DNA of 64,000 nucleotides from Rivularia sp. T60_A2020_040 (GTDB taxonomy: Bacteria > Cyanobacteriota > Cyanobacteriia > Cyanobacteriales > Nostocaceae): assembly GCA_015272215.1 (NCBI GenBank), contig JACYMD010000064.1, positions 1-64,000 on the forward strand. The letters run 5' to 3'. Below are positions 1 to 64,000 of this stretch, in pieces. How positions within the stretch are numbered: the stretch's first letter is position 1; every line of letters starts with the position of its first letter. The notes under the pieces were generated by a model. The model saw only the letters and a program-made list of their open reading frames with translations, was not told the origin of the DNA and did not search any database. Made by a program: the position numbers and the translations under genes.

Positions 1-257
1 TGTTGCATCTATTCCTTGCTGTGACTATTTTTCACTTCTCTTGTCACCCCTTGAAGAGAATTTGAGTAAAGAGAGAAATTCGCGATATGTTTGATTGGTT
101 TTAATCAAACGTGAATTAGATGATGAGTGTTAATTTCGTACCTTTCTTAAGGAAATTGTAATCAGAATGTTTTACTGATATCTGCTTATATAGGAAGTAA
201 CGGACTACAATCAAGGCGGATAATTTCGCCGAAATCAATAAGGAAGGATTATTTGTT

Positions 258-398
258 ATGTCCGACTTAAATAGAGGAATCATGAAATTTAAAGATGCGG
301 ATACTCCTAAAGCTGTGATTATTTCAACCGTTCTGGTTTTGGGTTCCATTGCATTACTGATCTTTTGGGCATTGCAGGTAGCTTACACAGTAAACTAG
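258..398 (+). CDS. Small single-span membrane protein, 46 aa
   Basis: The ATG at 258 follows an AGGAAGG ribosome-binding site (from 241) and opens a 46-codon frame ending in TAG at 396-398. The product starts MSDLNRGIMKFKDADTPK, a polar and partly basic head, followed by one hydrophobic helix of about 22 residues and a short tail ending AYTVN. This is the layout of the tiny one-helix subunits or assembly factors of cyanobacterial photosynthetic and NDH complexes. I do not recognise it as a named subunit (it is not PsbH, PsbJ, PsaX or an Hli protein by motif), so no function is assigned. It stands alone, 269 bp ahead of the next gene on the same strand. The good ribosome-binding site and clean membrane profile support a real gene. 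Confidence 0.6.
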   Translation: MSDLNRGIMKFKDADTPKAVIISTVLVLGSIALLIFWALQVAYTVN

Positions 399-667
399 GA
401 AAAGAAGCTCCTCCACCTGAAGGGACGTTAAATGTATTACGGATGTGTTTAACCGCAACGAAAATGTTAACTTACTTTGTTGTAGGGAAATATTGAACGG
501 GAACACAGGAATAATTATGAATTCTTGTTTATCAGTAGCAATTGATTATTTGCTTATGTATGTAGGATTCTAAGGGGTGTGGATTATATGATCATTGCCC
601 CTTAGACCGTTATCAAAATCTAAAACCGGAATTTTAGATTATTGAAGGGAAACCAAAAACCAATCAT

Positions 668-3562
668 ATGCTTGAACTTTGGGGTGCTTTAGTTATTTTG
701 ATTTTCTGCCCCATTTTGGGAGGTTTACCAGTAATTTCTTGGATTACCAATGCTTCTTCTAAGCGTCGGTTAGCGGAAATTGGTACTGGTAATATTGGTG
801 TGAGTGCTGCTTTCTATCACGGTGGAACCTTGGTAGGAGTTCTTGCTGTTTTATCAGAAGCTCTCAAGGGAGTTATCGCTGTTTTAATAGCTCGCGCTTT
901 TTTTGGTAACGGTTCCTACTGGGAGTTGATTGCTTTAATTGCTTTGGTTATAGGGCGATTCTGGATGGGCAAGGGTGCTGGGACTACAAATGTTGTCTGG
1001 GGATTTGCGGTACACGATCCAATGGCAGCTGCTTTTGTATTTTTGGTTGGTAGTATCAGCTTTTTGCTTTTACGTTCTAAGGAATTAGCAAAATATGGGG
1101 TACTGGTTTTATTTCCGCTAATTGTAGCCATATTGCATTTTGACGATTTCGCGAAAATTTTGGCAGCGATTGTCTTAGCAGGGTTACTTGCTTGGATTTA
1201 CCAACAGATTCCCGACGATTTAAATTTAAAAGTATCTGAAGCTCAACCAGAGTCTCAGGCAATGTTTCAGTTATTACGCGGCAACCAAAAAATTCTTTCT
1301 CTCGATGATGAATTAGATGCTGCCATTGTGGGAAATAAAGCAGCTAGGTGTTCCGAAATCAAGCGTATTGGTTATCCGGTTCCTAAAGGTTGGGTGCTGA
1401 CTCCCATGGATGAACCTGAAATGTTGATCGATTATCTTCAACCATCAGATTTATCTCCCCTTGCAGTACGTTCTTCAGCTATAGGAGAAGATACGGAAGA
1501 AGCTTCCGCAGCCGGACAATATGAAACTGTTTTGAACGTCACTACAAAAGAAGGTTTATTACAAGCTATTAATACAGTTCGTGTTTCCTACGAACATCCA
1601 GATGCTGTTCAATATCGTCGCGATCGCCTTTGTCGCAGTGAAGCTGAAGGCAATTTCAAACAAGCTGCAATGGCGGTTTTGATTCAACAACAAGTTCAAG
1701 GGGTATTTTCTGGAGTTGCTTTTAGTCGCGATCCAATTACTCAAGAAAGCGATGCTGTAGTAATTGAAGCGACAGCGGGAAGTGCGGCTCAAGTTGTTTC
1801 GGGAAGATACACACCGGAACAATATCGGGCTTTTGTGGTTAAAACAGAGAATTTATCTTCTGTACATTTGGAAGGGGAAGGACAAATACCTGCTGTATTA
1901 ATCAAGCAAGTAGCCTACTTAACCAGGCAAATCGAACAATATTATCACGGTATTCCCCAAGATATTGAATGGAGTTATGACGGTCAAACTTTATGGATAT
2001 TACAAGTTCGTCCCATCACGACTTTATTACCGATTTGGACGCGCAAAATCGCCGCTGAAGTAATCCCCGGAATCATTCATCCATTAACTTGGTCGATTAA
2101 TCGTCCGTTAACTTGTGGTGTTTGGGGAGGTATTTTTGCCATAGTATTAGGGGAACGTGCGATCGGATTAGATTTTAATCAAACGGCGACGCTGCACTTT
2201 TCTAGAGCTTATTTTAATGCGAGTCTTCTCGGACAGATTTTCCGACGTATGGGTTTACCCCCCGAAAGTTTGGAATTTCTAACTAGAGGAGCCAAAATGA
2301 GCAAACCTCCTTTAAATAGTACTTTGTCAAATCTTCCCGGATTACTGCGGTTGCTCACCAGAGAATTCAGTTTATCAAGAGACTTTAAACGAGATTATCG
2401 CAAGCGATTTCAACCGGGTTTGACACAATTAAAACAACAATCGCTACTCGAACTTGACCAAGAGAGGCTTTTAGAACGAATTGAATTGATCTTAGAATTA
2501 CTTCGCAGCGCGACTTATTACAGTATTATGGCTCCTTTGAGTGCTGCGATTAGACAAGGGATTTTTAAACCAAAGGATAGTCAAATTGATAATAGTGCAG
2601 CTCCGGAAGTTGCCGCATTACGAGAACTTGGGCAATTAGCCTACTCTGCCAAATTAATACTACCGGATTTCGATCCAGAAACCCTATTTGAAGATTTGGC
2701 TGTTTCCACACCGGGACAAAAAATTCTTGAGCAGTTTGAAGTTTTTATTAATCGTTATGGTTACTTAAGTGATGTGGGAACTGATATTGCGGTTCCCACT
2801 TGGAGAGAAGAACCAGAAGCTGTCAAGCTGTTATTTGTGCAGTTAATGCAAGGAAACCAACCCCCCGCAAACAAACGTAAGCGAGGAGGAGTCGTACAAC
2901 GTCGTGTAGATTTAAAAGGACGAGTTACAGAAGTTTATTCTCAGTTATTAGCACAGTTACGTTGGTCTTTTATTGCTTTAGAAAGAAATTGGTTACAAAA
3001 TGGTTTGCTTCAACAACCTGGAGATATCTTTTTTCTCGAAATTGAAGAAGTACAAAAAATTATTCGAGATGCGGATGATCAATTAATCAATTATTTAAGC
3101 TCGTTGGTGCAAATGAGAAAAAACCAACTTACCGAAGATAGTCAACTCAATCCCGCACCGCTCTTAGTTTACGGTAATGCACCTCCCGTATCAATTTTTG
3201 TTCCTAGTTCTTCTCTGCTAGCGGATGGAATGTTAACCGGAATTCCTGCAAGTCACGGACAAGTTGAAGGTAGAGTTAAAGTGTTACGCAATTTACAATC
3301 AATTCCAGATATTGATAAGCAGACTATTTTGGTGGTTCCTTACACTGATTCTGGCTGGGCTGCTTTACTGACAAGGGCTGGTGGTTTGATTGCAGAGGCT
3401 GGTGGTAGACTTTCTCATGGTGCAATCATCGCTCGTGAATACGGGATTCCCGCAGTTATGGATGTACATAATGCCACTTGGTTATTACAAGATGGTCAGC
3501 GAGTACGAGTTGATGGTTCTAGGGGAATTATAGAGGTATCGAACGATTTACGACCAGATTGA
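668..3562 (+). CDS. PlsY-like membrane domain fused to PEP-synthase/PPDK-like domains, 964 aa
   Basis: Residues 1-185 are a multi-span membrane domain resembling the acyl-phosphate:glycerol-3-phosphate acyltransferase PlsY. It keeps a GTGNIG loop (39-44) and a GKGAGTT loop (101-107). Residues ~205-450 match the ATP-binding domain of pyruvate phosphate dikinase/PEP synthase: LAVRSSAIGEDTEEASAAGQ at 265-284 and WILQVRPIT near 446. The C-terminus is a swivelling phosphohistidine domain, GGRLSHGAII, with the expected catalytic His917. The middle (~460-860) is poorly conserved and helical, as in rifampicin-phosphotransferase-type relatives. The PlsY part is degenerate: the usual D..KG is EALKG, and the usual GH before the glycine-rich loop reads GR. 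The dikinase half looks catalytically intact; its acceptor is unknown. A heptameric repeat follows the stop. Confidence 0.8.
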   Translation: MLELWGALVILIFCPILGGLPVISWITNASSKRRLAEIGTGNIGVSAAFYHGGTLVGVLAVLSEALKGVIAVLIARAFFGNGSYWELIALIALVIGRFWMGKGAGTTNVVWGFAVHDPMAAAFVFLVGSISFLLLRSKELAKYGVLVLFPLIVAILHFDDFAKILAAIVLAGLLAWIYQQIPDDLNLKVSEAQPESQAMFQLLRGNQKILSLDDELDAAIVGNKAARCSEIKRIGYPVPKGWVLTPMDEPEMLIDYLQPSDLSPLAVRSSAIGEDTEEASAAGQYETVLNVTTKEGLLQAINTVRVSYEHPDAVQYRRDRLCRSEAEGNFKQAAMAVLIQQQVQGVFSGVAFSRDPITQESDAVVIEATAGSAAQVVSGRYTPEQYRAFVVKTENLSSVHLEGEGQIPAVLIKQVAYLTRQIEQYYHGIPQDIEWSYDGQTLWILQVRPITTLLPIWTRKIAAEVIPGIIHPLTWSINRPLTCGVWGGIFAIVLGERAIGLDFNQTATLHFSRAYFNASLLGQIFRRMGLPPESLEFLTRGAKMSKPPLNSTLSNLPGLLRLLTREFSLSRDFKRDYRKRFQPGLTQLKQQSLLELDQERLLERIELILELLRSATYYSIMAPLSAAIRQGIFKPKDSQIDNSAAPEVAALRELGQLAYSAKLILPDFDPETLFEDLAVSTPGQKILEQFEVFINRYGYLSDVGTDIAVPTWREEPEAVKLLFVQLMQGNQPPANKRKRGGVVQRRVDLKGRVTEVYSQLLAQLRWSFIALERNWLQNGLLQQPGDIFFLEIEEVQKIIRDADDQLINYLSSLVQMRKNQLTEDSQLNPAPLLVYGNAPPVSIFVPSSSLLADGMLTGIPASHGQVEGRVKVLRNLQSIPDIDKQTILVVPYTDSGWAALLTRAGGLIAEAGGRLSHGAIIAREYGIPAVMDVHNATWLLQDGQRVRVDGSRGIIEVSNDLRPD

Positions 3563-3600
3563 TGGTTAATGGTTGTTAGTTGTTGGTTGTTTATCGACTA

Positions 3601-3664
3601 TCCACTATCGCCTATCCCCTAACCACTAACCACTAACCACTATCCACTATCCACTAACTAACCA
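3601..3664. repeat. Heptameric STRR, (A/T)CCACTA units
   Basis: A run of 7-bp units alternating between ACCACTA and TCCACTA fills the gap between the convergent ends of the PlsY-like fusion gene and the helicase gene. Heptameric short tandemly repeated sequences of this kind are known from heterocystous cyanobacteria. Confidence 0.85.
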
Positions 3665-3670
3665 ATGTGT

Positions 3671-5161
3671 TCAAATATCTAATAATCCATACCGCTTTTG
3701 TAATTCTAATAATTTCATCCTTGCTTCACCAGCATTGTCGGCTAAATCGGCAAACTCGACAAACCGTCGCAATTCTTTTCTTAATAAATTCCGTTCTACT
3801 TCCAAAGTCTTTCTATCTAAATCTGGTGGTAATACAATCATGTCAAATATAGTTGCTCGTTCTTTATTCGGATGAGGACGTAAAATACGTCCCCGTCGCT
3901 GGATAAATTGTCGGGGATTGCTCGAACTTGCCAAAATTACCGCTGTTTTAATTGCTGGAATATCGACTCCTTCATCTAAACAACGAATTGCTACTAAACC
4001 TTGTAATTCTCCACTTTCAAATTGATTTCTTAAAGTTTCTCTTTCTACTAAAGAAGTTTCTGCCGTATACGTACTAACTCTATAACCCAAATCTACCCCC
4101 AAAATACGAGTTACTTCCTTGAGTTGATGTAAATTAGCTCTTTCCTGGCTTTCTTGGCAACCGTCGCTGCAATAAAATAATGTATGAGTCGTTTCACCTC
4201 TTGTTCTCATTAATTCCCGTAAAGCATTTAATTTATTTTCTGCTCCACTTACTAATCTTGCACGTTGAATTAATAAGGCTTTAATATCTTCGTTATCTTC
4301 AATATTAATTAAATTGGTGTTTTCTTGCTGTCGATAAAATAAAGCACGTCCAATTTTATGGGTAAGTTTTGCATAAGCGTAACTTTCAGATTCGGTTAAT
4401 TTTATCGGTATCGGATAATAAAGATAGCGTACTAAAGCACCTTGATTAATAGCATCTTTTAAAGTAAATTCTGGTTGCAAAACCGCGCCAAAATAATTAA
4501 ATAAAGATTGAGTTCCCACATCATCAAAATATCTTTCCGGTGTCGCAGATAGCCCCAATCTTAAGCCTATACTGCGCGGTAAACTTTCTTCTAACTTAGG
4601 TGAACCTAAATTATGCACTTCATCACCAATAATTAAAGTCTTTTGAGGAAAGTATTTTAACTGAGATTGGAAACCATCACTTATGAATGTCGAATTAGTA
4701 GTAATAATTGTGAGAAAAGATTGGGAACCAGAATGCACGTTATAAAGTTGGGTAGAAAGTTGGGTTTGCCAATTACGAACATTTTCAAAAGCTAAAATTG
4801 GCTTTAAACCAAACTTTTCAGATTCTCGCGCCCATTGAGTTACAAGATGGCGGTAAGGACACACCACTAGCAATATTTGTAAATTAATTTGACGGTATAA
4901 TTCATAAGTAATTGCTAGTGCTGTGATGGTTTTACCACTACCAGTCGCCATTTTTAACGTACCTCTACCATTATTAGCAAACCAATTATTTGCAGCTTGC
5001 TTTTGATAGCCTCGCAATTGTAAAGATTGCGGAATTCTTGGACATCCCGGTAATGGTTGCTTTGCTTGGTAAATACCCTTATTTTCGCTTGCATAACCCG
5101 GTAGTGGTATTTTTAAACGAAAATTAATTGGTGTATTAGCTTCTTTTGGCGTTAAATACAT
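3671..5161 (-). CDS. DEAD/DEAH-box superfamily II helicase (XPB/SSL2-like), 496 aa
   Basis: This is an ATP-dependent helicase or translocase of superfamily II. The Q-like motif LRGYQKQA lies at 49-56, Walker A (MATGSGKT) at 71-78, the DEVH box at 180-183, a GLSATPER motif III just after it, and motif VI FIQRRGRILRPH near 430. The two RecA-like lobes are complete, with no obvious accessory nuclease or zinc domain. It lies downstream of lexA on the same strand, with a 117-bp repeat-filled gap. If the two are co-transcribed, the helicase would share LexA control and could act in DNA repair; this is inference. A stand-alone defence role cannot be excluded, but no partner genes are visible. Confidence 0.8.
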   Translation of the reverse strand: MYLTPKEANTPINFRLKIPLPGYASENKGIYQAKQPLPGCPRIPQSLQLRGYQKQAANNWFANNGRGTLKMATGSGKTITALAITYELYRQINLQILLVVCPYRHLVTQWARESEKFGLKPILAFENVRNWQTQLSTQLYNVHSGSQSFLTIITTNSTFISDGFQSQLKYFPQKTLIIGDEVHNLGSPKLEESLPRSIGLRLGLSATPERYFDDVGTQSLFNYFGAVLQPEFTLKDAINQGALVRYLYYPIPIKLTESESYAYAKLTHKIGRALFYRQQENTNLINIEDNEDIKALLIQRARLVSGAENKLNALRELMRTRGETTHTLFYCSDGCQESQERANLHQLKEVTRILGVDLGYRVSTYTAETSLVERETLRNQFESGELQGLVAIRCLDEGVDIPAIKTAVILASSSNPRQFIQRRGRILRPHPNKERATIFDMIVLPPDLDRKTLEVERNLLRKELRRFVEFADLADNAGEARMKLLELQKRYGLLDI

Positions 5162-5190
5162 AAAATGGCGGCTACCCTGGCAGTTTTAAG

Positions 5191-5260
5191 AGATGGGGAG
5201 ATGGGGAGATGGGGGAATATTTGATAACACACTATTACCAATTACCAATTACCAATTCCC
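5191..5260. repeat. Short tandem repeats (GGGGAGAT and ACCAATT units)
   Basis: The lexA-helicase spacer contains three GGGGAGAT-type octamers, followed by three to four ACCAATT heptamers. It is the same class of sequence as the other STRRs in the window. Confidence 0.7.
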
Positions 5261-5278
5261 CCAAACCCCATGCTTAAT

Positions 5279-5890
5279 TCAACTATTATAATTGCGCCAA
5301 ACAGCAACTAAGGAACCTTGTACTTGTACCTGTCGTGCATCAACTTCTATTGGCTGATATTTCGAGTTTGCAGGTTTGAGGGTAATGCGATCGCAACTTG
5401 TCCGATAAAACCGCTTTAATGTCGTACCATGTCCGGATACCATGGCAGCAACAATTGTACCGTCTTTGAGCATATCTGGCTCTTGTACGGGATGCAAAAA
5501 TACCATGTCTCCATCCAGAATGGAATCTTCAATCATGCTGTCACCAGTTACCCGCAAAGCATAAGTTTGAAAGGGTAATTTGATCTCTTGAAAATCCAAA
5601 TGTTCCACTGCATCGGTAAAGGGTTCGATTAAACCACCCGCTGCTATGGTACCTAAAATCGGTACACCAGGATTTTCCGGATGCAAAACTCTTATTGTCC
5701 GCGCTTTACCTTCACTCCACTCAATATACCCCTTGTTGCGTAAATGCTCTAAACGACTTTGAATCGGTGCTGGTGATCTCAAATTCATCGCTTGCATCAT
5801 CTGACGAATTGAAGGTGAATGCTGACGCATTCGGATATATTCCGTCAACCAATCGTAAAGTTCTCTTTGTGCTTCTGTCAGTTTTTCCAT
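5279..5890 (-). CDS. lexA: LexA repressor, SOS-type autoproteolytic transcription factor, 203 aa
   Basis: The N-terminus (MEKLTEAQRELYDWL, then the winged helix-turn-helix with SIRQMMQAM) is the LexA DNA-binding domain. The C-terminus is the S24-family latent protease. The Ala-Gly cleavage site is present (GTIAAGGLIEP), as are the catalytic serine in VTGDSMIEDSIL and lysine in TTLKRFY, so RecA-stimulated self-cleavage is expected. Some cyanobacterial LexA proteins, such as that of Synechocystis, have lost the cleavage site; this one has not. The frame is open upstream to 5914, but MEKLTEAQ at 5890 fits the family start. A LexA operator lies 33 bp upstream of this start, implying autoregulation. 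Confidence 0.95.
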   Translation of the reverse strand: MEKLTEAQRELYDWLTEYIRMRQHSPSIRQMMQAMNLRSPAPIQSRLEHLRNKGYIEWSEGKARTIRVLHPENPGVPILGTIAAGGLIEPFTDAVEHLDFQEIKLPFQTYALRVTGDSMIEDSILDGDMVFLHPVQEPDMLKDGTIVAAMVSGHGTTLKRFYRTSCDRITLKPANSKYQPIEVDARQVQVQGSLVAVWRNYNS

Positions 5891-5922
5891 GATCATAAGG
5901 GAAGTAAAATACAAATGTCCTT

Positions 5923-5936
5923 AGAACATTAGTACT
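5923..5936 (-). promoter_or_regulatory. LexA box upstream of lexA
   Basis: Read on the minus strand, the site is AGTACTAATGTTCT, a full match to the published cyanobacterial LexA consensus RGTACNNNDGTWCB. It lies 33 bp upstream of the lexA start at 5890, the position expected for an autoregulatory operator. Confidence 0.85.
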
Positions 5937-6124
5937 ACAAAAAACCTGATAACGGCAAAGTTTTTTGCTTTTTATATGGCAATTTTTAAATAATTTTTGA
6001 ATCAACACCCGCTGCAAGGCGGGGAGATTTTGGATTGAAATTGAGACTTGTCCAAAATTTAAAATCCAAAATCTAAAACAGAAATTTAAACCAAAAAATT
6101 AACACAAAAAATGAACACAAAAAA

Positions 6125-7051
6125 CTAAACTGGTTCGGCGGACATTATACTGGCAAGTAAAGCTTTTTGGACATGAAGTCGATTTTCTGCTTGTTGCCAA
6201 ACTCGCGAATGTTCGCCTTCAATAACAGCATTTGTAATTTCTTGATCGCGATGCGCTGGTAAACAGTGTAAAACAATCGCTTGTGGGTGAGCAAAACTCA
6301 ACAATTCCTGATTAATTTGATAGGGTTTGAAAATTGGCATTCGGTTTTCTGCTTCTTTTTCTTGTCCCATACTTGCCCATACATCAGTATAAAGTATATT
6401 AGCATTCTTCGCTGCATTTTCGGGGCTTTTGGTAATCATAACTTCACTTTTTCCATTTGCGATCGCAGAGGCTTGTTTGACGACATCTGGATTCGGTTCG
6501 TAACCGTTGGGGGTGGCAATGTTCACATTCATTCCTACTAAAGCACACCCCAACATCAGGGAATTTGCAACATTGTTGCCGTCACCGACATAAGTTAAAG
6601 TTAAATCTTGGAAAGTTTGGAATTCTTCTTGAATTGTCAATAAATCCGCTAAAACTTGACAGGGATGCTCCAAATCTGTGAGGGCGTTAATGACTGGAAT
6701 CTGGGCATAATTTGCGAAGGTTTTCAATTCTTGTTGTTCAAAGGTACGAATTGCCAGGCAGTCGAGATATTTATCTAATACTCTGGCAGTATCTTCAATT
6801 GGTTCTCCGCGACTAACTTGAGTAACATTAGGATTAAGGTCAATAACTTGTCCACCTAATTGGTACATTGCCACGGTAAAACTTACCCGTGTTCTAGTGG
6901 AGGCTTTAGAAAATAGTAGCCCCAATACTTTATTACAGCGCAATTTCAATTTTTGTGATTTTAACTGAGTTGCCATCTGCAAAAGTTCTTCAATTTCTAC
7001 TGCGCTCAAATCTGCTATGCCTAATAAATCTCGTTGACTTAACGCTGTCAT
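6125..7051 (-). CDS. argF: Ornithine carbamoyltransferase, 308 aa
   Basis: This cytoplasmic arginine-pathway enzyme makes citrulline from ornithine and carbamoyl phosphate. The carbamoyl-phosphate loop KASTRTR lies near residues 49-55, HPCQVLADL is in the middle, and the ornithine-specific HCLPAHR motif is near the C-terminus (~residue 262). That motif separates it from aspartate carbamoyltransferase. Its length is normal for the family. It is transcribed alone, toward lexA. A tRNA-Thr and trxA lie on the other side on the opposite strand, followed by its paralogue pyrB about 1.1 kb away. Confidence 0.96.
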   Translation of the reverse strand: MTALSQRDLLGIADLSAVEIEELLQMATQLKSQKLKLRCNKVLGLLFSKASTRTRVSFTVAMYQLGGQVIDLNPNVTQVSRGEPIEDTARVLDKYLDCLAIRTFEQQELKTFANYAQIPVINALTDLEHPCQVLADLLTIQEEFQTFQDLTLTYVGDGNNVANSLMLGCALVGMNVNIATPNGYEPNPDVVKQASAIANGKSEVMITKSPENAAKNANILYTDVWASMGQEKEAENRMPIFKPYQINQELLSFAHPQAIVLHCLPAHRDQEITNAVIEGEHSRVWQQAENRLHVQKALLASIMSAEPV

Positions 7052-7350
7052 GCTTTTTAATGATGTTTAGGAACAATTAAGTGTTACGTTTTTTCAATTT
7101 ATGCGAACATCTTTCAAGAACCCTGAAATATTCGGTTGTTCTGTGAAATGCTCGCGATAATACAAGATTAGAATAACTGTAAATTTTGATTTTTTTGATA
7201 TTTAGGATTATTTCTCTATTACAATAACTGTGCTTTCAGACTTGGGTAAATCACTCTCTAGGCAGAGAAAATTATTGACATAATCTGCTTGCTTGATTTC
7301 CATGGCAAGTCAAGGGCTTTCTGTAGGTTAACTGATAACTGAAAAAGGTC
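7052..7350. other. Intergenic region between argF and the tRNA-Thr promoter
   Basis: This is the AT-rich divergent spacer that must carry the argF promoter. I see no further reading frame of note and no clear operator. The tRNA-Thr promoter begins at its right edge. Confidence 0.4.
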
Positions 7351-7378
7351 TTTACAATATGATTTTTTCTGGTATAAT
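7351..7378 (+). promoter_or_regulatory. Sigma-70-type promoter for tRNA-Thr
   Basis: TTTACA (7351-7356) and an extended TGGTATAAT (TATAAT at 7373-7378) are separated by 16 bp. The tRNA starts 21 bp downstream of the -10 element, leaving room for a short leader. Confidence 0.65.
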
Positions 7379-7398
7379 TACAAAGTAGTGTGACTATT

Positions 7399-7470
7399 GC
7401 CAGCATGGCTCAGTGGTAGAGCAACGCACTTGTAATGCGTAGGTCGTCGGTTCAAATCCGACTGCTGGCT
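7399..7470 (+). tRNA. tRNA-Thr (anticodon UGU)
   Basis: The cloverleaf is complete. GCCAGCA (7399-7405) pairs with TGCTGGC (7463-7469). The D arm holds GGCTCAGTGGTAGAGC, the anticodon stem ACGCA/TGCGT encloses loop CTTGTAA with anticodon TGT at 7431-7433, and the T arm contains GGTTCAAATCC. CCA is not encoded. Confidence 0.95.
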
Positions 7471-7712
7471 TTTTGATAGTAAAGGCTTTAATAGTTGTAG
7501 TGTGAGACATTATCCGCGTCATCTTTTAATCCTTCTAATCCGTGTTCAAGGGAGTTTTTCCGGTTAATCGGTGAGACAGCTGTTACCACAAATCAATAAT
7601 CAAAATTTTGTGTTACCGTTATCGTTTAAAATTATTAAGTCAAAAATCAAATACCAGCAATTAAAAACCAAAATTGCTGTGATTTTGAAAGTTAGTAATT
7701 ATAGCAAATAAT

Positions 7713-8033
7713 ATGACTACAGTAACCCAAGTTAAAGAAACTGAATTCGAGACACTTCTAAAGTCTGAAAATATCCTCGTAGTTGATTTTACTGCTACTT
7801 GGTGCGGTCCGTGTCGGGTGGTTGCACCTTTAATAGAACAATTAGCCCAAGAGTATCCAGAAGATATTAAAGTGGTGAAAATAGATGTAGACCAAGATAA
7901 ACCACTGGCGAAAAAATACGAAGTTCGTAGTATTCCTGCGGTGTTAATTTTCAAAAATGGCGAATTAGTGGAAAATCTTGTCGGTGCTAAACCCTATGAA
8001 CATTTTAGCGACGCGGTTAAAAAGAATCTTTAA
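7713..8033 (+). CDS. trxA: Thioredoxin, 106 aa
   Basis: This small cytoplasmic disulfide reductase has the canonical WCGPC active site (Cys31 and Cys34), followed by the conserved cis-proline (SIPAVLIF, Pro75) and the glycine near the C-terminus. The length is standard for a single-domain thioredoxin with no signal peptide. It sits between tRNA-Thr and pyrB. A separate promoter-like sequence precedes pyrB, so trxA is probably its own transcription unit. Reduced thioredoxin controls many light-regulated enzymes in cyanobacteria; the specific clients of this paralogue cannot be told from sequence. Confidence 0.95.
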   Translation: MTTVTQVKETEFETLLKSENILVVDFTATWCGPCRVVAPLIEQLAQEYPEDIKVVKIDVDQDKPLAKKYEVRSIPAVLIFKNGELVENLVGAKPYEHFSDAVKKNL

Positions 8034-8065
8034 TTTGCTTATTTATCTTTAATAGTTGCAAAATA

Positions 8066-8094
8066 GTTCTAAACTACAACGCAAGTGGTATAAT
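8066..8094 (+). promoter_or_regulatory. Candidate extended -10 promoter for pyrB
   Basis: TGGTATAAT, with TATAAT at 8089-8094, is a strong extended -10 element 79 bp ahead of the pyrB start. The -35 region (GTTCTA, 8066-8071) is weak. Confidence 0.5.
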
Positions 8095-8173
8095 CTCCTC
8101 TGCACACTTAAACTAAGTAACTGTAGAGACATCATCGCTCGTGCGATCAGCACGGTAAAGTCGATAAAAATTC

Positions 8174-9172
8174 ATGCCTACTACCACCTGGACTCGTCAT
8201 CACATCCTTTCCCTGGCTGATTTCACCGCTACTGAATACAATGCAGTTTTACAGACTGCTGCGAGTTTTCAGGAAGTACTAATGCGGCGAATGAAAAAAG
8301 TACCTACTTTGCAGGGACAGGTGGTGGCTAATTTGTTTTTTGAACCATCTACTCGGACTCGCAGTAGTTTCGAACTTGCTGCAAAACGTCTGAGTGCAGA
8401 TACGCTGAATTTCTCCGCTGCTAATTCTTCGATGACTAAGGGAGAAACTATTCTAGATACAGCCAAAACTTATTTGGCGATGGGTACTGATATCATGGTG
8501 GTACGTCATCAAGATGCAGGAGTACCAAACGCGATCGCAAGTGAAATGGATCGTTTGGGTGTAAAAGTCAGCGTTTTAAATGCTGGTGATGGACAACACG
8601 AACATCCTTCTCAAGCGCTATTAGATTTGTTTACAATTTGTAGTCTGTTTGACCAAGATAATCCCGGAATCGAATTTTTGCAGGGAAAAAAAATTGCTAT
8701 TGTCGGTGATATTCTCCATTCTCGCGTGGCTAGGTCAAATATTTGGAGTCTTACCGCAGTTAGCGGTGCGGAGTTACATTTAGCAGCACCACCGACTTTA
8801 TTACCAAAATTCTTTGCCGATTATGGTAAAGATAGACCTGGTAAACTATTTGTACATTGGGAATTGGAGCCAGCTTTACAAGATGCCGATTTTGTGATGA
8901 CGCTACGATTACAAAAGGAACGTATGACTACTCATTTACTACCTTCATTGCGGGAATATCATCAGTTGTTCGGAATTACGCGGGATAAGTTGCGAAATTG
9001 TCAAGATAATGTAAAGATATTACATCCTGGTCCTGTAAATAGAGGTGTGGAAATTAGCTCGGATTTAATGGATGACCCTGAGTTTAGTTTGATCCAAAAT
9101 CAAGTTACGAGTGGTGTGGCGGTGCGGATGGCTTTGTTGTATCTAATTGGTAGCGGCAAAGCTTTAGAATAA
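8174..9172 (+). CDS. pyrB: Aspartate carbamoyltransferase catalytic subunit, 332 aa
   Basis: This enzyme joins carbamoyl phosphate and aspartate in the committed step of pyrimidine synthesis. Motifs seen are [13 protein letters not shown] (55-67), which binds carbamoyl phosphate, [15 protein letters not shown] in the middle, and [11 protein letters not shown] near residue 293, which is typical of PyrB rather than ArgF. The length matches the cyanobacterial enzyme. No pyrI or pyrC lies beside it; pyrG, a later enzyme of the pathway, is 43 kb away in this window. Confidence 0.96.
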
Positions 9173-9278
9173 GAATTATAAATTTTTCTACTGTTAACAG
9201 AAGTAGTGGGGTTAGAAGTCGGGTTTGGATGATAAATGTCTGTAGTCAGCTATCGCGCATTTAATTTATATTTTTCTA

Positions 9279-9295
9279 GCGGGCAGGATGCCCGC
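9279..9295. repeat. Small GC-rich hairpin, GCGGGCA/TGCCCGC
   Basis: A perfect 7-bp stem with a 3-nt loop lies about 100 bp after pyrB. It lacks a T-run, so it is not a convincing intrinsic terminator. Confidence 0.5.
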
Positions 9296-9380
9296 ACTAC
9301 AAGATTTGAATCAAATTTGAATATACTTTCTTAAGCGCTTTTTAGTTAGTCTGTGAGAAAATACTTTCTAAGTTTAAAAA

Positions 9381-9827
9381 TTAATCAGACTTGTTGGATT
9401 TGTCTACAATTGTTTTTAAACGATGAATTATCCAAGGGGTTCCACGATATTTGCCGTTAACTTGTTCTTGAATAAATTCTGTATTTACAATATCTACTTG
9501 ATAATTAGTACCGCGATATTGACGAGTAACTGGTTTTTTTACTGTCTCTGATGGAGAAACAGTTTGATTTTGATGATTTTGATGATAATTATTTCCCCGT
9601 TGTTCAAATTTGAGTTGATATTCATTTTGCTGTAATAATTTATTAGTAGTAAGTAACACTACAACTAACAAAAACACCTGGATTTCCCAAGGAGCTAAAA
9701 TCAAACTGAACACAAGGCTAATAATTGCGAATAAACCTGCGAGATATCCCACTTCATCGCTACATTTTTTAAAAATATAGCCAGTAATTACACAGATAAA
9801 AAGTGGAATCAGAAAAAATAAAGGCAT
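9381..9827 (-). CDS. Membrane protein with DUF4278-like tail, 148 aa
   Basis: About 65 N-terminal residues form two to three hydrophobic segments. A glutamine/asparagine-rich linker follows, then a soluble tail with two YRGT motifs (RQYRGTNYQ and GKYRGTPWIIHR) about 30 residues apart. Paired YRG motifs resemble the cyanobacterial DUF4278 family; this assignment is from memory of the motif and no function is known. The gene is monocistronic, facing pyrB tail to tail and divergent from tex. The start MPLFFLIPLF gives a good membrane entry. Confidence 0.6.
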   Translation of the reverse strand: MPLFFLIPLFICVITGYIFKKCSDEVGYLAGLFAIISLVFSLILAPWEIQVFLLVVVLLTTNKLLQQNEYQLKFEQRGNNYHQNHQNQTVSPSETVKKPVTRQYRGTNYQVDIVNTEFIQEQVNGKYRGTPWIIHRLKTIVDKSNKSD

Positions 9828-10100
9828 CTTTTCTCAACTCCGAATTCTAAGCATTTGCTTTGATACAAAAATTATCGTTCTGCTATTGTAACCAGATATA
9901 ACCGATATTACACCTTTTCGGTTTTTTTGCTACAACTTCTTACATATATAAACAGTATATCGGACTGATATTCCGAATTTTATTTGTTGTTTAGTATATT
10001 AGCTTATTTTTATATACTAGCGCTCGAACTTGAATACTCGAATAATATTATAGACGTAGAATTACCTTTAATACGGTGTTCCTTTAATAATTGCAGAACA

Positions 10101-12260
10101 ATGTTGAATATTCCCCAACTGTTAGCCACTGAACTGAATCTCCAGCCTTTTCAGGTGGAAAATGCGCTCTCGTTATTTGCAGAAGGTGCAACTATTCCGT
10201 TTGTTGCCCGTTACCGTAAGGAGCGTACTGGTGAGATGAATGAAACCCAGTTGCGTGATTTATCCGATAGGTATACTTACCTTACTGAATTAGAGGCAAG
10301 GAAATCAGTAGTTTTAAATGCGATCGCTGAACAAGGTAAACTTAGTGATGAGTTGAAACAGCAAATCGAGTTATGTTTACAAAAAACAGAGTTGGAAGAT
10401 TTGTATTTACCTTATCGTCCTAAACGTCGGACTCGCGCTACTATTGCCAAAGAAAAGGGACTCGAACAATTAGCGGAGTTGATTAAGTCGTTGAATGTGA
10501 AAGGTGGTGTGTCAGGGGATTTGAATGCAGAAGCAGCGAAGTATATAAGTACAGAGAAAGGTGTTGAAAGCGCAGCAGAGGCGCTCAAAGGTGCTAGTGA
10601 TATATTAGCGGAAGAAGTGGCAGAGAAGGCTCATTTAAGGGCATATTTACGGGAGTTGCTGTTAAAATCGGGGGTATTTGTTTCTCGCATCAAAGATGAA
10701 TATCCCGAAGGAACGACAAAGTATGAAATGTACCGCGATTATCAGATGAAAGTTAGTAATATTGCCCCTCATAATATGTTGGCTTTGTGTCGCGGAGATA
10801 AGGAGAAAATATTAAGTTACGAAATTGCTTTTGATGAAGATGATGTGCTTTCTTATTTGGAATATCAAGAAATTCGTAGTCAACAGCCAGAAATTCGTAA
10901 GTTTTATCAACAAATGCTCAAAGATGCATTTAACCGTTTGATGAAAAATTCATTGATCAATGAAGTAATATCTGAGAAGAAAGAATATGCAGATATTGAG
11001 TCTATCAAAACATTTGAAACCAATTTACGTAACTTATTGCTGTCAGCACCAGCGGGGATGAAACCAGCGATTGCAATTGATCCAGGATTTAGAACTGGGT
11101 GTAAGGTGGCGATTTTGGATGAAACGGGGAAGTTTCTGGAGTATCAAGCGGTATTTCCCCATACAGGAGCCGGAAAACGCAGTGAAGCTGTAAAAACGCT
11201 GCAAAATCTCATTGAAAAATACAACGTTGAATTAATCGCGATTGGTAACGGTACAGCTTCCCGTGAAACTGACGAATTTGTCGCTGAAGTCATGGAAAAT
11301 ATGCAGCGTAAACCAATTAAAGTCATGGTTAACGAGTCGGGTGCGTCTATATATTCAGCGAGTAAAGTCGCGATCGCAGAATTCCCCAATTTAGATATTA
11401 CCGTGCGCGGAGCCATTAGTATCGGTCGTCGTTTACAAGATCCGTTAGCGGAATTAGTCAAAATTGACCCCAAATCCATTGGTGTGGGACAATATCAACA
11501 TGATGTAGACCAAAAATTGCTGAAAAAGAAATTAGATGAAACGGTAGAAAGCTGTGTGAACTACGTTGGTGTTGACTTAAATACAGCATCTATTGAACTT
11601 TTAACTTCTGTTTCCGGGATTACGTCTAGCATTGCGAATAATATTGTCCAATATCGTAATCAAAATGGTGCTTTCAAAAATCGTCGTCAATTGTTGAAAG
11701 TTCCCAAATTAGGGCCAAAAGCTTTTGAACAAGCAGCAGGTTTTTTGAGAATTCGTGGTGGTGAAAATCCTTTAGATAATACCGCAGTGCATCCCGAAAG
11801 TTATGCGGTGGTGAAAAATATTGCTTCAGATTTGAATTTGGAATTAAATCAAGTTACTCAAATTGCCGAAAATCTCAAAAAAGCTGATTTAAAGAAATAT
11901 GTTACCGATACTGTAGGTGAACCGACATTAAGGGATATCATCGGGGAATTAGAAAAACCTGGAAGAGATCCTCGTGCTGAGTTTAAGTATGCGACTTTTA
12001 AAGAAGGAATCAACGAGATTAGTGATTTAGAAGTCGGAATGGAATTAGAAGGAATTATTACAAATGTGGCAAATTTTGGCGCTTTTGTAGATGTGGGGGT
12101 ACATCAAGACGGTTTGGTACATATATCTCAACTTGTAGATCGATTTGTCAAAGATCCTAAAGAAGTGGTGAAAGTTGGAGAAGTTGTGAAAGTTAAGGTG
12201 TTGGAAGTTAATCAAAAATTAAAGCGAATTGGTTTGTCGATGAAAGCTGTTAGGCAATAA
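10101..12260 (+). CDS. tex: Tex-family S1 RNA-binding transcription accessory protein, 719 aa
   Basis: This matches the Tex/YqgF-like multidomain protein. An N-terminal helical domain begins MLNIPQLLATELNL and includes the family motif ATIPFVARYRKERTG. A YqgF/RNase H-like domain contains AIDPGFRTGCKVAILD. Helix-hairpin-helix repeats (SVSGITSSIANNIVQYR) follow, and a C-terminal S1 domain (GIITNVANFGAFVDVGVHQD). The frame is open to 9984, but the first 39 codons are not family-like, so ATG 10101 is chosen, giving the normal length. Tex binds nucleic acid and RNA polymerase-associated complexes; its exact cyanobacterial role is unclear. Confidence 0.93.
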   Translation: MLNIPQLLATELNLQPFQVENALSLFAEGATIPFVARYRKERTGEMNETQLRDLSDRYTYLTELEARKSVVLNAIAEQGKLSDELKQQIELCLQKTELEDLYLPYRPKRRTRATIAKEKGLEQLAELIKSLNVKGGVSGDLNAEAAKYISTEKGVESAAEALKGASDILAEEVAEKAHLRAYLRELLLKSGVFVSRIKDEYPEGTTKYEMYRDYQMKVSNIAPHNMLALCRGDKEKILSYEIAFDEDDVLSYLEYQEIRSQQPEIRKFYQQMLKDAFNRLMKNSLINEVISEKKEYADIESIKTFETNLRNLLLSAPAGMKPAIAIDPGFRTGCKVAILDETGKFLEYQAVFPHTGAGKRSEAVKTLQNLIEKYNVELIAIGNGTASRETDEFVAEVMENMQRKPIKVMVNESGASIYSASKVAIAEFPNLDITVRGAISIGRRLQDPLAELVKIDPKSIGVGQYQHDVDQKLLKKKLDETVESCVNYVGVDLNTASIELLTSVSGITSSIANNIVQYRNQNGAFKNRRQLLKVPKLGPKAFEQAAGFLRIRGGENPLDNTAVHPESYAVVKNIASDLNLELNQVTQIAENLKKADLKKYVTDTVGEPTLRDIIGELEKPGRDPRAEFKYATFKEGINEISDLEVGMELEGIITNVANFGAFVDVGVHQDGLVHISQLVDRFVKDPKEVVKVGEVVKVKVLEVNQKLKRIGLSMKAVRQ

Positions 12261-12276
12261 ACAAATTAATCATGTA

Positions 12277-12301
12277 GAGACGGGGCGTATTGCTACGTCT
12301 C
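12277..12301. repeat. GAGACG-type palindrome after tex
   Basis: An imperfect copy (GAGACGGGGC...GCTACGTCTC) of a short dispersed palindrome, starting 17 bp after the tex stop. Related copies are at 16764, 30797 and about 60261. Confidence 0.6.
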
Positions 12302-12350
12302 CCGGTATTTCGGATTGTATCGAGAATTCTCAAATAATATATTTATTTTT

Positions 12351-12396
12351 TTAACGCAGAGGCACGCAAAGGTAAACGCAAAGGTACGCGGAGTTT
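12351..12396. repeat. CGCAGAGG/CGCAAAGG dispersed repeat
   Basis: Degenerate tandem units (ACGCAGAGGC, ACGCAAAGGT) of a CTCTGCG-type family also seen at 20385, 48322 and 57180. The rest of the 368-bp gap between tex and the next gene shows nothing else recognisable. Confidence 0.6.
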
Positions 12397-12628
12397 TGGT
12401 TTTTTTTAGCTCCCGAAATAATTGCAAAATTAGAAGATATCCTGAATTGCCATTATTGAAGTTGTAGCTAGTAATTGGGAATTAAGAAAGAAATGTATTT
12501 TAATTTACTTGTTATCGAGTTTGGACTTTGTAACAATTGTCAAAATCAAGATAATTATTTCTGCTTTTAATCGGGTATCATATCTCTACTTAGTTTAAGT
12601 TAAACCCTAAATTAATCAACTTAAAATT

Positions 12629-12862
12629 ATGCCACTTGAGTTAATTGTTTTAATCGCTGCATTAGTTGTTGCCTTTATAGTTTTTAAGGCTTTATTAAAT
12701 GTCTTAAAAACAACTATTAGTACCGCGATCGCGCTTTTTGTGATTGTGGTTATTTTGAGTATGTTTGGTATTACTCCGGAAGATTTAATCAGAGAAATTA
12801 CTAACTTACCTCAAACTTTGATACGCTTATTTCCGCAAACACAAACACAAATAAACTTTTAA
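12629..12862 (+). CDS. Small hydrophobic protein, 77 aa
   Basis: The product has two adjoining hydrophobic segments (MPLELIVLIAALVVAFIVF, then TAIALFVIVVILSMF) and a short amphipathic tail. It is presumably an inner- or thylakoid-membrane peptide. I do not recognise the family. It is isolated, and converges with the MltA-like gene. Confidence 0.5.
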   Translation: MPLELIVLIAALVVAFIVFKALLNVLKTTISTAIALFVIVVILSMFGITPEDLIREITNLPQTLIRLFPQTQTQINF

Positions 12863-12912
12863 GATTCAAGATACAAATAGTTTATTTGAATGATTTTTGA
12901 ATGATTTAGAAA

Positions 12913-14238
12913 TTATTTTTTAATCAAAATATAAGCTGTAGCATAAGTTGGTAATTGCTTAATATATTGATTGAAACTATTTTGATTTGGGAAAATACCT
13001 GCAAGAAAATCAAGTTGATAAAAGTTGGGTAAAAATGCCCCACCAGTATCAGCCATAACTCCCATTCTCAGTTGTTTGCGTCCATTTTGCATATACTCCA
13101 TGACAATCATTCTACCTAAACCAATATTGAGTACATCACCAGCAAAAGTTACTCCTGGTTTAATTGATATCTTTTCATCAATTTTATAACCATAACCTTT
13201 AATATCTTTAACTTCTCTAAAATACCAGTAACGCTTTTGAGAACGTCTATTTAAACCTTTGACATAGGGAATTTTGTTACTTCTATCAACGTTAAAATAA
13301 GCCGAAGAACCACCACCTAAATCAACAAGTATAGTGCCTTGCATTAAGGCTTCTTCTAACCCTTCTCTAGTCATATAAACAATCGGTTCAACTTTACCAA
13401 ATTCCTTGCCACCAGGTTCATAAATACCAGACAATACATCTTGTTTTGTATATTTAGTGTAAAACTCATCTGTATTTGCATTGTCTTTGAGGCTGTAGAG
13501 AGGAATATTAAATTTAGCAGTTTTCTTGCGAGAACCGGGATGAACAAAAACAGCGTATTTGGTAATTCGTAAATTTTTACGTTGGGGTTCTTTGGGATTA
13601 TAAGCAGACCATTTAATCACGCGAAAGTTTGAGTTGATAAAATTGGGGTCTTGTAAACGAGTTGTGCGATTGTTTGCAATATCTTCTTGTAATATAGTAA
13701 TCATAAAATCAAGAGTTTTGGTAATATCTTCTACAGATACATTTTGAGTTTCCAATACCCCCGGGCGTAAAATATTTGGGTCATTATTGGCATGGTCTTG
13801 ATAATATTTTCTTGTATTTATTAAAGTCGCTAATAAGTCTCCTTGATTAAAATTAATTTTATTCCCAGATAATTGAGCAGAACTAAATAACTTATTGCCA
13901 TTAATACTAAATTGATATTTTTCTAATTCGTCAATAACTTTGTAAGCTTGAGATAGTAGTTGCGGTTGATATAAAGTATTTGTAAAAGTATTTGTATTGC
14001 TTGAAGGTTGATTTTGACAAGGTGCAGAATTATTTGAATTACACGATGTAGGTAAAAACGAAAAATTAGCAGTTAATTTAAGACTTGAATTGAGTAAATT
14101 TTGCTGTTGCGGATGCACAGGAGAATTTTTTTGTATCAACTGCTGACTTGGCGATTGACCATAAGCATAATTACTTAGATTTCCAGCCAATAAAAAACCA
14201 ATACTACCGATCACAAAACGCATTTTTGGGATAAACAT
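12913..14238 (-). CDS. Exported MltA/3D-domain-like protein, 441 aa
   Basis: A signal peptide (KMRFVIGSIGFLLAGNLSNYAYGQ) leads to a linker rich in Ser, Asn and Gln and then a region laid out like cyanobacterial lytic transglycosylase MltA. A helical segment (FNQGDLLATLINTRKYYQDH) precedes LSGIYEP, like the LTGYYEP of MltA, then YMTREGLEEALMQGT, like the MltA TRaxIexGAL motif. The C-terminal double-psi barrel contains GVMADTGGAF, matching the QDTGGAI segment that carries the catalytic aspartate. Similarity is by motif only and the protein is diverged, so activity on peptidoglycan is inferred. It is monocistronic, with an internal start context near 14238. Confidence 0.55.
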   Translation of the reverse strand: MFIPKMRFVIGSIGFLLAGNLSNYAYGQSPSQQLIQKNSPVHPQQQNLLNSSLKLTANFSFLPTSCNSNNSAPCQNQPSSNTNTFTNTLYQPQLLSQAYKVIDELEKYQFSINGNKLFSSAQLSGNKINFNQGDLLATLINTRKYYQDHANNDPNILRPGVLETQNVSVEDITKTLDFMITILQEDIANNRTTRLQDPNFINSNFRVIKWSAYNPKEPQRKNLRITKYAVFVHPGSRKKTAKFNIPLYSLKDNANTDEFYTKYTKQDVLSGIYEPGGKEFGKVEPIVYMTREGLEEALMQGTILVDLGGGSSAYFNVDRSNKIPYVKGLNRRSQKRYWYFREVKDIKGYGYKIDEKISIKPGVTFAGDVLNIGLGRMIVMEYMQNGRKQLRMGVMADTGGAFLPNFYQLDFLAGIFPNQNSFNQYIKQLPTYATAYILIKK

Positions 14239-14668
14239 TTCTAGAAAATTGATTACTTACTTTTTACTTTTTACTTTTTGATATACCAGAACTCGAACAA
14301 TACGTCAAAGGTGAATAATTTTATCGATACTCTCGATTTAAATACTCCCTGTAAATAAAATTCAACCGATATAGCATAGCTAGAATTGTTAATCGGTTTT
14401 TCTGTTCCCTTTGCTGTAAAAATCGAAATTAATAATATATTTTGCGTTTCTTGATAATTACGATAAATCTATTACTATGTATTGTTGTACATCTCTCTTG
14501 AGCGGGAAACATTAAACGTCATAAGCATACCTAAAGTTAGTTTTCAGGTTAACTGCGATCGCTCATACTGCAAGCAAACCGAAAAATTAATCATTAATCA
14601 AGAATAGGTATTAAAACCGACTCTCTAAATTACGAACTCAGAATTACTAATTACAATACAAAATTATT
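14239..14668. other. Intergenic region, divergent promoters
   Basis: This 430-bp AT-rich spacer lies between two divergent genes. It contains a triplicated TACTTTTT run near 14251-14278 and a HIP1 octamer (GCGATCGC) near 14556. No gene or clear operator is visible. Confidence 0.4.
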
Positions 14669-15511
14669 ATGCGTTGGGAATTTGGTCGAAGAAGCGATAA
14701 TGTTGAAGACAGACGCGGTAGAAAAGTTTCTCCCGGTGTAGTTGGTGGTGGTATTGGTGGTTTGGTTCTCACTTTAATTGCGATTTTTTTGGGTGTAGAT
14801 CCAGCTATTATTAACCAAGTGATACCTGAAAATGATGGTTCAAGTCCAACTCAAACAACTTCTCAACCCAAAGACGAGATGGGACAATTTGTTTCTGTGG
14901 TACTCGCTGATACCGAAGATACTTGGAATAACCTATTTCGACGCATGGGAAAAGATTATCAAGAACCAAATTTGGTGTTGTTTGATGATGCTGTACAATC
15001 AGCTTGCGGTTATGCAAATGCTGCGGTTGGTCCTTTTTACTGTCCTCCAGACCAAAAAGTATATCTGGATTTAAGCTTTTTTCGAGATTTAAAAAATCAA
15101 CTTGGCGCACCCGGAGATTTTGCTCAAGCATATGTAATTGCTCATGAAGTCGGACATCATGTCCAGAATTTGATGGGAATTACCAACAAAGTTAGAAGCA
15201 TCCAAAATCGAGCCAGCCGAGTTCAAGCAAATCAACTTTCTGTGAGATTAGAGTTACAAGCAGACTGTTTCGCTGGTATTTGGGCTCATCACGCAGATAA
15301 ATCAAGACAAATTTTAGAACCTGGTGATATTGAAGAAGCCCTTAATGCTGCTTCAAGTATAGGAGATGACCGTTTACAAAGACAATCCCAAGGATATGTC
15401 GTTCCCGAATCCTTTACTCACGGAAGTTCAGCACAAAGGGTTAAATGGTTTAAGACAGGTTTTCAATCGGGTAGCGTTGAGCAATGTAATACTTTTGCAG
15501 TTGACAGTTGA
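14669..15511 (+). CDS. YpfJ-type neutral zinc metallopeptidase, 280 aa
   Basis: MRWEFGRRSDNVEDRRG is the typical start of this family. A single membrane anchor (~25-45) precedes a metallopeptidase domain. The zinc-binding HEVGHH is at residues ~159-164, and LELQADCFAGIWAH downstream supplies the third ligand region. The family is membrane-anchored; its substrate is unknown. The last codons (VDS, stop) lie inside the first CAACTGTC-type repeat units, so the natural C-terminus may have been trimmed or extended by repeat invasion. Confidence 0.88.
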   Translation: MRWEFGRRSDNVEDRRGRKVSPGVVGGGIGGLVLTLIAIFLGVDPAIINQVIPENDGSSPTQTTSQPKDEMGQFVSVVLADTEDTWNNLFRRMGKDYQEPNLVLFDDAVQSACGYANAAVGPFYCPPDQKVYLDLSFFRDLKNQLGAPGDFAQAYVIAHEVGHHVQNLMGITNKVRSIQNRASRVQANQLSVRLELQADCFAGIWAHHADKSRQILEPGDIEEALNAASSIGDDRLQRQSQGYVVPESFTHGSSAQRVKWFKTGFQSGSVEQCNTFAVDS

Positions 15512-15640
15512 CAGTTAATAGTTTTTATCACTCTCGGAAAACAATAAACTCAGCCATTATTTGAAACTTAAGATCAGTCTAAATTTGAGGTTTTATTTCC
15601 GATTAAAAGCTTCATCTTGAAGCTAAAACGATGAGATTAA

Positions 15641-15733
15641 TGTCAACTGTCAACTGTCCACTGTCAACTGTCCACTGTCAACTGTCCACTGTCCACTGTC
15701 CACTGTCAACTGTCAACTGTCCACTGTCAACTA
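15641..15733. repeat. Heptameric STRR, (C/A)ACTGTC units, about 13 copies
   Basis: About 93 bp of ACTGTCA and ACTGTCC heptamers separate two convergent genes. The array reaches the 3' end of the hydrolase gene. Confidence 0.9.
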
Positions 15734-16615
15734 ACTCTGTTTAAGCCACTCCAGAATCTGGGGATTAACTAAATCCGGCACTTCATCATGGGGACAGTGA
15801 CCTGCACCGGGAATTGGGACTATTTTGATGTCTTTACCGTTTTTGAGGGCTTCTTGGTACACTTTCGCGCCGCTAATTGGTGTCCACGGGTCGTCTGCAC
15901 CCCAAATTACTAATAACGGGCATTCGACTTTGGGTAATAATTCTTCTGGGGAATCACCGGGAGGTGCTGTCAAAATTGATGCAAATACTTGCTGTGCGCC
16001 TTGTTCGCATGAAGGTTGGTAAAGCATATCTACTAATTCGTCAGTGACAGCATTGCGATCGCGATAAACTTGGTAAAGTGTACGGCGAATTTGGGATTTT
16101 CTGCGAATATTATTAAATACAAATTTACCCGTTATCGGATGACTCACCAATTTGTTAAAAGAACCCATGACAAATCGTAATGGTGGATTGAGTTCGTGGG
16201 GACGATGGCTCAAACCTCCCGCTGCGTTGATTAAAACGGCTCCATTGGTGATTTCGGGATGTTCTACTGCAATAGTCAAACTAATCAATGCACCAACGGA
16301 GTTACCGATAAATACGGCTTTGTTTTGAATATGTTGTTGATGGAAGTCTTTGAGTAATTCCACCCATAAATCAACGCTGTAATTGATGGGGGCTTTATCG
16401 GAACCACCAAATCCTAATAAATCTAGGGCAAATACCTGATAACCAGCATCGGCTAATACGGGAATATTTTTCCGCCAATGTCCGATAGATGCACCGAAAC
16501 CGTGAATTAATACTAAAGGTTTTCCCGTACCCATGACGGTGTATTGAATTTTGTAACCTTTCCAATTCCAGAACAGTTTTTCAAAGGTGGTTGTTGATTT
16601 TGATGTAGTAGTCAC
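15731..16615 (-). CDS. Alpha/beta-fold hydrolase, 294 aa
   Basis: The alpha/beta hydrolase layout is complete: the oxyanion loop LIHGFGASIGHWRKN, the DLLGFGGSDKAP strand, the nucleophile elbow GNSVGA (Ser about residue 103), the acid in WGADDPWTP, and the histidine in PGAGHCPHDE. The HGFGAS...HWR and GFGxS pattern is common in cyanobacterial and plastid members related to pheophytinase-like hydrolases, but the substrate cannot be read from sequence. There is no signal peptide. It is transcribed alone; the giant Calx-beta gene lies upstream on the same strand. Confidence 0.85.
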   Translation of the reverse strand: MTTTSKSTTTFEKLFWNWKGYKIQYTVMGTGKPLVLIHGFGASIGHWRKNIPVLADAGYQVFALDLLGFGGSDKAPINYSVDLWVELLKDFHQQHIQNKAVFIGNSVGALISLTIAVEHPEITNGAVLINAAGGLSHRPHELNPPLRFVMGSFNKLVSHPITGKFVFNNIRRKSQIRRTLYQVYRDRNAVTDELVDMLYQPSCEQGAQQVFASILTAPPGDSPEELLPKVECPLLVIWGADDPWTPISGAKVYQEALKNGKDIKIVPIPGAGHCPHDEVPDLVNPQILEWLKQS

Positions 16616-16673
16616 GGTTTTTGTGAAGTTTAGTAAAGTCTTTTTTATTATGGTAACGGTTTATGGGTCTGAG

Positions 16674-16784
16674 AATTTTAGATTTTAGATTTTAGATTTT
16701 AGATTTTAGAACCCACGCAGGTGGATTTGGTTTGTGTCGCAGCGGTAACAAAGCGCCGGATAAAGACGTTGCAGTGCAACGTCT
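16674..16784. repeat. ATTTTAG repeats and a perfect AGACGTTGCA palindrome
   Basis: Five ATTTTAG heptamers (16674-16711) are followed by a perfect palindrome, AGACGTTGCA (16764-16773), G, TGCAACGTCT (16775-16784). The palindrome is 29 bp past the 3' end of the next minus-strand gene. Confidence 0.75.
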
Positions 16785-16812
16785 CTACATTAATTTTTTG
16801 TGGGGATTAATT

Positions 16813-19800
16813 TTATGTATTTAGACTAAAATCAATTTTGACGATAATATCATTAAAATCGCGATCGCCACCTCCTTTTAAATCTTCAAAACCAAAGATG
16901 TTATCACCGAGCATCATTACGTGGTCTGCATTGTCGGAATTAGCACCAAGGAATGGGAAGTAAATATCCGTAAATGTATCAAAAGTGCCATCAACTATTA
17001 AAAAAGGTGCGAATATTGCACCGGGTTCAAATTCACCTGTAAAGGTTGCTGTAGATTGGTTTTTAACGCTGAGTTCAATGTTAGTAATCCGGTTTTCAAC
17101 TGCGGCTTTTGCGTAACCTTCTTGTCCAATTAATATATCAGCTACACCATCACCGTTAGTATCGATACCGCCATTTTCATCAGCTACTTGGAAGAAACCT
17201 ACCACATTATTAAATGTAGCTTCGCGGTGAATGGTAAAGGTTGCTTTTTGTTTGACGGTTATTTCGGTACTTCTAAAGTCAAGCACTTCAATGGTTTCTT
17301 GTAATCTGCTACCAATAGCTTTTTTGGCTTTACCATCCAATTTCATATTGATTTTGACACCTTCAAAGTCTAAATCAAAGCCATTTGTTTCAACTTCGGA
17401 TATTTGTAAGAAGTTAGCATCCGAAAAAGTTAGTTGGGATAACTGAATTTGACCTTTTTTGACACTATCAATAGTGCCGTTTTTGACTGAGAAGAAACGG
17501 AAGTTGGTATCACTACTAAATTCCAGAATTTTTTCAATATTAGTATCAAAACCTTGAGGTGCATTTCCTAATACAGAAAAGATGCTTTGAGAGCGTTTTA
17601 AAGCGACTTCTATATACTTTTCATCGTCGGTAGAAATTCCATCGATAGTTCCTTGTTCATCATCAACGGTAAAGAAACCAATTTCTTTTATTTCTTGGAT
17701 ACTTTTACTTTTGAAAGAAAACTTGAGCGAAGATTTACCACCTTTAAAACTGAAGCTTTTATTACTTTTAGATGTTAAAGTAAATTTCCCTTCGTCATCT
17801 CCATCATCATCGTCGTCATCATCATCATCATTATTATTATTACCAATTATTCCACCTAAATTTTTATCGTCATCATCGTCGTCGTCATCGTCATCATCGT
17901 CATCATCGTCATCATCGTCATCATCATCGTCATTATTATTATTACCAATTATTCCACCTAAATTTTTATCGTCATCATCGTCGTCATCGTCGTCGTCATC
18001 GTCATCATCGTCATCATCATCGTCATTATTATTATTACTAATTATTTCACCTAAATTTTTATCGTCGTCATCGTCATCTCCATCATCATTATTACTATTT
18101 TTAGTGATAGTGATAGTACTCATAGAGATATCTGTGGTGACAACTTTATAATCACGTGTTGTTTCCAAGCTTAAAGCAATAGTTTCATCTACTGTACTTG
18201 TACCACTGGTAATATTTAAAGTGACATTAGCAGTATTTTCTCCTGCTTTAAAGGTAATTTTTCCTTTACTACCATCAAAATTTTCAGCACCTGTTAAAGT
18301 GTAATCTTGATTGAAAATTGCACTACCAGAAATAGTAAAATCAATAGTTAAAGCCGCAGTAATTTTACCCGTGCGAGTGAAAGTATAACTAACTGGATTC
18401 TGACTACCTTTAATAATATTATTGGAACTAACTGTAAAGGAAATTTCTGGTTTATCTTCTGCTAAAGCGACAAGGAAGCTATCAGATTGATTTTGAGCAG
18501 TAAGAATTTTATCGTCAAAAGTGGCTTCTTGGTAAAAAGCACCGGCAATGTAGATTTTGCCATTTTTGACAGCAATATCGGATATGTCATCTGCATTCAT
18601 ACCACCGATATTTTGCAGCCATTTTACTTCACCATTATTACCAAACTTAGTGATAAAAGCGTTGTAATTGCCATCTTCACTAGTTTCCCCACCTTCATCG
18701 TAAAGCATGAAGTTACTAACACTCATACTTTTACTCTGATAATATCCGGTGACATAGGTATCGCCCATTTCGTCTACAGCAATACCTTCAATTTCAACAT
18801 CATTGTCGTTTTCAATGTCGAAGTCTTTCGCCCATAATACATTACTTTTATTATCTAATTTAGCAACAAATACATCTCCATTTTCACCACCTTCAAGAGT
18901 TGTATTACCAAGTTGAAGGGTTCCTTCAAATTCTCCAGTAATAAAAGTATTGGCTTGATTATCTATTGCAATATCGAATGCTGCAAGATAACTACTATTT
19001 GTGAATTTCTTTTCCCACCCTTTGGTACCTGAGCTATCAAATTGAGTGACTGTGATACTTTTTTGATCAACTCCAGTCATCAACTGATAGGAATTACTAT
19101 CTTTATCTACAACAATATCTTGAGCAAAGTGATTGCTATTCTCCTCACCTAATTTTTTCACCCACAAACCATCACCCTTACTATCAAGCTTGGCAGCGAA
19201 AGCATAATCAAATAAACTGGTAACAAAGGGTGTACCAAACTTGATTTCTCCTCTAGATTCTCCGGTAAGATAGATATTATTTTGACTGTCTACATCAATA
19301 CCAGAAACTTCGTCATTGTTTGTACTACCAAAGTTTTTTGACCATAATTGTTCACCATTTGTATCCAGCTTAGTAACAAAAATATCACTTAATTTACCAC
19401 CTGAAATAGAAGATTCGTTAGAAGTAATTGAATTATTAAATGTTCCAGTAAAATAGATATTACCATTAGTATCTACAGCAATATCTTCAACTTGCTCTTC
19501 ATTAGTAGTACCAAAACTTTTTACCCAATTAAATTTTCCTTGTTTGTCTAATTTAGCGACGAAAACATCAGAATCACCTTGAGATGTTAGAGATTCATCA
19601 CCAACAGTAACTGTACCTAAAAAATCTCCAGTGACATAAGTATTTCCTTGATTATCCACAGTAAGGAATTCGTAACCAAAAGTATCGCTACCAAACTGCT
19701 CTCCCCAATCTAAACTTAACTTAGGATCGTCATTGCTAATAACGCTCATCACCATCACATCTTCATTTGAAGATAGTCGTTTTAGTTGATTATTTGAAGA

Positions 19801-20172
19801 TGCTATTTCCATTTCATTGAGAAACATTTCGGGATTATCATCGATGATGTAATTTCCCTCAGTCAGAGTAAACTTAATAGTTTCATCCGACTCAATTTCA
19901 ACGTCTTTAATCGGTGTAATAGTAACGGTAGCTTCACTTTCTCCCGCAGCAATGATAACCTTACCTTGAGTAACACTTTCAAACTCCGCGCCCATTTGCT
20001 TGTAGTCTGTATCTAAAGTCGCAGTACCGCCAAGAGTAAAATTAACAGTTAGAGGATTGGTAGTATCACCAGTACGAGTAAAAGTATATTTAAGCGCTTT
20101 GCTGGCATCTTCCGGTACACTCATCAAGTCAACAGCAAGAGTTACTTCTGCTGGTAAAATATTCTCTTCCAT
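16813..20172 (-). CDS. Large Calx-beta / beta-propeller / poly-Asp / DUF4114 protein, 1119 aa
   Basis: The order is: a Calx-beta domain (~1-115); about eight beta-propeller (SBBP-type) repeats with the signature DxxGNxYxTGxF (~155-570); a second Calx-beta domain (~575-690); a low-complexity Asp tract (~690-789) with three KNLG(G/E)II(G/S)NNNN spacers; a beta-rich region; and a C-terminal DUF4114-type domain ending in DLKGGGDRDFNDIIVKIDF. Calx-beta and Asp-rich segments suggest heavy Ca2+ binding. There is no Sec signal, so secretion by a type I system is possible, as for similar cyanobacterial surface proteins; that is inference. No type I secretion genes are adjacent. Likely an extracellular or surface matrix protein. 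Confidence 0.8.
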   Translation of the reverse strand: MEENILPAEVTLAVDLMSVPEDASKALKYTFTRTGDTTNPLTVNFTLGGTATLDTDYKQMGAEFESVTQGKVIIAAGESEATVTITPIKDVEIESDETIKFTLTEGNYIIDDNPEMFLNEMEIASSNNQLKRLSSNEDVMVMSVISNDDPKLSLDWGEQFGSDTFGYEFLTVDNQGNTYVTGDFLGTVTVGDESLTSQGDSDVFVAKLDKQGKFNWVKSFGTTNEEQVEDIAVDTNGNIYFTGTFNNSITSNESSISGGKLSDIFVTKLDTNGEQLWSKNFGSTNNDEVSGIDVDSQNNIYLTGESRGEIKFGTPFVTSLFDYAFAAKLDSKGDGLWVKKLGEENSNHFAQDIVVDKDSNSYQLMTGVDQKSITVTQFDSSGTKGWEKKFTNSSYLAAFDIAIDNQANTFITGEFEGTLQLGNTTLEGGENGDVFVAKLDNKSNVLWAKDFDIENDNDVEIEGIAVDEMGDTYVTGYYQSKSMSVSNFMLYDEGGETSEDGNYNAFITKFGNNGEVKWLQNIGGMNADDISDIAVKNGKIYIAGAFYQEATFDDKILTAQNQSDSFLVALAEDKPEISFTVSSNNIIKGSQNPVSYTFTRTGKITAALTIDFTISGSAIFNQDYTLTGAENFDGSKGKITFKAGENTANVTLNITSGTSTVDETIALSLETTRDYKVVTTDISMSTITITKNSNNDDGDDDDDDKNLGEIISNNNNDDDDDDDDDDDDDDDDDDDKNLGGIIGNNNNDDDDDDDDDDDDDDDDDDDDDDKNLGGIIGNNNNDDDDDDDDDGDDEGKFTLTSKSNKSFSFKGGKSSLKFSFKSKSIQEIKEIGFFTVDDEQGTIDGISTDDEKYIEVALKRSQSIFSVLGNAPQGFDTNIEKILEFSSDTNFRFFSVKNGTIDSVKKGQIQLSQLTFSDANFLQISEVETNGFDLDFEGVKINMKLDGKAKKAIGSRLQETIEVLDFRSTEITVKQKATFTIHREATFNNVVGFFQVADENGGIDTNGDGVADILIGQEGYAKAAVENRITNIELSVKNQSTATFTGEFEPGAIFAPFLIVDGTFDTFTDIYFPFLGANSDNADHVMMLGDNIFGFEDLKGGGDRDFNDIIVKIDFSLNT
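17805..18110. repeat. Coding tandem repeat of GAT/GAC codons with KNLGGIIGNNNN spacers
   Basis: Long runs of Asp codons (ATC/GTC on the plus strand) are broken by three near-identical spacers encoding KNLG(G/E)II(G/S)NNNN. Units differ mainly in the number of Asp codons, as expected for slippage or unequal exchange. Confidence 0.9.
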
Positions 20173-20512
20173 ATAAAGTAGCCTTCTGTTTTATCAATAA
20201 AAAGGGTTCCTATTGGTTGTAACCCAAGCTACTTTTTAATGTCAAAAATAAATACACCAGAGAAAAATAATTCAGTGTTTATACTTAACTTATTCGCTGA
20301 TTACAATTGTTTAACTGTAATAATACTGTTGTTATTTATGTAATTAGTCCCATTATCCTGAAGATTGAATGTATCTTTTTAACTCTTTTCTCTGCGTACT
20401 CTGCGCGCCACTTGCTACAAGTCGGGGAGCCCGCCCAACGCAGTGGCTTGTCTCTGCGGTTTTTTTTTAATCAGTGCATATTCATAACTAATCGATATAA
20501 ATTGTCGCGGAT
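20173..20512. other. Intergenic region with CTCTGCG-type repeat and hairpin
   Basis: This is the upstream region of the Calx-beta gene. Positions ~20390-20470 hold CTCTGCG units flanking a GC-rich segment with complementary GCCACT/AGTGGC arms, ending in a run of nine Ts. This repeat is a known type of cyanobacterial intergenic element. I see no gene. Confidence 0.55.
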
Positions 20513-21553
20513 TTAATTTGTATTAGTATTCGTATTTTCTTTCATATAAATATCTCGAATTGGGAATGGAATTAATATTCCTTCTTGGTTGTAACGTTTG
20601 TGTAATTTCTTCACAAGTAAATGTTTCCCAATCCGTTGATCAAAATATTCAGCAACTCGCATATAAAGCGTAAAATCGATGCTGAAATCATTAAATGTAT
20701 GAAATCTAATAAAAGGTTCGTTTTCTAATAAATCAGGTGCAATTTCTTGCATAACTTCTTTAGCAACTTCTATAGTAATTAGTTCAACTTTTTCCAAATT
20801 GCTATCGTAACTAACACCTATATTCATCGTTAACGTGAGTTGCTTAGCTGGTAAATGATAATTGGTAAAGTTTGCAGAAGCTAATTTAGAATTAGGAACA
20901 ATAATTGTATTTTTAGAAATTTCTTCTATAGTTATATTTCGCCAAGTAATATCTGTAATATAACCTTCTTCACCGCCTTCTAATTTGATATAATCTCCCG
21001 TTTTTGCTTGCTTGGAAAGAATTAAATAAAATCCCGAAAATAAATTCGCTAAAGTATCTTGCAACGCTAAACCAACCGCTAAACCACCAATACCCAAAGT
21101 TGTAATAATCGGTGTAATTTCAATGCCGATAGTTTGAAATATTATTAATGCTCCCAAAACAAAAATAGTAGTTTTTATCAAATTAGAAATTAGTGATGCA
21201 GAAACTCCTTCTGTTCGCTGAATAAATAAATTGACAAAACCAGCAGCAAGACGTGCAAGAACTAATGTTATGGTAAATAGAAAAATAGCGATAATAATTT
21301 TTTGCAGGGCTGTGGTAACATCTTCCTTGAGTGAATAACTCAGAATAGCTCCGAAAAAACCAGCCAAGACAAACCAAATAAAAGGGATACGCCGTAAAGA
21401 ACTAAATATTATTTCGCTTCCGGGTATACCTTTTTTAGTAATAATATTACCGAGTTTATTGAAGACAATTTTTTCAGCAATTATTCCGGCTAATAACCCA
21501 ACTAAAATAAATAAAAGTGGTCTAATCCATTGCATGATCATCATAATCATCAT
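20513..21553 (-). CDS. MscS-family mechanosensitive ion channel, 346 aa
   Basis: Several N-terminal membrane helices lead into the MscS core: the pore-lining helix and beta domain with LGIGGLAVGLALQDTLANLFSGFYLI, then GDYIKLEGGEEGYITDITWRN, and a mixed alpha/beta C-terminus ending near ILIPFPIRDIYM. The family releases osmolytes under hypo-osmotic stress. The N-terminus MMIMMIMQWIRP offers several starts; MQWIRPLLF at 21535 is equally likely. It is monocistronic and divergent from the HDAC-like gene. Confidence 0.9.
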   Translation of the reverse strand: MMIMMIMQWIRPLLFILVGLLAGIIAEKIVFNKLGNIITKKGIPGSEIIFSSLRRIPFIWFVLAGFFGAILSYSLKEDVTTALQKIIIAIFLFTITLVLARLAAGFVNLFIQRTEGVSASLISNLIKTTIFVLGALIIFQTIGIEITPIITTLGIGGLAVGLALQDTLANLFSGFYLILSKQAKTGDYIKLEGGEEGYITDITWRNITIEEISKNTIIVPNSKLASANFTNYHLPAKQLTLTMNIGVSYDSNLEKVELITIEVAKEVMQEIAPDLLENEPFIRFHTFNDFSIDFTLYMRVAEYFDQRIGKHLLVKKLHKRYNQEGILIPFPIRDIYMKENTNTNTN

Positions 21554-21796
21554 CCGAGATTTGAGGTTTCGGATTACACTAACATAATCTAGTAATATTA
21601 ACTATATATTTTTTTTACTATTTCAATAATTTAGATAATTGCTGATTAAACCCGTTCTATCCTTTGTAATCATGTTCAATCCCTACTCATAAATTAGTCA
21701 CAAATCCGTGTAATCAGCCTAATCCCTTTCAATCCGTGGCTGGAATAGGGAAGCTTTTTAACCCAAAATCCAAAATTTAAAATCTAAAATCATCTG

Positions 21797-22714
21797 ATGT
21801 CTTTACCAATCATTTACCACCCAGATTATGTTACCCCATTACCCGACGCGCATCGTTTCCCGATGCCGAAGTTTCGCTTACTTTACGAGTTACTTTTATC
21901 TGATAGAGTAGCGGATTGTCAGCAATTTCACGCACCTGAAATGCCAAATCAGCAAACTATCGAGTTAGTTCATACACCCGATTTCGTACAAGCTTACTTA
22001 CAAGGAACCCTTGATGCCAAAGCACAACGTCGTATCGGTTTACCTTGGAGTCCTCAATTAGTAAATCGTACTTGTACGGCAGTTGGTGGTACAATAATGA
22101 CTGCGAAAATGGCGTTAAATTATGGTTTAGCTTGTAATACTGCGGGGGGTACTCATCACGCTTTTCCTAGTTATGGTTCGGGTTTTTGTATTTTTAATGA
22201 TATCGCGATCGCAACTCGTGTCATCCAAAAACTCAACTTAGCGCAAAAAATCCTGATTGTTGATTTAGACGTACATCAAGGAGATGGTACTGCTTTTATA
22301 TTTCAAGATGATAATAGCGTTTTCACTTTCTCGATGCACTGTGAAGTTAATTTTCCCGCTACTAAACAAAAAAGCGATTTGGATATACCTTTACCTGTAG
22401 GAATGGAAGATGATGCATATTTACAAACTTTAGCGAAATATTTACCGGATTTACTCGTAGATGTCAAGCCAGATTTAGTATTATACGATGCTGGTGTTGA
22501 TACTCATATCGGGGATAAATTAGGCAAACTCGCTTTAACTGATACGGGTATTTATCGTCGAGAAATGCAGGTTTTAACTACTTGTATAGCGGCTGGTTAT
22601 CCGGTGGCTTGCGTTATTGGTGGTGGTTATGCAGATGATATGAAATCTTTGGTGTGGCGGCATTCTTTGTTACATCGAGCAGCGAGTGAGGTTTATCGAC
22701 AATTTGGACTATAA
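21797..22714 (+). CDS. Histone-deacetylase-family hydrolase, 305 aa
   Basis: This is a zinc-dependent deacetylase of the HDAC/AcuC superfamily. The active-site motifs are present: GGTHHAF (tandem His), the zinc ligands in DLDVHQGDGTA, and DAGVDTHIGDKLG with the third ligand Asp. The length is typical of the bacterial members closest to class II/IV HDACs. Bacterial substrates range from acetyl-lysine to acetylpolyamines, and the true one here is unknown. The next gene, an HD-domain enzyme, is on the same strand 150 bp downstream and may be a separate unit. Confidence 0.9.
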   Translation: MSLPIIYHPDYVTPLPDAHRFPMPKFRLLYELLLSDRVADCQQFHAPEMPNQQTIELVHTPDFVQAYLQGTLDAKAQRRIGLPWSPQLVNRTCTAVGGTIMTAKMALNYGLACNTAGGTHHAFPSYGSGFCIFNDIAIATRVIQKLNLAQKILIVDLDVHQGDGTAFIFQDDNSVFTFSMHCEVNFPATKQKSDLDIPLPVGMEDDAYLQTLAKYLPDLLVDVKPDLVLYDAGVDTHIGDKLGKLALTDTGIYRREMQVLTTCIAAGYPVACVIGGGYADDMKSLVWRHSLLHRAASEVYRQFGL

Positions 22715-22864
22715 ATCAATTTGGGATTTTGGATTTTAGATTTTGGATTATAAATAAATTAATAAATTCCGGAGCATGAGACTTTTTGAAAATATCTTTT
22801 TGAAAATATCTTTTTGAAAATATAAAATTTGGTAATCTAGTTGAGGTAGTTTGTATTATTCAAA

Positions 22865-23455
22865 ATGCAATTAAATCGACTCAATCAACAATTACAATTC
22901 ATTATCGAAATTGACAAGCTAAAAAGTGTTTTACGTCAAACATTATTAATAAATGGTTCCCGTAGAGAAAATAGCGGTGAACATTCTTGGCATTTAGCAA
23001 TGATGACAATGATTTTAGCCGAATATGCACCCGAAGGAACCGATGTATTTCGGGCTATGAAAATGTCATTAATTCACGATTTAGTCGAAATCGATGCTGG
23101 AGATACTTTTTGTTATGATGTACAAGGATATGAAAGTAAAGCAGCAAGAGAATTAGAAGCTGCAACTCGAATCTTTGGATTATTGCCGCAAGAGCAGGGA
23201 AAAGAATTACGTTTACTTTGGGATGAATTTGAAGCACGAGAAACATCAACAGCTAAATTTGCCGCAGCTTTAGATAGAATACAGCCTTTTATTCACAATC
23301 AACAAACCCAAGGTGGAACTTGGAAAATACATAATATTAACCGTAGTCAAGTTATGAAAAGAATGGCTCCTGTAGAAGAAGGTACGCCGAAACTATGGGA
23401 TTTTATATTAGCAGAAATTGAAAATTGTATTAATAAGGGATATTTGAAAGAATAA
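22865..23455 (+). CDS. HD-domain phosphohydrolase (YfbR/HDDC2-like), 196 aa
   Basis: The metal-binding HD motifs are visible: SGEHSWHLAMM (His), then LIHDLVEIDAGD (His-Asp pair), and a distal Asp in AALDRIQPF. The overall layout matches the 5'-deoxynucleotidase YfbR/HDDC2 group, which dephosphorylates deoxynucleoside monophosphates. The substrate is inferred from family likeness. A three-copy AAACCCGACTT-type repeat follows the stop. Confidence 0.85.
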   Translation: MQLNRLNQQLQFIIEIDKLKSVLRQTLLINGSRRENSGEHSWHLAMMTMILAEYAPEGTDVFRAMKMSLIHDLVEIDAGDTFCYDVQGYESKAARELEAATRIFGLLPQEQGKELRLLWDEFEARETSTAKFAAALDRIQPFIHNQQTQGGTWKIHNINRSQVMKRMAPVEEGTPKLWDFILAEIENCINKGYLKE

Positions 23456-23460
23456 TCTTG

Positions 23461-23663
23461 AGAAGTCAGGTTTTTTCTCATTTGTAATTGTGTGATGGAT
23501 ATTGTTTTTAAAAACCCGACTTCTTCACCTCACGAAAAATCTGGAGAAGTCGGGTTTTTTCTCATTTGTAATTGTGTGATGGATATTGTTTTTAAAACCC
23601 GACTTATTATTTTTTCTCATTTGTAATTGTCTGATGAATATTGTTTTTAAAAACCCGACTTCT
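23461..23663. repeat. Three-copy element with AAGTCGGGTTTTTT/AAACCCGACTT arms
   Basis: Three near-identical blocks share TTTTTTCTCATTTGTAATTG, beginning near 23471, 23555 and 23610. Each ends in AAACCCGACTT, and the first two start with GAAGTC(A/G)GG, so each block can fold as a hairpin. It lies between convergent 3' ends and could act as a bidirectional terminator. Confidence 0.8.
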
Positions 23664-23680
23664 TAATCTCACGAACAATA

Positions 23681-24415
23681 TCAATTTTCAGATTGCGATT
23701 TAACAATACTAAAAATTTCTTCCCACTCATGATTACTCAAAGCTTTCTCCTCAAACTTCACATCAAAACAATTTTTCGCAGCATCAACCAAAGCCGCAAT
23801 TATATTTTCAATTGCCAAATTTTCTCCAACTACAACTCTATCTAAATCTTCACCAAAAACTTTTTTAAATAACCCTATATCTGGTTTCAAACTCATCGAA
23901 CCATGTTGTAAAACAAAATTCCCACGTCTTAATTGAGCGCTACCAATCAACTTAATACCATCAACCGTGACTAAATCGGCAACTGTTGCGGTACCAAAAC
24001 AATTAGGATTATTAATATAACCCCTTCCAGCAATACCGTAATCTAACTCAATACCTAAATTTTGCCATCCTTGAATCAAAAATTCGCATATTTTTTGATA
24101 CATTTCCATCCGACTTCCAGAAAGTCCAGAAGTCACCACAGTGTAAGTTAAATCACCCTTGTGTAACACCGCACGTCCACCTGTAGGACGACGTATCAAG
24201 TCTATTTGCTCGCCTTTCCAAATTAAATTCTGCCAATCTTGCGAGTACTTACGCTGATGATAACCAAGAGAAATTGCAGACGGCGACCAAGTATAAAAAC
24301 GTAAGCTAGATGGATGTCCCGATTGATGCTTTTGTAACAACCATTGATCGATCGCCATCTGTAATTTACCATTGGCTTGTAAAAACGGAATTAATCGCCA
24401 AGTTTGAGAAATCAA
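23681..24415 (-). CDS. Lipoate-protein ligase A / BPL_LplA-family protein, 244 aa
   Basis: The biotin/lipoate ligase fold is indicated by SAISLGYHQRKYSQDW, the nucleotide- and lipoyl-binding IRRPTGGRAVLHKGDLTYTVV, and KLIGSAQLRRGNFVLQHGSM with its conserved lysine. The family attaches lipoate or octanoate to E2 and GcvH subunits; whether this member is a ligase or an octanoyl transfer enzyme is not clear. There is no accessory C-terminal domain. A GTTAGGA repeat lies immediately upstream of the start. Confidence 0.85.
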   Translation of the reverse strand: MISQTWRLIPFLQANGKLQMAIDQWLLQKHQSGHPSSLRFYTWSPSAISLGYHQRKYSQDWQNLIWKGEQIDLIRRPTGGRAVLHKGDLTYTVVTSGLSGSRMEMYQKICEFLIQGWQNLGIELDYGIAGRGYINNPNCFGTATVADLVTVDGIKLIGSAQLRRGNFVLQHGSMSLKPDIGLFKKVFGEDLDRVVVGENLAIENIIAALVDAAKNCFDVKFEEKALSNHEWEEIFSIVKSQSEN

Positions 24416-24419
24416 AGTC

Positions 24420-24459
24420 AGTTAGGAGTTAGGAGTTAGGAGTTAGGAGTTAGGAGTTA
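24420..24459. repeat. Heptameric STRR, GTTAGGA, about 6 copies
   Basis: Nearly perfect tandem GTTAGGA units sit just upstream of the LplA-like gene. A looser CTCATAA/CTCATCA array follows to about 24540. Confidence 0.9.
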
Positions 24460-24553
24460 GAATTAAAATTTTGTCATCAGTCATAATTTCTACTTCATCA
24501 CTTATCACTCATAACTCATCACTCATCACTCCTAACTAAAGTGTACCGATTTG

Positions 24554-25033
24554 TTACGCTGCACCAAACTTAGACTGTAAATCTTCGTCATTATCATCTG
24601 CGATGGTTGCGACGATAGTAATTAAACGAGAAACTTCCGCAGCAGACAAATCTTCTAAAGTACGCATCGAGATGACTACAACTTGGTTGTCTATAATGCC
24701 AAAACGTGCTTCTAGAGTAGCCGAACAGTTCATCTGCAAAAGAGAACGCATCATTGTAGCTTCATCTTTAGCTGGTAACTTCAAAACTGAAGACCAGACT
24801 GTAATTGTATCTTCATCACTCGTCCCCGTCAATCGGACAAACACTTCCACACTACCGTATTTAAACTTCCATAAATAAGCACCTTCGGAAGGATGATTGA
24901 CCATTGCGCTATCGTTCTCTTCGAGTGTATCGATAACGTTTTCAATCACGTCTACATGGTTTATGGTAGTTGGTTCTGTGATCAAATCATCCATTAATTC
25001 GTTGCTATCGGAATCGATTTGGTAAGATGTCAT
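24554..25033 (-). CDS. YbjN-domain protein, 159 aa
   Basis: An acidic N-terminal tail precedes a domain of the YbjN / secretion-chaperone-like fold: a WKFKYGSVEVFVRL strand pair, LLQMNCSATLEARFGIIDNQVVV, and a C-terminal helix LSAAEVSRLITIVATIADD. Cyanobacterial YbjN-domain proteins are soluble and often stress-linked, but no biochemical role is settled. The start at 25033 is clear. It is monocistronic. Confidence 0.75.
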   Translation of the reverse strand: MTSYQIDSDSNELMDDLITEPTTINHVDVIENVIDTLEENDSAMVNHPSEGAYLWKFKYGSVEVFVRLTGTSDEDTITVWSSVLKLPAKDEATMMRSLLQMNCSATLEARFGIIDNQVVVISMRTLEDLSAAEVSRLITIVATIADDNDEDLQSKFGAA

Positions 25034-25236
25034 ACAAGTTGTCCCTCAAGATGATAAATATTCCACACCTACTTTATACCTAATCAAATCAAGTTAGGAG
25101 TGAGAATTAAGGAGTTAAGAATTATCTATCTTTCATCTGTAAGTAGGATTAAAGGGTTGGAGCGTAGATTTAATCCGAGTTTGCAAGCTGTTGAAAGTCT
25201 TATAATTAAATTTGTGTAATTAAGAACTACAAGTAA

Positions 25237-25428
25237 TTAATCTCCCCAGGAAAGCCACTCTCGTGCTGCTTTTTCCGCAGCTTCAGGGGTATAGTATAAT
25301 TTTCTTTCACCAAACACTTCCCCACCAGAACTTATTATTCTAAATTGCCATTCCATTACTTCAGTGTAAAAAACCAGTAATGTTAGATTTTCAATGCCAA
25401 CAACTAAATGAACGGTTGTTTGAGTCAT
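25237..25428 (-). CDS. Small hypothetical protein, 63 aa
   Basis: The start MTQTTVHLVVG at 25428 is preferred over the upstream Met at 25446, which would add only MCKCNT. The second half, WQFRIISSGGEVFGERKLYYTPEAAEKAAREWL, looks like a small beta-sheet-plus-helix domain, faintly like DUF1508/YegP units. No function is assigned. Confidence 0.5.
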   Translation of the reverse strand: MTQTTVHLVVGIENLTLLVFYTEVMEWQFRIISSGGEVFGERKLYYTPEAAEKAAREWLSWGD

Positions 25429-25446
25429 GGTATTGCATTTACACAA

Positions 25447-25800
25447 CTACAGACTTTTTATATACTCTACAATCAGTTATTATCAAGTTTATTCTATACT
25501 TTGTATCAATCAACAATTCTCAATGAAAGTCGATTTATAAAATAATTTTTCCGTAGTAATAAACTTGGTTCTGATAAACTTGATAAAAACCCGATTTCTA
25601 AAGATTGCTCTGAAGTATATAAGTCGGGTTTTTTAAAACAGTATCTGTAAGACATTTATAAACTTGATAAAAACCCGACTTATGAGAATTGAGTTTCCGG
25701 CTCAATGGTTCATTGATAACTGATAACTGATAACTGATAACTGTTTACTGATAACTGATAACTGATAACTGATAACTGATAACTGATAACTGATAACTGA
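25447..25800. repeat. Repeat-filled gap: CCCGACTT element and TGATAAC STRR
   Basis: A direct repeat TAAACTTGATAAAAACCCGA occurs at about 25575 and 25658, with AAGTCGGGTTTTTT (25621-25634) between, forming alternative hairpins. Then about 11 TGATAAC heptamers (25716-25800) run up to the stop of the TPR gene. Confidence 0.85.
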
Positions 25801-26637
25801 TTATTGAATTTCCTTGACATTTTCCATAACCTGTTTGTATAGCTGCTGATTATTTTGTTCTTGAAAAATCTCTGCGGCTCGCTGTAAGTCGGCTAAAGCA
25901 CCATCTTTATCTTTTGGAGCGCGAGCATTTCCTCGATTATTATAAGCAGCACCAAAGTTGGGATTGAGACGAATAGCTTCATCGTAATCGGAAATAGCAC
26001 CTTCTTGATCTCCTTGAGCAGCACGAGCATTTCCCCGATTATTATAAGCAACAGCATAGTTAGAATTAATACGAATTGCTTCAGTATAATCTGCTATAGC
26101 TTCGTTTCTATTTCCTTGAGCAGCACGAGCATTTCCCCGATTATTATAAGCTTCAGCATAATTGGGATCTAAACTAATAGCTTGGTCATAATCACTAATT
26201 GCACCGTTGATATCACCTTGAGCAGCACGAGCGTTTCCCCGATTATTATACGCTTGAGCGTTGTCCGGTGAAATGCGAAGCGCTTGATTGTAATCCGCGA
26301 TCGCACCTTGTCTATCTCCTGTGTCAAACTGTACTAAACCCCTACCGTTGTAAGCTTCCACAAAGTCTGAATCAAGATTAATAGCTTTTGTATAAGCTGC
26401 GATCGCGCCTTGAGTGTCACCCTGAATATGTTTATACTGTCCCTGTGCGTAAAATTCCTTAGCAGTCGATGGGTTAGGTACTGGACTTGTTGCAGGGCTA
26501 ACTCCTATTTCTGTAACTAATACATCTTTATCGTTGCTGCAAGAAACAGTTACAGTTGCGATAAATCCACTCAACAAGACTACACCAAATCTTTTGGAAA
26601 CTCTTGTCAAATTTTGCTCGAACAACCACTGTTTCAT
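25801..26637 (-). CDS. TPR-repeat lipoprotein, 278 aa
   Basis: A lipoprotein signal ends in TVTVSC (Cys33). It is followed by six to seven tetratricopeptide repeats of 34 residues with the consensus AYNNRGNARAAQGD..GAI.DY..AI.L.PN, from about residue 62 to the end. TPR arrays bind protein partners; here the protein is probably membrane-anchored on the periplasmic side. The strongest repeats are nearly identical, suggesting recent duplication. The partner is unknown and neighbours give no clue. Confidence 0.85.
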   Translation of the reverse strand: MKQWLFEQNLTRVSKRFGVVLLSGFIATVTVSCSNDKDVLVTEIGVSPATSPVPNPSTAKEFYAQGQYKHIQGDTQGAIAAYTKAINLDSDFVEAYNGRGLVQFDTGDRQGAIADYNQALRISPDNAQAYNNRGNARAAQGDINGAISDYDQAISLDPNYAEAYNNRGNARAAQGNRNEAIADYTEAIRINSNYAVAYNNRGNARAAQGDQEGAISDYDEAIRLNPNFGAAYNNRGNARAPKDKDGALADLQRAAEIFQEQNNQQLYKQVMENVKEIQ

Positions 26638-26848
26638 AAGTTACTTTTGCTCAAGGTACCCACAAGTTTGGCATTTATATGAAAAAAATACATTTTTCTT
26701 AATATTGAATAATCATCACTCTAATTGTGTATATTGACTATTTTTGCATGGAATTTGTGGCGAATTTGTTTACATTTTACCAAACGGATTTTAGATAAAA
26801 AAAACAAGCCAGCACCCTGTTATAATCTAACTTTAATATACTTCTTCT

Positions 26849-27760
26849 TTATTCTTCATTTTCAGCTTGCTTGGAAATTAATCTCAAACTGGTGGTTTTT
26901 GATATATCTACAGCAAGTTGCTCGATATTATCCCCTAAGTTTTTTTGAATATCTTTAGTAAGAGTAATATCAAAATCTAAATCTACATTTTGAGTTTCTA
27001 CTAACCGTACCAGTTGTGAAAATGGCACTTTAATTGTTGTACGTTCGGAACTATTAAGTTTAAAATTTGGAGTTTCAGATAACTTTTGAGCCAGCATTGC
27101 TTGTTTGATTCGTTCTTGGAGATGTTCAAATTCTGATTTTACAAGTTGCCATTGCTGTTCTAATTCAACATATTTTGCACCAAGTAAACTTAAATCTTCC
27201 ATTATTGGATCAAAATTGAACTTTTGTGTGATTTTCAACAAACTTAGATGAACTTGAGCTAAAATAATGCAGTCGAAGTAAGCATATTCAATTTGTTCTT
27301 CACTTAAAGGTCTAATTCCCCAATCGCTGCTTTGTTGCTGTTTATCAATATCTTGAAAATGACAAATTTCTATTGCTAAGGTCTTCAATTGATAATTAGG
27401 TAAAGGTAAAATATAATATGGGATTTGTTTCGCCATTTCCAAAGTGCAAGTGACATTTTTGGCTTGCTTTTTACCTAAAAATCTTAAATCATATTTAGCA
27501 TTATGAAATACTTTTTCTATTGAAGAATTGATCATAATTTTTTCGATAAATTCTTCAACAATAAAAGGCTGTTCGAGTACATCCAAAATATAAACACTTT
27601 CTCCAGTTAAATCCGTAGAGTCATCCAAAACTTGAATCAGAGATAGTTTGGGATTGCGAGTATCATAGTCAGCAACTTCTGTATCCAGCCAAAGAGTTTT
27701 TACTTTAGTATACTTAGCAACAAGAGAACGAATTTCCGAAGCCGATTTTAGATAAGGCAT
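26849..27760 (-). CDS. RNase D-like DEDDy 3'-5' exonuclease, 303 aa
   Basis: The DEDD-family motifs are present: Exo I LWLDTEVAD (Asp26, Glu28), Exo II VFHNAKYDLRFLG, and Exo III IEYAYFDCIILAQ (Tyr...Asp), which places it in the DEDDy branch with RNase D and WRN-like exonucleases. A charged, possibly coiled C-terminal extension follows, with no clear HRDC domain. The start MPYLKSASEI at 27760 is chosen because the 16 residues encoded upstream are unlike the family. It probably acts in RNA 3' trimming, by family. Confidence 0.8.
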   Translation of the reverse strand: MPYLKSASEIRSLVAKYTKVKTLWLDTEVADYDTRNPKLSLIQVLDDSTDLTGESVYILDVLEQPFIVEEFIEKIMINSSIEKVFHNAKYDLRFLGKKQAKNVTCTLEMAKQIPYYILPLPNYQLKTLAIEICHFQDIDKQQQSSDWGIRPLSEEQIEYAYFDCIILAQVHLSLLKITQKFNFDPIMEDLSLLGAKYVELEQQWQLVKSEFEHLQERIKQAMLAQKLSETPNFKLNSSERTTIKVPFSQLVRLVETQNVDLDFDITLTKDIQKNLGDNIEQLAVDISKTTSLRLISKQAENEE

Positions 27761-27943
27761 TGAGTAATATTCCCTAATAAAAATTGGATAAAAGTAACCA
27801 AGTTCCAATTTCCCAAGGTAACATTTTGTTTATAATTTATTTGTAGTGCTGTATCTTTTTGCTACTACTAATCATGACCACGGATTCAAAGGGATTTCAC
27901 TGATTACACGGATTTAATTACCAATTCCCAATTACCAATTCCC

Positions 27944-28525
27944 TTATGAATCACGAATAGAATTAGCCTTCGATAAATTTTCCGCTTCAACTTGCATAAT
28001 ATGAATATCTGATGGAGTCCATAAACGAGGTGCTTGACAATGATGAGCTACTAGTAAACCCCATAAACCTTTCTCAGTTAAGATGGGTACAACTAAATTA
28101 GCGCGAACCTGTAAATGACGTAAAAAATCACGATGACAATCAGCAATAGGTTCTAATTCAATATCTGTAATTGCTCGTACTCTTCCGTTTAAATATAAAG
28201 CAGCATACTCATTATTAAAACATTCATCAGGACCAGTAGAACCAAGAATAGACCATTTATGCGAACTCAAAGACTCAAAGGTGACTTGTCCATTCCACTG
28301 AGAATAGAAATAATATAATACAACCCTATCTACACGCATAGTATTTCGTAGACGACTTGTAGTTTCTACAATTAAATTATCTCGTTCTATTGTGGTTGTT
28401 AAGCGATTAAGTACTATGCGTAGACCACGGTCAAAACTTGCGTTATAATCTTGTGTCACCGTTCTAATATCACACTTGAGTAATAGTTTATCCGCTGATG
28501 ATATATTACCAAGTAGTTTACTCAA
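27944..28525 (-). CDS. Single-domain DXCF-type cyanobacteriochrome GAF protein, 193 aa
   Basis: After about 40 residues the protein is one GAF domain (~45-188). It has both cysteine signatures of DXCF cyanobacteriochromes. GPDECF has Asp100 and Cys102, the second, reversible linkage site. DCHRDFL has Cys130-His131, the canonical bilin-attachment site, followed by VRANLVVPIL and LWGLLVAHHC as in known photoreceptor GAFs. DXCF proteins usually carry phycoviolobilin and sense blue/green light; chromophore and colour here are inferred. There is no kinase, GGDEF or other output domain, and neither neighbour supplies one. It may act as a partner of another protein or simply as a small photoreceptor. 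Confidence 0.82.
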   Translation of the reverse strand: MSKLLGNISSADKLLLKCDIRTVTQDYNASFDRGLRIVLNRLTTTIERDNLIVETTSRLRNTMRVDRVVLYYFYSQWNGQVTFESLSSHKWSILGSTGPDECFNNEYAALYLNGRVRAITDIELEPIADCHRDFLRHLQVRANLVVPILTEKGLWGLLVAHHCQAPRLWTPSDIHIMQVEAENLSKANSIRDS

Positions 28526-28576
28526 TTCGTTTTTAAGTAATATTTTTTTTAAGGTTAAAGGTCATAGATTGGTAAT

Positions 28577-28618
28577 AAACAACTGTCAACTGTCAACTGT
28601 CAACTGTCCACTGTCAGT
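28577..28618. repeat. Heptameric STRR, CAACTGT/CCACTGT units
   Basis: About five heptamers lie in the divergent promoter gap between the GAF gene and agrE. Confidence 0.8.
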
Positions 28619-28672
28619 TAGAGTAATAGAATAGACAACTTAATTGCATCTATACTCCTGAAGATACTTACT

Positions 28673-30787
28673 ATGATGACTTCTCAAATTCGGTTTTTGA
28701 TGTGCGCTCCGGAATATTATGATGTAGACTATGTGATTAATCCTTGGATGGAAGGAAATATTCACAAGTCATCCCAAGAGCGAGCGGTGCAGCAATGGCA
28801 AAAGCTACATCATGTACTTAAGGAACACGCGATTGTCGATTTGGTAAAACCCCATCAAGGTGTTCCTGATATGGTTTTTACGGCTAATGCTGGTTTGGTA
28901 TTAGGTAAAAATGTGGTATTAAGTCGCTTTCTCCATAAAGAGCGTCAAAAAGAAGAGCCTTATTTCAAAGCATGGTTTGAAGAAAATGGCTTTACTGTTT
29001 ACGAATTACCTAAAGATTTACCTTTTGAAGGTGCAGGTGATGCACTTTTAGATCGTGAAGGGCGCTGGTTATGGGCTGGTTATGGTTTTCGTTCGGAATT
29101 GGATTCTCATCCTTTCCTGGCAAAATGGTTGGATATTGAGGTATTATCGTTACGATTAACTGACGAGCGCTTTTATCACCTCGATACTTGTTTTTGTCCT
29201 TTAGCAAATGGCTATTTACTTTATTACCCCGGTGCTTTTGACTCCTATTCTAACCGCTTGATTGAAATGCGAGTTGCACCAGAAAAACGCATTGCTATCG
29301 AAGAAACTGATGCGGTGAATTTCGCTTGTAATACGGTGAATGTGGAAAGCATTGTGGTGATGAACAAAGCTTCCGATACACTGAAAAAACGTTTAAAAAA
29401 AGTTGGTTTTGAAGTCATTGAAACACCGCTTACAGAATTTCTGAAAGCTGGGGGTGCGGCTAAATGTTTAACTTTGCGAGTAAACGAACCTGTAAGAGAA
29501 GAATTACACGCTAATACTTACGTCGAAAGTCAAGTTGTCCGCATGGAAGGACATTTACTCGATTCCGGCTTAATTAACCGTGCTTTGGACTTAATTATAG
29601 ACAATGGCGGTAGTTTCAAGGTGATGAATTTCCTCTTAGGGGAACAGCGTCAAAGTACTTCAGCAGCAGAAGTGAAAGTTTCCGCTCCTTCCCATGAAGT
29701 TATGGAAAGCATTGTATCCCATCTGATTGATTTGGGGGCGATGAATTTACCGGAAAACCAGGAAGATGCTAAACTTCAACCTGTAATTCAAAACGGAGTT
29801 GCACCTGATGATTTCTACGTTAGTACTATTTATCCTACCGAAGTCCGAATTAACGGTGAATGGGTGAAAGTACAAAACCAACGTATGGATGGTGCGATCG
29901 CAATTACTCAAACTTCTCAAGGAACTGTAGCACAATGTAAAATATTGCGAGATTTAGAAGTAGGGGAAAAAGTAGTTGTAGATGTACAAGGTATCCGCAC
30001 TATCCGTAAAACCGAATCGCGAGAAAAACGCAACACTGAGGAATTCAGCTTTATGTCTGCTGGTGTTTCCAGTGAACGCCGTGTAGAGTTAATTGTAGAA
30101 CAAGTCGCCTGGGAATTACGTAAAATCCGCGATTCAGGTGGTAAAGTTGTTGTCACTGCTGGTCCCGTAGTTATCCATACTGGCGGCGCGGAACATTTGT
30201 CGCAATTAATACGGGAAGGTTACGTACAAGCATTATTGGGTGGAAATGCGATCGCAGTTCACGACATCGAGCAATCAATGATGGGGACATCCTTGGGTGT
30301 AGACATGAAGCGGGGTGTTTCAGTACGCGGGGGACACCGACACCACCTTAAAGCCATCAACAGCGTCCGTCGTCACGGTAGCATTGCCAAAGCCGTACAA
30401 GCAGGAATGATTCAAAAAGGTGTGATGTACGAATGTGTCAGAAATAACGTACCCTTCGCCCTTGCCGGCTCGATTCGCGATGACGGCCCTTTACCCGATA
30501 CTCAAATGGACTTAATTAAGGCACAAGAAGAGTACGCGAAATTACTGAAAGGTGCGGACATGGTATTGATGTTATCTACAATGCTCCATTCCATCGGAGT
30601 CGGTAACATGACACCTGCCGGTGTCAAAATGGTTTGTGTCGATATTAACCCAGCAGTAGTGACAAAATTAAGCGATAGAGGTTCAGTAGAATCAGTTGGT
30701 GTGGTGACAGATGTGGGATTATTCCTAAGTTTATTAGTACAGCAACTGGATAAATTGACAAGTCCCTATACCGCTGAAGTAGTTTAA
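28673..30787 (+). CDS. agrE: Arginine dihydrolase / ornithine cyclodeaminase AgrE (ArgZ type), 704 aa
   Basis: The N-terminal ~275 residues are a guanidine-modifying domain that hydrolyses arginine to ornithine, CO2 and ammonia. They include VPDMVFTANAGLVLG, GAGDALLD, and GGAAKCLTL with the catalytic-type Cys265 (264 if the second Met, at 28676, is the start). The C-terminal ~400 residues (LOR/SDH-type region, with AGPVVIHTGG and GGNAIAVHDIEQS) correspond to the half reported to convert ornithine to proline in Anabaena AgrE. Together they form the cyanobacterial ornithine-ammonia/proline route that mobilises nitrogen from arginine and cyanophycin. It is monocistronic, and its stop is followed by a perfect palindrome. 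Confidence 0.93.
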   Translation: MMTSQIRFLMCAPEYYDVDYVINPWMEGNIHKSSQERAVQQWQKLHHVLKEHAIVDLVKPHQGVPDMVFTANAGLVLGKNVVLSRFLHKERQKEEPYFKAWFEENGFTVYELPKDLPFEGAGDALLDREGRWLWAGYGFRSELDSHPFLAKWLDIEVLSLRLTDERFYHLDTCFCPLANGYLLYYPGAFDSYSNRLIEMRVAPEKRIAIEETDAVNFACNTVNVESIVVMNKASDTLKKRLKKVGFEVIETPLTEFLKAGGAAKCLTLRVNEPVREELHANTYVESQVVRMEGHLLDSGLINRALDLIIDNGGSFKVMNFLLGEQRQSTSAAEVKVSAPSHEVMESIVSHLIDLGAMNLPENQEDAKLQPVIQNGVAPDDFYVSTIYPTEVRINGEWVKVQNQRMDGAIAITQTSQGTVAQCKILRDLEVGEKVVVDVQGIRTIRKTESREKRNTEEFSFMSAGVSSERRVELIVEQVAWELRKIRDSGGKVVVTAGPVVIHTGGAEHLSQLIREGYVQALLGGNAIAVHDIEQSMMGTSLGVDMKRGVSVRGGHRHHLKAINSVRRHGSIAKAVQAGMIQKGVMYECVRNNVPFALAGSIRDDGPLPDTQMDLIKAQEEYAKLLKGADMVLMLSTMLHSIGVGNMTPAGVKMVCVDINPAVVTKLSDRGSVESVGVVTDVGLFLSLLVQQLDKLTSPYTAEVV

Positions 30788-30796
30788 GGAAATGTA

Positions 30797-30819
30797 GAGA
30801 CGTAGCAATGCTACGTCTC
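30797..30819. terminator. Perfect GAGACGTAGCA palindrome after agrE
   Basis: An 11-bp perfect stem (30797-30807 with 30809-30819) around a single A starts 9 bp after the agrE stop. It could act as a transcript-end hairpin, though no T-run follows. It belongs to the dispersed GAGACG family. Confidence 0.5.
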
Positions 30820-30863
30820 CCGAATTATGGATACCCAACCACAGAATTTCATCACCCCAAAAA

Positions 30864-31370
30864 ATGCAGCTAACAATTTCCCCCAAACTCCAAATCAACC
30901 CCGTAAGTTTTATCGCCGACTTCCTACTTACAGGAATGGTTGTCGGACCAATTTTGGCTCCTTTTCTTGCCGTTTCCGGGTTGCCAATTTTACCTCAAAT
31001 CGCCCAGATAATTTATTTTATGGGTAATCATGTTTGTCCCCAACCCCAGATGGGAGTTGAATTAGCATCACCCTTTATCATGGCTGTATGTATGCGCTGT
31101 TACGGAACAGTCATGGGTTTATTTATTACCCGTTTACTATATCTTACGGATAATGGGAAAAATTCCTACTGGTTGCATCAATATGGTTGGAATGGTGCTG
31201 CATTTTCAACTGTATTAATGATGGCATATCCCTTAGAAATGGCGGCGCAAATATTAGGTTGGTGGAGTTTTGACAATTTGGTAGTCGTACCCTTTGGGTT
31301 GATTACAGGTTTGGCTTGGGGATTGTTTACCATGCCGATTTTACATGGTGATTTGCAAAAATCTGTTTAA
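30864..31370 (+). CDS. DUF2085-family membrane protein, 168 aa
   Basis: Four hydrophobic segments are present, with the family hallmark HVCPQP about 25 residues before AVCMRCYGTVMG, the conserved cysteine cluster of DUF2085. No biochemical function is established. It lies 76 bp after agrE on the same strand and may be read through from it, although a palindrome intervenes. Confidence 0.78.
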   Translation: MQLTISPKLQINPVSFIADFLLTGMVVGPILAPFLAVSGLPILPQIAQIIYFMGNHVCPQPQMGVELASPFIMAVCMRCYGTVMGLFITRLLYLTDNGKNSYWLHQYGWNGAAFSTVLMMAYPLEMAAQILGWWSFDNLVVVPFGLITGLAWGLFTMPILHGDLQKSV

Positions 31371-31406
31371 GAGTTTTTCAGTTTGAAACTACTTTGCTGG
31401 GGTGAA

Positions 31407-31470
31407 AAGTCGGGTTTTGAGAATAAGTGTTTGTAATACGCTGATAAATTTCGTAAAAACCCGACTTCTA
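31407..31470. terminator. AAGTCGGGTTTT/AAAACCCGACTT hairpin between convergent genes
   Basis: Arms at 31407-31418 and about 31455-31468 are complementary, with a loop of about 36 bp. The arms carry T- and A-runs on the correct sides to terminate both converging transcripts. Confidence 0.6.
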
Positions 31471-31477
31471 AGAATAT

Positions 31478-32818
31478 TTAACTATAAGTTTCAGAAGTAA
31501 GATTATGACTTTGCCAAGATTTTTGAGATTCAGGTTGACGTGAAAGAGTTTCGTAGAAAATTTCAATTATTCTATCTACTTTTGAATCCCAATCAAAATA
31601 GTTAGTACGTACTCGTTGCGGAGCAGCTTCACCCATTTGACGACGTAATTGAGGTGAATTAGCCAGTTTAATCATCGCTTGTGCAAAGCCATCAACAAAA
31701 GCCTCTATAGAAGTCGGTTCTACCCAAATACCGCAATCAGGATGTAGCGTATTTGCAGGCCCTGCCCATTTTGTCGCAATCACGGGTAATCCTAATGCCA
31801 TGGCTTCTAAAACCGCATTACCACCAGCTTCTCGTAAAGAAGGCATAACAAAAACATCACATTCACAAAGCAATTTTGATGCTTGTTCGCGTTTCATCCA
31901 GCCGCGAAAGTTAACGTTATTTTCTAAACCCAATTCGGCAACTTGTTTTTCTAAATCTTGCCGTAATTCTCCGTCTCCAACTAATTCTAAAATGGCGTTG
32001 GTTTCTTGAGCAACTTGTTGAAAACCATCAATTAAAAATTTAATTCCTTTCCAATCGACAAAACGTCCTAAATACACAAAACGAACTGGTTTTTCAGGAT
32101 TAATCTCTGGCTGTTCTCTTGGTTGCCAAATATCTAAATCAACACCACACTCAATCACTTGATAAATCTTTCCTTTACATCCATTTGGCAATGATTTTTG
32201 AGTCAGAGGATTAGCAACAATTAAAGTTTCTGCTTTTAATTTACCCGGTACAAATCGATGTAAGATATTAGAAAATAGTCTTCCTAAAGTCACTGAAACA
32301 ATAGCAAATTTAGAATCCAAATAGCGAAAAGCCGGAGGAAAATCAACCCCACCTGTTAAAGGACCTAGTACTACTGGTACACCCAGATTGTACATAAAGT
32401 TTAATCCTTTCGGTGTAATTGGTGAAGGCTGAAATACGATATCTGTATTTTGGTATTTAATCAGTTCTTTGACCAATTTTCTCGCCCGAATTTGAGTAAT
32501 CCAATGCACTACTTGTTCAAAAAAAAGTCCTCGAATTCTTGGATGAAAAAATTGAGCGATTCGGTAAAGTAATATTTGCAGCCAATTATCTTCTATGAAG
32601 TGAAATCTATTAAAATCTTGGTCATGATGAAACTCTCGACGAAGTTCATCTCTAACTCGTGCGTGACAAACTATTTGTAAATCAATTCCCCGTTCCTGAA
32701 AGAGATGAAAATAATAAAGATTTTTGCCCGATTCACCACCCATATAGCGAGATACATTTTCCGCTACTAATATTACTCGCAATAGTTGTCCCTGATTTTT
32801 AATTTGTGTTTTTGTCAT
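31478..32818 (-). CDS. Glycosyltransferase family 4, 446 aa
   Basis: This is a GT-B fold retaining glycosyltransferase. The C-terminal half carries PVRFVYLGRFVDWKGIKFLIDGF, LVGDGELRQDLEKQ, and the acceptor/nucleotide-sugar motif FVMPSLREAGGNAVLEAMALGLPVIATKWAGP. The N-terminal half has the acceptor-side region with GGVDFPPAF. It is the leftmost gene of the exopolysaccharide locus and lies downstream of the flippase on the same strand. The sugar donor cannot be told from sequence. Confidence 0.9.
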   Translation of the reverse strand: MTKTQIKNQGQLLRVILVAENVSRYMGGESGKNLYYFHLFQERGIDLQIVCHARVRDELRREFHHDQDFNRFHFIEDNWLQILLYRIAQFFHPRIRGLFFEQVVHWITQIRARKLVKELIKYQNTDIVFQPSPITPKGLNFMYNLGVPVVLGPLTGGVDFPPAFRYLDSKFAIVSVTLGRLFSNILHRFVPGKLKAETLIVANPLTQKSLPNGCKGKIYQVIECGVDLDIWQPREQPEINPEKPVRFVYLGRFVDWKGIKFLIDGFQQVAQETNAILELVGDGELRQDLEKQVAELGLENNVNFRGWMKREQASKLLCECDVFVMPSLREAGGNAVLEAMALGLPVIATKWAGPANTLHPDCGIWVEPTSIEAFVDGFAQAMIKLANSPQLRRQMGEAAPQRVRTNYFDWDSKVDRIIEIFYETLSRQPESQKSWQSHNLTSETYS

Positions 32819-32930
32819 GAGGTATTATTCCGGAAAAATTCTAACAAACTCGGACTTGATTCGCAAAATGTTGGTTAATATTTACTTGATATTTTAAGAT
32901 AACATTTCACAATAATTATAAATTCATAAT

Positions 32931-34277
32931 TCATTGCGAAATAATTGCTTGTATGGGAACTCCGAAACCTAAAAAATATCTTATATATAAAAACAATGCC
33001 AATATTGCAATATAAAACATAGTTGTTTGAATATCTTGGGCAATGCAAGAAAGTCTTTCCCGCCAAAGTCCATATAAATTGACAAAGTATAAAGGTAAAT
33101 CACTGAGAGCAATGGTGACAATTGCACCTATTAAACCAAATTTATAATATGCGACGGGTAATCCAAAACCAATCATTACAAAGCGAGCAAAGTTACTTTG
33201 AGCTAAATACAAAGGTTTACCAATTGCTAATAAAGCAGGACTAATTGTATAAAATAACAACGAAAACCAAATACCACCGCATAAAATCGGCATCATCCAT
33301 ATTGCTTGTGCATATCTATCGTCATAAAGCGTACCGATAAGTAAATCACCTACAGTTACTAAAGCTGCTAATACAACAGCACAACCCAGCAGTAAAAGTC
33401 TACGCTGGTTGATAATTTTTTGTCGCAGGATTGAACGAGGTAATTCGGTTTGATTGGAAATCGTTGGAAAAATTACTTTATAGCTGAGTTGCTTGATTAC
33501 CTGACGTGGTAAACTCGCTAAAGTATAAGCGATTGTATAAACTCCCAGCAACTGGAAAGAAAGCAGTTTACCTAAAATTAAACGGTCGCTTTGTTCGGAT
33601 ACAAACATTAAAGCTGATGACAGAAACATCCATTTCCCAAAAGAAAGAATCTCTTTTACTGCATCCTTATCCCAAGCAAAACGATTTCTATATCCAGGTA
33701 TTAAAAAATGGCTACCGAACATTTTATATATAGCAGCTAAGACTACTCCAAATCCTAAAGCCCAAATACTTGGATCGAATGAAGCCCAACCTATTAAACT
33801 GACTAAAGCAAACACCTGTACGCTTAAATCAAATAATGTTGATTTTCTCAAATCTATGTGACGCATCAACGTTAAAATACTGCTCGAACTAAACCCATCT
33901 AATACTGAAGATACGCCAACAATTGGTATTAACCAAAGTAAACGTTCTTCTTCATAAAATGAAGCAACCGGGAATGCCAAAATTAGACAAAATAACCAGA
34001 TTATCCAACCGCGAATTATTTGTAATGTCCAAGCAGTATCTAAAAAGTCAGGTTCATCACCGCGTTTACTACTAACAATACTTTGAGAAATACCAATATC
34101 AGAAAATAACTCTATACCCGTCCTTAAGGTATTTACAATAGCCATCAAACCAAAGAATTCTGGGACTAATAAGCGAGTCAGAATCAAATTAGCGCCAAAG
34201 CGAACAACCTGACTCATTCCATAACCCACAATTGTCCAAATTGCACCCCGGTAAGCAAGCTTTTTCAAAGATGTCAT
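32931..34277 (-). CDS. Wzx-like polysaccharide flippase (MOP superfamily), 448 aa
   Basis: The product has about 12-14 hydrophobic segments. It opens with LAYRGAIWTIVGYGMSQVVRFGANLILTRLL and continues PEFFGLMAIV, the typical N-terminus of lipid-linked-oligosaccharide flippases. It would move undecaprenyl-linked repeat units across the inner membrane. The start MTSLKKLAYRG at 34277 is preferred to the longer frame from 34310. It lies upstream of the GT4 gene in the same transcript and divergent from the insertion sequence and the epimerase cluster. Confidence 0.87.
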   Translation of the reverse strand: MTSLKKLAYRGAIWTIVGYGMSQVVRFGANLILTRLLVPEFFGLMAIVNTLRTGIELFSDIGISQSIVSSKRGDEPDFLDTAWTLQIIRGWIIWLFCLILAFPVASFYEEERLLWLIPIVGVSSVLDGFSSSSILTLMRHIDLRKSTLFDLSVQVFALVSLIGWASFDPSIWALGFGVVLAAIYKMFGSHFLIPGYRNRFAWDKDAVKEILSFGKWMFLSSALMFVSEQSDRLILGKLLSFQLLGVYTIAYTLASLPRQVIKQLSYKVIFPTISNQTELPRSILRQKIINQRRLLLLGCAVVLAALVTVGDLLIGTLYDDRYAQAIWMMPILCGGIWFSLLFYTISPALLAIGKPLYLAQSNFARFVMIGFGLPVAYYKFGLIGAIVTIALSDLPLYFVNLYGLWRERLSCIAQDIQTTMFYIAILALFLYIRYFLGFGVPIQAIISQ

Positions 34278-34983
34278 AACTGTAAGAAATCTATATCTAT
34301 GGAAGTTCACTTTAGGGTTGAATTATCCAACTGAGACTGTCTCAGACTCTTATTTTACAGATAAAAACCATTTAGTTAAGGTTGTCTTCAAGGTTAATAT
34401 ATTGGCAATCACTAAACTCAAAGTTTAGTAGGATTTAGGCAATATGTTGATCAAAAGCTGATTATTGCTTAGCGGTGAGTTTAGTTGGCGGTGTCATTTT
34501 CTGTCCTGCCAAACTAGCGAACCCCAAGGTTAATTAATTACCGCTATTTTCATAAAGGTTGGTTTTTATGTAAGTCGTGTTTAGTTTTGAATAGCAATAA
34601 GTTACAAAAAACTCTAATTAGAACCGATTTCAGGTGTTATGTAAATGTTAAACATAGTTATTTAATGATATTTACATAACTTTCGATCAATTGAAACAAT
34701 ATCATAATATTTGTTCAAAGTAAAATCACTCATTCTTTTGAAAATATAAATTTTCAATGTAGAAAAAAGATTATTTTTAAAGTTATTGTAAAGATTATTG
34801 TTCAATTAACACCATAATGGGCTACTTATCCCTTTCAAACTAACTCTGTTGGGATATTTGGGCATTTACTCTAAACAAAACTTAGAAAAGTAGCTAATTG
34901 TCTTTAGAAGTGCTTAAATCTTAAACAAGTGTATTTTTCTTACCCTTGTGAGTCTTGCTGGTTTTTAGGTGATATTTTAGAAG
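34278..34983. promoter_or_regulatory. Long AT-rich leader of the flippase unit with an 11-bp inverted repeat
   Basis: No gene is visible. GTTATGTAAAT (34636-34646) and ATTTACATAAC (34670-34680) are perfect complementary arms around a 23-bp loop. This is a candidate operator or RNA hairpin in the divergent control region of the polysaccharide locus. Confidence 0.45.
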
Positions 34984-35086
34984 GTTTATATCGGGTGCAT
35001 CCCAGTTTTTATTTTTTCAATAAAAATAAAAAAATTATGAGATGGTAAAGGGGTAATCAAGTGATCGCAAGACAGGCGGAACTCCC

Positions 35087-36156
35087 ATGAATGAAGAAGA
35101 AAACCAACTTTTAATCGAATACGCTCGTGCGATCGCTAAAATACTCTATAAAAATTCTCCGGTTGAGGAACTGACAAGCTTAGGAAAGATTGAAGAAGTA
35201 GTACGCAGTCAAATGCAGGAATGTGTAATGCCAGAAGTAGGGGTTTTTTTATCGAAAATGTCACAGGGGAAAACACAGGACGCAAGCGAGAAGTAAAAAG
35301 TATCATTGGGAAATTGCCAATTACGAGTTCTCAAGCTCAAAAGCTAGAACTTAGACCCCATAGTCAATTAAGTCCATATCTAGAAGCATGTTGCCTGAGA
35401 GCAAGCGCTACGGTATCATACGAATGTGCAGCAGAAGATGTAAAATATGCAACAGGGATAGAAGTATCGAAAAGTGTGCAGCAACGACTGGTACACCACC
35501 AAAATTTTGAATTCCCACAAACGGAATCAACAGTTGAGGAATTGAGTGTTGATGGCGGAAATATCCGCATTCGCACATCGAAGGGGCAACCATGTGATTG
35601 GAAAGGTTATAAAGCAGTCCGCTTACACAATTTGCAAGCACTTGCAGCTTCATTCCAAGAAAATAATCTCGTCATTGATTGGGTTAATGACCAGCCCTTG
35701 GCTCCTATTCTCACATGTATTGGAGACGGGCATGACGGAATTTGGAACATTATCCGCGAGTTTACACCTGAAACAGAGCGGCGGGAAATACTTGACTGGT
35801 TCCATCTCATGGAGAATCTCTATAAGGTTGGCGGTTCAATGCAAAGGATAAACACTGCCAAAGAGCATCTTTGGAAAGGAAGAGTTGATGATGCGATAGC
35901 CTGCTTTGCTGAGTGCACACTTAAACAAGCTTCTAACTTTTGTGCTTACCTAGAGAAACATCGACATCGTATAATAAATTATCAGTATTATCAAGCCGAA
36001 CAAATTTGTTCTATTGGCTCTGGTGCTATTGAATCTACTGTTAAGCAGATTGACCGTCGAACTAAAATTTCCGGCGCGCAATGGAATATTGATAACGTTC
36101 CTCAAGTTCTTGCTCACCGTTGCGCTTATCTTAATGGATTAATCTTTGCTCACTAA
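35087..36156 (+). CDS. ISKra4-family transposase made by -1 frameshift, about 356 aa
   Basis: Frame 1 starts at ATG 35087 (MNEEENQLLIEYARAIAK) and would stop at 35296 after 69 codons. The main frame overlaps it in the -1 phase and runs to 36156. A U UUU UUA heptamer at 35245-35251 lies in the overlap with the right phase, so slippage yields one ~356-residue protein. The catalytic core shows SVDGGNIRI, CIGDGHDGIWN, ILDWFHLMENLY and SIGSGAIESTVKQIDRR, the DDE-type acid residues and helices of ISKra4 relatives. The right inverted repeat overlaps the stop codon. It should be active in cis if frameshifting works. Confidence 0.85.
35245..35251 (+). promoter_or_regulatory. -1 ribosomal frameshift site, T TTT TTA
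   Basis: Zero-frame codons are GTT TTT TTA. The heptamer T TTT TTA permits both tRNAs to slip back one base onto TTT TTT, entering the long transposase frame at ATC GAA. This heptamer is a classic efficient slippery sequence. Confidence 0.75.
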
Positions 36157-36217
36157 ATAAAAAGTGGGATGCTCCCGTTTATATCTAACTTAGAATACTG
36201 TATTTATTAATGTTTGA

Positions 36218-36503
36218 TTGTTGGGATTCAAATTATTAAAAGTGAATCTGTTTGAAGAGTTTATCTGTTTAGTTGTAGTCACGATAGTAAGTCTTGTCTT
36301 TGCTGCAATTGTTTATGAATTAGCAGAAAAGCCATCCATAAAAATGAGTCGCAAAGTCAAACTTAGAGAAAATGCAAAGGCTATTAAAATGAGGGAAGAG
36401 GGAAGAAGTTTGGAATTGCAATGGGGATTTAAACCCCAACGCAATTCTTACACCTTTGAGTGGTGGGGAATTCAACCCATATTTGGATGGATATTAAAGC
36501 ATG
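36218..36503 (+). pseudogene. C-terminal remnant of an acyltransferase-3 (OafA-like) gene
   Basis: The frame encodes a last membrane helix and tail (ICLVVVTIVSLVFAAIVYEL, then AEKPSIKMSRK) that match the end of acyltransferase-3 membrane O-acetylases, where the final helix leads into a Y.L.E.P motif. A stop at 36215 closes the frame upstream, no ATG precedes the helix, and I find no N-terminal part on either side of the insertion sequence. The frame continues out of phase into the epimerase start, so the native stop is lost. It is probably a decayed O-acetyltransferase of the locus. A small stand-alone membrane peptide is the alternative. Confidence 0.5.
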
Positions 36504-37529
36504 AAATTATTAGTTACCGGAGCATCTGGTTTTTTAGGAAAGTATGTAGTTGCAGAAGCATTAAAACAAGGTTTTCAAGTTCGTGCAGTAATCAGGCATA
36601 TTTCAGATGAAAAACGTTTACCTTGGCGCAATTTTGCAAATTTAGAATTAATACGTATCGATTTAACTCAATCCGAAAAACTAGAAGATGCTTTAAAAGA
36701 TATAGACACTGTAGTGCATTTAGCCGCAGCCAAACAGGGAAATTACGATACGCAGTATGCGAATACAGTTACGGCTACCGAAAATTTACTCAAAGCAATG
36801 GTAACGGAAAATATCAAACGGTTAGTGGCGATAAGTACATTTAGTGTGTTCGATTACTTACATATCCCTGCTCGCGAAATCATTGATGAAGATTCACCCA
36901 TCGAAAGTCAGCCTACTCATAGAGACGTTTACGCTCAAACTAAATTGATTCAAGAAAGCCTGTTTCGAGATTTTGAACAGAGAAATCAAGGAGAAGTGAC
37001 AATTATCCGTCCAGGGATAGTTTACGGAAGAAACAATTTATGGAATGCCCATTTAGGAATAAACTTCAAAAACCGTCTGTGGATTCGCATTGGTGGAAAC
37101 GCTCAACTTCCCCTTACTTATGTAGAAAATTGCGCCCAAGCAATAGTTAATAGCTGTATATGTCAAGAAGCTATCGGTAAAACTTTGAATATTGTCGATA
37201 ATAATTTACCAACACAAAAAGTTTATACTGAGAAGATTTTCCAACTTCTACCGCATCAACCTTCTACAATCGGTATTAACTGGGCTGCTATGGGTTGGTT
37301 ATCTCGTAGTGCTTGGTTATTTAATAATCTATTGCTGTTGGGAAAAATTAAACTACCTGGAATTTTAGTACCTGCACGTTTAGATGCTCGCTTTAAACCA
37401 TTTCGCTATAGCAATAATAAAGCTCAACAAATATTAAATTGGCAACCTAAATATTCTTTAGATGAAGCATTGAAACGTAGTTGTAGCGATGTCGATTTAC
37501 TTTCAGATACAGCAAAGACAAGGAGTTAA
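36501..37529 (+). CDS. NAD-dependent epimerase/dehydratase (extended SDR), 342 aa
   Basis: The Rossmann start MKLLVTGASGFLGKYVV has the TGxxGFxG dinucleotide motif. HLAAAKQ, the serine in VAISTFSVFD, and YAQTKLIQE (YxxxK) supply the rest of the SDR active site. The C-terminal half holds the sugar-nucleotide site (RPGIVYGR). It resembles UDP-glucose 4-epimerase-like enzymes of polysaccharide loci; the exact substrate is undetermined. It begins inside the acyltransferase remnant and is followed by repeats and a GT4 gene on the same strand. Confidence 0.88.
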   Translation: MKLLVTGASGFLGKYVVAEALKQGFQVRAVIRHISDEKRLPWRNFANLELIRIDLTQSEKLEDALKDIDTVVHLAAAKQGNYDTQYANTVTATENLLKAMVTENIKRLVAISTFSVFDYLHIPAREIIDEDSPIESQPTHRDVYAQTKLIQESLFRDFEQRNQGEVTIIRPGIVYGRNNLWNAHLGINFKNRLWIRIGGNAQLPLTYVENCAQAIVNSCICQEAIGKTLNIVDNNLPTQKVYTEKIFQLLPHQPSTIGINWAAMGWLSRSAWLFNNLLLLGKIKLPGILVPARLDARFKPFRYSNNKAQQILNWQPKYSLDEALKRSCSDVDLLSDTAKTRS

Positions 37530-37681
37530 AGGTTAAAGGTTAAAAATTACTATCAACCATCAACTATCAACCATCAACTGTCAATTAAAGGTTAAAGGTT
37601 AAAAATTACTATCAACCATCAACCATCAACTATCAACTAACAACCATCAACTAACAACTAACAACCATCAACTGTCAATCA
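37530..37681. repeat. Mixed heptameric STRRs (AAAGGTT, CAACCAT, CAACTAT)
   Basis: Two ~75-bp blocks, each starting with GGTTAAAGGTTAAAAATTAC and continuing with CAACCATCAACTATC-type units, fill the epimerase-GT4 gap. The whole block itself appears duplicated. Confidence 0.85.
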
Positions 37682-37684
37682 ATT

Positions 37685-38899
37685 ATGCGTATCGCTTATC
37701 TAACCGGAGAATATCCCAGAGCTACAGATACTTTTATTCAGCGGGAAGTTGCTGCTCTTCGTCAGCAGGGTGTGGAAGTACACACATTTTCCGTGCGCCC
37801 TACTGGTGAGGAACATATGGTGGGAGAAGAGCAAAAACAAGAACGAAATCAAACTTTTTATATTCTCCCTCCAAGTCCGATAAAATTGCTGCAAGCGCAT
37901 CTAAATCTATTACTAGCTTCACCAACAAGATATTTAACGGCACTTAAATTAGCTTGGTTAACAAGACTACATGGATTCAAAGGCAATATCTATCAATTGT
38001 TCTACTTTTTAGAAGCAGGTATTCTCGCTCAAGAAATCAAACAAAGACAAATTCCTCACTTACACAACCATTTTGGGGATTCTAGCTGTACTGTTGCGAT
38101 GTTAGCAGCAGAATTAGCAGGCTTTAGTTACAGTTTTACTTTACACGGACCATATATTTTCTTTCAACCGTATTATTGGAGACTCGATGAAAAAATAAAC
38201 AGAGCCTTATTTGTGAGTTGTATTAGTAACTATTGTCGCAGTCAGGGAATGATATTTGCACCGATTGACAAATGGAATCAAATGCACATTGTTCACTGCG
38301 GTATCGATCCGGAATTATTTAAATTAGTATCTCATCACGGACAAGGAAAACGCCTATTATATGTCGGTAGACTTGCTGCTGTTAAAGGTTTACCGATACT
38401 TTTGCAAAGTTTAGTCTCTCTCAAACAACAACATCCAGATGTGATATTAACCGTAGTTGGTGACGGTAGCGATCGCACTTTTTTAGAACAAATGACGGTG
38501 GATTTAGGTTTGAGTAATAATGTAATATTTGTTGGATATAAAAACCAAGCAGAAGTACGTAAATACTTTCAAGAAACAGATGTATTTGTTTTATCCAGTT
38601 TTGCCGAAGGAGTACCCGTAGTCTTGATGGAAGCAATGGCAGCAGGAGTACCCGTAGTTGCTCCTCAAATCGCCGGAGTCAGCGAATTAGTAGAAAATGG
38701 CGTTAGCGGCTATATTGTGCCTGCGGGTGACATAGTTTCCCTCGCTCAAAGCATCGAAAAATTACTTAAAGATGGCGAATTAAGAGCTAAATTTGGCACC
38801 GCAGGCAGAAATAAAGTAGAAACAGAATTTAATATAAATCTCGAAGCTGAAAAACTCTATAAAATCATGATTGAAGAGTTAGGAATTGGTAATAGGTAA
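37685..38899 (+). CDS. Glycosyltransferase family 4, 404 aa
   Basis: The N-terminus MRIAYLTGEYPRATDTFIQREV is typical of WcaL/colanic-acid-type GT4 enzymes. The middle has LHNHFGDSS...TLHGPYIFF, and the C-terminal half RLLYVGRLAAVKGLPILLQSL, VVGDGSDRTFLEQ and FVLSSFAEGVPVVLMEAMAAGVPVVAP with the EX7E-type pair. It adds a sugar to the growing repeat unit. It is separated from the epimerase by an STRR block, and its 3' end is followed by another. Confidence 0.9.
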   Translation: MRIAYLTGEYPRATDTFIQREVAALRQQGVEVHTFSVRPTGEEHMVGEEQKQERNQTFYILPPSPIKLLQAHLNLLLASPTRYLTALKLAWLTRLHGFKGNIYQLFYFLEAGILAQEIKQRQIPHLHNHFGDSSCTVAMLAAELAGFSYSFTLHGPYIFFQPYYWRLDEKINRALFVSCISNYCRSQGMIFAPIDKWNQMHIVHCGIDPELFKLVSHHGQGKRLLYVGRLAAVKGLPILLQSLVSLKQQHPDVILTVVGDGSDRTFLEQMTVDLGLSNNVIFVGYKNQAEVRKYFQETDVFVLSSFAEGVPVVLMEAMAAGVPVVAPQIAGVSELVENGVSGYIVPAGDIVSLAQSIEKLLKDGELRAKFGTAGRNKVETEFNINLEAEKLYKIMIEELGIGNR

Positions 38900-38970
38900 T
38901 AGGTAATAGGTAATTGGTAATTGAGTTTCTCCCCATCTCCCCATCCCCTACCCCATCCCCTAGTCCCCTT
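38887..38970. repeat. STRRs: GGTAATA heptamers, then CCCCATC-rich units
   Basis: Four GGTAAT(A/T) heptamers overlap the stop of the GT4 gene. They are followed by CCCCATCT/CCCCTAC-type units up to the converging oxidoreductase gene. Confidence 0.8.
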
Positions 38971-38977
38971 CCATCCT

Positions 38978-40222
38978 CTACTTAGCCCAATCCATCGGCT
39001 CCACAGGCTCGAAAGAAGTCGTCATTTTGTAAGGGGAACCAGTTTCTAAAGAGTTTTGAATTGCCAAAACTATTTCATTATTGTGCAGCGAAAACCTAGA
39101 TGAAAGTCTACAAGGACGATTTTCGATGATTGCATCAGCCATTTCGGCAACACCCCGGCAAAAATCCATCTGTTGTGCGCCCCTATATCCAAATTTAGGC
39201 GCTTTTTTGACTAAAGGATAATTCTTCTTCCATACACCTTCAAGTCGTTTTCTTCCTATGGTAAGACTGCGGCGAATATAAACCGGCGTTCCATAATACC
39301 AACAATCATCAATGCCAAGTATACCGTCATCGCCAATAATTTTTAAAGAATGGTCGTGAGGTGCGACAATACTACAAGTCAATCTCGCAACTACTCCAGA
39401 ATTAAATTTAATACAAGCTACAGAAAAATCTGGAGCATCGATATCTAACGGTACATCAGTCTGTTTATCTGGAATTACACAAGATGAAAATGCCGAAACA
39501 GTCTCCGCAGGTCCAAAAAAAGCTGTTAGCCAATTTACATAATAGCCTGCGTGTTCCAACGTACAACCTACTTCAAATTCATCTTTATAAGGCCATGGTG
39601 TACCAGACTCGCTCAACCATTTTTGATAAGGCATTTGATGAACTAATCCATCATCCATTTCAGCATAGACTAAGCGAACTTTCCCGACTTGATTTTCTCG
39701 TAATGCTTTCCACACTGTTTGTGCGGTTTCACTTAATAAGCTACATGGTGCAGAGGAAAGATATAAACCCTTTGTTTCGGCTATGTTTACCAATTCCTCA
39801 GCTTGTGCCATTTCCATTGCGAAAGGCTTTTCAGAATAAACGTGTTTCCCAGCTGCCAAACAAGCTTTAGAAATTTCGTAGTGATTCCGAGGATTTGTTA
39901 AATTTAATACTATGTCCACCGTATTATCCTCAAGGATATCGGCAAGAGAATTATAAACGCGATCGACATTATGGTAATTAGCAAACTTAGTAGCGCGATC
40001 GCCAATTTTATCCATTACTCCCACAAGCTTTAATTGGGGATGCATTCCCGTAGTTTTCAGGTAATAATCAGCAACATAACCGCAACCAATAATCGCAATA
40101 GATTTATAGGATAAATTATTTTTCTGACTATTTTGATTAGCCGAAGAATTTGACTTTTCAAAATAAATAGAATCCGTCTTCTTAACTAAATTGGAAATCT
40201 TAAATACATTTTTTAGTAGCAT
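38978..40222 (-). CDS. Gfo/Idh/MocA-family oxidoreductase, 414 aa
   Basis: The NAD(P)-binding Rossmann start SIAIIGCGYVADYYLKTTG is followed by the family signature SEKPFAMEMAQAEELV and a C-terminal substrate domain containing EHAGYYVNWLTAFFG. Such enzymes oxidise or epimerise nucleotide sugars or cyclitols in polysaccharide loci. The frame is open to 40303, but those extra 27 codons are translated STRR (MDSGQWTVDSGQWTV...). The Met at 40222 (MLLKNVFKISNLV) is therefore taken as the likely start, although expression from the upstream ATG cannot be excluded. Confidence 0.85.
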   Translation of the reverse strand: MLLKNVFKISNLVKKTDSIYFEKSNSSANQNSQKNNLSYKSIAIIGCGYVADYYLKTTGMHPQLKLVGVMDKIGDRATKFANYHNVDRVYNSLADILEDNTVDIVLNLTNPRNHYEISKACLAAGKHVYSEKPFAMEMAQAEELVNIAETKGLYLSSAPCSLLSETAQTVWKALRENQVGKVRLVYAEMDDGLVHQMPYQKWLSESGTPWPYKDEFEVGCTLEHAGYYVNWLTAFFGPAETVSAFSSCVIPDKQTDVPLDIDAPDFSVACIKFNSGVVARLTCSIVAPHDHSLKIIGDDGILGIDDCWYYGTPVYIRRSLTIGRKRLEGVWKKNYPLVKKAPKFGYRGAQQMDFCRGVAEMADAIIENRPCRLSSRFSLHNNEIVLAIQNSLETGSPYKMTTSFEPVEPMDWAK

Positions 40223-40240
40223 ACTTTTAACAAGGTTAAA

Positions 40241-40305
40241 GGTCAACTGTCCACTGTCCACTGTCCACTGTCCACTGTCAACTGTCCACTGTCCACTGTC
40301 CACTG
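40241..40305. repeat. Heptameric STRR, CCACTGT/CAACTGT units
   Basis: About nine heptamers lie between the GT2 gene and the oxidoreductase. Seven bases per unit give three reading phases; three units make one 7-residue peptide repeat, read on the minus strand as DSGQWTV. Confidence 0.9.
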
Positions 40306-41310
40306 TTAACTAATCACACCCTTATATTCAACAATAGTGGGTTTTGTTTTTAATAAACGGGATAGATGAAACTGAATCTGACCTATAAATCCAGGGAATT
40401 TATCTAATACACAAAACAGTCCATAAAACAATGCATCTGATGAAAGAGTTTGTTTTGTTTTCGCATACCGATAAACGCGAAAAAGTAATATACCATAAGC
40501 CAATAAAAGTAAAATGATGCTGATTCCTTTAGTTAACCAGGCGCTAGCAACTGCTAAAAATGGCAATATAAAACCCCAAATCCAAATTCTCCGACTTTCT
40601 TTTACCCAGTGTTTTTCCGGAGGTTTACCGTGTAACCAAGCACCTTCAGCATAAGCGTGTCCGTTACGAATCGAACGCTTCCACCATTGACTAAAATGCA
40701 TAATTTGAGCATCATGTAAAGTCATTTCGGCATCTATACGCCAAATTTTTCCACCAGCTTGACGCAAGCGCACGCATAATTCTGGTTCTTCTCCAGCAAT
40801 TAGAGTTGGATTAAACCCACCAACCTGCTTCAAAGCAGAAACGCGCATCATCGCATCCCCACCGCAAGATGAGGCTTCACCTACAGGAGTATCCCATTCA
40901 ATATCGCACAAGCGATTATAAACAGAGTTTGTGGGAAACTCTTCCCGTCTTCTACCACAAACCACGACAACTTCAGGATTTGCATTCAATACCCTAATTG
41001 CTTTTTCTAGCCACCCATCTACTACCAAACAATCTCCATCCACAAATTGGACAAACTCAACTGACGGTTCTATTTGCAGTAGATATTCAAACCCCCGATT
41101 TCTCGCACGTGCAGCAGTAAAGGGAATTGATAGGTCTAATTCAACAACATTAACCGCTAAACTACGAGCTAATTCCACACTTCCATCGGTAGAACCAGAA
41201 TCAACATAAACAACCGTTTTCACTTTTCCTAAAATCGATACTAAACATTGTTTGAGTCGATTTCCTTCATTGCGTCCAATTACAACTATGCCGACAAACT
41301 GCACTTTCAA
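40306..41310 (-). CDS. Glycosyltransferase family 2 with C-terminal membrane helices, 334 aa
   Basis: The GT-A fold is seen in GIVVIGRNEGNRLKQCLVSI, VVYVDSGSTDGSVELA and the metal-binding FVDGDCLV. GEEPELCVRLRQAGGKIWR supplies the ED-type acceptor motif. Two hydrophobic segments near 245-290 anchor it to the membrane. It probably transfers a sugar to a lipid-linked acceptor. It is 13 bp downstream of the next minus-strand gene, so co-transcribed with it. Confidence 0.88.
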   Translation of the reverse strand: MKVQFVGIVVIGRNEGNRLKQCLVSILGKVKTVVYVDSGSTDGSVELARSLAVNVVELDLSIPFTAARARNRGFEYLLQIEPSVEFVQFVDGDCLVVDGWLEKAIRVLNANPEVVVVCGRRREEFPTNSVYNRLCDIEWDTPVGEASSCGGDAMMRVSALKQVGGFNPTLIAGEEPELCVRLRQAGGKIWRIDAEMTLHDAQIMHFSQWWKRSIRNGHAYAEGAWLHGKPPEKHWVKESRRIWIWGFILPFLAVASAWLTKGISIILLLLAYGILLFRVYRYAKTKQTLSSDALFYGLFCVLDKFPGFIGQIQFHLSRLLKTKPTIVEYKGVIS

Positions 41311-41323
41311 CCCCCGGTTATAA

Positions 41324-42598
41324 TTATTTTCTATTAATCATTTCAGAATAAATTTCAACGATTTTTTCAGCTTTATAACCCCATTCAAACTCTTTAACTC
41401 TTTCAACAGAGTTATTAGACATTTGTAGCCGTAAATTATCATCTAATACTAAATTATTTATTCTATTTGTTAATTCTTCTATTACATATGTTCTCGAAAT
41501 TGGTTCAATTTTAAAACCAGTTTTTTCTGTAACATACTCTCCGATACCACCATTATTTACTACAATGCATGGTAATCCGCAAGCCATAGCTTCTAGAACA
41601 ACTGCGCCTCCGAATTCTCTTACAGAAGGAAAGCAAAATACATCAGATTTTTTATAATATTCTAAAGTTTCTTGTTGCTTTACCCAACCAGTAAACTTAA
41701 CTATATTATTTAAATTAAGCTCACGAACTTTTGTTTCTAAGTTACTTTTTTCCGATCCATCTCCAACAATAATAAGTCTGACTTTTGCTTGCATCTTTTG
41801 AGAACATTTACTAATTGCTTCAATAAGCATATCTGCTCCTTTATAAGGAACTAATCGACCGACAAATAATAAATTAATAGTGTGATTATGCTTATTTTTT
41901 TTGATTTCTCCAAAAAAATCTTTAGATATTCCATTTTCATAAAATAGACTGATTCTTTGATCCGAAAGAGAGAACAAGTTTTTCAGGTAATTTAATGTAT
42001 AAGTCGAGCCAGCCAATATCTTGTCTGCTTTACGATAAGTTTCTGCATAACCTGGTATTACTACTCTACCAATAACTCTCAAAAAATTAAATTGAGCAAA
42101 TTCTTGTCTAGCTACTTTCTGAAAACCTTTTGGAAAAGGAACTCCTCCATTAACAGGACCGAGAAGAAAAGGAGTGTGTTCGCAAGCATTAACAACTTTT
42201 GCAGGATATCTAGGCATCATAGGAGTGAGAACATGAACTATATCGTAGTCTCTATTTGATATTTGTGTTTTAAACTGTTCGTAGACTTTACGATTAAATT
42301 CTGCATATACCAAATAACTGAGTGCATTGTATAAAGGCCATTTAGTTTTACCTAAGTAGGTTAAACTCGCAACTAAATTATGATACTTTTTGCTGAAAGC
42401 ACTTTCGCGCACGTAAATAACTTTGTTATTGCCAAGCACTTTACTTAAAGCTTGTTCATTTCTTTCATGAGTTACCAGAGTTGCATCAACTAATTGGCTG
42501 ATTTCTTGATAATATTTATATCCTTCTAATGGAACGGAAGACCATTCAGGATTGCACTGCTCTATAATCAGTAAAACTTTTAATTTTTTGTTATTCAT
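41324..42598 (-). CDS. Glycosyltransferase family 4, 424 aa
   Basis: The GT-B layout has LLFVGRLVPYKGADMLIEAI, IIVGDGSEKSNLETKV and VFCFPSVREFGGAVVLEAMACGLPCIVVNNGG, the last with the conserved EX7E pair. The N-terminal half (GPVNGGVPFPKGF) is similar in layout to the GT4 at the left end of the locus, suggesting duplicated enzymes with different specificities. It is 57 bp after the O-antigen-ligase-like gene on the same strand. Confidence 0.88.
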   Translation of the reverse strand: MNNKKLKVLLIIEQCNPEWSSVPLEGYKYYQEISQLVDATLVTHERNEQALSKVLGNNKVIYVRESAFSKKYHNLVASLTYLGKTKWPLYNALSYLVYAEFNRKVYEQFKTQISNRDYDIVHVLTPMMPRYPAKVVNACEHTPFLLGPVNGGVPFPKGFQKVARQEFAQFNFLRVIGRVVIPGYAETYRKADKILAGSTYTLNYLKNLFSLSDQRISLFYENGISKDFFGEIKKNKHNHTINLLFVGRLVPYKGADMLIEAISKCSQKMQAKVRLIIVGDGSEKSNLETKVRELNLNNIVKFTGWVKQQETLEYYKKSDVFCFPSVREFGGAVVLEAMACGLPCIVVNNGGIGEYVTEKTGFKIEPISRTYVIEELTNRINNLVLDDNLRLQMSNNSVERVKEFEWGYKAEKIVEIYSEMINRK

Positions 42599-42654
42599 GA
42601 TTTATTTATTAGATAGATGAGGTTTAATAACGCAAAAAACTGCTTTTTAAATAT

Positions 42655-43974
42655 TCAATAATTTGCTGATTGTTTAGATTGTTCCCGGCGTAACTTTGGT
42701 AGTTTCCGCGTATAGTTTACTGACTTCTTATTTGATAATTTACTTTTTTTATTGTTTAAAGGTACGGAAAGAACTGCGGCGATAAACAGTACCCAATAAA
42801 TATTAGCAAGACGCAGTATATAACTTTCCATAATATTATTCATCGCTAGAAACAAAAGAAAAGCAAGAGGCCAAATATCCTCTGGACTTTTAGCAGCATA
42901 AGCTCTTCTTAATGCTCTAATAAAACCTAAGATAAAACAAAATAAAAATAATCCTAAACCTATCAACCCTACATCAAGAGCAAAGTCAAGATAACCATTA
43001 TGACCATGAGGTGCAACAAATTGGCTTGAAAGAGTACCGCCAATGATTGCGGGATATTTTGTATCTGAAGACCAAAATGCTCCACGACCGTAACCTAACC
43101 AAGGTCTTTCCATAATGAACTTAATTATCATAGACCACATCGGTGTTCTTCCTGTAAGAGTTGGATCTTTACCTATACTGCCTAAAAGGGCAGCCCAATT
43201 AGTTAAAATAAAAGTTCCAACAATTCCTACAACTAATACTGTTAAGTCTAAATAAATAACCGATATTTTTCCTTGCCAACGAAAAGTACGATAAAAAACT
43301 AACATTGCTCCCAATAAAAAACAAACAACAATTGCTGTTTTAGAGGTAGAAAGTATAATTACTGACAATGGTAAACAAAGCCCCAACCATTTATAAAAAC
43401 TTCTTTTAGGATTCTCTACAGGCAGCAGAAAAAATGCCAGTGAACCAATAAGCATCATGCTACCAAGAGTATTTTTGTAATCGTAAATTCCTTTCCATGC
43501 CCCAGGATGATCATTTCCATGCTTACCAATCAAAGGAACTCCTAACGCGAAAATTAAAGTTAATATAGAACCTATACCAAAAGTCCAAGCTACCAGTCTT
43601 ACCTGTTCTTTTAAACTAAAGCGTGAAGCAAAATATAAACCGAAAGCAGTCATTTGCCATACTTCCCGTCCAATTGAAGAAGTGTACCCTGGATAATCCG
43701 ACCATATGTACGACAGCAAAATTAATGCTACTAATATCCACAGAACTAAATCTCTAGCAGCTACCTTTAAACATTGTTTCCAACGAAGTACGATTAAAAC
43801 AACCGAAGCTACCCAAATAAAATATCTAGTTGACGTAATAATATATCCAGGAATTATTCCTGGTGTAGGTGGAATCGTCAATTGATTTCCTCCCACCATC
43901 AATCCTCCGGAAAAGAAGGTTAAAGCTAAAACTGCAAACCATTTTTCACCAACTTCTAAATATTTTGAATTCAT
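42655..43974 (-). CDS. O-antigen ligase / Wzy-polymerase-like membrane protein, 439 aa
   Basis: About 10-12 hydrophobic helices surround the periplasmic Wzy_C-type loop with LTGRTPMWSMIIKFIMERPW, LGYGRGAF and APHGHNGYLDFALDVG, in which the Arg and His positions are typical of O-antigen ligase/polymerase proteins. It would link repeat units or attach the polymer. The lysine- and serine-rich C-terminus is cytoplasmic. It lies in the middle of the minus-strand run. Confidence 0.85.
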   Translation of the reverse strand: MNSKYLEVGEKWFAVLALTFFSGGLMVGGNQLTIPPTPGIIPGYIITSTRYFIWVASVVLIVLRWKQCLKVAARDLVLWILVALILLSYIWSDYPGYTSSIGREVWQMTAFGLYFASRFSLKEQVRLVAWTFGIGSILTLIFALGVPLIGKHGNDHPGAWKGIYDYKNTLGSMMLIGSLAFFLLPVENPKRSFYKWLGLCLPLSVIILSTSKTAIVVCFLLGAMLVFYRTFRWQGKISVIYLDLTVLVVGIVGTFILTNWAALLGSIGKDPTLTGRTPMWSMIIKFIMERPWLGYGRGAFWSSDTKYPAIIGGTLSSQFVAPHGHNGYLDFALDVGLIGLGLFLFCFILGFIRALRRAYAAKSPEDIWPLAFLLFLAMNNIMESYILRLANIYWVLFIAAVLSVPLNNKKSKLSNKKSVNYTRKLPKLRREQSKQSANY

Positions 43975-44026
43975 TTTTATCGATTAGATGAAAAGCGACA
44001 ATAAGTGACATTAAACAGTTGAGTCT

Positions 44027-45247
44027 TTATACATTTACAGAATCTCGATTTGTACGAATCCATTTTTTTTGACGTTTCATCAAAAACTGGAAATAAACTG
44101 GAATTTTCCAAACAATATAAAAAGGAATCATTAGAAGTTGTTGTATAGGTAAATCAGAACGTCCAAACTTAACCCAAACTGATAATATTGCCATTAAAAG
44201 TAAGATTCCAGCTAAACTTAAAATTATAGCCGGAGTCCAAATTGCTAATAAGAATCCTGTGACAAATGTAAAACTTGTGATTCCCAACCAAGCAATTACA
44301 AGTAAAGACAATGGGGGTATACACAAATCTAAAGCACTCACAAATAAATCAAATCTTTTTTGCTTGACTGCTGCTTTTAATAACAGCGGAACGTAAGTTA
44401 TTAAAGTTTGTAAATGTCCGTGTTCCCATCTAGTTCTTTGTTCTTTAGCTGTTTTTACTTCTTGCGGTAAATATCCTGTAACTTTTGACTGTGGACAAAA
44501 TATTGGTGGATAACCAGCTAAACTCAAATCGAAACCCAGTTTCATATCTTCAACGATGTTACTGCTAGCAATATCAACAGAATTTATTACCTTCCAAGGA
44601 AAAGCCATTCCCGTACCAGTTAATAAACAAGGTTGTCCTAGTCTACTTAATCCGTAAGGACGAACCAAATTTTTTACCTTAAAAGCAAATGCTGATACCG
44701 ATGCTTTAGGGTTGTAATTATCGGATTTTGACATTAAATAAGTCGCTTGTACAGGTCTTCCCCTAGATGCTGCTTTGTAGGTAATTCGCTCGATTGCACC
44801 TTGAGAAACTTTGCAGTCTGCATCGACAAAGACTACTACGGACGGTGGTTCGGACTTCAGATAATTCAACCCATAATCCAGAGCGTATCCTTTTCCTCTC
44901 AGATTCGGTTCGTGACGCTCGATGACTTTAACCCCAGTAGAACGCGCAATTTCTGCGGTTGCATCGGTACAATTATCAGCAACCACTATGATATTGTGTG
45001 AATTGTGTAACTTATCTTTTAAATTTTCTATGGTCGAACGAATCACAACTTCTTCGTTGTGAGCGGGAATTAAAATTTTAAAATTGATATCTTTAAATTG
45101 TTCCCATTGCTTATTTATCTGTTGAGTAATTGGTAATAATGCAGCAATAGATTCGATAAAAAGTACGCTACAAATAATCAATAATCCACTAGCAATAACT
45201 AACAAAATACTATTAAGACATCCAATAATCATTGATCGCACCCTCAA
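44027..45247 (-). CDS. Membrane GT2 processive-type glycosyltransferase, 406 aa
   Basis: One N-terminal and several C-terminal hydrophobic segments flank a GT-A domain: FKILIPAHNEEVVIRSTIENL, VVFVDADCKVS (DxD), the NIVEDMKLGFDLS acceptor motif, and TRWEHGHLQTL, which replaces the QxxRW of cellulose or hyaluronan synthases with RTRWEHG. The membrane layout suggests polymer or lipid-linked synthesis. The start could also be the Met at 45232. It is directly downstream of the acetyltransferase gene. Confidence 0.85.
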   Translation of the reverse strand: MRVRSMIIGCLNSILLVIASGLLIICSVLFIESIAALLPITQQINKQWEQFKDINFKILIPAHNEEVVIRSTIENLKDKLHNSHNIIVVADNCTDATAEIARSTGVKVIERHEPNLRGKGYALDYGLNYLKSEPPSVVVFVDADCKVSQGAIERITYKAASRGRPVQATYLMSKSDNYNPKASVSAFAFKVKNLVRPYGLSRLGQPCLLTGTGMAFPWKVINSVDIASSNIVEDMKLGFDLSLAGYPPIFCPQSKVTGYLPQEVKTAKEQRTRWEHGHLQTLITYVPLLLKAAVKQKRFDLFVSALDLCIPPLSLLVIAWLGITSFTFVTGFLLAIWTPAIILSLAGILLLMAILSVWVKFGRSDLPIQQLLMIPFYIVWKIPVYFQFLMKRQKKWIRTNRDSVNV

Positions 45248-45286
45248 TTGTTTTTACAAATCAGAAGCTATTTCAATTAGAGTAGT

Positions 45287-45868
45287 TTATTGATGAGACT
45301 TGACAGAATACACAATATTTGCAGGTATGCCCACTGCGGTTGCTCCTGGGGGTACATCTTTTAAAACAACAGCATTAGCACCAATCGAAGCTCCATCTCC
45401 AATCGAAATATCCCCAAAAATCTTTGCACCCGCTCCTACATTCACCCTTTTACCCAACTTGGGAGCATCAAAAGGACGCTCCAAATAACGATTCCCCAAA
45501 GTTACACCCTGACGAATGATCGAATCATCACCAATCGTACAGTGTCCATGTACCACAATCGCACTTTGATGCTCGACGACTATCCGCCGCCCTAATTGAA
45601 CGGTATATGGTATTTCAATCCCGTAAGTATTACGAATCTTGCGATACATCATTTTGTACAAAAGACTCAAAGGCGATCGCAAAAGTTTGGATTTAACTTT
45701 CATTCGCCAAACTCCAAAGCGATGAACTGCTACAGCACGAAACCCTGGTTTTGTCCAATCTCGTCCGTGAGCAATCCAGTCTTCCTTTAACTGTTCCCAC
45801 AAACTCAAATCTTTAACTGATGATTGGCTATAGTTATTTTGATTTTTTTGGTTTAATTGGACGCTCAT
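45287..45868 (-). CDS. Serine-acetyltransferase-like hexapeptide acetyltransferase, 193 aa
   Basis: A short helical N-terminus precedes a left-handed beta-helix of hexapeptide repeats: IVVHGHCTIGDDSIIRQGVTLG, then GKRVNVGAGAKIFGDISIG, DGASIGANAVVLKDVPPGATAVG. It resembles CysE in fold but is shorter and lies inside the polysaccharide run, so it more probably acetylates a sugar, as EpsC/WcaB-type enzymes do. It is placed between the tyrosine-kinase gene and the GT2 gene on the same strand. Confidence 0.82.
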   Translation of the reverse strand: MSVQLNQKNQNNYSQSSVKDLSLWEQLKEDWIAHGRDWTKPGFRAVAVHRFGVWRMKVKSKLLRSPLSLLYKMMYRKIRNTYGIEIPYTVQLGRRIVVEHQSAIVVHGHCTIGDDSIIRQGVTLGNRYLERPFDAPKLGKRVNVGAGAKIFGDISIGDGASIGANAVVLKDVPPGATAVGIPANIVYSVKSHQ

Positions 45869-45942
45869 AGTTAAATTTCAATTCCTTGATAGAAAATAAG
45901 CAATTAAAGTCAAAAAATTAGTTTAATTGCCTACTCTTGAGT

Positions 45943-48135
45943 TTAGGAAAAATGTACTGTCTGCTGATTAGCTTTTTCAGCGCTCGATTCTGATTGAGGA
46001 CTGTTGTAGTAAAAATAATTATTTGGCTCGTACTTGACATTTACGCCATTAGCAACAATTCCCAAAACATTCGTCTCAGACCTTTCGAGTAAGGACTTCG
46101 CAGCACTGGCCGTTACTGAATTGACTTTACCCGGTCTAACCACAACCAAGGCACCATCCACCATTTGCGATAGTACCGCTGCTTCTGCGCTGCCAACCAA
46201 AGCTGGAGCATCAAAAATTATACAATCATAGGTTTGAGAAAGCATTTCGATAAAACTGGTCATCCGTTCTGAATCGATTAATGCTAGAGGATTAGGAGGC
46301 ATAACCCCAGCTGTTAATACGGATAAATTTGGAGTAATTTTCTGTACAGCGTTCTCAAAATTGTTTTCGCCAACCATTACATTACTTAAGCCGATAGAGT
46401 TAATTAAACCCCAGAGGTGATGTTGGGATGGGTTATACATATCTGCATCTACTAGCAAGACTTTTCGTCCCACTTGAGCCGTTACCGCTGCTAAGTTAGC
46501 CGCAACTTCAGTTTTACCTTCCTTATTTACCGAACTCGTTACAGCAATAGAACGAACCTTCTTATCTAAACTAATAAACTTCAAATTAGCCTGAAGCATT
46601 TGATAAGCTTCATGAATTACTGTACGTGGAGATGTCGCAACTATGACTCGTTGGGAAACATCAGAATTGGAATACTCTTCAGAAGCCACTGTATTATCGC
46701 TAGCTTCAAATTTGGGAATAAAACCCAGCACTGTATATCCAAATAATGCTTCTGCTTCTTTAACTGTCTTCAGCCTTCTATCAATTAAATCAACAAAGAA
46801 TGCAGATGCTATCCCAAGTAATAAACCAGAGAATATACCACCAGCGGTAATCCCCATTTTCCTTTTTGCTGATTGTGGACTTGAATAAGCATCGGCATAT
46901 TCAATGATGCGAGCGTTACCTACAGTTTGATTTTCTGCAAGAGTAATTTCTTGTAATCTTGTAAGTAAATTTTCGAGGCTAGAACGTGCTACATCTAACT
47001 GTCTTTCTCGCTCTCTTAACTGTTTTTCCAAATTTGGTAAAACGTCAGCCCTATCTCTAAATAAATTTTTCTGTTTTTCTAAAGCTTCTATTTTTTCCGC
47101 TAAACCCAAGCGTTGGACTTGTATTTCTATCAATTTGGAAGTCAAGTCTTGCTTGATTGTCCCCATCTGTAATCCACCCGGTGCAATTCCGGGTTGATAT
47201 CCCAGTACTTCTGTAGTTCTTCGGTTTAATAAAGCTTTTAAAGCAGCCTCTTTCTCTTTCAAGTCAACTATCTTGGGATGGGATTCGGTTAAGCTAGTTG
47301 TTAATGTGGCTAAATCTGATTGAACTGTTTGTAATTGTTCTAATACCTGTTGAACTCCCGATACTTGAGAAGAAGTTATATCTACAGCCAAATTTCCAGG
47401 TAAATTTAATTGACTGCGTAATTCAGATTCCCTGGCTTCTAAATCTGCTAGTTCAGAACGAGATTCATTTAATTGGTTATTTAAACTATTGATTGTTAAA
47501 ACTGTACCTTCTGTTTCCTTTGCCAAATCAATAATTTGATTTGTAGCTTTAAATCTACGTAAATTTTCGGCTGCTTCTTCTAAATTTGTTCGCGCTTGGG
47601 GAATTTGGTTTTGAATAAATTCTCCCGCTACTTTTGCTTCCAAGCGATTAACACTAATATTATTCTTTATAAAAGATTCCATTACCTGATTGACTATTTG
47701 TTTAGCCAATTCTGGCTTTTCAGAAACATAAGACACTTTCAGTACATCAGTTCCTAACAATGCTTCTGCTTTTAAACGAATTGATTTTGGACTCCAAGGT
47801 GTACCATCATCATGTTTAAGTTCAAGAGCTTCAATTACCTCTTGTTTAAACGGTGTCGATTCTACTAATACAGCTTGAGTATCCAGAGGATTAAACTCCC
47901 GTTTTAAAGCTTCCAAATCACCTATTTTTTCTCCAACCCCTGTCAGAGATGATGTTCGGTTTGACTGAAACAATAATTTTCCACTAGCTTCATAAGCCGG
48001 TTTTTGAACTGATACAGTAAATATTGCTAAGCCTGTAAGTGTAGCAAAAACCCCCGTTACAACCAACCAACGACGTTTTAAAACCAACAAATACTTTTGT
48101 ATATCTATCTCTTCTGGATAGTTTTGATTCTCCAT
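45943..48135 (-). CDS. Wzc-like polysaccharide co-polymerase / BY-kinase, 730 aa
   Basis: Residues ~1-430 are a Wzz-type chain-length domain: an N-terminal helix near 35, a long periplasmic coiled coil, and a second helix near 425. The C-terminus is a bacterial tyrosine kinase with Walker A-like SVNKEGKTEVAANLAAV (~533), Walker A' VLLVDADMYNP, and a terminal tyrosine cluster, YEPNNYFYY. The P-loop differs slightly from the usual GEGKS/T (KEGKTE), and lysine and threonine are kept. It controls chain length and export by cyclic autophosphorylation, by family. It lies upstream of the acetyltransferase on the minus strand, with wecG/tagA-like upstream of it. Confidence 0.9.
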   Translation of the reverse strand: MENQNYPEEIDIQKYLLVLKRRWLVVTGVFATLTGLAIFTVSVQKPAYEASGKLLFQSNRTSSLTGVGEKIGDLEALKREFNPLDTQAVLVESTPFKQEVIEALELKHDDGTPWSPKSIRLKAEALLGTDVLKVSYVSEKPELAKQIVNQVMESFIKNNISVNRLEAKVAGEFIQNQIPQARTNLEEAAENLRRFKATNQIIDLAKETEGTVLTINSLNNQLNESRSELADLEARESELRSQLNLPGNLAVDITSSQVSGVQQVLEQLQTVQSDLATLTTSLTESHPKIVDLKEKEAALKALLNRRTTEVLGYQPGIAPGGLQMGTIKQDLTSKLIEIQVQRLGLAEKIEALEKQKNLFRDRADVLPNLEKQLRERERQLDVARSSLENLLTRLQEITLAENQTVGNARIIEYADAYSSPQSAKRKMGITAGGIFSGLLLGIASAFFVDLIDRRLKTVKEAEALFGYTVLGFIPKFEASDNTVASEEYSNSDVSQRVIVATSPRTVIHEAYQMLQANLKFISLDKKVRSIAVTSSVNKEGKTEVAANLAAVTAQVGRKVLLVDADMYNPSQHHLWGLINSIGLSNVMVGENNFENAVQKITPNLSVLTAGVMPPNPLALIDSERMTSFIEMLSQTYDCIIFDAPALVGSAEAAVLSQMVDGALVVVRPGKVNSVTASAAKSLLERSETNVLGIVANGVNVKYEPNNYFYYNSPQSESSAEKANQQTVHFS

Positions 48136-48305
48136 AATTCTTAATTTCAGTATATGTTTAATTCAAAAAAGTACAATCAAATCTTTAATTGCTTACTATC
48201 TTACTTGCTTCCAAGATTTTAATAGAAATACAAACAACTTCTACATTCTCTTAAAACTTCTACCTATAGATGTAACACTATTATTACTCCGTTCCCGCCC
48301 TAAAA

Positions 48306-49163
48306 CTAGCTTTCTCTCTTTATCTCTGTCCTCTGTGTTCTCTGCGTCTCTGCGGTTTTTTTTCGGTAATCTTTCAGGGGAAAAGGAGTAACTTGATTGG
48401 ACTTCATTGGCGACCACGGATTTCTATACAGTTGAAAGCGTTGCTTGAAAATCAAGTAAAGAAATGGGACTGCATCTAAAATATATCTCTTCCAAAGCCT
48501 TTTGGGTTCGCTAAAAAGTCTATACAGCCACTCTAAACCAACTTCACTCATCCATTTCGGACAGCGTTTGATATTTCCAGCTTCAAAGTTAATCGTTGCA
48601 CCAATTGCCAAAAATATCTTGATTTTAGGTAAATATTTTCTATGTTTTGCAATCCACATTTCTTGTTTAGGAGCGCCCACTCCAATTGCTAAAACTGTTG
48701 CATTTGAACAATTTATTATGTCCAAAATTTTTTGACATTCTTTGTCATCTTTTTCAAATCCAAAAGGAGGTGAGTAAGTATCAACTATAATTTCTCTACC
48801 AACTTTGGAATTAATATTTTTTCGCGCAATTTCAGCAATTCCGGCTGCGGCTCCAAGGATAAAAATTTTTATACTTTCATCGTTTTTGTAATAAGTATAA
48901 AAAGCTGGAAACAAATCGGAACCTGAAATTTTTTCTTTTATCGGTGTTCCCAAAAAATGAGACACATACATCAATATTCTACTATCACAAACTCTGTATT
49001 CTGCTTCTTGATAAACTCCATAAAAATCGCGGTCTCTTTGCAATTTCATCAGATGGTCTACGTTAGGTGTCACTACCAGACCACCATCTCGCAGATTGTT
49101 TAATAGGTCGCTCATCGCGACGTTATGAATGTTTACGTTGAGTAACTTCACCTGTGCCATCAC
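48306..49163 (-). CDS. WecG/TagA/CpsF-family glycosyltransferase, 285 aa
   Basis: The family pattern is clear: VTPNVDHLMKLQRDRDFYGVY, VCDSRILMYVSHFLG, the GVGAPKQEMWIAKH motif and AIGATINFEAG. Family members transfer N-acetylmannosamine(-uronate)-like sugars onto lipid-linked acceptors. The C-terminal tail RKKTAETQRTQRTEIKR is read from a CTCTGCG-type intergenic repeat (48322-48363) and is probably not native. It is the promoter-proximal gene of the minus-strand run, with a 1-kb leader upstream. Confidence 0.88.
   Translation of the reverse strand: MMAQVKLLNVNIHNVAMSDLLNNLRDGGLVVTPNVDHLMKLQRDRDFYGVYQEAEYRVCDSRILMYVSHFLGTPIKEKISGSDLFPAFYTYYKNDESIKIFILGAAAGIAEIARKNINSKVGREIIVDTYSPPFGFEKDDKECQKILDIINCSNATVLAIGVGAPKQEMWIAKHRKYLPKIKIFLAIGATINFEAGNIKRCPKWMSEVGLEWLYRLFSEPKRLWKRYILDAVPFLYLIFKQRFQLYRNPWSPMKSNQVTPFPLKDYRKKTAETQRTQRTEIKRES
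48322..48363. repeat. CTCTGTG/CTCTGCG dispersed repeat
   Basis: Degenerate CTCTGTGTTCTCTGCGTCTC units ending in a T-run overlap the 3' end of the WecG-like gene and supply its last codons. Confidence 0.75.
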
Positions 49164-50094
49164 CTGTATCCAAATAATGATACTACGTTTAAAATCAAAT
49201 ACCTATTAACGACTAGCCAGGTCTACTAATAATCAGGGAAACACAAATAACATTATGGAAGAAGCGCAAATCAAATGCGGCTCTTACGAGGTTGGAGTCA
49301 GAGCATTTACAGTACTGTTTGTATAATATGAATCAACGAACAGCTTAGATATAGATACTCTTCTCTAGCGCAGCAGAGGCTACAATATTCTCAATAGTTA
49401 GCTTTAAGCAAAAAAGTTCATCAACGAAAAATAATTTCAACAGTTAAAGTTTATACAAATTATGATGGTTTATATTAGATTCTTCATTTTTTTGTGAACA
49501 AACTTTAATATAACTCTAATTGGAATCATTTCAACAAATTACTGTAAAGTTAATGTGTAGAAGTAATTATATTTAATAAAGAAATTGTAAAGTTACTGTA
49601 AAAACCCGGAAACAACGGCGGTGTTTATGAATCTACAAAGCTTGTTTTTCTGGTTTTTGAAAATATTTGAGTTTTTACTTAAGTCAAATCCACATCAGTA
49701 TGCTAATAGTTAAATTAAATGAGCATCAAATATGAATGAAAAATATTTGCAAAAAAAAAATATATAATTTATACTAATATTTTTCTTTGATTGATTGTTT
49801 AATGAATGCTTTTGGTTTGGCTGTGGAGTTTTACTTTTGAAGAACTTCATATCTTGCACCATAAAAACTCCTAACTCAAAATAATTACTGATTATTTGAT
49901 TTCGTTCTTACCCGCCTGAGACTGCAAGTCTCAGTCTGATAGCAGAAGTCCATTAAAATGGACTAAAATATGACATTTTTATGTTGGTAATATTTTTATT
50001 TGTATTTTTTATTTTGTAGTTAATTATGCTTATGGTGCAAGATGTCAGGAACCAACAGTATCCTGACAAAAAAGATGAATTTCACAACAATCAT
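49164..50094. promoter_or_regulatory. Long AT-rich leader of the polysaccharide unit
   Basis: No gene is visible. Two perfect hairpins lie at 49916-49934 (CTGAGACT/AGTCTCAG) and 49947-49964 (AGTCCATT/AATGGACT). TGTAAAGTTA occurs twice near 49543 and 49588. The long, repeat-poor part (49200-49900) suggests an extended control region. Confidence 0.4.
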
Positions 50095-50152
50095 AGAAGT
50101 CGGAAAACTTGTCTGATGTGACAAATATTTATCTGAAAAAACCCGACTTCTT
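50095..50152. terminator. AGAAGTCGG...AACCCGACTTCT hairpin after the amidase gene
   Basis: The left arm starts at 50095. The right arm AAAAACCCGACTTCT ends at 50152, 11 bp from the amidase stop. It is a member of the CCCGACTT palindrome family and a likely terminator for the amidase. Confidence 0.55.
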
Positions 50153-50163
50153 ACACCATCCTT

Positions 50164-51978
50164 TTAAGGATTATTTCTGAACCACTTTGTAATACCATCA
50201 GCAAGAGTTTGCGCTAACTTTTTCTGTTGTTTGGAATTTGTCAGCCATTCAAATTCTTCTGGATTACTCATAAAACCCAATTCCAAAAGTAGTGATGGTG
50301 CTGCTTCCGGACGAGTTAACGCTAAGTTGTTCCAAAATACGCCATAAGAAGGTCTGTCTAACTTATCAACTAAATAGTTATGTAGATATATCGCCAAACT
50401 ATGAGCTTGGGGATGATACCAAAACATTCCTACACCCTTGGTGTTTTCGGCATCACCATAATCGGGGAGAGCATTGTAATGAACCGATAATGCTAAAGTG
50501 GGTTCTTCTTTAGCAATTATTTTTTGGCGATCGCCCAAAGAGACAAACTTATCATCTTCCCGCGTCATTACTACCGTTGCACCTCGTTTGAGCAACTCTT
50601 CACGCAGTAAGTTAGATACAGTTAAGTTTACATCTTTTTCTGGTAAGCCCGTCGGTCCAACGGCTCCCGATTCTTCACCACCATGTCCAGGATCTAATAA
50701 AATTTTGATTCCCGATAAAGGTTTGCGTCTACTGCGAACTAATTCGGGAGGATGACGTAATTTTAACTTTAAAGTAGTTCCTTCATATCCGAGTTTATAT
50801 CCCCACTGTTGATTTTTCTTCAAATTAAAAATATATTGCACCGCACCGGAATTTATTCCTGGAGAGGGAGGTATTTGTTGCCAATCTATGCGTGATATAA
50901 ACGGATTGTCATTAAATGGAATGGTGTCGGTTTGAGCAATCGTATTATGCAGCGTTAAGGTAAATTTATCCGAATCCTGCTTGACGGTTACGGGTACGGG
51001 AGTTTGCAGGGGAAAACTTATCAAAGTTTCGGTTTTTGATTGACTAGAAGCAACGCTGCGAATAATTGTATTGGGGATAATCGCATTCGGTAAAGTCACA
51101 GTTTCCCCGCTCTTAATCCAACCACCATATTCCAAACGCAGCCATTCACCAGTTTTACCAGTTACAGCTGAACGGGTACCCTTTGGTAATGGGGTTAGTC
51201 TAGAATGATTAGTAGAAGGGCCAGTACGAGCTACACCAAACTCAGCATTTACTTCTACAACTGGCAAATTTGCTTTTTGTAGAACAGTTATCTTTCCAGG
51301 GGCTTCTTGAGTTATTGTTTGACCGTTGAGTGTTAATTGATATGCTGGTGAAGCAAATTCAGCAGCAGATTCGATTGTGGTGCAGCCAGAATATTCGCTC
51401 TTTATAACCTTTTGGGGTTGATTCGTTCCAGTTAAAGCCGCTAAGTTACTTGGCAACTGTGCCTGTGGTGGTTGAAGTAAAAGAGGAAATTGTTTATTTT
51501 CACTCAATTTTACAGATACTGTAGCGCTTGGAGGTGCGATCGCGCTAAAACATATAAGTTCTCCTTGAAGTCTAGCAATATCAACCTGTGGAATTAATGA
51601 ATCTTTGGCAAACGCTAATCCTTGAGGTAAATCAAGTTGATCGTTAAGCCTAGTTACTTTAATTTGAATTTCTTGGGATAAATGGCGAATTGTAAACAAG
51701 TTCTCCCCTACTTGTAAAGGGAAACTTGGTGCAAAATGACCGGATTGAGAACGATTAATTGGTTTGCCATTTATCAAAACTTGTCCGGTTGGTGGAGCCG
51801 TACCAATGAAAAAGATTTTATCCGAAGTTGTTTTGTGGTTTGTCGGGGGATAAACCACTTTCAGGGATTGTTGTTGTGCCGAAGCTAAGTCGGGAGTCGC
51901 GATAGAAGCTAGTATTACTAATCCTAACAGTGGTTTCACGTCGATATTACACAAAATTCTCAACATTTGCTGTGGCAC
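50164..51978 (-). CDS. N-acetylmuramoyl-L-alanine amidase (Amidase_3), 604 aa
   Basis: A signal peptide ends near ASAQQ (residue ~36). A long beta-rich N-terminal region follows, including an SH3-like stretch (FGVARTGPSTNHSRLTPLPK). The C-terminal catalytic domain is zinc-dependent: DPGHGGEESGA, EKDVNLTVS, SVHYNALPD and the catalytic Glu in LLLELGFMSNPEE. It cleaves peptide stems from peptidoglycan in the periplasm. In filamentous cyanobacteria such amidases open septal channels; whether this paralogue does so is inferred. It is divergent from pyrG across a 47-bp gap. Confidence 0.9.
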   Translation of the reverse strand: MPQQMLRILCNIDVKPLLGLVILASIATPDLASAQQQSLKVVYPPTNHKTTSDKIFFIGTAPPTGQVLINGKPINRSQSGHFAPSFPLQVGENLFTIRHLSQEIQIKVTRLNDQLDLPQGLAFAKDSLIPQVDIARLQGELICFSAIAPPSATVSVKLSENKQFPLLLQPPQAQLPSNLAALTGTNQPQKVIKSEYSGCTTIESAAEFASPAYQLTLNGQTITQEAPGKITVLQKANLPVVEVNAEFGVARTGPSTNHSRLTPLPKGTRSAVTGKTGEWLRLEYGGWIKSGETVTLPNAIIPNTIIRSVASSQSKTETLISFPLQTPVPVTVKQDSDKFTLTLHNTIAQTDTIPFNDNPFISRIDWQQIPPSPGINSGAVQYIFNLKKNQQWGYKLGYEGTTLKLKLRHPPELVRSRRKPLSGIKILLDPGHGGEESGAVGPTGLPEKDVNLTVSNLLREELLKRGATVVMTREDDKFVSLGDRQKIIAKEEPTLALSVHYNALPDYGDAENTKGVGMFWYHPQAHSLAIYLHNYLVDKLDRPSYGVFWNNLALTRPEAAPSLLLELGFMSNPEEFEWLTNSKQQKKLAQTLADGITKWFRNNP

Positions 51979-51983
51979 AATGA

Positions 51984-53663
<1,680 letters not shown>

Positions 53664-53777
53664 AATTTCCAGAGTATTTACTCACAACGAGAAGCCGGTA
53701 AAGGCTTTATACTCTGAATACTAAGTGTTGCATTAATCATGTTTCGTCCAAATTAAAGGAAAATTTAAGGAGAAGTT

Positions 53778-54206
53778 GTGACGTATTGGGTAAAAATCTA
53801 CTACGAAAAAAAAGAATATGTAGTTGATTTTAAGCGCGTTACAGCTTTCTGCTGCGAACCAAACGGTCGGGTGACATTTTGGTTGCCTTCGAGTGCCATA
53901 CCGATCGTGATTATCCCCCACAACAACCAAGAAGATTACCAAAAAATTCTGGAATACATTGAACGTGTCAACAAATCGGAATCAGAAGGTGCATACTGGG
54001 TAAAAATCTCTTACGAAAGGAATGAATACGTTATCAACCTCAAATGTATTTCATCCTTTTGTCACGAGCCAAACGGTAGAATCACCTTTTGGCTACCCGA
54101 CAGCAGCATACCCGTAATTATCAACCCCGCAAGTAATCGGGAATCTTATGAAAAAGTCTTGCACTACATTCAACAAACAACGGGATATTCTTTGAATAAA
54201 AGTTGA
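53778..54206 (+). CDS. Two-unit tandem-domain protein, 142 aa
   Basis: GTG 53778 has an AGGAGA ribosome-binding site a few bases upstream. The protein is two tandem copies of a ~65-residue unit. Each starts YWVKI.YE...YV...K, then FC.EPNGR.TFWLP.S.IP..I, and ends in a helix (YQKILEYIE, YEKVLHYIQ). The copies are about 60% identical, so duplication is old but constrained. I do not recognise the unit; it looks like a small beta-sheet-plus-helix domain. It follows pyrG on the same strand, with a separate ribosome-binding site, and precedes the nested palindrome. Confidence 0.65.
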   Translation: MTYWVKIYYEKKEYVVDFKRVTAFCCEPNGRVTFWLPSSAIPIVIIPHNNQEDYQKILEYIERVNKSESEGAYWVKISYERNEYVINLKCISSFCHEPNGRITFWLPDSSIPVIINPASNRESYEKVLHYIQQTTGYSLNKS

Positions 54207-54236
54207 CAGTGGACAGTTGATGGTTGACAGTAGTAC

Positions 54237-54532
54237 TTGACCACATTAATTATGATGGGTAATCCGTTCGTAGTGTCCGGGTCTCGCTCCCTGTTAGTAG
54301 CTAGCGACCAAGCCTGCCCTCGAACCCTTCACTTCGTTCAAGGGTAAACTCCGTGAAGGGATGGTCGCACTACCTCAACCCCTCAAAACTTATGTGGTCG
54401 AGTACTACTACTCCGGCACATAAGTTATGAGGGGTAATGCGTTCGTAGTGTCCGGTTCTAGCTCCCTGGTGGATTCGAGCGACCAAGATGGTCGCACTAC
54501 TTCAACCCCTTAAAATTAATGTGGTGGACTGC
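54237..54532. repeat. Two-copy nested palindromic element (MITE-like)
   Basis: Copy 1 (~54237-54400) and copy 2 (~54416-54532) share GCGTTCGTAGTGTCCGG, AGCTCCCTG, GCGACCAAG, GGTCGCACTAC and CAACCCC. Each copy has inverted ends (CCACATTAATTAT or CACATAAGTTATGAGGGG with ACCCCT...ATGTGG). Copy 1's ends match copy 2's opposite ends, so the pair is also palindromic. Copy 1 carries an extra ~45-bp hairpin with CCCTTCAC/GTGAAGGG arms. No coding capacity. Confidence 0.7.
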
Positions 54533-54784
54533 TAGTAGTTGATTTCATTTAATTTGACAGATCGTATTTTAGTCCTACTCATATCTTTACAACAATAATA
54601 CGTAATATTTGGGATGCAGATGGTGGCATTAAAGCAAAAAAATATGTTTTATGGTTAAACTTAAAATTGTCATCAAGGTTTTTTCCTAGTTTTTGGAACA
54701 ACTCAACATCTACATGGTTCCAGCAGAATTAGAAACTTCAATAAAAAAGCCAGTTAAACCCAAAATAGTATAAATAAAAATTCT

Positions 54785-55180
54785 ATGTCATCAGAAATTT
54801 CAACTCCAGAAGGTATCTGGATTATTAGCGAAGAAGCATCAGAAACATCGACTTATGACGGTTCCAGGGGAAGTGGTGATAGGGGAGGAGTACTGGGAAC
54901 GGAAACTACTGAGGAAATAGTAGTAACTAAAAGACAAGGCGAAGTTGTTATTACCAAACGCAAAGTTGAGGTAAGTAAACTCAAAGGAGAAATGAGCAAG
55001 TTTCTGCAAGCAATGAGCGAAACTCTCGACGAAGCCGAAAACGCTAATTCCAAAATGCAGCTTGATGAAGTGGAGTTGTCGGTAGAAATTAATGGGGAAG
55101 GACAAATTAGCTTACTGGGAATTGGTGGTGGTAAAGCTGGAGGTAAAGGAGCAATGACGTTTAAATTCAAGCGGAAATAA
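54785..55180 (+). CDS. Pepco-like effector-associated small protein, 131 aa
   Basis: This is an acidic protein with a low-complexity Gly/Ser stretch (~25-40), a beta segment (EEIVVTKRQGEVVITKRKVEV), a helix (MSKFLQAMSETLDEAENANS) and a conserved tail DEVELSVEINGEGQISLLGIGGGKAGGK. The DEVELSVEI...G.GG tail is like the small Pepco/trypco2-type domains described as partners of caspase- or trypsin-like proteases in cyanobacterial conflict systems; the exact family name is from memory. It ends 12 bp before the orthocaspase start, so the two are almost certainly co-transcribed. It may be an adaptor or regulator of that protease. Confidence 0.6.
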   Translation: MSSEISTPEGIWIISEEASETSTYDGSRGSGDRGGVLGTETTEEIVVTKRQGEVVITKRKVEVSKLKGEMSKFLQAMSETLDEAENANSKMQLDEVELSVEINGEGQISLLGIGGGKAGGKGAMTFKFKRK

Positions 55181-55192
55181 TCGGCATATCAG

Positions 55193-57028
55193 ATGGGTAA
55201 AAATTCGGCGATCGCGATCGGCATAAATTACTATTACAATTTGCAACCGCTCAAGTATGCTCAGCGGGATGCTAAAGCTATGGAAAATTGGTTTAAGCAG
55301 GAAGCTAGGTTTGACCAGGTATTTCTTTTTACTGAAGATTCACAACCAATTCCGGCTTCTCCTCAACCAATACCAACTCAACCAAGCTTCGCTAATTTTT
55401 ACGGATTTTTAGAAAAACAGTTTGAAAAATCTTTGCTGAAACCAGAAGACAATCTCTGGTTTTTTTTCGCTGGTCATGGTAGGCGTTATAGAGACCAGGA
55501 TTATTTGATGTTTTTGGATAGCTCTCCCGCAGCAGTTGATAGAACGGCTATTTCTGTTGATTATGTAACCCAGCGATTGCGTCGCAGCGGTGCCGATAAC
55601 GTAGTGTTATTTATCGATGCTTGTCGTGATGAAGGGGACAGAGGAGGATTGGGAATAGGTGAGGAAGAACATCAAGGGGTAATTACTTTCTATTCCTGTA
55701 ATGCTTATCAAAAATCTTGGGAAATTGATGCATTGAAACACGGAGCATTTACCTATGCTTTATTGGAAGGATTAAACTTACGGGGGGAAGGTAATTGTGC
55801 TACGGTTGAGCGTCTGGCAAGACATTTGTATCACAGAGTTCCACAATTAAATACTAATCACCAACAGCAATTACAAAATCCATACTTCAAGGCAGATCCA
55901 CCTTATAAAATGTACTTTATTTTATTAAAACAGTCTGCCACTTTCCAAGATGCACAACCTTTAATTGATCAAGCACAGGAAGCAGAATTGGATGGAGATT
56001 TATTATTAGCAGAAACTTTGTGGCAAAGACTTTGGGGAATACCAGGTGTTGATAGACGGGCATTTGCTGCGATTAAAAGGATTGCAGTTAAAAAGACAAC
56101 ACAAAACCAAATTCCAACTCAAAAACCCATTATTCCAACTCCTGAAACCGCTACTTCATCAAGAGGAGTTACACCTACTGAAACTCCATCCACTCAAGAA
56201 ACTAAATTAAAGGTTTTTCCCTTTGAGGTGGTTACAGTAAATTCCAGTGGTCAAGAAGTAAAGCGAGAGCAAGGTGAAGCTGAATATTTTACCGAAGACT
56301 TGGGTAATGGTGTAATTCTAGAAATGGTATCGATTCCTGGTGGTTCATTTAAAATGGGTTCGCCACCAGAGGAAAAGAATCGAAGTGACACTGAAAGTCC
56401 ACAGCATGATGTAACAGTCCCCGCTTTTTTCATGGGTAAGTTTGAAGTCACCCAGGAACAATATCAACAAGTGATGGCTAAAAATCCATCTAATTTCAAG
56501 GGAGATAAGCGTCCTGTGAAAACAGTTAGCTGGAATGATGCAGTGGAATTTTGCAAAAAGTTGAGTCAAAAGACAGGACGTACTTATCGTTTACCCAGCG
56601 AAGCTGAGTGGGAATATGCCTGTCGTGCTGGTACAACTACACCATTTTACTTTGGTGAAACGATTACTAGTGAATTAGCTAATTATCGCGCCAGCAACAC
56701 CTATGCTTTGGAAGCAAAAGGAGTATTTAGGGGAGAAACTACTCCAGTAGGAAAATTTCCACCCAACGGTTTTGGGCTATACGATATGCACGGAAATGTA
56801 TGGGAGTGGTGTCAAGATACTTGGCATGATAATTACAATGACGCACCTACAGATGGGAGTGCATGGATTAATAATGATAATCCTTATCGTGTGCTGCGCG
56901 GTGGTTCTTGGTTTAATAATCCATATTACTGCCGTTCCGCGTCTCTCTTCAACAGCAATGAGCGTGACAAAGATGTTCTCAACGTTTTTGGTTTTCGTGT
57001 GGTGTACGTTGTCGAGAGGACTTCTTAG
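55193..57028 (+). CDS. Orthocaspase (C14) fused to FGE-sulfatase/C-type-lectin domain, 611 aa
   Basis: Residues 1-240 are a caspase-fold peptidase. His95 (FFAGHGRR) and Cys144 (FIDACRDEG) form the catalytic dyad, with acidic residues around it as in bacterial metacaspases that cut after Arg or Lys. A proline/threonine-rich linker (~300-345) precedes a formylglycine-generating-enzyme/C-type-lectin-like domain (~363-611) with GGSFKMGSP, RLPSEAEWEYACRAGT, NGFGLYDMHGNVWEWCQD and VLRGGSW. The last ~32 residues look like a DGR variable region, so this domain probably displays a variable ligand-binding face that controls the protease. It is the second gene of a two-gene operon with the Pepco-like protein. 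Confidence 0.88.
   Translation: MGKNSAIAIGINYYYNLQPLKYAQRDAKAMENWFKQEARFDQVFLFTEDSQPIPASPQPIPTQPSFANFYGFLEKQFEKSLLKPEDNLWFFFAGHGRRYRDQDYLMFLDSSPAAVDRTAISVDYVTQRLRRSGADNVVLFIDACRDEGDRGGLGIGEEEHQGVITFYSCNAYQKSWEIDALKHGAFTYALLEGLNLRGEGNCATVERLARHLYHRVPQLNTNHQQQLQNPYFKADPPYKMYFILLKQSATFQDAQPLIDQAQEAELDGDLLLAETLWQRLWGIPGVDRRAFAAIKRIAVKKTTQNQIPTQKPIIPTPETATSSRGVTPTETPSTQETKLKVFPFEVVTVNSSGQEVKREQGEAEYFTEDLGNGVILEMVSIPGGSFKMGSPPEEKNRSDTESPQHDVTVPAFFMGKFEVTQEQYQQVMAKNPSNFKGDKRPVKTVSWNDAVEFCKKLSQKTGRTYRLPSEAEWEYACRAGTTTPFYFGETITSELANYRASNTYALEAKGVFRGETTPVGKFPPNGFGLYDMHGNVWEWCQDTWHDNYNDAPTDGSAWINNDNPYRVLRGGSWFNNPYYCRSASLFNSNERDKDVLNVFGFRVVYVVERTS
56909..57004 (+). other. Candidate DGR variable region (VR) in the orthocaspase gene
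   Basis: Codons 573-604 span W573...GFRVV. The scaffold (GGSW, CRSA, ER, GFRVV) is fixed, while intervening codons read F-N-N, Y-Y, S-L-F-N-S-N and K-D-V-L-N-V-F. This matches the usual DGR lectin-fold VR, where AAC/AAT codons of a template are replaced by mixed residues. The template and reverse transcriptase are not in this window. Confidence 0.75.
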
Positions 57029-57412
57029 TAGTTCTTCATACTCTAGCCCTTTTGCTCTTTGTTCTTTTATTTTGTACCCTTTGTAAGCGTAGCGTTAAAA
57101 TTTTTTTCAGAAATTGAGGTTATGTAGGACTTATATTTTTTCCGCTTATATCGGAATGATAAAAAATATGATCGAAAAAAACTCTGCGCTCCTTTGCGTT
57201 TCCCTCTGCGCTCCTCTGCGTTAAAAAAAATATAATTCCGATGCCAACGGATTTGATATTACGCTACAAGTATTGTAACCACATACAAAATTTATTAAAG
57301 CGTCACAGCACCCTACGAGTAAAATATGCCAGTATCGCATTAACTGGGATTGCCACGTTACGCTACGCTCCACTCGCAATGACATCTTACATTTTATTGC
57401 TTCAACCTTCCC
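57029..57412. other. Intergenic region downstream of the variable region
   Basis: A pyrimidine-rich stretch (CCCTTTTGCTCTTTGTTC, near 57048) and GTAAGCGTAGCG directly follow the VR, in the place where cis-acting elements for mutagenic retrohoming lie in DGRs. A CTCTGCGCTCC-type repeat occupies 57180-57225. I see no gene in the rest. Confidence 0.5.
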
Positions 57413-58060
57413 ATGACACAGACAAAAGCCATCACGGATGCAATTACAACTTTGACGGATGTAGAAAACCGCTTTGGGTTTATCCGCATTGAAGACGAGG
57501 AGTTTTTCCCGGAGTGGTGCGAGGAATTACCAACCATTACCGAAACGGAAAAAGAGAACCTTGACGTGCTGCGACGTAGATATATTTACCATCGCGCTGA
57601 CGGGAATTTGCTAGAGGGAACGGTTATGCTGTTGCTGGTTTCTCCGTTACTTGCACTAGCTGGATTTTACGATTCTCCCTTCCGTATCAAAGCAGAAGAA
57701 TCAGTTAATTTGCTGGTGGATGACGGTGAAGAAGTTCTGCGGGGAAGGATTGATGTGCTGGTATTACAAAATAAGTTGTGGGTAATGGTGTTGGAATCGA
57801 AAAAAACCACTTTGTCAGTTTTCACTGCTTTACCGCAAGCTTTGGCTTATTTGATGGCAAATCCTAATCCTAATTTACCTGTATTTGGCATGGTGACAAA
57901 TGGAGACGATATTTTGTTTATCAAGGTTGTACAAGGAGATAAGCCACAGTATGATTTGTCACGGGTGTTTGCTCCGTTTACTTCAGCCAAAGAGCTTTAT
58001 ATTGTCTTACAAATTCTTAAAAAATTCGGTCAGTTAGTTACTTCGACAAACCTTTGTTAA
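57413..58060 (+). CDS. PD-(D/E)XK nuclease-like protein (type I restriction HsdR-N-like), 215 aa
   Basis: A compact soluble protein with GRIDVLVLQNKLWVMVLESKK, which places an Asp and an ExK pair at the spacing of PD-(D/E)XK nuclease cores, in the style of HsdR N-terminal domains. FGMVTNGDDILFIKV follows, typical of that group. There is no helicase domain, so it is not a restriction subunit by itself. Cyanobacterial genomes carry many small proteins of this kind with unknown role. It converges with the next gene, overlapping by 4 bp. Confidence 0.65.
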   Translation: MTQTKAITDAITTLTDVENRFGFIRIEDEEFFPEWCEELPTITETEKENLDVLRRRYIYHRADGNLLEGTVMLLLVSPLLALAGFYDSPFRIKAEESVNLLVDDGEEVLRGRIDVLVLQNKLWVMVLESKKTTLSVFTALPQALAYLMANPNPNLPVFGMVTNGDDILFIKVVQGDKPQYDLSRVFAPFTSAKELYIVLQILKKFGQLVTSTNLC

Positions 58061-58674
58061 ACCAAATTATTTTCAACCTTTAATTCACACTGTTGAAAAA
58101 TATAATTAACTGCTGCAAATAATTTATCTAAATCTTGAATTACATACACATTTTTATTTCTCGTAAACACTTGTGAATTCAATTTACCAAATTGCCATAT
58201 TTTCCCATTAGATACAATGCCAAATATATCGTTATTTAAGTTATCATTTATAAGTTGTACTGCGATCATTTCGGCTAAACACTGACTCCAACCTTCTTCA
58301 AATTTGTCTTGTTTAGCTTCAACTGTTAAAAAATAAGGTTTATCAAAAATAATTGTAGACAGAGGATTTCTTTGCGCTACTGTATAGTCAGGCACGCCAG
58401 ATAAGTCTTCATCATAAGTTAATGATTGATGACTCCAAAGTGTTAGTTTATCTCGATAAGCTTTCCAAACTTCTTTTAAAATTGGATAAATAAGGTTTTC
58501 ACAAATAGCATCTTCTGAATTATCAACTACTCCATCTGTAAATAATAAATCTAATTCTTCTCTAAATGAGTCTTTAACTGGAAAGTCAACTTCCAGCATA
58601 AAGTTAGTTTGCACGTATTTTATTTGAAATTTTTTAAGTACCGCAGCGATACTTTTATAATTGCTAAATGCCAT
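58057..58674 (-). CDS. PD-(D/E)XK nuclease-like protein, 205 aa
   Basis: GVPDYTVAQRN...PYFLTVEAKQDKFEEGWSQCLAEM gives Asp and ExK at nuclease-core spacing, followed by a glutamine-rich helix and FGIVSNGKIWQFGKL, comparable to its neighbour. It is a similar fold but not a close sequence copy. It is transcribed toward the other nuclease-like gene and overlaps its last 4 bp. The function is unknown; it might be a remnant of, or accessory to, a restriction-like system. Confidence 0.65.
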   Translation of the reverse strand: MAFSNYKSIAAVLKKFQIKYVQTNFMLEVDFPVKDSFREELDLLFTDGVVDNSEDAICENLIYPILKEVWKAYRDKLTLWSHQSLTYDEDLSGVPDYTVAQRNPLSTIIFDKPYFLTVEAKQDKFEEGWSQCLAEMIAVQLINDNLNNDIFGIVSNGKIWQFGKLNSQVFTRNKNVYVIQDLDKLFAAVNYIFQQCELKVENNLV

Positions 58675-58818
58675 TACAATTCACTTTGTGGTAAGAACGA
58701 TAGATGAATAAATAATTGTTGAAAATAGTGCAAGATGTTCAATTAATGGTGCGTTACGCTGCGCGATAACACACCCTACGAAATCTTAAATACTTCGAGG
58801 GAGAGCGCTGAAGCGCAA

Positions 58819-59640
58819 CTACGAACCCTTCCTTTCAACTTTCCAAATATCAGAAGCTCTACCTAATTCCTCACTCAAACTTTGATGAATATGACCATTA
58901 GTAGCAAGAATTCGTCCCGATTCCATCTGGAAATCGCTACCATCATATGCAGTAACCTTACCCCCAGCTTCCCGTAAGATAACTATTCCCGCAGTAATAT
59001 CCCACGGTGACAAACCCCTTTCCCAATATCCATCCAAACGTCCGCAAGCAACATGAGCTAAATCCAGTGCAGCCGAACCGCTGCGTCTGACTCCTTGAGT
59101 TAAATCAGTTAAATGACAAAATTCTGCATAGTTATTATCACTAGTTTCCCGACGGTCATAAGCAAAACCTGTTACTAATAAACTTTTACTCAATTCAGAA
59201 GTCTGAGAAACACTTATCGGAACGCGGTTACAGCTTGCTCCCAATCCTTGAGCGGCTCGGTATAATTCCGAGTGGAAAGGGTCGTAAATTGCACCAACTT
59301 GTGGAACACCGTTAATTAATAGCCCAATCGAAACAGCAAAAAACGGATATTGGTGAGCAAAATTAGTCGTACCATCCAAAGGGTCAATTGTCCAAAGATA
59401 TTCTTGATTTTGATTACCTAACTTCCCAGATTCTTCAGCAAGGATAGCGTGTTCGGGAAAATGACGACGTAAAGTTTCTAAAACCACAGCTTCCGCAGCT
59501 TTATCAGCAATAGTTACCAAATCACCAGGACGTTTTTCGATAGTTTCTGACTCCACTTTACCCAAATAACCTTTTAAAACCGCACCAGCAGCCAGCGCCG
59601 CCTCTGTCGCAATATCTAGAAAAATTTGTAAATCAATCAT
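58819..59640 (-). CDS. Inositol-monophosphatase-family phosphatase, 273 aa
   Basis: The Mg2+-dependent phosphatase motifs are LAEESG (Glu69/70), TIDPLDGTTNFAH (Asp86, Asp89) and WDITAGIVILREAGG near 210. The length is normal. Family members act on inositol phosphate, histidinol phosphate, fructose bisphosphate or PAP; the layout here is IMPase/SuhB-like. Downstream (58750-58818) is a GC-rich repeat. It is 46 bp from the SNase-like gene on the same strand, probably the second gene of that unit. Confidence 0.9.
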   Translation of the reverse strand: MIDLQIFLDIATEAALAAGAVLKGYLGKVESETIEKRPGDLVTIADKAAEAVVLETLRRHFPEHAILAEESGKLGNQNQEYLWTIDPLDGTTNFAHQYPFFAVSIGLLINGVPQVGAIYDPFHSELYRAAQGLGASCNRVPISVSQTSELSKSLLVTGFAYDRRETSDNNYAEFCHLTDLTQGVRRSGSAALDLAHVACGRLDGYWERGLSPWDITAGIVILREAGGKVTAYDGSDFQMESGRILATNGHIHQSLSEELGRASDIWKVERKGS

Positions 59641-59686
59641 AAGTTAGGTCAAAGGTCTACTGTCCACTGTCAACTGTCAACTAAAA

Positions 59687-60214
59687 TTATCGATAAACAC
59701 GACTAAACTCCGCAGGAGAAAGACGCATTGGGTCTTTGGGATTCCAAATTCCTTCCCCCATTAGTCTAGACCAATGTTGGGCGCGTTCCAAACGTGAATC
59801 GTATTTGTGATTTGGCGATCGCGATTCAAATAATGCGTGACCTTCTTTTACAAGTAGTTCGTTTATTAAGGTTTTATCTTTCCATACATAAGCTAAAGTT
59901 CTCCCGAATTTATCTTTCACTTCCACGTCAAACTCTAGTCTCACGGGTGTGCTGTCAATCAACTCCATCAAACGCCCTCTTGAAGCTTCTCCCCAAGGAC
60001 GCTGACGTGTGGAAGGAGCGCTAATACCCGTCAAACGCACTTCAGAAATCAAAGAAGGTTGTTCCCGTAAACCCATCACCTGTAAAGTTTGTCCACTCAC
60101 CACTCGCACTACCTGAATCGGTACAGTAGCTTCTTGTAGTTGAGTTTTTTCCCCTTGACACCCCAGCAACAGCAACAAGCAACACAAGAAAATAATTGTT
60201 TTACCCATTAGCAA
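59687..60214 (-). CDS. SNase-fold lipoprotein lacking the usual acidic active-site residues, 175 aa
   Basis: A lipoprotein signal ends LLLLLGCQ (Cys19). The rest is a staphylococcal-nuclease (thermonuclease) fold: VVRVVSGQTLQV, VRLTGISAPSTRQRPWGEASR, VEVKDKFGRTLAYVW and ALFESRSPNHKYDSRLERAQ. The canonical DGDT and RLxGIDAPE motifs carry the Ca2+-binding Asps and an acidic residue; here they read SGQT and RLTGISAPS, while the DKFGR arginine remains. It is therefore probably not an active nuclease, and may bind nucleic acid or be a structural lipoprotein. The start could also be the Met at 60208. Confidence 0.8.
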   Translation of the reverse strand: MLMGKTIIFLCCLLLLLGCQGEKTQLQEATVPIQVVRVVSGQTLQVMGLREQPSLISEVRLTGISAPSTRQRPWGEASRGRLMELIDSTPVRLEFDVEVKDKFGRTLAYVWKDKTLINELLVKEGHALFESRSPNHKYDSRLERAQHWSRLMGEGIWNPKDPMRLSPAEFSRVYR

Positions 60215-60260
60215 AATTTTAGATTTTAGATTTTAGATTAGCACCACCGGAGTTGTTGTA

Positions 60261-60284
60261 GAGACGTAGCAATACGCCCCGTCT
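60261..60284. repeat. GAGACGTAGCA-type palindrome, imperfect
   Basis: GAGACGTAGCAATACGCCCCGTCT is the fourth member of the dispersed palindrome family, lying between the ferredoxin and SNase-like genes. The STRR of CAACTGT units (60361-60395) is nearby. Confidence 0.55.
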
Positions 60285-60402
60285 GTTATTGAGTTAAGAC
60301 CACCGGAGTTAGTTGATGGTTATTGGTTGTTTTGAATTATTAAATTTCTCCCCCTCCCCTTGTCCACTGTCAACTGTCAACTGTCAACTGTCCCCCATCC
60401 CC

Positions 60403-60777
60403 TCAATCCTCCTCCAAAGGTAAACCAGCACGAACTCTACCTTTGGCAAAATAACGTCCGAATTGAAGCTCGTAAACTTCGTCTTCGTCTTGGGTTTCTA
60501 CCTCCAAGTCAGAACAAGCATAACTAACGCACAATAGCGCATAGCCTTTTCTTTGCAAATTAGGGGATAATCCTACGGCTTCCGGTTGAGAAATTTCTCC
60601 CTTGAGGATTCTCACAGCGCAAGTAGTACAAGCTCCATTACGACAAGAAAACGGTAATTCTACCCCCAGACGTTCAAAACTTTGCAGAATGTAACGGTTA
60701 TCAGGAACGGACAAAGTGTGGGTAATACCTTTAGCGCGATCGCGAACTGTAACTTTATATGTAGAAGACATTTTCAA
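60403..60777 (-). CDS. Plant-type [2Fe-2S] ferredoxin with C-terminal extension, 124 aa
   Basis: The cluster ligands are Cys45, Cys50 and Cys53 (CRNGACTTCA) and Cys83 (LLCVSYA), at plant-type spacing. About 20 extra residues follow the core (VYELQFGRYFAKGRVRAGLP), longer than photosynthetic PetF. It is therefore probably a specialised electron carrier; partner unknown. The start could be Met1 or Met3. It is the upstream neighbour of the SNase-like gene, beyond a repeat-filled gap. Confidence 0.9.
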   Translation of the reverse strand: MKMSSTYKVTVRDRAKGITHTLSVPDNRYILQSFERLGVELPFSCRNGACTTCAVRILKGEISQPEAVGLSPNLQRKGYALLCVSYACSDLEVETQDEDEVYELQFGRYFAKGRVRAGLPLEED

Positions 60778-60822
60778 GATTCAAGCTTTGGAATGACAAA
60801 TTATAGAATTATTCTCTCAATA

Positions 60823-60852
60823 TTTGCAGTTTATTTGATTTCAATGTAGAAT
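60823..60852 (+). promoter_or_regulatory. Candidate promoter for tRNA-Ser
   Basis: TTTGCA (60823-60828) and TAGAAT (60847-60852) are 18 bp apart, ending 17 bp before the tRNA. Confidence 0.45.
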
Positions 60853-60869
60853 GTTTTCTTGTGGCATCT

Positions 60870-60956
60870 GGAGAGGTGGCCGAGTGGTTGAAGGCGCAGC
60901 ACTGGAAATGCTGTTTACCCGAAAGGGTAACGAGGGTTCGAATCCCTCCCTCTCCG
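60870..60956 (+). tRNA. tRNA-Ser (anticodon GGA)
   Basis: GGAGAGG (60870-60876) pairs with CCTCTCC (60949-60955). The anticodon stem-loop CAGCACTGGAAATGCTG holds GGA. A long variable arm (ACCCGAAAGGGT) and the GGTTCGAATCC T arm confirm a class II serine tRNA. Confidence 0.95.
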
Positions 60957-61335
60957 TTTTATTTCTCATATCACAATTTGACGGCGTATCTTTATTAAAG
61001 ATATTCCATCCTCTAATACCCTCCCACGGTGGGTTTTTTGAGATTTCCTAGTTTTTTCATGAAGCCGCTTGCGCCTCTACAAAGTCTTGGCTCTATTCCC
61101 TATTCCCCATTCCCCATTCCCCATTCCCCATCCCCTATTCCCCATTCCCTAATTACATTTTTTCTTCGGAACAAAATTCCTGCCCCCAATGTCCTTTTCA
61201 TCAGTATTAGCAAGCAAAAAAAATATTTGTATTGCAATAGCTAATACAAGCTATACAAAGATTTAATGATTGTTTAAAGTACACTATTATAAGATTTTTA
61301 ATGGTGTGAGTAGAGTTTTGGAGTTAATTATTAGT
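60957..61335. other. Repeat-containing gap after tRNA-Ser
   Basis: A weak hairpin plus T-run (CCCACGGTGGGTTTTTT, 61023-61039) may end the tRNA transcript. An STRR of CCCCATT and CCCTATT heptamers spans about 61091-61150. I see no gene in the remainder. Confidence 0.5.
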
Positions 61336-61521
61336 ATGTCTGTATCTAGTATTTCAGAACGCAATTCCCAGGATTCCAAGTCAAATTCGGCTAATATTTG
61401 CTATCAGGTTGATCAGCAAGCCAAATTGATTAATTTACAAGCTGAAGTCGATTTATTGTTACTACAGGTGCAAAAATACAAGCAACAAAAGGAAAAGTCT
61501 ACTCACGAACAGTCTTGTTAA
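61336..61521 (+). CDS. Small coiled-coil protein, 61 aa
   Basis: The start MSVSSISERNSQ at 61336 is preferred; the frame is open upstream to 61270 but that part is atypical. The second half (LINLQAEVDLLLLQVQKYKQ) is an amphipathic heptad helix likely to dimerise. No known family is recognised and no neighbour suggests a role. Confidence 0.45.
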   Translation: MSVSSISERNSQDSKSNSANICYQVDQQAKLINLQAEVDLLLLQVQKYKQQKEKSTHEQSC

Positions 61522-61897
61522 ATTTGTTTAAAATGGCGCTTGTCGTTATTTTAGATTTAATTTAGATTTATTTTAGATTTAATTTAAATTAAATTTAAAT
61601 TTCATTCAACTTATGGCAAGTCCCACTATTGGAAATGCCGATTTTTTGAATTCGTGCGTTGACTATATTTGACTTATATATTTTTTGCTATTTTTTATTA
61701 GCGTCATTTTGGGCTTTCCGAATATTGCCATATTCAGGAATAAAATCCTGTAAAATCTAGTTCCCAAACTCACTTTGGGAACTAGAACATAACAATTTTT
61801 TTCACTACTCAAAAAGCACAAAATTTCAGAGAAAATAATACTTTATATATCAGTATATATTAATAAGTAATTGTTGACTTTTCATAGAAATAATGCT
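61522..61897. other. Upstream region of potC with a perfect 12-bp hairpin
   Basis: TTTAGATTTAATTTAGATT-type AT repeats (~61546-61600) are followed by a perfect 12-bp stem, CTAGTTCCCAAA (61757-61768) and TTTGGGAACTAG (61774-61785), then a T-run near 61796. This could be a terminator for the small gene or an attenuator-like structure before potC. Confidence 0.5.
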
Positions 61898-62746
61898 ATG
61901 AAAGTGCTGACAAACAAGCAATTAATCAAAACTGGCGTGAATATATCTCCACCGAAGAAAAAGCTGCATATAGGATGGCAGGGAGTTTTCTCACTGTTAA
62001 TGTATGTTCTCATGTATTTACCGATTGCAGTACTCGCCTTTTATAGTTTCAATCGCTCGCCATACAGTGGAGCTTGGGAAGGGTTTACTTGGGAATGGTA
62101 TGAAAAACTATTTAGTGATGAGCGTATTTTATCAGCTTTACAAAACAGTTTGATAGTTGCTTTTAGTGCTGTTGGGATTTCTGCGGTACTGGGAACCTTG
62201 ATGGCTGTGGGATTAGCGCGTTACCGTTTTCCGGGGAAAAGTTTATATCGAGGAATTTCCTATTTACCATTGATTATTCCCGATATTGCGATCGCAGTTG
62301 CGACTTTAGTTTTCCTCGCAGCATTTGCAATTCGCTTGAATATATGGACTATTGTTGCAGCTCATGTGGTATTTTGTCTAGCATATATTGGTCTTGTTGT
62401 TTCCTCTCGATTAACTAATTTAAATCCTTATTTAGAAGAAGCTGCATTAGATTTAGGCGCGACACCTGTACAAGCTTTTATTCAAGTATTATTACCTCAA
62501 TTAATGCCAGGAATTATTGCTGGTTGTTTATTAGCGTTTGTTTTGAGTTTAGATGATTTTTTAATTGCTAGCTTCACTGCTGGTAGTGGTTCTAATACTT
62601 TACCGATGGAAATTTTTAGTCGTATTAGAACGGGTGTAAAACCAGATATTAATGCTTTGAGTGTAATTTTAATAGTTGTATCAGCAATTGTGGCTTTTAT
62701 TGCCGAATCAATTCGAGCTTCAGCAAATTCTCAGAATCAACATTAA
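61898..62746 (+). CDS. potC: Spermidine/putrescine ABC transporter permease, 282 aa
   Basis: This is an inner-membrane permease of the PotC type with six hydrophobic segments. YSFNRSPYSGAWEGFTWEWYEKLF is the typical first periplasmic part; the EAA loop EEAALDLGATPVQAFIQVLLPQLMPGI contacts the ATPase. Transporters with this pattern carry polyamines. ATG 61898 is preferred to the TTG-led frame from 61871. No potA, potB or potD is within the window, so it is orphaned here or its partners lie to the right or elsewhere. Confidence 0.85.
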   Translation: MKVLTNKQLIKTGVNISPPKKKLHIGWQGVFSLLMYVLMYLPIAVLAFYSFNRSPYSGAWEGFTWEWYEKLFSDERILSALQNSLIVAFSAVGISAVLGTLMAVGLARYRFPGKSLYRGISYLPLIIPDIAIAVATLVFLAAFAIRLNIWTIVAAHVVFCLAYIGLVVSSRLTNLNPYLEEAALDLGATPVQAFIQVLLPQLMPGIIAGCLLAFVLSLDDFLIASFTAGSGSNTLPMEIFSRIRTGVKPDINALSVILIVVSAIVAFIAESIRASANSQNQH

Positions 62747-62786
62747 ACAATTCCCAATTACCAATTACCCATTCCCAATTACCAAT

Positions 62787-64000
62787 TTACGACCTTAATA
62801 TTTGATAATATCCCCATAAATTCTTCCTTTCTTTTCTTGATATTAAAGGAAGGAATAATAAGAATACTGAAAAGTAACGTAATGGACTTGCAATAGTACC
62901 GATAAGTAGAACAATTACCGAAAGAGAAAACCAGATAAAAGCAGTAATATAATTTGGTTTGCCAACTTCTTGAAAAACGTATAAATGTAGAACAATATAA
63001 CTGAATAAAGTACATACTTCAGCCCATCCATATCCGATGATTCCCATGGGTGGTACTAATAATAATGCAGTGACTCCAAATATTGCCACATGAACTAAAT
63101 TAAACCAAGTAACTGCCATATTTTTACCTAGTAAATAGAGAACAGAAGTATGTAAATTAAAGATTGAATAAGCGATATAGCTAATAGCAATAAATGGATA
63201 AACTTCTAATACTGGGTTCCAATCTTTACCAAAAACAATACTCAAAACTATCGGTCCTACTAAAGAAAAACCTGCCATTGGTAAACCCACTGTCAAAGCT
63301 AATAAATGCATTCCTTCTTCAACACTATGAAGCAAACGAGCTTTATTATCTTTAAATTTCGCTAAAGCTGCCATTGCTAAACGCCAAGTAATAAATCTAA
63401 CAAAGGAAAGCATTTCTACCAAGCGTATGGCTAAAGCAACAAAAGCAACAGATTCTGCACCAGCAAAGCGTCCAACTATTACTGGATTTATCAATGTTCG
63501 TAATTCCCAAGCCCAATTAGAAGCGGAATAGGTAAAGCCGTAACTCACCATTTGTTTAACTAATTTGGGGTTCCAGCACAAACCTAATTTGAGATTTGCA
63601 CCTAATTGAGTTAGTATAAATAAGACATATTGTTGAACTAACAAACCGACAACGGGAGACCAAGCACCAAACCCTTGAAAAGCCATCGGTATGGCAATTA
63701 TGTAGTAGCTAATTTGACTAATTAACTCGTTGAAAGCAACACGTTTAAAATTAAGGTCTCTTTCCAATTTGACTGTAGCAGGTACTTTTAAAAGAGTGGG
63801 AGGAATGGTAAAAGCTAAAGCTAATGAAAGTGATGAAACTTGCTTAATTCTCAGAAAATCAGCAATAATATCTCGTCCTAAAGCCATAGCTAATGTTAAA
63901 AATAAGCTCACACCAAGTAAAATAGTGAAAGCCTGATTGTACTCTTGTTGCTCTGGATTCTCAGTTTTACGTACTAGATAAACATCCAAACCCCAAGGTC
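62787..64000 (-). CDS. Oligosaccharide flippase (MOP superfamily), 5' part cut by the window edge
   Basis: The product has about ten membrane helices with LGRDIIADFLRI, VKLERDLNFKRVAFNELIS and FKDNKARLLHSVEEGMHLLAL, typical of lipopolysaccharide/exopolysaccharide flippases. The frame stays open beyond the first Met (63989) to the window end, reading DLGVWMDVYLVRK, the usual DLG...VR motif of helix 2. The true N-terminus is therefore outside. It may start a second polysaccharide locus to the right. Confidence 0.85.
   Translation of the reverse strand, partial: PWGLDVYLVRKTENPEQQEYNQAFTILLGVSLFLTLAMALGRDIIADFLRIKQVSSLSLALAFTIPPTLLKVPATVKLERDLNFKRVAFNELISQISYYIIAIPMAFQGFGAWSPVVGLLVQQYVLFILTQLGANLKLGLCWNPKLVKQMVSYGFTYSASNWAWELRTLINPVIVGRFAGAESVAFVALAIRLVEMLSFVRFITWRLAMAALAKFKDNKARLLHSVEEGMHLLALTVGLPMAGFSLVGPIVLSIVFGKDWNPVLEVYPFIAISYIAYSIFNLHTSVLYLLGKNMAVTWFNLVHVAIFGVTALLLVPPMGIIGYGWAEVCTLFSYIVLHLYVFQEVGKPNYITAFIWFSLSVIVLLIGTIASPLRYFSVFLLFLPLISRKERKNLWGYYQILRS

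What the first reader, a model, noticed from the sequence alone, without database searches (positions are those of the whole stretch)
56909..57004. DGR-type variable region in an orthocaspase, with no reverse transcriptase in reach
Codons 573-604 of the caspase-FGE protein have the fixed scaffold of cyanobacterial diversity-generating retroelement targets (VLRGGSW, NPxxCRSA, GFRVV). Where template-encoded residues are usually AAC/AAT-derived Asn, here they are scattered F, Y, S, L, V and K. The pyrimidine-rich tail just after the stop is also in the place of the usual homing signals. I find no RT, Avd or template repeat anywhere in 64 kb, so if real this is a target diversified in trans from a distant element. 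The outcome would be a protease whose sensor face is hypermutated.
Basis: partly seen in the sequence, partly recalled or inferred. Interest (0 to 1): 0.88.

Follow-up and report, generated by a model that had tools for sequence, protein, structure and literature searches.

The report
Retired hypermutation target in a protease
This cyanobacterial cell-death-type protease carries a sensor patch of the kind that special genetic elements hypermutate, but no such element was found in its genome and the patch is identical in a sister species, so it looks like a once-diversified sensor that is now fixed.

Summary
Codons 573-604 of the orthocaspase-FGE gene (55193-57028) are a variable region (VR) of the cyanobacterial diversity-generating retroelement (DGR) type. 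The pyrimidine-rich tail after the stop is real: a profile built only from tails of targets beside DGR reverse transcriptases (RTs) in other genera hits the window once (57029-57094, E=2.3e-10; next E=17) and the 6.02-Mb genome once. Relatives G007 and G006 are 85% and 83% identical up to the VR but share 9 of 24 and 9 of 21 VR residues. Yet whole-genome searches found no DGR RT, Avd or template. In sister genome G005 the VR is identical (0 of 96 bases differ, within a 173-bp identical block) against 3-4% divergence in the flanks. Best reading: a retired target, diversified by a DGR since lost, now a fixed sensor. In the genus, 1 of 8 genomes keeps DGR RTs; another keeps a template with most of its RT deleted. 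In the family, 101 of 154 genomes with the tail have no detected DGR RT. An RT-less remnant target is already in print; the family-wide tail and the scale of RT-less targets I did not find in the papers searched.

The parts
54785..55180 (+). Pepco-domain gene directly upstream, probable partner
   Evidence: PF24393 E=1.7e-30
55193..57028 (+). orthocaspase-FGE gene, 611 aa
   Evidence: ORF; PF00656 and PF03781
55205..55894 (+). caspase (Peptidase_C14) domain; GHG and DAC motifs present
   Evidence: aa 5-234; motifs; that they form the catalytic dyad is recalled
56321..57004 (+). FGE / C-type-lectin-fold domain, proposed sensor
   Evidence: aa 377-604, E=6.7e-63; solved relatives include Treponema denticola variable protein 1, 2y3c, E=2.4e-26
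56909..57004 (+). DGR-type variable region, identical in G005
   Evidence: 0 of 96 bases differ; VR differs in other relatives
56851..57023 (+). 173-bp block identical in G005
57029..57094 (+). pyrimidine-rich element found after DGR targets of the family
   Evidence: profile hit E=2.3e-10; only hit in the genome

Best explanation
A retired DGR target. The gene encodes a caspase-type effector fused to a lectin-fold sensor. In an ancestor the last ~32 codons were rewritten by a DGR: an RNA copy of a template was reverse transcribed with errors at adenines and the cDNA replaced the end of the gene, guided by its 3' end and perhaps by the pyrimidine-rich element behind it. The DGR has since been lost from this lineage, and the sensor is now a fixed surface inherited unchanged by the sister species. 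Shown: VR anatomy, downstream element, no detectable DGR machinery, identity in the sister, difference in other relatives. Inferred: that the ancestral changes were made by a DGR (no matching template survives), that selection keeps the surface, that it senses an invader, and that binding activates the caspase.
For: Tail profile from RT-adjacent targets of other genera hits here alone. Up to the VR 85% and 83% identity to G007 and G006 relatives, but 9 of 24 and 9 of 21 VR residues shared. The syntenic G003 locus keeps a VR scar that fits a template (18 of 33 A, 7 of 66 other positions differ, p=4.9e-6). No DGR RT, Avd or template found in G000. VR identical in G005. In the genus: two DGRs in G004, a deleted RT with intact template in G002 whose target still fits it (18 of 32 A, 2 of 67 other, p=2.5e-9), an Avd fragment in G001.
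Against: No template fits this VR well (p=0.013), so DGR origin rests on indirect evidence. Only one close ortholog was available. The identical stretch is longer than the VR, which hints at recombination rather than selection alone. VRs of RT-less genomes are no more decayed than those of RT-bearing ones (median 5 in both, 36 and 29 VRs, one-sided p=0.86), so general decay does not support long retirement; the window's VR at 14 equals the largest value in either set.
Confidence: 0.8

Rival explanations
1. Still diversified in trans by a DGR on a plasmid or contig missing from the draft assembly, or present only in some strains.
For: The assembly is a draft of 139 contigs. Trans diversification and remote targets are described elsewhere (PMC10907252 and PMC7517822, passages). 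The downstream element is intact enough to score.
Against: 100% estimated completeness and no RT, Avd or template found; the sister genome also has no DGR RT and an identical VR. It does have one weak Avd-like hit (20 bits, cut-off 80), not followed up.
Confidence: 0.06
2. Never a DGR target: an ordinary FGE paralog whose C-terminus resembles the scaffold because all FGE domains share it.
For: The scaffold is general in this domain; the template fit is weak; the codon bias is not exclusive.
Against: FGE paralogs of other types do not appear among the 16 tail hits of the genus, whereas this gene does; 13 of those 16 follow a readable VR-type end and two more follow VR remnants. The VR is scrambled against relatives whose preceding domain is 83-85% identical.
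Confidence: 0.08
3. The VR block is identical in the two species because of recent recombination between their lineages, not because of a long freeze.
For: The identical block is 173 bp, longer than the VR, and has no synonymous change; at 4% divergence none in 173 has probability 0.0009.
Against: Flanks on both sides differ by only 3-4%, so the VR looks vertically inherited and the caspase interior (23% different) looks like the replaced part; none in 96 has probability 0.02 at 4%. Either way nothing shows DGR action since.
Confidence: 0.3

Closest known systems
Cyanobacterial DGR variable proteins with orthocaspase N-termini and their remote copies (Vallota-Eastman 2020, PMC7517822)
   Same: caspase N-terminus, lectin-type C-terminal domain with the VR at the gene's 3' end; one Nostoc paralog (all3226) is reported with remnant TR-VR homology and no RT nearby
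   Different: all3226 lies in a genome with two DGRs; here no DGR RT was found anywhere in the genome and the VR is shown identical in a sister species
FGS-domain conflict systems (Kaur et al. 2021, PMC8195603)
   Same: lectin-fold FGS sensor with caspase-type and other effectors, proposed invader sensing, often associated with DGR parts
   Different: no STAND NTPase was detected by Pfam in this protein; the neighbour is Pepco, a term not found in that text
BPP-1 phage DGR target site (Guo et al. 2011, PMC3240598)
   Same: a short element just downstream of the VR, outside TR-VR homology, belongs to the target
   Different: there a GC-rich hairpin is required; here a pyrimidine tract, whose role is untested

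Membership tests
complete DGR | DGR reverse transcriptase | tested here: not met
   none at E<=1e-40 with a congener's DGR RT; RVT_1 hits are intron-type, fragments or a 12-bit match
complete DGR | accessory protein Avd | tested here: not met
   NF033474: 0 hits in G000 at E<=0.01
complete DGR | template repeat matching the VR except at adenines | tested here: not met
   the one 2-mismatch site in G000 (C53) is non-coding and does not continue as a template
DGR target diversified in trans | VR fits a template elsewhere in the same genome | tested here: not met
   as above
DGR target diversified in trans | VR varies among close relatives or cells | tested here: not met
   0 of 96 differences from G005; within-population variation not testable here
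DGR-type variable protein | C-terminal lectin-fold domain with VR scaffold at the gene's 3' end | tested here: met
DGR-type variable protein | VR differs between relatives while the domain before it is conserved | tested here: met
   G006, G007; not so for G005
DGR-type variable protein | adenine-specific differences from a template | tested here: inconclusive
   best of 25 templates p=0.013 with 15 of 67 non-A mismatches
orthocaspase | Peptidase_C14 domain with His and Cys motifs | tested here: met
   activity not testable with these tools

The most novel reading that the evidence does not exclude
The pyrimidine tract after the stop is the cis-acting homing mark of this cyanobacterial DGR clade and is kept by targets after the RT has gone. 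DGRs then act as visiting mutators that come and go, while marked sensors stay behind, fixed but ready to be diversified again. In this family most genomes with marked targets (101 of 154) would be between visits.
Probability: 0.3. Interest if true: 0.75.

Novelty: new member of a known kind. Interest (0 to 1): 0.5.

Why it matters
Whether a hypermutated bacterial sensor can be retired to a fixed specificity has been suggested (PMC7517822, section 6) but is hard to test. This genus offers stages side by side: intact DGRs, a cassette with most of the RT deleted and the template kept, and genomes with targets only. The downstream element gives a search handle for DGR targets when no RT or template is at hand, and suggests that such orphan targets are common in this family.

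Tried and rejected
A search for a template with the VR itself gave the gene, four FGE paralogs and ten short weak matches. RVT_1 hits were followed through their ORFs and judged by eye. A first template-VR comparison cut many templates at the wrong base and was replaced. The test for more decay in VRs of RT-less genomes failed. A 2-mismatch match to the template start in G000 (C53) was read out: non-coding, no template-like continuation. Weak Avd matches in G001, G002, G005 and G006 (20-29 bits, cut-off 80) were not followed up. A hairpin behind the tract is visible by eye in several relatives and not in the window; not tested. One non-FGE end (L137) of 30 harvested ends was dropped before the tail profile was made. 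No structure was predicted. The genus-wide VR table holds 58 ends, including two or three chance or frameshifted reads (L015, L043) that I did not use.

Papers: PMC7517822 sections 5 and 6 plus passages; passages only of PMC10907252, PMC3240598, PMC3610870, PMC7159879, PMC8195603, PMC3521204, PMC8867640. Statements that something was not found in print rest on searches in an open-licence library; most subscription papers are not in it.

Full report
What is there. The finding lies at the 3' end of a 611-aa gene (55193-57028) with an N-terminal caspase domain and a C-terminal FGE domain, directly after a Pepco gene. Among solved structures the best match of the FGE part is PvdO (5hha, E=3.5e-47); a DGR variable protein, Treponema denticola variable protein 1, is second (2y3c, E=2.4e-26).

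The tail. From 29 stretches around DGR RTs of other genera (L115-L143) I could read 29 complete FGE gene ends in 26 of them (30 ends harvested, one non-FGE end dropped). The ~60 bases from the stop on are pyrimidine-rich with a common pattern. A profile from these alone hits the window at 57029-57094 with E=2.3e-10; next best E=17, and best on the reversed window E=3.7. A sequence-only model of the same ends hits the 6.02-Mb genome once, here (E=2.3e-8), and the 8 genus genomes 16 times at E<=0.01. Of the 16, 13 follow a readable RGGSW-type end (one of them, G002:C152, frameshifted), two follow VR remnants (G002:C130; G007:C560 at a contig end), and the weak partial hit in G001 follows none.

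Machinery. RVT_1 gives 5 hits in G000 at E<=1: four are intron-type or fragments by inspection of their ORFs, one is at 12 bits. A DGR RT from congener G004, which lies beside an Avd over cut-off, finds RTs in 56 of 217 family genomes at E<=1e-40; in the genus only G004 (1 of 8), and not G000. Avd: none in G000; in G004 two full copies and a fragment; one truncated copy just over cut-off and one fragment in G002; a fragment in G001; further weak matches in G001, G002, G005 and G006 were not followed up. The pattern 'VR base or A' over 56909-56971 with up to 3 mismatches finds only the VR itself. A template-start pattern finds G002 once and G004 twice exactly; in G000 it finds only a 2-mismatch, non-coding site that does not continue as a template. 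The G002 template region finds in G000 two gene ends, this VR and a paralog on C5, and two short matches outside the template part.

Stages in the genus. G004 has two DGRs with Avd, RT and template. G002:C158 has the start of Avd followed directly by the end of an RT and an intact template; the rest is deleted. A G002 target still fits that template: 18 of 32 adenines and 2 of 67 other bases differ, p=2.5e-9. G001 has a broken Avd. G000, G003, G005, G006 and G007 have tail hits but no DGR RT.

Was this VR made by a DGR? The comparison works on known pairs: over 19 RT-adjacent VRs with their own templates, 276 of 570 adenines and 2 of 1023 other positions differ, with a codon gap in two. For the window's VR the best of 25 templates leaves 15 of 67 non-A mismatches and a 3-base gap; with a shorter stretch its score is 14, equal to the largest among 36 VRs from RT-less and 29 from RT-bearing genomes. 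So no template for it survives among those held, and the case is indirect: scaffold, tail and relatives. Over 166 aligned residues up to and including RGGSW, the G007 and G006 relatives are 85% and 83% identical, yet share 9 of 24 and 9 of 21 VR residues, largely scaffold; G005 is 87% identical and shares 26 of 26. At the syntenic place in G003, recognised by the same neighbouring genes, a VR scar remains that fits a template of type L136 (18 of 33 A, 7 of 66 other, p=4.9e-6). Codon endings are a weak sign (7 of 7 against 44 of 80; some paralogs that look DGR-free score 7 of 8 or 8 of 8).

Is it still changing? The two genes differ at 331 alignment columns, gaps included, none of them in the VR. 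By segment: Pepco 16 of 396, caspase 167 of 720, linker 76 of 405, FGE before 56851 64 of 533, block 56851-57023 0 of 173, tail 4 of 66, spacer 10 of 306. At 4% divergence none in 96 has probability 0.02 and none in 173 has 0.0009. The region is at least as conserved as its flanks, the opposite of hypermutation. The caspase part is the divergent one; I read it as replacement of the gene's interior in one lineage, and recombination of the VR block remains possible.

How common. At E<=1e-6 the tail is found in 154 of 217 family genomes; 53 of these have the RT at the cut-off and 101 do not; three RT genomes have no tail hit. By hand from the lists, 34 of 49 tail-bearing assemblies with at most 10 contigs lack the RT, so draft gaps alone do not explain it. 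I fetched one listed high-scoring hit from each of 40 RT-less genomes (not a random sample): 36 tails directly follow a VR-type end by my pattern; of the other four, three show VR-like DNA and one only its 3' end. Limits: the RT cut-off, few candidates scored per genome, and no Avd or template search outside the genus. VRs from RT-less genomes fit foreign templates as well as those from RT-bearing ones (median 5 in both; one-sided p=0.86), so either loss is recent in many genomes, or some RTs were missed.

Mechanism and comparison. Most likely this is a caspase effector whose lectin-fold face binds a ligand, as proposed for FGS conflict systems (PMC8195603, passages), with the face set in the past by a DGR. 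PMC7517822 already reports orthocaspase-type variable proteins (passages), and a paralog with remnant TR-VR homology and no RT nearby, suggesting loss of the machinery after a good variant is selected (section 6). In phage BPP-1 a short hairpin element just downstream of the VR is required for homing (PMC3240598, passages); the pyrimidine tract here sits in a comparable place, but its role is untested. So the kind is known; the family-wide tail and the scale of RT-less targets I did not find in the papers searched.

Noticed in passing
window 55193-56317: The caspase domain and linker differ from G005 by 23% and 19% while both flanks differ by 3-4%, which suggests replacement of the gene's interior in one lineage.
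   Followed up: partly
L172 (G002:C158), about 1100-1640, minus strand: A DGR cassette in which the start of Avd runs straight into the end of the RT, followed by an intact template: a deletion that removed most of the RT.
   Followed up: partly
L054 (G003:C1 near 5481200): At the syntenic place in G003 only a VR scar and the tail remain, between the same neighbouring genes.
   Followed up: partly
L004, L035, L036, L037, L049, L050, L110, L158: One FGE paralog type (RGGSWFNVPRFCRSALRYK) is present in all 8 genus genomes with a nearly unchanged C-terminus and without a tail hit: a DGR-free control inside the same family.
   Followed up: partly
G000:C5:8027-9916 (L002, L030): A second orthocaspase-FGE gene, 62% identical, with a VR-like end but no tail hit; no match to it among the G005 hits listed.
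   Followed up: no
L043 / L174 (G002:C152): A VR-type gene end broken by a frameshift, with its tail intact.
   Followed up: no
alignment A1 (RT-adjacent tails): The tail looks like a loose repeat of about 7-8 bases (xxCCTTT), reminiscent of short tandem repeats of heterocystous cyanobacteria (recalled).
   Followed up: no
G000:C12, C136, C99, C11 (L016-L019): Intron-type RT genes or fragments close to contig ends, as expected if repeats broke the assembly.
   Followed up: no
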